Shown here in pieces: positions 1-25,588 of a DNA stretch of 25,588 nucleotides. Origin of the DNA: a virus; the IMG/VR virus record IMGVR_UViG_3300021093_003595, positions 1-25,588 of that record; one strand, given 5' to 3'. Made by a program: the position numbers and the translations under genes. Each line of letters begins with the position of its first letter. The stretch's first letter is position 1. The notes beneath the pieces are model-generated. The model worked only from the letters and a program-made list of their open reading frames with translations. It did not search any database and was not told the origin of the DNA.

Positions 1-2
1 CT

Positions 3-248
3 GAAGAATTATTTGATACAAAGAAAAATGAATATAAAACTATAGAACTAACATGGCTAGTGGTTGATAATGTAACAGCAGCCTGTGCAGCAGAATCCAA
101 AAAAAGACTAGGAAAGAGTTTTGGTTATGCTGTAGAGGGATGTAGTTTTTGGGACGGTCCTAAGTGTACTATCATTACTGCACGTAAAACCACAGTGCAT
201 ACAATTGGTCATGAACTGAGACATTGTTATCAATTTCATTGGCATTAA
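3..248 (+). CDS. Partial HExxH zinc-metalloprotease-like protein (5' end outside window)
   Basis: The frame is open from the left edge to a TAA at 246-248, giving 81 visible residues, so the gene starts outside the window. A GTG at 60 could be an internal start, but the frame is open and protein-like upstream of it. Near the C-terminus lies GHELRHC, a match to the HExxH zinc-binding signature of metallopeptidases, followed by a His-rich tail ending in HWH. Several Cys residues precede it. The fold and substrate are unknown, and HExxH alone does not prove protease activity. It is one of only two plus-strand genes and converges on the minus-strand LysM gene, with a terminator between them. Confidence 0.6.
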   Translation, partial: EELFDTKKNEYKTIELTWLVVDNVTAACAAESKKRLGKSFGYAVEGCSFWDGPKCTIITARKTTVHTIGHELRHCYQFHWH

Positions 249-276
249 AAAAACCGCCCTAGGGCGGTTTTCTTTT
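247..276. terminator. Bidirectional intrinsic terminator between convergent genes
   Basis: A run of A, then CCGCCC-TA-GGGCGG, then a run of T forms a GC-rich perfect palindrome flanked by A and T tracts, so it can end transcription on both strands. It starts at the stop of the plus-strand HExxH gene and ends at the stop of the minus-strand LysM gene. Confidence 0.85.
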
Positions 277-1540
277 ACCATCTATAACTGATCAGTGATT
301 TAATTCGAGCCAGTTCATTAGATTCTGGCATAGGCACATCACCTATGTTACCGGCTCCTGGCACTGCTTCTGGTAAAGCAGCTGGAGCAGGTTTAGCTGC
401 ACCTCCAGCTTTTTGTTGCTGTGATCGAATAAGTCTGTCATTCATGTATTTCGTATATTCAGCTGTATCCTTTACAGGATCGGGTGCTGCTGTTGGGCTT
501 GCTGCTGCCAACTGTGCTGCTGTTGGACCACCTTGGCCGCCACGTCCGCTGCCCGCTGTACTAGGAGCTACACCTTGTGGTAATGATAGTTTACCACCTG
601 CCATAATTTTATTTGGATCAGTAATCTGTGGATTTGCCTTCATGATAGCATCGACAGTGGTATTATTTGCTTTGGCAATTTTTGTTAGATTGTCACCAGG
701 TTTAATAGTGTATCCTCCACCAGATGCAGCAGGTTTTGCGGCCCCGCCTGCTGGCGCTGCTGGTGTTGCTGGCGCAGCTGCCATTGCAGTCATTGCTTGA
801 CCAAGGTCAGCATCAGCTTGATCCTGTGATGCTGCAAATTCTTTTTCTCTAGCTGCTTGTGCGTTAGCAGTCATTGCTTGACCCATATCAGCATCTGCTT
901 GATCAGCTGCTGCTGCAAATTGTTTTTCTTTTGCAGCCTGGCGACCCTGTTGAGCTAATTTTTGTGTAGCAGGTTCTACAAAGTTTGGATCAGTTTTAAC
1001 GACGTTGCCCTGTTCATCTTGTGTAAATCCAGGCATAACATTGCCTTCATCGTCAACACCTCCCACTGGAGTGCCTGCAGGTGCCGCTGGAGCAGGAGCA
1101 GCAGTTGCTCCGGCAGGTTTTTCACCAGGTTGTGGTTTTGGAATTCTTGCTCTAATAATAGGATCACTTAAATCTACTCCGCTTGCCCACTTTAATTGAC
1201 TTGGCGTAAGTGAGGCTTTAAATGCAGCAATATTTTCAGGTTTGGCCATGTCTGCCTCTGCTTGTTGTTGAGCAGCTAGATTAGCAGCATTTTGTTTATT
1301 GAAGTCGCCTATTTTCTGGAATAAATTTCTCTTCGCAGGTTGTGCTGGTGCATCTGCTTCAGTTATATCATAACCAAATTCTCTCACCAGCGTAGAAAAT
1401 ATTGAATCTGGTCTAGCGGTATTTTTAGGTACTACTTGCTGAGTATGTTGTCCCACAGGTTGACTTGGCTGCGAATCCTCCATGAGATTCTGTCTTGATT
1501 CTATTTGTTTAATTTTATCTAAGATATTTCTCATATCCAT
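275..1540 (-). CDS. LysM-domain, Ala/Pro-rich phage protein, probably virion-associated
   Basis: This 421-residue protein has a LysM peptidoglycan-binding domain at about residues 277-322 (YTIKPGDNL start, N-rich middle, GGKLSLPQ end). It is preceded by Ala/Pro/Gly-rich linkers and two 27-residue tandem repeats (about residues 200-255). No catalytic domain is visible, so it probably anchors something to the cell wall or to the lysis machinery. The N-terminus begins MDMRNIL and contains L19-M20-E21, a possible T4 gp21-type (L/I)xE cleavage site. The start is supported by GGAG seven bases upstream of the ATG. It is the last gene of a long minus-strand run and ends at the bidirectional terminator. 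Function beyond the LysM domain is unknown. Confidence 0.75.
   Translation of the reverse strand: MDMRNILDKIKQIESRQNLMEDSQPSQPVGQHTQQVVPKNTARPDSIFSTLVREFGYDITEADAPAQPAKRNLFQKIGDFNKQNAANLAAQQQAEADMAKPENIAAFKASLTPSQLKWASGVDLSDPIIRARIPKPQPGEKPAGATAAPAPAAPAGTPVGGVDDEGNVMPGFTQDEQGNVVKTDPNFVEPATQKLAQQGRQAAKEKQFAAAADQADADMGQAMTANAQAAREKEFAASQDQADADLGQAMTAMAAAPATPAAPAGGAAKPAASGGGYTIKPGDNLTKIAKANNTTVDAIMKANPQITDPNKIMAGGKLSLPQGVAPSTAGSGRGGQGGPTAAQLAAASPTAAPDPVKDTAEYTKYMNDRLIRSQQQKAGGAAKPAPAALPEAVPGAGNIGDVPMPESNELARIKSLISYRW
786..947 (-). repeat. Two tandem 81-bp coding repeats in the LysM gene
   Basis: The segment starting with GCAGTCATTGCTTGACC at 786 recurs at 867, a period of 81 bp (27 codons). The protein repeat centres on DQADAD followed by GQAMTA. 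A weaker third copy (AAQQQAEADM) lies near residues 89-98. The copies differ at several bases, so this is not a recent duplication. Confidence 0.75.
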
Positions 1541-1552
1541 AATACATCTCCG

Positions 1553-1990
1553 TTATTTTAATGTAGACCTAAGCATCCAAGAGTGTTTACTGTGCGCATC
1601 GATTCTCTGTGCTAAGAAATCACTTAATCCATGTTGTCCTTCTGCTTCCGCTAGAGTATATGAAGACCTTAGTGTGGTAAGAACAATTTCATTGTCTTGT
1701 AGTAAAATTTCTAACATGTCTCTAGCTGGAGGCACACGTTCTTCATCCTCAACAGCACTTAATTGACTAAATCTTGACCAGCTTCCTGGCGTGTATGTTC
1801 TCAGTGTACGTATTTCCTCTGCAAACTTGTCTATACTGTGGTATACTTCTTCATATATTTTTCCAAAAAATTCATGTAATTGGGGAAACAAAGGTCCTTC
1901 AACGTTCCAATGAAAATACTGTGTCTTTAAATAAAAACTATATGAACTGGCAAACGCCTGTTTAAGGATTTGTTTCAGTTCATCCATCAT
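1553..1990 (-). CDS. dps: Dps-like ferritin (DNA-protection / iron-storage protein)
   Basis: This 145-residue protein matches the Dps family in length and motif. It has YFHWNVEG at 25-32, then H39, D54 and E58. The spacing H27-H39-D54-E58 (12, 15, 4) is that of the inter-subunit ferroxidase site of Dps (H31, H43, D58, E62 in Listeria Dps, from memory), so the iron site looks intact. Dps proteins form 12-subunit shells that oxidise and store iron and protect DNA from peroxide; many bind DNA. It starts inside an ATGA overlap with the upstream gene, so translation is probably coupled, and it is followed by the LysM gene. No capsid-targeting-like leader is visible. Its place among virion genes raises the question of late or virion-linked use. 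Confidence 0.88.
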   Translation of the reverse strand: MMDELKQILKQAFASSYSFYLKTQYFHWNVEGPLFPQLHEFFGKIYEEVYHSIDKFAEEIRTLRTYTPGSWSRFSQLSAVEDEERVPPARDMLEILLQDNEIVLTTLRSSYTLAEAEGQHGLSDFLAQRIDAHSKHSWMLRSTLK

Positions 1991-2814
1991 TTGCCTTCTT
2001 TATTTTTGTATGCCTTGCTGTGTTTATCTCTCAATCGGCCAAGTTCTTGTTGACTTGCACCTTTACGGGCAGCATCAGCGGCTAATCTCATATATTTTTC
2101 ACCATGCTTTTTAACTCCGGTATGATACTGTAAACCACTTTCGTCAACATTTATATTTTCTTTAGGCACACAGTTAGGCACCATCCGGCCGCCTTTCTTT
2201 TTCATACCAATTTGTTTATGTGTGGGCCAACATTTTTCATTCAAATTATCTTCTTGTACATTATTATCTAGAAAAACATACATTTTGTCTCCCTTTACAT
2301 ATGCCTTAGCTGGGATAACTTTATCACTGGGACCTATTCTTGGCCTGATACCGTCACCAAATGTACCCATTACATTGTAAGTTGTGCCGCCAAATTCTAC
2401 AGTGGCACCGGAAGGCTTTATATTAGTTGGCGCAGGTTCTGGTGCAGGAGGATTTGGTTGACCTGTTAACCTATTCACCTTGGGATCAGGATATGAGCCG
2501 TCTGGATTAGGTGTAACACGTTCAGTTATAGGGTTGGCCGATTGGCGTTTGGTTTCCAATAATTTATTATAAACTGATTTGAAATTTTTTCCAATCATGC
2601 TAGATTTAACATTTTCATCTACATCTCGAGCTGAACTAGCGACAGTGTGTTTTGTTGCCGGTGTCTGCATTGCACTGGATTGTGCTTGTGACGTACGATC
2701 TAGAGGACCTTGGCCCTCTACAATCTGCATGAATTTTTTCATGTCGTTAGAACCTTCTACAGGCCTCGACTGACTGGCACTGTCATAGGCTTGAAGAATT
2801 TTTTTCATGTCCAT
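1987..2814 (-). CDS. Conserved marine-phage protein, likely packaged or structural
   Basis: This 275-residue hydrophilic protein has an N-terminus with two related segments, DMKKILQ and DMKKFMQ. The second is followed by I31-V32-E33 then Gly, a good T4 gp21-type cleavage site. The middle is Pro-rich. Near residue 200 a Cys-containing basic motif (KQIGMKKKGGRMVPNCVPK) is present; I recall this motif from other marine phage proteins of unknown role. The C-terminus is charged and helical. The ATG is two bases after the preceding stop, and the 3' end overlaps the dps start. No enzymatic motif was found. Confidence 0.65.
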   Translation of the reverse strand: MDMKKILQAYDSASQSRPVEGSNDMKKFMQIVEGQGPLDRTSQAQSSAMQTPATKHTVASSARDVDENVKSSMIGKNFKSVYNKLLETKRQSANPITERVTPNPDGSYPDPKVNRLTGQPNPPAPEPAPTNIKPSGATVEFGGTTYNVMGTFGDGIRPRIGPSDKVIPAKAYVKGDKMYVFLDNNVQEDNLNEKCWPTHKQIGMKKKGGRMVPNCVPKENINVDESGLQYHTGVKKHGEKYMRLAADAARKGASQQELGRLRDKHSKAYKNKEGK

Positions 2815-2816
2815 AA

Positions 2817-3050
2817 TTACTTAGACTTTTTCTTAGCTATGGCAATAGCTGCCTGTTGTTTTAGATTTTTAGCGCGAACTTCGCCTAATGCTGCACTTTG
2901 ATTCTTTAATTGCGATGGGTGTACTCTCAATCCAGGTACAGTGGTTTTATGGGTTGCCGGGATACCAGATTTTTGTGGAGCTCCACTTATCGCTGTCTCT
3001 TTTACTTTCTTATCTCCTTGGTGAAACGGAGGCTTTTTCTTGCCACCCAT
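2817..3050 (-). CDS. Small basic protein with a possibly broken 5' end
   Basis: From the ATG at 3050 this is a 77-residue Lys-rich protein of unknown function with no membrane segment or enzymatic motif. The same frame stays open upstream to 3134 and reads as convincing protein (AKPYDKVTRGDVIAGRLGKD) running directly into the annotated MGGKKK start, yet it has no ATG, GTG or TTG. An ATG at 3115, just after the stop of the upstream gene, is one base out of frame. A single inserted G (ATGGCC in place of ATGCC) would give a start codon and about 23 more residues. Either the gene lost a base, the assembly dropped one, or translation truly begins at 3050. Confidence 0.6.
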   Translation of the reverse strand: MGGKKKPPFHQGDKKVKETAISGAPQKSGIPATHKTTVPGLRVHPSQLKNQSAALGEVRAKNLKQQAAIAIAKKKSK

Positions 3051-3121
3051 TTCATCTTTACCTAAACGTCCGGCAATGACATCGCCACGTGTAACTTTAT
3101 CGTACGGCTTGGCATTGTTAG

Positions 3122-3793
3122 CTAATTGCCGTCACCTTTTTTACTGGCTTCACTGACCTTCTTGCCATCTTTTACCCGGGTTACTGAACCTTTGCCAAAA
3201 CGTTTTTCATAATCCTTGCCTTGTTTTTCCTGTGCTTTGTCTCTAGCCTTGTCTGCGGCTTTTTCTGCTGCACTCTTTGACTTGGCCTGACTTGGAGGTT
3301 CGGTATGAGGTTCGTCTGAAAAACGATCAGGATTTTCTTTATGACGTGTGATACCTTTTTTACTACGATCAATTGTACCACCAGTTGAAGACTTTTCTTC
3401 ATCTTCTTTGGTCATACTTCTCATTTCTTCTAATTCTTTATCTGACTTGTGTGCCTTGTGTTTTACAGCGTCTACCCTCTTCAATGCTTTTACCTTTTCT
3501 TTTGCTTCTAACAACCTCTGTTGAAGTATTTCACGTAGACCACTTTCGTAGACTCCGGCATTTTCCAATGCCTCTCCATACTCACTAACTTTCATTTCGT
3601 AAGCCATAAAGTGGTATACAGACGAAACATAGTCTGCTGCTTTTGTGATCTTTGCTTGAACCCAACCCTCTAGTTGTTGCCCTTCATGGATCATTTTAAA
3701 TAGTTTAGCACTGTATTGTGCTAGTTTGTAAAGGTCGGCCCGAGCCATTGCTGCTTCGTGGTCGTCTTCTGGCATGTCATGCATATGGTGCAT
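3122..3793 (-). CDS. Conserved helical, charged phage protein (virion-associated?)
   Basis: This 223-residue protein has a helical N-terminal domain (about 10-90) containing ADLYKLAQYSAKLFKMI and GWVQAKITKAADYVSSVYH; I recall this signature from marine T4-like phage proteins of unknown role. The C-terminal half is a low-complexity Lys/Glu/Ser tail. It has a late promoter at 3815-3822 and a GGAG Shine-Dalgarno seven bases before the ATG, which suggests late expression with the virion genes. No catalytic motif is seen. A second ATG at codon 4 is a possible alternative start. Confidence 0.7.
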   Translation of the reverse strand: MHHMHDMPEDDHEAAMARADLYKLAQYSAKLFKMIHEGQQLEGWVQAKITKAADYVSSVYHFMAYEMKVSEYGEALENAGVYESGLREILQQRLLEAKEKVKALKRVDAVKHKAHKSDKELEEMRSMTKEDEEKSSTGGTIDRSKKGITRHKENPDRFSDEPHTEPPSQAKSKSAAEKAADKARDKAQEKQGKDYEKRFGKGSVTRVKDGKKVSEASKKGDGN

Positions 3794-3814
3794 TTTGTAA
3801 CTCCGTTATCATAG

Positions 3815-3822
3815 TATTTATT
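3815..3822 (-). promoter_or_regulatory. T4-like late promoter (AATAAATA)
   Basis: The minus strand reads AATAAATA, one base from the T4 late -10 consensus TATAAATA. It lies 21 bases upstream of the ATG at 3793, leaving a short leader that contains the GGAG ribosome site. The motif overlaps the 3' end of the upstream gene. Confidence 0.65.
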
Positions 3823-4222
3823 TTCTTTTGATAGCCCCGCCACCAAAAATATTACCCTTCATATCCAGTGCATTTTTTGCAGTCCCATATTTACTCTTAG
3901 GTTGTGTGACCTTGGGCTGCGGAGGCGCTTTGGTACCAGATTTTCCTGGACTTCCTATATAGGATTTTTTTCCTCTAGCAGGACCGGGGCTTATGTGAGG
4001 ATTTTCTATAGATCCTATCATGCCCGCTGATGTGGCACCTGGTGTTGCAGTTTCAGCAACGTTGCTATCATGGCCTTTTGATTTACGTTGTTCCATAGGC
4101 TTTACAGTTGCCAATTTTTCTTTAGCCTTGGTAAAGTCTTTGGTAGGATCTTTGGCCTTTTTGTTATGTTTTACAGCCTTGACGCCCTTTTTAAATTCAA
4201 CTAGAATTTCTCTAATTTTCAT
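3818..4222 (-). CDS. Small basic protein with capsid-targeting-like N-terminus
   Basis: This 134-residue, strongly basic (Lys-rich) protein is mostly Gly/Pro/Ser low complexity with no recognisable domain. It begins MKIREILVE then Phe. This resembles the T4 capsid-targeting sequence of internal proteins (MKTYQEFIAE in IPI and IPIII), with L7-V8-E9 in the place of the gp21 cleavage site. The basic composition suits a DNA-associated internal head protein, but that is inference. The ATG follows the endolysin stop by two bases. Confidence 0.65.
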   Translation of the reverse strand: MKIREILVEFKKGVKAVKHNKKAKDPTKDFTKAKEKLATVKPMEQRKSKGHDSNVAETATPGATSAGMIGSIENPHISPGPARGKKSYIGSPGKSGTKAPPQPKVTQPKSKYGTAKNALDMKGNIFGGGAIKRK

Positions 4223-4224
4223 CG

Positions 4225-4857
4225 CTACTCTGCTTCCATAACGTCAATGTTTAGATTCCAGTGCTTAATACGGTCTTCAAGACCAATAAATCCACCGTTG
4301 ATCTTTTTAGTCAGCGTATGCATGTCGCCTGCGTCACACCATTGATTTAATTGGTTTTTATGCCAGAACCAACATGCACTTAAAGTGGCCCATTGAGGTT
4401 CTCGCAATAGATCTGGATCATTGGCTAATGTATCGTCTTGAAATAGATCACGGCTGCATTGTGTATAATTAGAACGTCCTGTAATTTGGATTATGCCGCG
4501 TCCTCTAAAACGCCAACCGTCTCCAGATGCTTCAGGACCATTGCCCATACGTCCGCCGTAAATTTTATTGGCGATTAGCTCTGGTTTACGTTCATATTGG
4601 CGGGCTAGATCGTCATTTGGGAAATATTTGCCGAATAATCCTCTAAGGCCTTTCGCGCCGTAATTTAAATTTTCCTGTAAAATTGTAAAGTCTAAACTTT
4701 CATGTTGACACTGTGCTACAAAACCTGCCACTCTAGCTGGGGTGATAATGCCAAACGCTGGAAAATGTTCACAAAAAGCATCATACCATAATTGCGGATT
4801 TTTATTCTTGTAAATGCATTTTGCCAGTTTATCTACAGTGAAATCAAATTCAAACAT
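4225..4857 (-). CDS. Endolysin, glycoside hydrolase family 19 (chitinase-like muramidase)
   Basis: This 210-residue protein is expected to degrade peptidoglycan at lysis. It shows GH19 features: VAQCQHESLDF with the likely general acid E53, then ENLNYGAKGL with the second acidic residue E62, and the substrate-cleft signature GRGIIQITGRSNY around 120-135. I chose the ATG at 4857 because AGGAG sits seven bases upstream. A TTG at 4875 would add six residues, but the Shine-Dalgarno would then lie inside the gene. No signal peptide or binding domain is seen, so release depends on a holin, found about 10 kb upstream in the lysis cassette (14107-14664). Confidence 0.9.
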   Translation of the reverse strand: MFEFDFTVDKLAKCIYKNKNPQLWYDAFCEHFPAFGIITPARVAGFVAQCQHESLDFTILQENLNYGAKGLRGLFGKYFPNDDLARQYERKPELIANKIYGGRMGNGPEASGDGWRFRGRGIIQITGRSNYTQCSRDLFQDDTLANDPDLLREPQWATLSACWFWHKNQLNQWCDAGDMHTLTKKINGGFIGLEDRIKHWNLNIDVMEAE

Positions 4858-4874
4858 ACATATGCTCCTATGCA

Positions 4875-4883
4875 ATATTTAGC
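4875..4883 (-). promoter_or_regulatory. Weak late-promoter-like motif before the endolysin
   Basis: The minus strand reads GCTAAATAT, sharing TAAATA with the late consensus but lacking the GA/TA start. It lies 17 bases upstream of the endolysin ATG. A start six bases downstream would just include the AGGAG ribosome site. It is a weaker match than the other late promoters in the window. Confidence 0.3.
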
Positions 4884-4940
4884 ACTTTACACAGCATTTT
4901 TAATTGTTAAATTACTGAGTGATTTGTAATTTAGAATAGG

Positions 4941-4959
4941 CAACGAAATATTTTCGTTG
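4941..4959. other. Hairpin in the endolysin upstream spacer
   Basis: CAACGAAA-TAT-TTTCGTTG forms a perfect 8-bp stem just after the stop of the minus-strand gene ending at 4962. A T-rich stretch follows it only on the plus strand, so as a minus-strand terminator it lacks a U tract. It may protect mRNA 3' ends or act weakly. The rest of the 4858-4961 spacer holds only the ribosome site and the weak promoter motif. Confidence 0.4.
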
Positions 4960-4961
4960 TT

Positions 4962-5819
4962 TTATTTGTTTCTTCCAGACTTCATATTAGCGCACCAGTG
5001 ATACATCTTGGCCCTTTCGCCTGATGCATTTTTTGCTTTAGCTCTAAGATCAGTGACAGATCCATTACAACTGGCACCACTACGTTTAACACGGCCCGGG
5101 CGACTCTTGCCTTTGACTTTGCCGTCAGCAAAGTTTTCACTTACAAAAGGTTCGCCAACTAATTTAATTTTCATCTTAGCTAATGCGTATTTTAAAGCGG
5201 CAAGAGCGCCATATTTTCCTTTTATTTCTTTATACCTGTCCTTGTATTCAGGATAGTCTTGAAAGAATTTTATCAATTCCATTACAGCAATATTTCCATC
5301 ATAGGCTGCTTCACCTACACCGCCGCCGTCGCCGCCGCCCTCGCCACTGCCACTGTCTCCACTATATCCTGGATAAAAGCCATAAAATCCATAAGGTCCT
5401 GGGCCATATACCGGCCGTTTACTTAGACGTTTCTTCTTTTTTTCTTCGTCTACTTTTCTCTGATCAGATTTTATGTTTTCCGCTGCTTTTTTTGCCTGTT
5501 TAGTAGCGGTCGCATACATCACTGCTTCGCCACTGTTTCCGTATCGTTTTTCAAAATCGCCTTTGTTTTTCTTCATGCTCTTGACGATCTCTTCTCTTTT
5601 TTTCATCTCGGGCTTAGTAAGCTCTCGCTCTGGTATCATTTCTTTATTACCGAGATCTTGGCCTAATTCTACAACTGGTAACTCTGACTCATCTACTGTT
5701 TCATTCTTCTTGCGTCCTTGGCAATGAGCACGTTGACTGAATCCTTTGGGATTAGAGCAATTGATACTGCTTTTATATTTCTTGCTCCATTTTTCTAAAA
5801 TAAATTCTTGTGCTCTCAT
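4962..5819 (-). CDS. Basic phage protein with capsid-targeting-like N-terminus
   Basis: This 285-residue protein begins MRAQEFILE then Lys; I7-L8-E9 fits a T4 gp21-type cleavage site, and the start resembles the T4 capsid-targeting peptide. After it come a Cys/His segment (SINCSNPKGFSQRAHC), a charged Lys/Glu linker, a Gly-rich stretch near 150-170, a helical segment and a basic C-terminus with KRSGASCNGSVTDLRAKAK and MYHWCANMK. I recall both Cys-containing signatures from marine phage proteins of unknown function. The ATG overlaps the preceding stop (ATGA). No enzymatic motif is seen. A packaged DNA-binding internal protein is my best guess. Confidence 0.65.
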   Translation of the reverse strand: MRAQEFILEKWSKKYKSSINCSNPKGFSQRAHCQGRKKNETVDESELPVVELGQDLGNKEMIPERELTKPEMKKREEIVKSMKKNKGDFEKRYGNSGEAVMYATATKQAKKAAENIKSDQRKVDEEKKKKRLSKRPVYGPGPYGFYGFYPGYSGDSGSGEGGGDGGGVGEAAYDGNIAVMELIKFFQDYPEYKDRYKEIKGKYGALAALKYALAKMKIKLVGEPFVSENFADGKVKGKSRPGRVKRSGASCNGSVTDLRAKAKNASGERAKMYHWCANMKSGRNK

Positions 5820-6193
5820 ATGCCGTACTTATTCCTTCTAGGACTAGCTATAGGACTGATTTTATTTACAGTTTCTAATTCTTCACTGTTTAGATCGCCA
5901 TGATTAAGATCTTTATATTTTGCACCAACTACTTTATAACCTTGTTTTAACATGTCTTGTTCTATTTTTGTATAGGGAAAAGCCAATTTCTTTTTTCCAA
6001 ACCAAGATTTAGGATCCATCTCTATAGGAGTTTTGCCATCCGCACAGGCCAGTGCCAGGCTAAGACGATATTCTGTGTAATCACCACTGGCACGTTCTCC
6101 GTCCTTGTAAGTGTTTACGCCGCGACTAGACTGTTGATGCGTTGGATTTAGTTTTCCTGCACGTACTTCTGATAGTATTTCTCGCAGTTTCAC
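5816..6193 (-). CDS. Conserved phage protein, GTG start, capsid-targeting-like N-terminus
   Basis: This 125-residue protein begins at a GTG that overlaps the upstream stop (GTGA). Its N-terminus MKLREILSE then Val matches the pattern of the neighbouring packaged-protein candidates, with L7-S8-E9 as the possible cleavage site. The rest contains GKLNPTHQQSSRG, a conserved-looking ADGKTPIEMDPKSWFGKK segment and YTKIEQDMLKQGYK. I recall relatives in marine phages without known function. The GTG is accepted because only it gives the leader pattern and the exact operon overlap. Confidence 0.65.
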   Translation of the reverse strand: MKLREILSEVRAGKLNPTHQQSSRGVNTYKDGERASGDYTEYRLSLALACADGKTPIEMDPKSWFGKKKLAFPYTKIEQDMLKQGYKVVGAKYKDLNHGDLNSEELETVNKISPIASPRRNKYGI

Positions 6194-6411
6194 TTCTTAC
6201 GTCCCCTAAAGTGGCTGTTGACACTGCCGGTCATATACGGTAAGGTAAACCATAATTTAAACCAATCCTTGTCACCTGGCTTTAATCCAAGGTCACGTTC
6301 TTTCTTGCGTATGGCAGCGGCAGTGTGTGTGATGTTTTCTATATTTACCGGTTTGAAACCTTGAAAGTTGTTTACACCTGCTAGACGTTTTATTTGTTCT
6401 AATTCGTCCAT
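6190..6411 (-). CDS. Small conserved phage protein
   Basis: This 73-residue protein begins MDELEQIKRLAGV and has a C-terminal signature GLKPGDKDWFKLWFTLPYMTG, which I recall from small proteins of marine myophages. It has no cleavage-type leader, no membrane segment and no catalytic motif. Its ATG overlaps the upstream stop by one base and its stop overlaps the next GTG, so it belongs to a tightly coupled translation unit. Function is unknown. Confidence 0.65.
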   Translation of the reverse strand: MDELEQIKRLAGVNNFQGFKPVNIENITHTAAAIRKKERDLGLKPGDKDWFKLWFTLPYMTGSVNSHFRGRKK

Positions 6412-7115
6412 TATTTGCCTTTCCTAGCAGTTTTGGCAGTAGCCATTTGTTGCATACGCTGTTTGGCCTTGTTCATAAGGTCCATAACTTCATCATCACT
6501 GAGTGCTGGGCTCATAGCGTCACGCCAGATAGTAAAAGGTAATTGCTCATCTGGAATTGCATCATATTCCGGATGAGACTTTCTAAAATTCTCTAAATCT
6601 GTAAGAACCTGTCGCATGGGAGTTGCTCTTGGTCCTTCTTCACTGCTGCTTGGATCTTTTGTTTCCTGTCTACTAATAACTTTTAAGCTATCAAAGTCAA
6701 AGGCAATTTCTCCTTTTTTATTTGGTTTGCCGTTATAGGCATTTAAATATTGAAATGCAGTCTTTTGATCTGCTCCAACAATTACCACGGCATTGCGGTA
6801 GCCTTGATTATTAAGATTAGTTAACACACGGGTGAGATCCGGCAATTCATCTGTGGCAGTTTGAAATACATTGCCTTTTTCTGGGAAGACCTTACGATAT
6901 ATGGCTAATTTTTCTTCTGGCTGTAACGGGTCATCCGGACCGTATGTTCTACTTACAACAAAATACGGATCCCCTTCTAATTCTTCAGCATGTGTAATCA
7001 CACTACTTGCCAACATCATGTGGCCTTTATGTCCCATGCCTCGACCCCAACCCACTACTGCGGTAGTGCTTTTACCTGTGCGTTCTATCGCCTCAAATAA
7101 TTGACGTAGTAGCAT
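6411..7115 (-). CDS. HxGH nucleotidyltransferase-like protein (cytidylyltransferase fold)
   Basis: This 234-residue protein has GWGRGMGHKGH at about residues 22-32. It is a GR..HxGH nucleotide-binding motif (H29, H32) typical of the nucleotidyltransferase alpha/beta phosphodiesterase superfamily, which moves a nucleotide onto a phosphorylated substrate. A VVIVGADQKTAF segment and a late ATPMRQVL segment (compare ISxTxxR) fit that fold. The substrate is unknown. The start MLLRQLFE then Ala contains L6-F7-E8, a possible gp21-type cleavage site. It is one base downstream of the ligase-like gene and third in a coupled trio of nucleotide-transfer-like genes. Confidence 0.7.
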   Translation of the reverse strand: MLLRQLFEAIERTGKSTTAVVGWGRGMGHKGHMMLASSVITHAEELEGDPYFVVSRTYGPDDPLQPEEKLAIYRKVFPEKGNVFQTATDELPDLTRVLTNLNNQGYRNAVVIVGADQKTAFQYLNAYNGKPNKKGEIAFDFDSLKVISRQETKDPSSSEEGPRATPMRQVLTDLENFRKSHPEYDAIPDEQLPFTIWRDAMSPALSDDEVMDLMNKAKQRMQQMATAKTARKGK

Positions 7116-7116
7116 A

Positions 7117-8280
7117 TTAATCTTTCCTCGGTGCCCAGTCTGCTTGACTAATGGCCTTTACAAATTGACCTGTGTCAGGATCTTTGTATACATAACCTTC
7201 CGGCTTAGTCTGTCTAATACCACTGTGCGTGCCGCTACTGGCTCTTTGATACATGTCTAATTTTGCCACGCTGAGCTTTTCCACTGCTGATAAAATAGCA
7301 TCCAATCCCGGATCACTGATAATTTTTTTGGCCTGCGCAGCACTGAGATTTTGATTAGCCCAGTCTAAGAACTTTTCTTTTACACCTGCTACACGTAAAT
7401 TTTGATTATAAAACTTGTATAAGACCTCACCAACTTTACTTAATCCTGGTTTAGGGGATAAAAATGCGTCTATCAAATTACTATTCGTAGTAATGAAAGA
7501 TTCAGCATCATCCACTAGAGATTCATCTATACCTGGTGCAGACTCAACATAGACTGTGCCTTGTACAATAGTATCATTTGTGGAAAGCTCCTCGGGGTTC
7601 GGATATCTTTTTTCGTCTGAACTTCCTAAACTTTCATAATATCCCGTAGCTGCGACCATTACCTTGGCTGTTTTTATACGTCTACCTAAGTCACTGTCTT
7701 TGCCTATGTAGAATCCTGTTATATTAGGAGTAAATCCATATTCTCCAGTTTCTTTATTGTATACTGGTTCAGCTGTTTTACCGTTTGGTTTAGTGCCCGG
7801 ATAGAATAGTAAACCACCTTCTAAGAAACCTTGTTCAGGACTAGCATCCTCAAAGTATGACCACAAATTCGCTATTTGTTTCGCATACTGTCTGCGTTGT
7901 GTCTCGCGTTCTGGATCTGGTTTTCCGGTGCCTAATAAAAATGCATTTACTTCTTTTGGATTTGTTGGCGCTGTTTTCACGCCATTGTCTAGTTGTGTTT
8001 TACCACGCTTTAGGTATTCCCAAGCATTTTTTGGTATAAGATAAAACACTCCGTCTTGCTTACCCCAATAAACTACAGGACTACCATCCCATTTAATTTC
8101 ATTTTGACCTTTTGACTGCGTAGACATGTCCTTGATAATTCTAACGGCCTGTAAACCAGATGCCGCACCAGGATTAATTCCTTTACTTGGTATACCAGTA
8201 AAGATTAAATCTTCTACGTGCTGATATTTGCGACCTACAGTAGGAGAGGCTACCTCAATGATAAATTCACGGGCCCTCAT
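7117..8280 (-). CDS. Ligase/nucleotidyltransferase-like phage protein (KxDG motif; DUF6267-type?)
   Basis: This 387-residue protein has EIKWDGSPVVYWG at about 61-73. K63-x-D65-G66 looks like the KxDG adenylation motif of the ATP-dependent DNA/RNA ligase superfamily, and FLEGGLLFYPG near 152-162 resembles the later DGEL-type motif. I recall phage DUF6267 proteins with a similar KWDGSP site, but the assignment is from memory and ligase activity is not proven. The start MRAREFIIE then Val is the best local match to the T4 capsid-targeting peptide, with I7-I8-E9 as the cleavage site. The ATG overlaps the upstream stop (ATGA). It sits between two other nucleotidyltransferase-like genes. Confidence 0.65.
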   Translation of the reverse strand: MRAREFIIEVASPTVGRKYQHVEDLIFTGIPSKGINPGAASGLQAVRIIKDMSTQSKGQNEIKWDGSPVVYWGKQDGVFYLIPKNAWEYLKRGKTQLDNGVKTAPTNPKEVNAFLLGTGKPDPERETQRRQYAKQIANLWSYFEDASPEQGFLEGGLLFYPGTKPNGKTAEPVYNKETGEYGFTPNITGFYIGKDSDLGRRIKTAKVMVAATGYYESLGSSDEKRYPNPEELSTNDTIVQGTVYVESAPGIDESLVDDAESFITTNSNLIDAFLSPKPGLSKVGEVLYKFYNQNLRVAGVKEKFLDWANQNLSAAQAKKIISDPGLDAILSAVEKLSVAKLDMYQRASSGTHSGIRQTKPEGYVYKDPDTGQFVKAISQADWAPRKD

Positions 8281-9146
8281 TTAATGATAGTCCTTATCTG
8301 TGCGAACCATTGCGGAGTTCCTACGCGATAATGTTCTTTCAATTTATATTCTGTGCCGTATTTCTCTAATCCTTGATTGACTTTTTCTATAACAGAATTA
8401 TATTTGTCAGGATGACTTTGTCTAAATTTTGACAGTATTGTGTTAATGTTATCTAAATCACTGGCATTGCCGTCGAACAGTATTTCCGCAATTTCATTTG
8501 GATCTTTTGTAACAACTTCACCTGTTGCTCGATCAAGTAAGCCGTTTTTGTAACTCCAACTAAGACCCTGAGGATGTTTTGTGCTTACTATCACACGCCC
8601 TATTTCAGTAAGTAATATATGGCGATATGAACCTTTTGCACGTAACTTTTTAGGGGTGTCGGGAGAGTTTGGTTCGCCTCTGCGACTCCAGCGCATGAAC
8701 TTACCTTGATTCGGCTCGGAAATATCTAAATCTACCTGTAACCATTCATTGGTGTTTGGTATCGGCGCACACGCAGTAAGCCCGTCTCCTGCTATTTTAA
8801 AATAACGTTCAAGTTGATTTATTCGATCTCGCTTTTCAACAAATCTATATCCAGCAGCAGTTAATTTTTGTCCTAAATATTCTCTAAATTCATCTTGCGC
8901 TTCTTTAGGAGTTTGTATTTTATCACTTGGTGCCACAAAGTCTAACGGATCTATTACAGTGTCTGCATCCCCTGTACTGGCTCCAGGATATATGATGCTG
9001 CCGGCGGCAAATTTTTCTAAATTTATACCAATTTCTTCGCCAAGGCTTTTAAGTGTGGCCATGGCTTCTTCGCTGGTTGCATCCTGTTTTGTAGCAGGAG
9101 TACCATCGGCATATTTAAATTCATTTCCACCTTCAACTAATATCAT
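8277..9146 (-). CDS. Polymerase-beta-type nucleotidyltransferase-like protein
   Basis: This 289-residue protein has G49-S50, nine residues, then D60-A61-D62, followed by D66. That is the hGS-x9-DhD metal-binding signature of the polymerase-beta nucleotidyltransferase superfamily, which includes poly(A) and CCA polymerases and antitoxin-type enzymes. The ASTGDADTVIDPLDF stretch carries it. The substrate is unknown. The protein starts MILVE then GG, so L3-V4-E5 could be a very short cleavage leader; no other in-frame start exists upstream before a stop. It overlaps the upstream gene by 14 bp and the ligase-like gene by 4 bp. Confidence 0.7.
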   Translation of the reverse strand: MILVEGGNEFKYADGTPATKQDATSEEAMATLKSLGEEIGINLEKFAAGSIIYPGASTGDADTVIDPLDFVAPSDKIQTPKEAQDEFREYLGQKLTAAGYRFVEKRDRINQLERYFKIAGDGLTACAPIPNTNEWLQVDLDISEPNQGKFMRWSRRGEPNSPDTPKKLRAKGSYRHILLTEIGRVIVSTKHPQGLSWSYKNGLLDRATGEVVTKDPNEIAEILFDGNASDLDNINTILSKFRQSHPDKYNSVIEKVNQGLEKYGTEYKLKEHYRVGTPQWFAQIRTIIK

Positions 9147-9483
9147 TATACACGCCCTCTTCTATATTTTTGATTTCTTCTCGATATAGATTTTCGCATA
9201 TATCCATTACTAACCCTTCTTCTAGATCAGTGGGTAAATTAGGCGTATCTTTGTAAGATTCTTTGTACACATCATAGGCGTGTTTTACCAGTGCTTCAAA
9301 TGCCTTAGCTGTGAACTTGACCTTCTTTTCTTTAGCTTCTTTTAACCGAATTATAAAAGGAAAATAATGCTTTCTATAAAACTGTGGGTCATTGTTGATA
9401 AAACAACGTAAATCATCTCCTAGATCAAAGTCTGGAGCGAATGCTTCTTCTGAATTGTGCCCAAATATCTCAAAAATTTTCAT
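9133..9483 (-). CDS. Conserved small acidic phage protein
   Basis: This 116-residue protein begins MKIFEIFG, has an acidic segment, then NDPQFYRKHYFPFI near 31-44 and a helical acidic C-terminus. I recall the NDPQFYR..YFP pattern from marine T4-like phages, with no function attached. The start loosely echoes the capsid-targeting-like leaders of downstream genes but has no convincing (L/I)xE site at residue 9. A late promoter 30 bases upstream makes it the first gene of the transcription unit that runs on through the nucleotidyltransferase trio. Confidence 0.65.
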   Translation of the reverse strand: MKIFEIFGHNSEEAFAPDFDLGDDLRCFINNDPQFYRKHYFPFIIRLKEAKEKKVKFTAKAFEALVKHAYDVYKESYKDTPNLPTDLEEGLVMDICENLYREEIKNIEEGVYNDIS

Positions 9484-9512
9484 AGATCAACACCGTTTAT
9501 AATACGATGTAT

Positions 9513-9520
9513 TATTTATC
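9513..9520 (-). promoter_or_regulatory. T4-like late promoter (GATAAATA)
   Basis: The minus strand reads GATAAATA, one base from TATAAATA, 29 bases upstream of the ATG at 9483. A 7-bp hairpin (ATAATAC-ATC-GTATTAT, 9499-9515) overlaps its downstream edge and would lie at the start of the leader. The 9484-9536 spacer holds nothing else. Confidence 0.75.
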
Positions 9521-9536
9521 TGTGTTTTGAGATCAG

Positions 9537-9887
9537 TTAATGGTTTAAAAGCACGAAGTTTACAGTGCCGTCTGTGAAGGCAATCACAGTACGGATCCAT
9601 ACAAAATTGCCTGTGAAATTTAAGATTTCAGCAACATCAGTGGTTGAATTATAAGTAAGGTCTGTGTTGTCGATGTCAAACCAGTCACTGTCGCTGGGAT
9701 CAATGGCCAGCGAACCTTGCATTACAAAACTTCCAATAAATCCTGTAAATTTTAACTGTACAGTATGTAGACCGTCACTGCGACCATAATAACCATCCCC
9801 CTTGGCCTTATCGCTGGTAATTGTTTCTACTGAACTATCAGAAGGATGTGTTGTGCTGCTTACTAATGTTGTGGCTAATATAGGCAT
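9537..9887 (-). CDS. Virion structural (decoration-type) protein
   Basis: This 116-residue beta-rich protein begins MPILATTLVSSTTHPSD. It has KGDGYYGRSDGLHTVQ near 29-44 and DSDWFDIDNTD near 66-76. I recall small proteins of this type as virion structural proteins in marine T4-like phages. No targeting peptide or catalytic motif is visible. A late promoter (9894-9901) sits only six bases from the ATG, so the mRNA may be leaderless; no Shine-Dalgarno is seen. Expected to be a late, possibly abundant capsid-surface or tail protein. Confidence 0.7.
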   Translation of the reverse strand: MPILATTLVSSTTHPSDSSVETITSDKAKGDGYYGRSDGLHTVQLKFTGFIGSFVMQGSLAIDPSDSDWFDIDNTDLTYNSTTDVAEILNFTGNFVWIRTVIAFTDGTVNFVLLNH

Positions 9888-9892
9888 AACAA

Positions 9893-10543
9893 TTATTTAT
9901 CCGGTCGTATTACTTTAACTACGCGGCTTATATCTGACCCTAAGAACATTTTAACAATGGTCATAGCAGCATCATCTTTGACATAAAAATAAAAGCCACC
10001 CCATGAGTAATCTTTAGACAACATTTTTTCACAGGTTTTCGTGATCTTGGCCTTGCCAGTGCTTTTGGCCCAAGCAATAAAACTACTGTAGTTTTGTTTA
10101 GTTCGGCCAACAGTGACTTTGTAATCATAATCGATACGTTTCAGTATGATCTGATTTTTCTTTATATCTGTATTGTTTGGTGGTATTGCAACGTATTTTG
10201 TACGTAAAGGATCTAAATTAGCAACAGCATATGCCTGTGTTTGGTCGTTGGTATAAAAACTCAATAGTGGTTGTTCAATGCGTAAAAGATAGTCGTTCAT
10301 TTTTTTAAACAATGAAACAAGATCGACGCAGTATTGATAGTCATCTTTTGTTTTAAGTTTGTGCCATTGATGTTTTTGTAAATCACCTTTCACCCAACTA
10401 TGTAACATGTGCTCTGCATGTTTGATATTCCTACCCCTAAACCAATGTCCTGCAGGACAGATTATCACAGTTTTATATCTGTACTTGTTCTGGAAAAGGC
10501 TATGCGTTTCGCTAACCGTTATTGTCGGACTGAGTTTCAACAT
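9893..10543 (-). CDS. Conserved phage protein of unknown function
   Basis: This 216-residue soluble protein begins MLKLSPTITVSETHSLFQNKYRYKT; I recall similar starts in cyanophage hypothetical proteins. Basic and aromatic residues are frequent, with KDYSWGGFYFYVKDD near 178-192. No motif for an enzyme or membrane segment was recognised. Its 5' end overlaps the ClpA gene by 32 bp in another frame, so it is translated from the DnaJ-PDF-ClpA transcript, and its last codons contain the next late promoter. It may serve the chaperone/protease module, but this rests only on position. Confidence 0.65.
   Translation of the reverse strand: MLKLSPTITVSETHSLFQNKYRYKTVIICPAGHWFRGRNIKHAEHMLHSWVKGDLQKHQWHKLKTKDDYQYCVDLVSLFKKMNDYLLRIEQPLLSFYTNDQTQAYAVANLDPLRTKYVAIPPNNTDIKKNQIILKRIDYDYKVTVGRTKQNYSSFIAWAKSTGKAKITKTCEKMLSKDYSWGGFYFYVKDDAAMTIVKMFLGSDISRVVKVIRPDK
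9894..9901 (-). promoter_or_regulatory. T4-like late promoter overlapping a stop codon
   Basis: The minus strand reads GATAAATA, and its TAA is the stop codon of the gene at 9893-10543. Only six bases separate it from the ATG at 9887, so a start at the usual late-promoter distance would fall on or next to the ATG. Confidence 0.7.
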
Positions 10544-12767
10544 TATATTCTAACTTCATAAGTTTTGGTTTTACTGTTAGAGTAATATTGTCAACTTCTG
10601 CACCAATGGTTACGATTCCACCATGGCGCAAGTCGCCAAACAACATCATTTTTGCTAACGGTCTCTTTATTTCTTTGTCTATCACACGCTGTAAGGGTCT
10701 TGCGCCCATCTTGCTGTCAAACCCCTTCTTCACTAGTAAGTCCACCGCATCATCTTTCAATTTAACCTTGATACCCTTGTCTTTGATCTGTTCTTTTAGT
10801 TCAACCATAAACTTGCCTACGATTTTAATCATAGTTTCTTTCGAAAGTTTCTTAAACGTAACCACAGCATCTAACCTGTTGCGGAATTCTGGAGCAAAGA
10901 ATTTCTTCAATTCTACATCTTCATATTCTCGTTCTTGATTTCCGAATCCAATCCTATTTTTCTCACTGGCCGTGGCACCTGCATTTGTAGTAAGTATTAA
11001 CACAATATTTCTACAATCAGCACGTTTTCCATTACTGCCAGTTACAAAACCATTGTCCATAATCTGTAACAAAATAGTGCTTACATCTGGATGACTTTTT
11101 TCAACTTCATCAAATAGTAAAACTGCGTTTGGATTTTCCTGGATCTGTGTGATAAGCAGTCCAGCATTGTCTTCAAAGCCGACATATCCCGGAGGTGAGC
11201 CAATTAATTTGGACACTGAGTGTTTCTCCTGATACTCACTCATATCGAACCGTAACAATTTAACCCCTAGATGCTTGGCCAAACTTTTTGCAGTTTCTGT
11301 TTTTCCGCAACCAGTAGGGCCCATAAAAACAAAACTTCCGATTGGTTTATTTTCCTGTTTTAATCCTGCTCTGCTGACTAAGATTTTATCCACAAGTTCA
11401 TTAAGAGCTAGATCTTGACCGTACACTTCATTTTGTAAATTATCATACAGCTTATTCAAATTATACGATTCTTGTTCCATGATGACTTCAGCTGGCATCT
11501 GGATCATTTTGCTCAATTCAAACTGTATTTCTTGTTCGCCAATAATTCTTTCATTTGCTAATTTTATATTGAACCTGGAACAGGCGCAATCAATAAGATC
11601 GATTGCCTTGTCTGGTAATTTTTTATCGGTTTGATATTTGACACTTAATTTAATTGCTGCGTGTAGTGCTTCATCTTTAATCTTTACACTATGATGTTGT
11701 TCATAGTATTTCTTTATACCTTTGAGTATCTGTATGGTATTTTCGGCGCTTGGCTCCTCAACTGAGATTCTTTGGAACCTGCGCATAAGAGCACGATCCT
11801 TTTCAAAATGCCTGCGGTATTCTTCCCAGGTAGTGCTAGCAATTACTTTGATGTTTCCCTTACCAAGTGCTGGCTTCATCATATTGCTTAGATCATTTGC
11901 ACTGTTGCTTGCCGAACCGGCACCACTGATCATGTGCGCTTCGTCGATGAAAAGCACAGTTTTACCTTTCTTTTGTAAAGCTGCTAGAACAAATTTAAAG
12001 CGTTCTTCAAAATCACCCCTATATTTGCTGCCGGCTAACATAGCACTGATATCAAGATTGTACACAGTGTAATCTTTTAAGAAATTTGCCACGTTGCCTT
12101 TTACAATATTAAAGGCCAATCCTTCTGCAATAGCAGTTTTACCAACTCCCGGGTCGCCGACTAAGATCACATTGTTTTTGCTTCTACGCCCCAATGCCAA
12201 TGCAATATTTTCTAGTTCTTCTACACGGCCTATTACAGGATCTACTTTTCCTTTATTTACAGCGTCATTAAGGTTAGTAGTAAATGCTTTTAGGGCCTTC
12301 GCACTTTGACTTTCTGTTTCTTCGTCTGGCTGTTCAATTTCATTATTAAGATAATCTGCAAATTTGTCTTTTTCAATATTTGCTTGTTGGATATAGTAAA
12401 ATGCAAAACTTTTCTTTTCGCTCATAACAGCAAGAAAAACATCAGTACATTCGATTTTTTGTCGGCCATTAAATAGGACCTGTGTGAATGCGCGGTTAAG
12501 CACACGTTCTACCGCTTGTGTTTTTTTAGGTTTAATTACTTCATTATCTAATACGATTTCAGTAAGTTTGTTTTTCAGATAGTGTTCGAGATTTTTTCGA
12601 ATATAGTCTGGATCACTACCATACCCTTGCACACACTTACTAAATGATTCTTCGCACAGCATGGCAAAACATAAATGTTCCAATGTAATATATTCGTGAT
12701 TTAATTTTTTAGCTACATCAATAGCCTTATCAAAGACCATTTGTAGTTCATTACTAGGCTCTACCAT
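10512..12767 (-). CDS. clpA: ClpA-type AAA+ unfoldase of the Clp protease
   Basis: This 751-residue protein has the full ClpA layout. The Clp N-domain is at about 1-145. AAA+ module 1 has Walker A GDPGVGKT (204-211) and Walker B VLFIDE (271-276). AAA+ module 2 has Walker A GPTGCGKT (483-490) and Walker B VLLFDE (549-554). A C-terminal small domain follows. There is no long coiled-coil middle domain, which argues against ClpB. An IGF tripeptide (606-608) sits where ClpA/ClpX dock on ClpP, so it can probably feed host ClpP; no clpP is in the window. It overlaps the deformylase gene by 14 bp. It may redirect host proteolysis or process phage proteins. Confidence 0.93.
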   Translation of the reverse strand: MVEPSNELQMVFDKAIDVAKKLNHEYITLEHLCFAMLCEESFSKCVQGYGSDPDYIRKNLEHYLKNKLTEIVLDNEVIKPKKTQAVERVLNRAFTQVLFNGRQKIECTDVFLAVMSEKKSFAFYYIQQANIEKDKFADYLNNEIEQPDEETESQSAKALKAFTTNLNDAVNKGKVDPVIGRVEELENIALALGRRSKNNVILVGDPGVGKTAIAEGLAFNIVKGNVANFLKDYTVYNLDISAMLAGSKYRGDFEERFKFVLAALQKKGKTVLFIDEAHMISGAGSASNSANDLSNMMKPALGKGNIKVIASTTWEEYRRHFEKDRALMRRFQRISVEEPSAENTIQILKGIKKYYEQHHSVKIKDEALHAAIKLSVKYQTDKKLPDKAIDLIDCACSRFNIKLANERIIGEQEIQFELSKMIQMPAEVIMEQESYNLNKLYDNLQNEVYGQDLALNELVDKILVSRAGLKQENKPIGSFVFMGPTGCGKTETAKSLAKHLGVKLLRFDMSEYQEKHSVSKLIGSPPGYVGFEDNAGLLITQIQENPNAVLLFDEVEKSHPDVSTILLQIMDNGFVTGSNGKRADCRNIVLILTTNAGATASEKNRIGFGNQEREYEDVELKKFFAPEFRNRLDAVVTFKKLSKETMIKIVGKFMVELKEQIKDKGIKVKLKDDAVDLLVKKGFDSKMGARPLQRVIDKEIKRPLAKMMLFGDLRHGGIVTIGAEVDNITLTVKPKLMKLEYNVETQSDNNG

Positions 12768-13254
12768 GCTGCAATTTCCTTTGTTTTTTACGTGCTATGT
12801 CTAATTTTAATTTACTAACTTTGTCTACAAAACAAATACCGTTCAAATGATCCATTTCATGTAACACACATCTGGCATCAATGTCTTCAAATATCTGTAC
12901 GTTAGATTTTTGTTCTGTGTCAAAATATTTAACCTTGATCCACTTGGGCCTGTCAATTTTTAACCATAAATCTGGAAAACTTAAACATCCTTCGTGGGCG
13001 TTCACAGAGTCTAAACTGGTTTCTAAAACCACAGGGTTAATTATAGCGAAAGGATCTTTGTTTTGCAACCTTTGCGGGGCTATTACAATGATCTGTGCTA
13101 AAAGATTTACCTGATTAGCAGCAAGTCCAATTCCGTTAAATGCAGACATGATATTGATCATATCTCTAGTTATAGCTTTGGCATCTAACTTTGCGAAATC
13201 AAAAAAAACTGCTGGCTGGTTAAGTACGTGATTTGGATAGGTGATTAAATTCAT
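12754..13254 (-). CDS. def: Peptide deformylase
   Basis: This 166-residue enzyme removes the N-formyl group from new proteins. All three deformylase motifs are intact: GIGLAANQ (41-48), EGCLS (88-92) and HEMDH (132-136). C90, H132 and H136 would hold the metal and E133 is the catalytic acid, so it should be active. Length is normal for bacterial enzymes and longer than some minimal phage versions. It overlaps dnaJ by 35 bp and clpA by 14 bp, so its translation is likely coupled to dnaJ. Phage deformylases are known in marine phages, where support of photosystem protein turnover has been proposed; here the partners are chaperone and protease genes instead. Confidence 0.95.
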   Translation of the reverse strand: MNLITYPNHVLNQPAVFFDFAKLDAKAITRDMINIMSAFNGIGLAANQVNLLAQIIVIAPQRLQNKDPFAIINPVVLETSLDSVNAHEGCLSFPDLWLKIDRPKWIKVKYFDTEQKSNVQIFEDIDARCVLHEMDHLNGICFVDKVSKLKLDIARKKQRKLQHGRA

Positions 13255-14074
13255 TTTGCAGTTTCATAACGCGATCTGCTAACATTAAGTCTGTAATTTC
13301 TGGAATAAGAACGTTAAGTTTTACGATTAAATCCCCAAGTCTGCCGTTTGTGGTGTTATTGAATCCTCTACCCCTGCAAACAAATTCTGCACCATGTTGT
13401 GTGCCAGGTTTTAGTTTTAAGTCTAATTTATTGCCGTCCAGGGCAGTAATTTTTTTCTGCACGCCTAACATGGCCTCAAAAATTGTAATTTGTAAATTGA
13501 AAATTATATCATCATTATGCCTAGCATATAACGGATCATTTTCCACATTTATTGTTACATTTAAATCACCACGTTGTAAAGAAGGATTACTATCATCTCC
13601 TAATCCTTGATATTTTATAGTCTGACCATTTGCTACACCAGGCGGTACATTTATAACCACAGTTTGTTTTTTACCACTGGGCATGTTATAACTGGCTTCT
13701 AATTGTTTTCCTATAAAACTATCTTTGAAACTGATAGTAAGATTAATATTTAAATCACGATTTTTACGTGATCTCATTTGGGTAAATGGATCCCATGGCC
13801 CTCCGCCAAAATGGAATGCCTGGCCGAACATATCTCCGAAATCTTGGAAATTACCTGTCCTTATGTGTATATGCGGCTTGTGCAAACGTTCATGATCATA
13901 ATTTGAACGTTTTTCAGGATCTCCTATAGTGTCATATGCCTGTGATATCTCTTTGAAACGCTTTTCGTCACCGCCACGATCAGGATGGTATTTCATTGCC
14001 AACTTTTTGTAGGCCTTTTTAATATCATCCTGGCTTGCGTTTTCTGTTACCCCTAAGATTTCATAGTAGTTCAT
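13220..14074 (-). CDS. dnaJ: DnaJ-family co-chaperone (type B, CbpA-like)
   Basis: This 284-residue protein has an N-terminal J-domain (about 1-63) with the HPD tripeptide at 30-32, needed to stimulate Hsp70 ATPase. A short Gly/Phe-rich linker (FGDMFGQAFHFGGGPW) follows, then the two beta-rich substrate-binding domains (VVINVPPGVANGQTIKYQGLGDD and ELKPGTQHG-like segments). The Cys-rich zinc finger of type A DnaJ is absent. No phage DnaK is in the window, so it would work with host DnaK. It heads the DnaJ-PDF-ClpA operon. A near-consensus sigma-70 promoter lies directly upstream, no Shine-Dalgarno is visible, and the start may be leaderless. Confidence 0.93.
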   Translation of the reverse strand: MNYYEILGVTENASQDDIKKAYKKLAMKYHPDRGGDEKRFKEISQAYDTIGDPEKRSNYDHERLHKPHIHIRTGNFQDFGDMFGQAFHFGGGPWDPFTQMRSRKNRDLNINLTISFKDSFIGKQLEASYNMPSGKKQTVVINVPPGVANGQTIKYQGLGDDSNPSLQRGDLNVTINVENDPLYARHNDDIIFNLQITIFEAMLGVQKKITALDGNKLDLKLKPGTQHGAEFVCRGRGFNNTTNGRLGDLIVKLNVLIPEITDLMLADRVMKLQNEFNHLSKSRT

Positions 14075-14081
14075 ACTACTA

Positions 14082-14110
14082 ATTATGCTGTCTTAGCAGC
14101 GAAATGTCAA
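14082..14110 (-). promoter_or_regulatory. Early sigma-70 promoter of dnaJ operon (TTGACA-N17-CATAAT)
   Basis: On the minus strand, TTGACA (14105-14110, perfect -35) is followed by a 17-bp spacer and CATAAT (14082-14087, 5 of 6). The predicted start at about 14075 is one base before the ATG at 14074. The -35 contains the TGA stop codon of the holin gene. Confidence 0.8.
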
Positions 14111-14664
14111 TCTCTTGGAGGCATAAAGTCACTGTCCACAGGCTGCGCTGGTCCTGTCGGACGTTTTCCTACAGACGGCATCCCTGGTCCGGCAGCAGTC
14201 GGCGACTGTGGACTCGTGCCCGGTGATCCAAAAGACTGTGCTTGATTAAGTGTGCCTCCAAAGCCGCCTCCGCCAAAGCTACTTGGCGCTGCTGAACCAA
14301 ACGAACTTGGTGCGCCGAATCCCCCTGTCGAAGGTGAACCGAATGTTGTAGTGACGCTCTGTGATACAGGTTGCATTCCGCCATTATTTGCTCCGTTAAG
14401 TTTTTCCTGTGTGCGACCCCATGCGGCCAATCCGAGCACCGCGCCCATGGCTATATGAAATAATCCGGCACCCTGTAGTGTTAATGGCATCCATTGTGTG
14501 ATTGGACTTTTAGTCATGGTTTGTAGCAGGCTCCACAGCACTGGGAATATAACCATATCCATAACACAGACAACCATGTACATCCAACCCATCATTGGAC
14601 GCCACTTAGAATTCATCCAATCTTCTTTTTTCTTTTCTGATTCGCTCTTAACTTCTTCAGTCAT
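14107..14664 (-). CDS. Holin-like membrane protein with Gly/Ser/Pro-rich tail
   Basis: This 185-residue protein would form the membrane lesion that releases the endolysin. After a charged N-terminus (KKKEDWMNSKWRPMMGW) come two hydrophobic segments at about 25-48 and 62-82, the second as LTLQGAGLFHIAMGAVLG. This recalls phage holins of the 3TM superfamily. The C-terminal half is a long Gly/Ser/Phe/Pro tail, unusual in length for a holin. AGGAG seven bases before the ATG supports the start. It lies at the end of a lysis cassette with spanin-like genes upstream, and the early promoter of dnaJ overlaps its stop. Confidence 0.75.
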   Translation of the reverse strand: MTEEVKSESEKKKEDWMNSKWRPMMGWMYMVVCVMDMVIFPVLWSLLQTMTKSPITQWMPLTLQGAGLFHIAMGAVLGLAAWGRTQEKLNGANNGGMQPVSQSVTTTFGSPSTGGFGAPSSFGSAAPSSFGGGGFGGTLNQAQSFGSPGTSPQSPTAAGPGMPSVGKRPTGPAQPVDSDFMPPRD

Positions 14665-14681
14665 AGCTTGCTCCTAATTTT

Positions 14682-15245
14682 TTATATTAATAAAAATACA
14701 CCCTGGGCACTTAAAAATATCCCTACGCCTGCCACTACAAAACTGGCCCAGAACATTGGCATGCTAACTGCAAGAATGCTAGCCGACAAGACAACAATTG
14801 CTAATTGGTATGCGGTTGAAGCATAACCAATCCATGGACTGGACTTTTTAGCAAGTTCTCGCTCTGCTTCCATTTTACGTGCATTTACGGCGATTTCTTT
14901 CTTATCAGAATCCATACGATCTTTTTCAGCTTGAAACTCTGCTTTTAACTTGGGATCATTTGTAGTTTTGCTGGCAATTTCAAATGAAACACCGCGACTA
15001 TTTTTTGCTTGATACTGTGCCCAGGCATTGTTAGCGCCCAATGTATTTGATAATACAGCGCCAGATAGTTTGCCACTGTACCAGGAATTTACTGCTAAGA
15101 ACAATGCAAACACCGATATAACCATACCTGCTTTGTCTTTGATCTTAGCTTCTCGTTCAGAACGTGATCCAACTGGTGCTTTTGGCGCATCTGGATCTTT
15201 GGGTTCTTTGTTTATTAATTTCAATACACTATCTACCACGCTCAT
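14682..15245 (-). CDS. DUF4337-like membrane protein in the lysis cassette
   Basis: This 187-residue protein has a charged N-terminus and three hydrophobic segments at about 40-55, 142-161 and 164-186. A long charged helical region between the first two contains LSNTLGANNAWAQYQAKNSRG, which I recall as the DUF4337 signature. The function of that family is unknown. Lying between a lipoprotein gene and the holin, it could be an antiholin or second holin, but that is inference. A strong AAAAGGAG ribosome site precedes the ATG. Confidence 0.7.
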   Translation of the reverse strand: MSVVDSVLKLINKEPKDPDAPKAPVGSRSEREAKIKDKAGMVISVFALFLAVNSWYSGKLSGAVLSNTLGANNAWAQYQAKNSRGVSFEIASKTTNDPKLKAEFQAEKDRMDSDKKEIAVNARKMEAERELAKKSSPWIGYASTAYQLAIVVLSASILAVSMPMFWASFVVAGVGIFLSAQGVFLLI

Positions 15246-15286
15246 TTATCGCTCCTTTTCAAGTAAACACATCTATGCTGATGCCT

Positions 15287-15550
15287 TTATAAACCCAATA
15301 GACCTTTCTTTGGGGCTTCAATTTTCACGCTGTCACTTTTGCACTTTTCTGCAAGGGCTATGGCCCCTACTTTTGCAGCCTCAGATCCGCCCTTGGCGAT
15401 TTCGCTGATAGCTGACCAACAAGCGGTCTGGCTCATTGTATTATCTTTACTGATAGATTTCGCTGCTTCATAATATAGTTGATCTTTGCTAGTTGAAGCA
15501 CAACCTGTTAGAAACACTGCGCAAAATAAGATTCCAAATAACATTTTCAT
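15287..15550 (-). CDS. Small lipoprotein
   Basis: This 87-residue protein has a typical lipoprotein signal: MKMLFGILFCAVFLTGC, with LTGC as lipobox and C17 as the lipidated residue. The mature part is short, helical and Ala-rich (SEIAKGGSEAAKVGAIALAEKC), with two further Cys. Lysis-linked roles are plausible because spanin-like genes lie immediately upstream and the holin follows, but it lacks the Pro-rich character of classic outer spanins. AAAGGA precedes the ATG. Signs point to outer- or inner-membrane anchoring in a Gram-negative host. Confidence 0.7.
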   Translation of the reverse strand: MKMLFGILFCAVFLTGCASTSKDQLYYEAAKSISKDNTMSQTACWSAISEIAKGGSEAAKVGAIALAEKCKSDSVKIEAPKKGLLGL

Positions 15551-15562
15551 ACCTGTTCCTTT

Positions 15563-15838
15563 CTATTTGACACTTTCATATATTTTTTTCTGTTCTTCGT
15601 ACCATGTGTTCCAGCCATCGTTTTTCAAAGAACATTCATAATATAATTGATAATTCTTTACAACTGTTTTTAAAAATTCCGTTATAGCAACTTTGTCGCC
15701 TTCAATGGTTTGTAAATCGGGACATTTTTCTCTAAGGGCAGGCACAGCTTCTGGCCACTTCGGCTTGACCGGCACTGGTTTTTGAAACAAGGCACATCCT
15801 GATAACAATGACACAAGCAATAGAATCGAAATTCTCAT
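15563..15838 (-). CDS. Outer spanin-like lipoprotein (Rz1-type candidate)
   Basis: This 91-residue protein starts with a lipoprotein signal (MRISILLLVSLLSGC, lipidated C15), then a Pro-rich stretch (KPVPVKPKWPEAVP), as seen in outer spanins. The rest contains Cys pairs and YQLYYECSLKNDGWNTWYEEQKKIYE, a pattern I recall from marine phage lipoproteins near spanins. Its ATG overlaps the stop of the upstream coiled-coil membrane gene (ATGA), an arrangement typical of Rz/Rz1 pairs. The pair would fuse inner and outer membranes in the last step of lysis. Confidence 0.65.
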   Translation of the reverse strand: MRISILLLVSLLSGCALFQKPVPVKPKWPEAVPALREKCPDLQTIEGDKVAITEFLKTVVKNYQLYYECSLKNDGWNTWYEEQKKIYESVK

Positions 15839-16365
15839 TTCTTTTCTCCTTCTTGTTTCTTGATCGGCCTTGCTGCGTCGTTATGTAAATTAATAAATTC
15901 TTGAGGGACCGGACAATGTTCCACGTATTTTATAACTTCTTCAACCCTTACACGTTCTGGTCCTTCGATGGTTTTTAGAACTTCTCTATCTCTATATCGA
16001 TCAACGTACTTAACAATAGTTTCTGTTTTTTGTTTAACTTCAGCAGTCTTTTTATTCACATCTTCGCTAATACCTCGATTAGCCAGTGCAGACTGTGCTT
16101 CTGCCGCCTTGACTTTTTCTTCCATCTCAGCCACTTTAGCACGCCAGGCCATCTCTACATCATAGCCGCCGCGCAGCCAAACGCCTAAAACTAATAATAT
16201 TATACCAATAGGTTTAAGTATTTTAGCATACTGCCCATAAAATGGGATCCAACGCCCTAGCCATCCCGCGATAATGCCGGTGATCCCTGCGGCAATAATA
16301 GCCCAGTAGATAAAACTTAGGACACTAGCTGGCAAAAGGCTAAACATCCAATGTATCTGGTTCAT
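15835..16365 (-). CDS. Inner spanin-like membrane protein (Rz-type candidate)
   Basis: This 176-residue protein has two hydrophobic segments (about 13-36 and 50-65), followed by a long charged helix (70-130) likely to form a coiled coil, and a C-terminal CPVPQEFINLHNDAA segment that I recall from Rz-like proteins. Classic Rz has one transmembrane segment; the extra one is unusual and lowers certainty. It overlaps the lipoprotein gene by 4 bp, as Rz/Rz1 pairs often do, and starts inside an ATGA overlap with the previous gene. Confidence 0.6.
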   Translation of the reverse strand: MNQIHWMFSLLPASVLSFIYWAIIAAGITGIIAGWLGRWIPFYGQYAKILKPIGIILLVLGVWLRGGYDVEMAWRAKVAEMEEKVKAAEAQSALANRGISEDVNKKTAEVKQKTETIVKYVDRYRDREVLKTIEGPERVRVEEVIKYVEHCPVPQEFINLHNDAARPIKKQEGEKK

Positions 16366-17093
16366 TTACGTATCTCGGCAAGTAAGGCGTAATTGTCATT
16401 TTCTATAATAAACTGATCGTTTACCTTATTAATAGCGTATGGTCCTAGGAATTTAGTTAAAAATAAAATTTCAGAAATATCATCTGTGCCGATTTGAAAG
16501 GCGCCTTTCACACTTTCATATATTCTCTGTTTCAGTCCGAAATCTTTCACAACCAGATCTAAAGAACCGCTATAAGTTTTATCTAATTTGACTGTTTCAT
16601 TATCAAAATCAATCGCTTCTAAATAACTTTTGTTAAAAAAATTATCCACATTTTCCATCTGTACTTGATTAATCCTATTTTCGTAATCTTGCGCGGAAGT
16701 CGGAACTACTTCTAGATCTTTTTCTGTAGCTTTGTTTGTTCTAAAACTTCTGTAGTAACGGAATTTAAAATCTTCATTGGCACTGAGTTTCTTTACCCCA
16801 TCTAAAATTTCCATTATTTTTGTTTTTAGATTGTTATCGCGTTCCATTTCAACATAGACTTTGTATCTATTATTTTTCACTTCGCCGGGGCTAACATCGG
16901 CGTCTAAAACAAATTTGTATCCCTTTTCAATGAAACTTTCTAAGTCTCTAGCTGCTTCTTTGGATTTTACACTAAATGATAAGACACTGATATCTTTATC
17001 GTCACCCATTTTGCTTGAGTAACTATCAACTTCAAATATGTTGTCTACAAGATAGCGTAGGTCATTGGCTCTTAGATCTTCGTATACTATCAT
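16362..17093 (-). CDS. Conserved marine T4-like phage protein
   Basis: This 243-residue soluble, acidic protein begins MIVYEDLRANDLRYLVDNIFEVDSY in two overlapping hydrophobic-polar patterns. It contains GYKFVLDADVSPGE near 78-91, FKFRYYRSF near 109-117 and a C-terminal FLTKFLGPYAINKVNDQFI. I recall relatives across cyanophages and related marine myophages, where it sits next to the 17090-17635 type gene. No function is known to me. Its position downstream of a late promoter points to a virion or morphogenesis role. The ATG overlaps the upstream stop (ATGA). Confidence 0.65.
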   Translation of the reverse strand: MIVYEDLRANDLRYLVDNIFEVDSYSSKMGDDKDISVLSFSVKSKEAARDLESFIEKGYKFVLDADVSPGEVKNNRYKVYVEMERDNNLKTKIMEILDGVKKLSANEDFKFRYYRSFRTNKATEKDLEVVPTSAQDYENRINQVQMENVDNFFNKSYLEAIDFDNETVKLDKTYSGSLDLVVKDFGLKQRIYESVKGAFQIGTDDISEILFLTKFLGPYAINKVNDQFIIENDNYALLAEIRK

Positions 17094-17635
17094 GCCTGAG
17101 CTCCCGCAGGCGGAGCCGCTACCGGGACAGCGGACGCAGGAGTAGCTGCTGCTGTGGCCGCTTCGGGTTGGCTGGCATCCACCCTACTGTTACGACCAAA
17201 CTTTTCTGTTCGTAATTTTTCCATATGTCCTTCAAACATGTCAAACACTAATTTTTTAGGCATGCTGATTGTAACCACCCATATAGGGTGCTGATCTAAT
17301 TTCCCTTTCTTTGTACCTGGTCTAAAATCATCGGGACTTTCTATTTTACGCGGCTTTACTATGACCGTTTCTTCAAACTTTACACGACAATCATGTTCAA
17401 ATAACCGTTTAGCTGCTCGAGGATTAGGCATTGATTCTTTAGGCCACATAAAACTGCAAGTCACCCAGTGCCGATCCACGCGGGGCCCTTCTAACAATTC
17501 ACCTTTTAACCAGTTTTCATAGACATAAATGTCTAGGCTATCAAGCACACGCTCAAAATCTTTTAACGCACTGAGAGCGGTGTTGTTGCTGTATAAATTT
17601 TCTATGTTTCTAATAACTTCTAAAATATCGGCCAT
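17090..17635 (-). CDS. Conserved phage protein with Ala-rich tail (late gene)
   Basis: This 181-residue protein has a helical N-terminus, then EGPRVDRHWVTCSFMWP near 48-64 and DQHPIWVVTISMP near 134-146. An Ala/Pro/Val-rich tail of about 25 residues follows and is likely disordered. No domain was recognised; I recall similar gene pairs in cyanophages. It is first in a late transcription unit that continues into the lysis cassette, with a GATAAATA promoter 24 bases upstream. The tail DNA is visibly more GC-rich than its surroundings. Confidence 0.65.
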   Translation of the reverse strand: MADILEVIRNIENLYSNNTALSALKDFERVLDSLDIYVYENWLKGELLEGPRVDRHWVTCSFMWPKESMPNPRAAKRLFEHDCRVKFEETVIVKPRKIESPDDFRPGTKKGKLDQHPIWVVTISMPKKLVFDMFEGHMEKLRTEKFGRNSRVDASQPEAATAAATPASAVPVAAPPAGAQA

Positions 17636-17659
17636 ATTATGCTCGTAAATTTACTACTT

Positions 17660-17667
17660 TATTTATC
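17660..17667 (-). promoter_or_regulatory. T4-like late promoter of the lysis transcription unit (GATAAATA)
   Basis: The minus strand reads GATAAATA, 24 bases before the ATG at 17635. It probably drives the two conserved genes and the spanin-to-holin cassette. It lies in the divergent spacer 17636-17788, which it shares with the phoH leader. Confidence 0.75.
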
Positions 17668-17707
17668 GACAGCAAAATTAAACTAACACAGTTTATCTTA
17701 AACCAAA

Positions 17708-17788
17708 TATAGTAAATAGTAATGTAGGACCTCTGTACGGATTGGCGGTCCCTACAAGTCCTACTTTACTTTAAAGTAGGAGAACTAG
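17708..17788 (+). promoter_or_regulatory. phoH promoter and structured leader with possible RNA switch
   Basis: TATAGT (17708-17713, 5 of 6 to the -10) and the overlapping AGTAAATA (17711-17718, late-like) could start transcription near 17720-17725. No good -35 is seen. Downstream lie four arms: A 17723-17731, B 17747-17756, C 17758-17764 and D 17772-17780. A pairs with B (one bulge), and 17760-17768 pairs perfectly with D (9 bp, loop CTT), which hides AGG of the AGGAG ribosome site (17778-17782). Alternatively A (GTAGGAC) pairs with C (GTCCTAC), which frees the ribosome site. This is a candidate translational switch. Confidence 0.55.
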
Positions 17789-18505
17789 ATGAGTAAAAGA
17801 GTGAAGAAGCGTTTCAGTTCAGAAGTAAACGTGATTGATTTTAATACATACCTTCCTCAAAAGAAGCAACGTGTTTCACTGTATGCACGTAACATCCATC
17901 AACAAGAATACCTTTCCAAATTGCAAGACGACAGTAAACACATATTGTTTGCAGTAGGTCCTGCTGGTACAGGAAAAACAATGCTGGCTGTGCAAGTAGG
18001 AATAAAACTGTTTCAAGAAGGCAAGTATGATAAAATCATAGTTACTCGTCCCGCCGTGTCGGTAGATGAAGATCTTGGTTTTTTACCAGGTACAATGCAG
18101 GAAAAGATGGCACCATGGACAAGACCTATTTTTGACGTTTTAGGAGAATACTATAACAAAAGAGATATAGAAAAAATGATAAATGAAGGAGTGGTTGAAA
18201 TAAGTCCGCTTGCATATATGCGTGGCAGAACCTTTAAAAATGCGTATATTATTGCAGATGAAATGCAAAATGCCACACCCAATCAAATGAAAATGTTGTT
18301 GACTAGATTAGGAGAAAATAGTAAAATGGTAGTTACCGGTGATCTACATCAAGCAGACAGACTTGAAGATAATGGTCTTATTGATTTTATACGCCAAATA
18401 AACGAACATAAGGATTTAAAGTGTATTGCTTTACAACATTTTGATAAACAAGATATTGAAAGACACCAAGCCGTAAGGGAAGTATTAACAGTGTACGGCG
18501 AGTGA
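17789..18505 (+). CDS. phoH: PhoH-family ATPase
   Basis: This 238-residue protein is a P-loop ATPase with Walker A GPAGTGKT (57-64) and Walker B YIIADE (153-158), followed by the PhoH-type MVVTGDLHQADR (180-191). The TRPAVSVDEDLGFLPG segment is diagnostic of the family. PhoH proteins are widespread in marine phages, and a role in RNA metabolism or phosphate stress has been suggested, but none is proven. It is the only complete plus-strand gene here. AGGAG six bases upstream supports the start. It has its own promoter and structured leader, and converges on gp44 at a terminator, so it forms a single-gene unit. Confidence 0.95.
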   Translation: MSKRVKKRFSSEVNVIDFNTYLPQKKQRVSLYARNIHQQEYLSKLQDDSKHILFAVGPAGTGKTMLAVQVGIKLFQEGKYDKIIVTRPAVSVDEDLGFLPGTMQEKMAPWTRPIFDVLGEYYNKRDIEKMINEGVVEISPLAYMRGRTFKNAYIIADEMQNATPNQMKMLLTRLGENSKMVVTGDLHQADRLEDNGLIDFIRQINEHKDLKCIALQHFDKQDIERHQAVREVLTVYGE

Positions 18506-18510
18506 CAAAA

Positions 18511-18533
18511 TAGGGCTCCATATCAGAGCCCTA
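18511..18533. terminator. Terminator between convergent phoH and gp44
   Basis: TAGGGCTC-CATATCA-GAGCCCTA is a perfect 8-bp stem with a 7-base loop, five bases after the phoH stop. On the minus strand it is followed by TTTT, a good terminator for the gp44 operon. On the plus strand the following TCAATCTT is only weakly U-rich. The remaining spacer to 18607 shows nothing. Confidence 0.75.
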
Positions 18534-18607
18534 TCAATCTTATCTAATAGCGTCATTTAGAGCTGTTACTAATAAGTCCTGCCCATGTAAAATTCAATTA
18601 GCTTTTA

Positions 18608-19525
18608 TTATATATGGCTTAGGCGTATCATAGTTGCGGCAAGATTGATTTCCGGATCACTGACAAGGCCATGATCTACGAGGCCTTGTTTAATTATCAT
18701 AATAGCTTTTTCTTGACGCTCTTCATCTCCGAATAATGTGACATTATCATATAGCCATCTGAACACATCTTCAACTTCGTCCTGTCGAACTTGACTACAA
18801 ACTAGTTTCCTAGCTTCGCTGATCATGCCTTTCTTAAACAATTCAACCATTTGGAATTTATAATCGGCTGAACCAGTACTGTCACTGCTAGGAGAAATTA
18901 ATTGGCCATTTATACTTGCCATCTGTACATTATTAATGCATTTACGAAGATCCGGGTATGTGGCTTTGACAAATGTATCTAAAGTATCTAGGTCAAAATC
19001 TACGCCTTCTTCTACTAAGATAGTTGCCACGCGGGCAGTAAACTCAGTGTTGTCTAGTTTTTCAAAATGAAAACCTTGACATCTGCTGTGTAAGGCAGGT
19101 ATCACTTTGTTCGGATAGTTGCAAGTAAGAATAAATCTTGCAGTTGTGTGATATTCTTCCATCACACCACGAAGCGCTGCCTGGGCATTTTGTGATAGAT
19201 AATCTGCTTCATCTAACAACACAACTTTAAAATCACCAAACGGAATCATTTGAACAAAGTTAGTGATTTTATTTCTCACATCATCTACAGAGTTCACTCG
19301 ACTGGCATTGATTTCTAAAATATCTAAATCATTGACATCAATTTCATGCAATAAGATTTTAGCCAGTGTGGTTTTTCCAATACCTGCATTACCACTGAAT
19401 AACAAATGCGGTATACTGCGTTCTTTGATCCAGGATTCTACTTGTTGGCGTTGTGCATTATCTCTAAACACATATCCGCTGGTAGTATTGGGCCTATATT
19501 TTTCAATCCATAAATTATTCATCAT
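18608..19525 (-). CDS. 44: Sliding-clamp loader ATPase, T4 gp44-like
   Basis: This 305-residue AAA+ protein loads the DNA polymerase sliding clamp. It begins MMNNLWIEKYRP, matching the RFC/gp44 start WxEKYRP, with Walker A GNAGIGKT (45-52), DEAD box (105-108) and SRC motif HSRCQ (146-150, arginine finger). A longer start at 19600 would add 25 residues unlike the family, so I use the ATG at 19525 with GAGGA six bases upstream. That ATG overlaps the stop of the small membrane protein gene. In T4, 44 is followed by 62; here phoH on the other strand follows, so the usual 45-44-62 order is broken. Confidence 0.92.
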   Translation of the reverse strand: MMNNLWIEKYRPNTTSGYVFRDNAQRQQVESWIKERSIPHLLFSGNAGIGKTTLAKILLHEIDVNDLDILEINASRVNSVDDVRNKITNFVQMIPFGDFKVVLLDEADYLSQNAQAALRGVMEEYHTTARFILTCNYPNKVIPALHSRCQGFHFEKLDNTEFTARVATILVEEGVDFDLDTLDTFVKATYPDLRKCINNVQMASINGQLISPSSDSTGSADYKFQMVELFKKGMISEARKLVCSQVRQDEVEDVFRWLYDNVTLFGDEERQEKAIMIIKQGLVDHGLVSDPEINLAATMIRLSHI

Positions 19526-19692
19526 ACTAATTCCTCGACAATGCCTAATATTTCTGCGGTGATAATAAAAATTCCTGCAAGCACTATGCTTTGTGGCCAC
19601 ACCATTGAGATGCCTGCGGCAATACGTGTAGCACTTTTAAATAGACTTACGTAAAAATGACCTCTACTAGTGTCTTTAGGTTGGATATCCAT
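19522..19692 (-). CDS. Small (56-residue) membrane protein
   Basis: This short frame runs from an ATG at 19692 to a TGA at 19522-19524. It reads MDIQPKDTSRGHFYVSLFKS, followed by a single hydrophobic helix (about 22-48, AAGISMVWPQSIVLAGIFIITAE) and ends ILGIVEELV. It overlaps the preceding cytidylyltransferase gene by 17 bp and the gp44 ATG by 4 bp, filling an otherwise empty 150-bp gap. I recall similar small one-helix proteins ending in GI.EELV next to gp44 in marine T4-like phages. Function unknown; it may hold replication or metabolic proteins at the membrane. Confidence 0.75.
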   Translation of the reverse strand: MDIQPKDTSRGHFYVSLFKSATRIAAGISMVWPQSIVLAGIFIITAEILGIVEELV

Positions 19693-20119
19693 GTCTTAAT
19701 GTCTTCTCTGCTTCCGCGTCCACTACACGTTGACGTAGTTCTGTTGTTGAAAATGTATGTTCACGTTTGTTAAAATAAAATTTTATTCCGCGAGAGATAC
19801 ACTGTTGTCTGCCGGTGAATTCTTTATGTTCATATTCATTACCCAGTATTCTAATATTAATAGGATAAGAAAGCAATATGTCAACGAGATCTTTTTCTGT
19901 AGCATACACTACAATCTCGTCAACGTATTTGCAGGCCTGTAATTGAACAAATCTTTCAAAAATACTTTGCACAGGTATATTTTTTTCTTTACGGTCAATA
20001 GTAGGATCTGTTTGAAGACCAACGATAAGGTAGTCACATTGACTTTTTGCTTCTTTCAACATTATGATGTGACCGGCATGGAACAGATCAAATGTGGAGC
20101 ATGTAAATCCTATTTTCAT
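19676..20119 (-). CDS. Cytidylyltransferase-like protein (TagD/glycerol-3-phosphate type)
   Basis: This 147-residue protein has the full signature of the small nucleotidyltransferase family: GFTCSTFDLFHAGH with HxGH at 14-17, a VGLQTDPT segment and STTELR (124-129), matching ISTTxLR. TagD-like enzymes make CDP-alcohols such as CDP-glycerol. A nucleotide-metabolism or surface-modification role is inferred, and the substrate cannot be read from the sequence. I recall close relatives in marine phages. It overlaps the glycosylase gene (ATGA) and the small membrane gene, so it is part of the gp44 operon. Confidence 0.85.
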   Translation of the reverse strand: MKIGFTCSTFDLFHAGHIIMLKEAKSQCDYLIVGLQTDPTIDRKEKNIPVQSIFERFVQLQACKYVDEIVVYATEKDLVDILLSYPINIRILGNEYEHKEFTGRQQCISRGIKFYFNKREHTFSTTELRQRVVDAEAEKTLRHGYPT

Positions 20120-20514
20120 ACATTTATCTCTAAGTATCTGATTAATTCTTTATCTGTTGGTGTCACATGTAAATTATTTTTGAAGAAAATTTCATAACTG
20201 TCCGAGCCATATTTGCCTATGCCGTATAGTTTGCTAGCATCGTTACCGTCCCATCCTATAAAATCTTTAGTCATACCTTTTAGCCTCTTGTATCTCACCT
20301 TAGACATGCCTAATGGTTTTATTATTTTTTTTACCGTTGCATGATGTGCAGATAAAAAGGATTTGGGATCTGGCCACAAGTTAAGGAAAATTGGAAGTAC
20401 AATTTTTACAGATTTTCTTCCTGTTTGATTAAGCATGATCACACCAACCATGTGTTCCCATTCGTTGTGAACTTGTTGTTGAACCATTAAATGATCTAGT
20501 AGAGGCTTAACCAT
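20116..20514 (-). CDS. MBD4-like HhH-GPD DNA glycosylase
   Basis: This 132-residue protein matches the glycosylase domain of MBD4 better than bacterial endonuclease III. It shows EWEHMVGVIMLNQTGRKS near 18-35, the helix-hairpin-helix LYGIGKYGSDSYEIF (96-110) and P119-T120-D121 at the place of the catalytic Asp (HPEDHKLNKY in MBD4, from memory). It lacks a Fe-S cluster Cys set and any methyl-CpG domain. MBD4 removes T or U from T:G and U:G mismatches, so repair of deaminated phage DNA is the likely role. It has its own consensus promoter with no leader, and its stop overlaps the next ATG. Confidence 0.8.
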   Translation of the reverse strand: MVKPLLDHLMVQQQVHNEWEHMVGVIMLNQTGRKSVKIVLPIFLNLWPDPKSFLSAHHATVKKIIKPLGMSKVRYKRLKGMTKDFIGWDGNDASKLYGIGKYGSDSYEIFFKNNLHVTPTDKELIRYLEINV

Positions 20515-20520
20515 TTATAG

Positions 20521-20549
20521 ATTATACAGATAAAAAAAGGATCTGTCAA
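20521..20549 (-). promoter_or_regulatory. Perfect sigma-70 promoter (TTGACA-N17-TATAAT)
   Basis: On the minus strand, TTGACA (20544-20549) and TATAAT (20521-20526) are both perfect, with a 17-bp spacer. Six bases separate the -10 from the ATG at 20514, so the predicted start is the A of the ATG. No Shine-Dalgarno is present. Confidence 0.88.
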
Positions 20550-20557
20550 GACCCTTT
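20532..20557 (-). terminator. Intrinsic terminator of the mazG transcript with the -35 in its loop
   Basis: On the minus strand, AAAGGGTC-TTGACA-GATCCTTT forms an 8-bp stem (one G-U pair) with a 6-base loop, followed by a run of seven T. The loop is exactly the -35 hexamer of the next promoter. It lies five bases after the mazG stop. Confidence 0.75.
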
Positions 20558-20561
20558 AATT

Positions 20562-20927
20562 TTATTTTGCTGTGAATTTTTTGAGATTAGGTGGTGTCCA
20601 TCCGACTGGTTTGAGCACCTTGCCATCTTCACGTTTCCTAACCTTGCCTGTGTCTCGATCAATCTTGGCAAAATTTGTACGCATGACTTCTTTCCAAGCA
20701 CCTTCAATATCTGCGCCCATGCTGTGAGCAGCACCAATAGTAACAACTAGGATGTCTGTAAGGGCATCTACTATTTCTTCTGGATCGCAGTCTTTGACAG
20801 CAATCTTTAGTTCATCTAATTCTTCTTGAATAAGATTAACATATAGGTTAAATTGTGCCTGATTCCAATCTTGGGTGGTTTGATCACAAGCCTTCATGAA
20901 CTTTTCTTGATCACGAAAAGGATTCAT
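20562..20927 (-). CDS. mazG: MazG-like nucleotide pyrophosphohydrolase
   Basis: This 121-residue all-alpha protein has EELDEL (35-40) as the EExxE metal motif and EIVDALTD (51-58) as the second acidic motif, typical of MazG/HisE-type hydrolases that cleave NTPs or related nucleotides. I recall the tail KVLKPVGWTPPNLKKF from phage MazG-like proteins. Marine phage MazG has been proposed to alter nucleotide or ppGpp pools, but activity here is not shown. It is one domain, shorter than E. coli MazG. It overlaps the GroES-like gene (ATGA) and is followed by a terminator, so it ends its transcript. Confidence 0.85.
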   Translation of the reverse strand: MNPFRDQEKFMKACDQTTQDWNQAQFNLYVNLIQEELDELKIAVKDCDPEEIVDALTDILVVTIGAAHSMGADIEGAWKEVMRTNFAKIDRDTGKVRKREDGKVLKPVGWTPPNLKKFTAK

Positions 20928-21307
20928 TGGTTTTCTAATCTATAGGCATCTACGGCACTAGGAAAATCTATGCCCTTGACCATGTATACGTCATTGGGTC
21001 GTTCATCTGCTGTTAACAGTATTGCGTCTGCGTCAACTTTGCGAACAACGGTTTGCGTTTCATTGTATTCAACTTTGACTCCACGGGTCCAACGGCCGTG
21101 TTCGACATAGATCCACTCACCAACTTTGACATCAGTTTGTTCTGGTCCTACTGCCCAGACCTGTGCCCATCGAGGTTTAACCCCATGAGTTTTTCCATCA
21201 TCACTTTGAATAATAATTCCACTGCTGGTTTGTTGCTCTTCAAAACTCATATCAGATACCAGTACATGGTTTCTAATTGGGCGTAATTTACCTTTTACAA
21301 TGTTCAT
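20924..21307 (-). CDS. GroES-like co-chaperonin (gp31-type)
   Basis: This 127-residue protein has the Cpn10 layout. LRPIRNHVLVSD opens the barrel, EEQQTSSGIIIQ (23-34) fits the mobile loop that binds GroEL, and WAQVWAVGPEQTDVKVGEWIYVEHGRW is the GroES core (compare VVAVG and VKVGDxVLF). T4 gp31 replaces host GroES to enlarge the folding cage for the capsid protein; the same use is likely here. A C-terminal extension of about 30 residues is not found in GroES. The ATG follows the upstream stop directly. Confidence 0.85.
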   Translation of the reverse strand: MNIVKGKLRPIRNHVLVSDMSFEEQQTSSGIIIQSDDGKTHGVKPRWAQVWAVGPEQTDVKVGEWIYVEHGRWTRGVKVEYNETQTVVRKVDADAILLTADERPNDVYMVKGIDFPSAVDAYRLENQ

Positions 21308-21532
21308 TTATTCTTCTTTCACTGCATTAGGATTTTTAACGTAATATTCAGCCATAATGTCTTCACGTTTACGTATGATTTTTCCTCCTGGCCCGAGTTC
21401 GTCACCACGTGCGTTTACCCTGGCATTTCCTACCGCAAGAGTCATTTCATTACGCATACGTAATTTGTCAAGGTCTAATTCAACACCTTGCATTGTTCTA
21501 TAGATTTTTTTCGCTGGCGGTTTCATTGGCAT
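21308..21532 (-). CDS. Small conserved phage protein
   Basis: This 74-residue basic protein has YRTMQGVELDLDKLRMRNE and AVGNARVNARGDELGPGGKI; I recall the VGNxxVNARGD pattern from small proteins of many T4-like marine phages, function unknown. A strong AAAGGAG seven bases before the ATG supports the start. It lies between the polymerase-like fragment and the GroES-like gene. No membrane segment is seen. Confidence 0.7.
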   Translation of the reverse strand: MPMKPPAKKIYRTMQGVELDLDKLRMRNEMTLAVGNARVNARGDELGPGGKIIRKREDIMAEYYVKNPNAVKEE

Positions 21533-21557
21533 AATTATGCTCCTTTAATAATTGTAC

Positions 21558-22025
21558 TTATCTCAAAAATTCTCGCCAGTCTAATTTATATTTTATTGGG
21601 TCAATTTTGTGTACACCTAATAAAAAAAGCACGTAACTGGCCACACTTGATCCTCTGCCTACGCCCCAAACTATATTGTTTTTACGGCAGGTATCTACAA
21701 AATACTTCAACCAACGTAGTAGATCTAGCATATTTCTACTGCGAAATTCTTGTAGCTCATCTATCATGCGCTGATAGTCTTGTTTTGGACAAATACATAC
21801 TAAGTGGCCTTCGATGTCCATGTTCTTATATTCATCGGGCAAATACCAAGCATGTAAATCTAAATTTTCTTTATTAAAATTTATACCAGAATGTTGCGAA
21901 AACAATTCTATTTCTTTTTCGTTTTCTATGAAAACATTTGGCAATAGCCGCGAATGGCCATTGTATATTAGATTAAATATATCTTGATTATCAAATACCG
22001 TTTGAAAATTCTCGTTGATTTTCAT
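21558..22025 (-). CDS. DNA polymerase III alpha-like small protein (fragment-type)
   Basis: This 155-residue protein ends with VWGVGRGSSVASYVLFLLGVH, matching the GRGS catalytic-palm segment of bacterial Pol III alpha (GRGSAAGSLVAYxLGIT, from memory), then DPIKYKLDWREFL like its DPLxxxLLFERFL. Full Pol III alpha exceeds 1,100 residues, and the PHP domain, catalytic aspartates and clamp-binding parts are absent, so this cannot be a polymerase by itself. I recall similar short proteins in marine phages, so it is likely a conserved stand-alone domain, not a recent break. A consensus-type early promoter starts its mRNA at the ATG. Confidence 0.8.
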   Translation of the reverse strand: MKINENFQTVFDNQDIFNLIYNGHSRLLPNVFIENEKEIELFSQHSGINFNKENLDLHAWYLPDEYKNMDIEGHLVCICPKQDYQRMIDELQEFRSRNMLDLLRWLKYFVDTCRKNNIVWGVGRGSSVASYVLFLLGVHKIDPIKYKLDWREFLR

Positions 22026-22031
22026 TCAGCT

Positions 22032-22060
22032 ATTTTAATTTACATTAATTAAATTGTCAA
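22032..22060 (-). promoter_or_regulatory. Early sigma-70 promoter (TTGACA-N17-TAAAAT)
   Basis: On the minus strand, TTGACA (22055-22060, perfect) is followed by a 17-bp spacer and TAAAAT (22032-22037, 5 of 6). Six bases separate the -10 from the ATG at 22025, so the predicted start is the first base of the gene. It overlaps the last codons of the upstream gene. Confidence 0.8.
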
Positions 22061-22265
22061 GATCTTTATTTCGTTTTTGATATAATTGGTTGAGTTGTTT
22101 TGCTCGTCTTGACTGGAGTTCAGTTTTGTACATATCCATGAACAAAATGATTTGTCGTTGCACACCGGGGTTGTGCGTTGTCCAATATTTTTTACTAAGG
22201 TCTTGAATACGCTCTTCAACCTCGTTGTCTTTTAGTTGACTGAAATCTTCGGCTAATGGATGCAT
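22035..22265 (-). CDS. Small helical phage protein
   Basis: This 76-residue protein begins MHPLAEDFSQLKDNEVEERIQDL in a charged helical pattern and continues helical with many Gln, Arg and Lys. I recall relatives in marine T4-like phages without a function. The ATG overlaps the preceding stop by one base. It could bind DNA or other proteins, but nothing in it decides that. Its 3' end carries the next early promoter. Confidence 0.65.
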   Translation of the reverse strand: MHPLAEDFSQLKDNEVEERIQDLSKKYWTTHNPGVQRQIILFMDMYKTELQSRRAKQLNQLYQKRNKDLDNLINVN

Positions 22266-22846
22266 TATGCTGTGAATTCTGCTATTTGTGTAATATACAC
22301 AATATTTCCACCGTCAGCGGTCCAAGCTTCTATAACTTTCGTTTCTAAACCTGTGCTGATAGTAAATGTGCCGCCCATGGCCACGCTTTTCTTAACTATG
22401 CCGCCGCCTTCTGTAGATAAAGTGATAGTGCAGCCAGTGGCACCAGCGGCAGTTGCATCTGCGGTAATAGAAACTCTAACTTTGGCATAATTACCGGACG
22501 CTGGCCAGTTACGAAAAGTCAATGAATTGGTTGTGAGATTGGTAAATTGCACACGTTGATATTGACCATCTTCTACATCAACTGACACAGGTTGAGAGCC
22601 GCTATTGCCTATATTTTTGTAAGTGCCATAAAACTGATATGTCCTAGCGTTATACAGGATATTGCCGTTAAAATTATTAGTGGCGTTTAATTTCGCTGTG
22701 TTTGTTTCTAACGCGGTGATTTCTGATCCAGCCTGCTGCAAACCAATTTTAATATTATTAAAATTGTCCCTAAATCCTTGACTATTATTGTCCTGGCCAG
22801 CTACCGGATAAGTTGAATCAATGTTTGATGTAATTATTGCACTCAT
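22265..22846 (-). CDS. Virion structural / tail-fibre-type protein
   Basis: This 193-residue protein begins MSAIITSNIDSTYPVAGQDNN followed by SQGFRDNFNNIKIGLQQA, a signature I recall from structural proteins of marine T4-like phages. A helical stretch (about 30-55) leads into a beta-rich domain rich in Thr, Gly and Asn, as in fibre or spike parts. It overlaps the large adhesin gene by 4 bp and has a late promoter within that gene's 3' end. The exact virion position is unknown. Confidence 0.7.
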   Translation of the reverse strand: MSAIITSNIDSTYPVAGQDNNSQGFRDNFNNIKIGLQQAGSEITALETNTAKLNATNNFNGNILYNARTYQFYGTYKNIGNSGSQPVSVDVEDGQYQRVQFTNLTTNSLTFRNWPASGNYAKVRVSITADATAAGATGCTITLSTEGGGIVKKSVAMGGTFTISTGLETKVIEAWTADGGNIVYITQIAEFTA

Positions 22847-25452
22847 GTTATTACTGTCCTGTCATTTTTAAATGCTAGATATTTATCGCTGCCCGAGCCC
22901 ACAACTGAATCTATTATGTACCGATCTATATCATAATTTAGTTGATTAAACTTGAACCCATTATTTTTTATATTCAATAATATAGTGGCACTTTGTCCCG
23001 GCAACGTGTAACACAACGGTACTGCTTTGATAAATCCTAATTCTCTTTTTTGCCCTGCTTGTATGCTTCGCATAAAAAGCGGCAGATATTCACGTTCTGT
23101 AATGCCCGTCTGTTTAAGTCTATATTGCCAATTTGTCACAGAATTTACAAACCTTACAGCTTGTCCAATATCTCCTGGAAAATAACTTTGATCGTCCGCA
23201 CTTACCTGATCTAAAGGTCTAAATTGCCAAGGAGCGTCTTCGTTCAATACAGACGAATCTCTTGACCAAAGCACATTTCTATTATCCAAAGTTACAGGTA
23301 TGTTGTCCGAATCCATTACTACCGACAATGCAGCACTGCCATTTGTATTTTCTAAAGTGTCTATCATTTCTATATAGATTACTTCGTATATAATTCGATT
23401 GGTACCTGGTGTTTTGGCCGCTGCACTTTTAACTTCTCCGAAACGAAATTTTTTCTTTTTGTGATTCCTACCCATTGCTGCTATGTATGCTGCGGCTGCC
23501 TTAGTTTCTATACCACCATATATTAACATACTTAGATTTTTTTGAATACCGAAATTAGGATCGCCTAATCTGTAAATTAAGTTAGGCGTAAAAATAGTGG
23601 TGTCGTTGATAAATCCTGCAAATATAGATCTTTCTGCTTTAGATAAAAAGGGTCTAACAGAAATGTTGCTATACAATCTGTCCTCTGGCGTGGCAATCTT
23701 TAAAGTAAATGTTTTGTCCAATTGACTGAATAAAAACTGATCTCTCGCCCTGATAGTAAATTCGTATTCTGTGTCAAAACTAGTATCACCACCATCAAAG
23801 ATTAAACTATTATTATCAAAAGTTATAATACCTGGATTTCCTGCAGACCCGAATTGATTTACTTTTCCTATCAACTGTCCGTCTAGTGTCAGAGTCAGTC
23901 CGGGCGGCAACGACCCGGATAATAATTGATAAATTACAATCGCATTTGGTACAGTGGTAGTGGCTTGGACGGCCAATGTTGAAATGATATTTGCATTAAT
24001 TGTGCCGAGGTCAGCATCTGTGTTAAATTTAATCGTGCTATCGACTTCGCCCAAAATATCTACCGTGAATATTCTACGCGCATCAGCTGTTTCATTATTA
24101 GCGAAAAGTCTTGTTGCCTTGACAGTAAATTTATAACTTATTGTGACCGCAGGTTGATACGGCACGTTTCCAAACACTTCGCCTGTGCTAGCATCAAAGG
24201 CCATACCTGGAGGTAAACTGCTGTCGGTGCCTATTAATATCTGCGTGTTATTAGGCACTGTGATATTAAGACTAGGTGAAATTCCCAATCTATATACACC
24301 TGAACTTATATTGCTTACAGTGGTAATTGTATATACCTGGCCAGTGGCTGTAGACAAAGTATCAGATAACCTAAAACGAAGGCCAGTGGTGGGCACAGAT
24401 GTAGCTTCCTTAATCCTTAAAAAATTACTGCCGTTTATATTCTCATCGCCGGTAACCTTTATGGCCCTGGAAAGAATCTCGGGGTTAACAGCTTCTAATG
24501 AATAAATTGCCTGCGGGATACCTGGTATGTCATCATAGGTATCTAATATATAAGTTTGGTAATTGTTTGCTCTGCGTAGTCCTAGATAATTTGGTGTGGT
24601 CCAAATTGGTGTTCTTGCAAATGTATTGTCTGCGGTAAAAACTCCGCTGCCAGATTGCAGCAAGGCATTGTCTACCCTTAAAAAGTCGTCACCAACGACG
24701 TAGATTCTAAACTGTCGTTTTGCCACGGAATCCCCGTCAGTGACACTGACAATAAATTCATAATTTCGATTTAGTTTTCGCGGAATGGTAGTAGGACTAC
24801 TAAAATCAAAAAATATTGCGTCATAGACATAACTATCGTAACCGTTAGTGGGCCTTTGCCCGAAATCATAGGCTACCTGATCATAGAGTCCGGTATCAAA
24901 TGTTCCAGTACCATCACTGGTTTTTATCACTAATAATGGTTGAATAAAACCTGTGATACGTCCAGTTTTTGTTAATATTAACCCAGGTGGCAATTGTCCG
25001 TCACCACTGCTGATAAAATAATTTAATCTTTGACCGGCGGTAGTGTCAAAATCTGTTGCTTCTAATTGGAAATCAACAAAACTATTATCTATGATAAAGA
25101 ATGCATTATTTTGTCCTACAGGCAAAAGTCCTTGATTGGTCTGCCATGTTGGTGCATCCTGGCCGGTGATTGTCATTTTGTAAGTGCGATCAGCGAATAG
25201 ATTACCTAACTTAGCTCTGATACAAAATTTAAATTCAGTTTCCCTAGCTACTTCAAATGGTGTTCCTTTTATTCTATCTGATTCTATACGAAGGCCTGGA
25301 GGTAAAGTGCCAGAGATTACGGTGAAGCTTAGGGTGGTGCTGTCATCGAAACCGTCTTCATAGGTTATCGGCAGTTGGAAATCTAAAGGTGTACGTTCGG
25401 CTATCGTGCCGAAACTGTAATTGCTCTCCTCAGTCCAAATTTCTAAAGGCAT
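22843..25452 (-). CDS. Large virion protein with Ig-like (He_PIG-type) repeats, tail adhesin candidate
   Basis: This 869-residue beta-rich protein has four recognisable PPG(L/M) hairpin repeats of the putative Ig type, at about 51-54, 155-158, 414-417 and 516-519. Each is followed 8-15 residues later by a TG-I/V-xG turn. Such domains occur in phage tail and baseplate proteins that contact the host. The last 280 residues lack these repeats and may be an attachment domain. No signal peptide. It overlaps the upstream partial gene by 23 bp and the downstream fibre-type gene by 4 bp. The role is inferred from fold and neighbours. Confidence 0.75.
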   Translation of the reverse strand: MPLEIWTEESNYSFGTIAERTPLDFQLPITYEDGFDDSTTLSFTVISGTLPPGLRIESDRIKGTPFEVARETEFKFCIRAKLGNLFADRTYKMTITGQDAPTWQTNQGLLPVGQNNAFFIIDNSFVDFQLEATDFDTTAGQRLNYFISSGDGQLPPGLILTKTGRITGFIQPLLVIKTSDGTGTFDTGLYDQVAYDFGQRPTNGYDSYVYDAIFFDFSSPTTIPRKLNRNYEFIVSVTDGDSVAKRQFRIYVVGDDFLRVDNALLQSGSGVFTADNTFARTPIWTTPNYLGLRRANNYQTYILDTYDDIPGIPQAIYSLEAVNPEILSRAIKVTGDENINGSNFLRIKEATSVPTTGLRFRLSDTLSTATGQVYTITTVSNISSGVYRLGISPSLNITVPNNTQILIGTDSSLPPGMAFDASTGEVFGNVPYQPAVTISYKFTVKATRLFANNETADARRIFTVDILGEVDSTIKFNTDADLGTINANIISTLAVQATTTVPNAIVIYQLLSGSLPPGLTLTLDGQLIGKVNQFGSAGNPGIITFDNNSLIFDGGDTSFDTEYEFTIRARDQFLFSQLDKTFTLKIATPEDRLYSNISVRPFLSKAERSIFAGFINDTTIFTPNLIYRLGDPNFGIQKNLSMLIYGGIETKAAAAYIAAMGRNHKKKKFRFGEVKSAAAKTPGTNRIIYEVIYIEMIDTLENTNGSAALSVVMDSDNIPVTLDNRNVLWSRDSSVLNEDAPWQFRPLDQVSADDQSYFPGDIGQAVRFVNSVTNWQYRLKQTGITEREYLPLFMRSIQAGQKRELGFIKAVPLCYTLPGQSATILLNIKNNGFKFNQLNYDIDRYIIDSVVGSGSDKYLAFKNDRTVIT
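22880..22887 (-). promoter_or_regulatory. T4-like late promoter (GATAAATA) inside the adhesin gene
   Basis: The minus strand reads GATAAATA, 33 bases upstream of the ATG at 22846, within the last codons of the large adhesin gene. It gives the fibre-type gene its own late transcript. An AGGA-like ribosome site lies in the leader. Confidence 0.7.
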
Positions 25453-25588
25453 TAAACAGTCCTTCTGATTCTAGTTCGAGGCCACACCGCGCCGCTAGTT
25501 GGTCTAGTCTTGAAATTAATTTTAGGAAATATATTTCCGGTTGTCTGTCTTTCTTTATAGTAAAACAAAAACTTATTTGGCGCACCCT
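25430..25588 (-). CDS. Partial gene at right edge, unknown
   Basis: On the minus strand the frame is open from the window edge to a TGA at 25430-25432 (52 residues). It reads ISFCFTIKKDRQPEIYFLKL then ISRLDQLAARCGLELESEG, which is protein-like (amphipathic helices, normal composition). No ATG is present in the visible part, so the start lies beyond the window. It overlaps the start of the large adhesin gene by 23 bp in another frame, in the overlapping style of the rest of this genome. Function cannot be given. Confidence 0.55.
   Translation of the reverse strand, partial: RVRQISFCFTIKKDRQPEIYFLKLISRLDQLAARCGLELESEGLFNAFRNLD

Follow-up and report, generated by a model that had tools for sequence, protein, structure and literature searches.

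Putatively packaged polymerase-like, ligase-like and adenylyltransferase-like proteins in T4-like water phages: a possible end-repair set

Introduction

African swine fever virus carries a gap-repair pair made up of a family X DNA polymerase and a ligase. A coliphage pair of this type is found in Escherichia phage vB_EcoM_IME392 (L164, 2132-4898), where the gene for a family X polymerase immediately precedes that for a DNA ligase. Jumbo phages encode repair pairs of RlaP, a Pol-beta nucleotidyltransferase, and an ATP-grasp RNA ligase (PMC7824862). Other described systems concern proteins delivered with phage DNA: T4 Alt and the T4 internal proteins have a short N-terminal leader, are cleaved at [LI]xE, packaged into the head and injected (PMC3012670), and the phage polyvalent proteins, with several enzymatic domains each, are thought to be injected with the DNA (PMC5512222). 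In cyanophages, T4-GC71 (corresponding to DUF6267) and T4-GC190 (a putative cytidylyltransferase) are known, and purified virions of S-SM1 were found to contain the latter (PMC3037559).

Here we describe three consecutive minus-strand genes, A, B and C, on a 25.6-kb viral contig (IMG/VR record IMGVR_UViG_3300021093_003595, 25,588 nucleotides, referred to in full as the window). Like the RlaP pairs, the locus places a Pol-beta nucleotidyltransferase beside a KxDG-type ligase, but A is outside PF10127 by HMM, B is a DUF6267 protein, an HxGH protein is present as third partner, and the gene products, frequently fused, appear to be packaged. It shares a minimal PolX-like polymerase and a ligase partner with the PolX-ligase pairs, but differs in having no PolX Pfam match in A, no OB domain in B, an additional C and T4-type leaders. 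The T4 cargo resembles the trio in leader, cleavage motif and presumed route, whereas its known examples are an ADP-ribosyltransferase and inhibitors, with no polymerase/ligase/adenylyltransferase set and no polyprotein; the fusions described below differ from polyvalent proteins in domain set and in having prohead-protease-like sites at their boundaries. T4-GC71 and T4-GC190 are homologues of B and C respectively, but the cyanophages have no A upstream of B and their C retains a canonical GRFxPPxxGH motif. Our literature search found no paper describing the trio and none naming DUF6267.

Results

A and B share 4 nt (ATGA), and a single base lies between B and C (Table 1). Gene D, immediately upstream, probably belongs to the same operon, and a ClpB-like ATPase, PhoH and a clamp loader are also encoded in the window.

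Table 1. Coordinates of genes, predicted motifs and putative leaders in the window
Feature	Position	Strand	Remark
Gene A	8277-9146	(-)	289 aa
Gene B	7117-8280	(-)	387 aa
Gene C	6411-7115	(-)	234 aa
Gene D	9133-9483	(-)	116 aa, upstream of A; without known family; kept in 55/59 relatives
A leader MILVE, putative prohead-protease site before GGN	9132-9146	(-)	94% of A homologues match
A catalytic motif GS49-50-x9-D60-A-D62	8961-9002	(-)	D60, D62 unchanged in all 44 relatives
A third catalytic Asp D139 (QVD)	8730-8732	(-)	invariant
B leader MRAREFIIE, putative cleavage site before VAS	8254-8280	(-)	leader motif statistics
B motif I K63-W-D-G66, predicted AMP-accepting lysine	8083-8094	(-)	invariant
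B motif IV E361-G362	7195-7200	(-)	invariant in wide alignment
B motif V K375	7156-7158	(-)	invariant
C leader MLLRQLFE, putative cleavage site before AIE	7092-7115	(-)	leader motif statistics
C motif H29-K-G-H32	7020-7031	(-)	conserved in relatives
C motif T165-P-M-R168 (ISxTxxR position)	6612-6623	(-)	nearly invariant in near relatives

The aspartates D60, D62 and D139 of protein A, which correspond to the acidic triad of the Pol-beta superfamily, are 100% invariant across diverse relatives (33 in our first alignment, later enlarged to 44). In searches with an AF2 model of A (pLDDT 86.5; residues 1-6 below 50), the best VIA-align match was Pol lambda (4k4i, Z 10.6), with AsfvPolX at Z 10.3, and every one of the best 50 matches was to Pol lambda, mu, beta, TdT or AsfvPolX, at Z 10.0-10.6 and usually with some 175-190 residues aligned. 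Foldseek agreed on family X (probability up to 1.00, E 2e-3) and on its own gave no match at E<=0.001; the fold calls for A and B were thus decided by VIA-align. Alignment with hhalign to eight family X polymerases (E=2.6e-4, probability 42%) spanned the GS..D.D stretch, the third Asp and a C-terminal GLxLNEYGL region. The Pfam palm and thumb models of family X, PF14792 and PF14791, did not match A at E<=10 in the window, and profile searches of PDB sequences returned no real relative. Because no PolX family of Pfam is matched, we regard A as PolX-like in fold and not as a certified member of the family: the model predicts a minimal Pol-beta-superfamily nucleotidyltransferase with a PolX-like palm and a thumb-like part, whose activity is inferred. 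Identification of A as RlaP was rejected, since PF10127 matched 0/33 A homologues at E<=0.5 and nothing in the records of 5 relatives. Matches of one A homologue to PADLOC oligonucleotide cyclases (E 1.8e-4) were taken as a shared Pol-beta superfamily signal only.

Protein B matches Pfam DUF6267 (PF19782; E=2e-8, 34.5 bits against a gathering cut-off of 27), as do 31/31 of its homologues. Homologues of DUF6267 are spread over 469 phage records, most of them from cyanophages, and are chiefly annotated as hypothetical; a search of a genome collection covering 84,980 species confirmed no relative of B. Motifs I (KxDG), IV (EG) and V (K) are invariant in 14 sequences with identities down to 20%. 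The AF2 model of B (pLDDT 88.8; residues 1-16 below 50) found only RNA and DNA ligases among its best 50 VIA-align matches, led by Naegleria Rnl (Z 6.8 over 178 residues, rmsd 4.5) and including TbREL1 (6.5), Trl1 (5.8) and T4 Rnl1 (5.7). The best Z falls short of the cautionary value of 8, but the match list is uniform and the sequence motifs agree with it. Foldseek alone gave nothing for B at E<=0.001, no true relative emerged when PDB sequences were searched with profiles, and hhalign against T4 Rnl2 was unsuccessful. A C-terminal OB domain with motif VI is absent, the chain ending 12 residues after K375, and the AF2 secondary structure has only a helical insert and no OB domain. On this modelled fold B is predicted to be a lysine-adenylylating member of the ligase superfamily, with Lys-AMP formation inferred, which would give a ligase-superfamily assignment to a family present in hundreds of cyanophage records without a function.

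Protein C belongs, on profile evidence, to the (H/T)xGH nucleotidylyltransferases of the phage cytidyltransferase family (phrog_3041, E=3e-19; phrog_395, 1.8e-9), and is related to NMN adenylyltransferases; its exact substrate is unknown. The window protein scores 13 bits against Pfam CTP_transf_like, under the cut-off of 21, and two fused homologues pass it (L190, 25.9 bits; L193, 21.4 bits). Its best named neighbours, all weak, are NMN/NaMN, FMN and phosphopantetheine adenylyltransferases; PDB-sequence profile searches likewise gave only weak NaMN/FMN adenylyltransferase matches. Distant relatives have canonical GSFKPFHRGH and ISGTxxR motifs, whereas the clade of the window has GRGMGHKGH and RATPMR; the arginine of the second motif is invariant as far as the cyanophage proteins.

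A first-pass annotation, made from the sequence alone, had proposed consecutive genes, overlapping or one base apart, for a polymerase-beta-type nucleotidyltransferase with GS-x9-DAD, a ligase-superfamily-like protein with KWDG at 63-66 and an HxGH nucleotidyltransferase. The layout and motif positions are exact and all three motifs are conserved in relatives beyond chance; the enzyme classes also hold, those of A and B by AF2 model and structure search (with invariant KWDG, EG and K motifs in B), and that of C by profile membership, with no structure model. That annotation would have been refuted by folds lacking the nucleotidyltransferase or ligase cores, or by unlinked genes, and neither was found: the trio stays together in relatives and is even naturally fused. 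Loci were gathered by searches with A, B and C each and reduced to 62 independent clusters of B. A adjoins B in 54/61 independent relatives, 23 of these 61 having A and B fused, and C is adjacent in 59/60. About half of the loci came through the C query, so the figure for C is biased upwards; A served as query for only eight.

Uninterrupted A-B-C fusions of 880-988 residues occur in a second lineage (L188-L193, L196 and L197). In a third lineage (L204-L225) a 992-aa fusion joins B to two Pol-beta-like domains (B-A'-A''), with LxE-type sites at both boundaries. The A-B-C fusion frame of one contig (L158) is broken by a single TGA (2943-2945); this was ruled out as evidence of recoding, as intact fusions exist in other contigs. 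In some relatives B and C occur but A does not (L029, L038, L042, L069 and L074). B and C are also neighbours in the Kyanoviridae isolates S-SM1, Syn19, P-SSM7, S-RSM4, S-SZBM1 and S-CAM9, are separated by one or two genes in Melnitz and HTVC008M and by more in S-CRM01, and are not adjacent in P-SSM2 and S-SM2. In Pelagibacter phage HTVC008M a Zeta-toxin/AAA_33-like kinase gene lies between them (L160, 8333-8995). The slot upstream of B holds a different protein, unrelated to A, in each isolated Kyanoviridae phage. From motifs read by eye, several of these may be PD-(D/E)XK nucleases, a reading that found no backing in Pfam, in PHROG function labels or in a PDB search. Since A is absent from some relatives and the cyanophage slot holds other proteins, B and C form the core, with A as one partner among several.

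Each protein of the trio begins with a leader resembling the N-termini of the T4 head proteins gp24 (MAKINELLRE) and gp22 (MLKEQLIAE). The motif [LI]xE[AGSTDNV] occurs within the first 16 residues in 94% of A, 74% of B and 48% of C homologues, compared with 13% for neighbouring genes and 4% for internal windows. Residues 5-8 of A, E-G-G-N (9122-9134(-)), are about as conserved as the catalytic aspartates; a cut at the predicted site would leave a Gly-Gly-Asn N-terminus, cleavage itself being inferred. Large relatives encode a gp21-type prohead protease and gp23, whose N-terminal region also has an LxE site. The packaging suggested earlier by a possible capsid-targeting cleavage site on all three proteins is strengthened by leader enrichment and by the published proteomics of the C homologue (PMC3037559). 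Packaging of A, B and C into the head is well supported by the leaders, the relatives' protease and the virion presence of that homologue; no virion data for A or B were found in published work, and only the C family has such evidence. The trio is probably loaded into the head and injected with the DNA in T4-like water phages.

The fusions bear on the same point. A-B fusions have a leader before A and none before B, where an E|AA site is kept. Across all fusion types, 35/35 distinct junction windows contain [LIVFM]xE followed by an expected residue (11.9% of random windows), and 21/35 contain a stricter motif (5% of random windows). Many of the junctions share descent, so that the effective number is smaller; several unlike linkers nevertheless have only this site in common. 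Retention of [LIVFM]xE at every junction suggests, on sequence grounds, that the fusions may be polyproteins cut at domain junctions inside the prohead.

Discussion

The joint delivery of a polymerase-like protein, a sealing enzyme and an adenylyltransferase suggests end repair right after injection. Our preferred reading, to which we would give rather less than an even chance, is that A, B and C constitute a virion-packaged, injected kit for nucleic-acid end repair, with catalytic activity, cleavage, substrate and the role of C all inferred. During head assembly the N-terminal leader would draw each protein, or the fused polyprotein, into the prohead, where the T4-type protease would cut after [LI]xE and also part fused domains; the mature enzymes would then enter the host along with the genome. 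B would charge AMP onto K63 and seal 5'-phosphate/3'-OH breaks, after A had put missing nucleotides onto 3' ends, and C, as an HxGH adenylyltransferase, may supply or restore an adenylylated compound by NMN-adenylyltransferase-like chemistry. The likeliest substrate would be incoming phage DNA bearing gaps, nicks or cuts from damage or host defence, at a stage preceding phage gene expression. C, the least explained member of the trio, has no obvious place in DNA sealing, which counts against this proposal.

DNA is slightly favoured over tRNA or RNA as substrate by the family X fold of A, by the position of the cyanophage B-C genes between gp41/mazG and gp61/nrdA, a DNA-replication block, and by a separate ATP-dependent DNA ligase encoded by a large relative, where B is therefore not the sole ligase. 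It is not proven, given that B lacks an OB domain and that its best fold matches are RNA ligases. These same features favour the main rival to DNA end repair, in which A would restore nucleotides at RNA ends and B would reseal tRNAs cut by host anticodon nucleases, as is proposed for the RlaP-RNA ligase pairing of jumbo phages (PMC7824862). We nonetheless consider RNA repair unlikely, though not negligible, as A lacks PF10127 and so is not RlaP by HMM, its fold is nearest to the DNA-filling PolX enzymes, the cyanophage genes sit among those for DNA replication, and the genes flanking the trio in the window showed no kinase or phosphatase partner.

The remaining alternatives take the proteins out of repair altogether. 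Pol-beta nucleotidyltransferases are among the predicted protein-modifying domains of injected polyvalent proteins (PMC5512222), and the slot upstream of B and the C tails are variable in a cargo-like manner, as expected if A, and perhaps C, put nucleotides on host proteins or RNA in an early host takeover; the stable partner is however a ligase-type enzyme, and the C-terminal part of A still has polymerase-like features alignable with family X, so we hold this to be improbable. The first-pass annotation had left the choice between nucleic-acid repair and nucleotidylation of host proteins: end repair fits better and nucleotidylation less well, while the target remains unproven. It is a little more doubtful still that C, as an NMN adenylyltransferase, rebuilds NAD+ drained by host defences with A and B as fellow cargo. 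NAD+ salvage is encoded by phages (PMC9503650) and C-family sequences weakly match NadR/NMN adenylyltransferase (E 1.2e-3) and NadR (E 1.1e-3), but no NadV-like partner was noticed beside C, C is tied to the ligase even through fusion, and the first motif of C is altered in the clade of the window (GRGMGHKGH). That the trio are head or scaffold proteins reusing enzyme folds without catalysis would agree with a C homologue being a virion component; we regard it as very unlikely, the catalytic residues of A, B and C being among their most conserved positions.

Returning to end repair, we put forward more hesitantly the wider proposal that a large group of T4-like phages packages a PolX-type polymerase, a DUF6267 ligase and an HxGH adenylyltransferase, in some cases as a polyprotein cut by the prohead protease, for repair in the host before phage gene expression. 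If true, the phage capsid would deliver a ready-made nucleic-acid repair system, and the prohead protease would provide an example of the splitting of a multi-enzyme cargo polyprotein; the earlier report of a cytidylyltransferase in cyanophage virions would gain a partner set and a testable role.

Some C homologues (L029, L043, L077 and L039) are extended at the C-terminus by long tails containing deaminase, LysM, VanY or peptidoglycan-binding domains. Leaders of the same type as those of the trio also begin three further minus-strand genes of the window, MKIREILVE at 3821-4222(-), MRAQEFILE at 4965-5819(-) and MKLREILSE at 5816-6193(-), whose products are perhaps co-packaged cargo.
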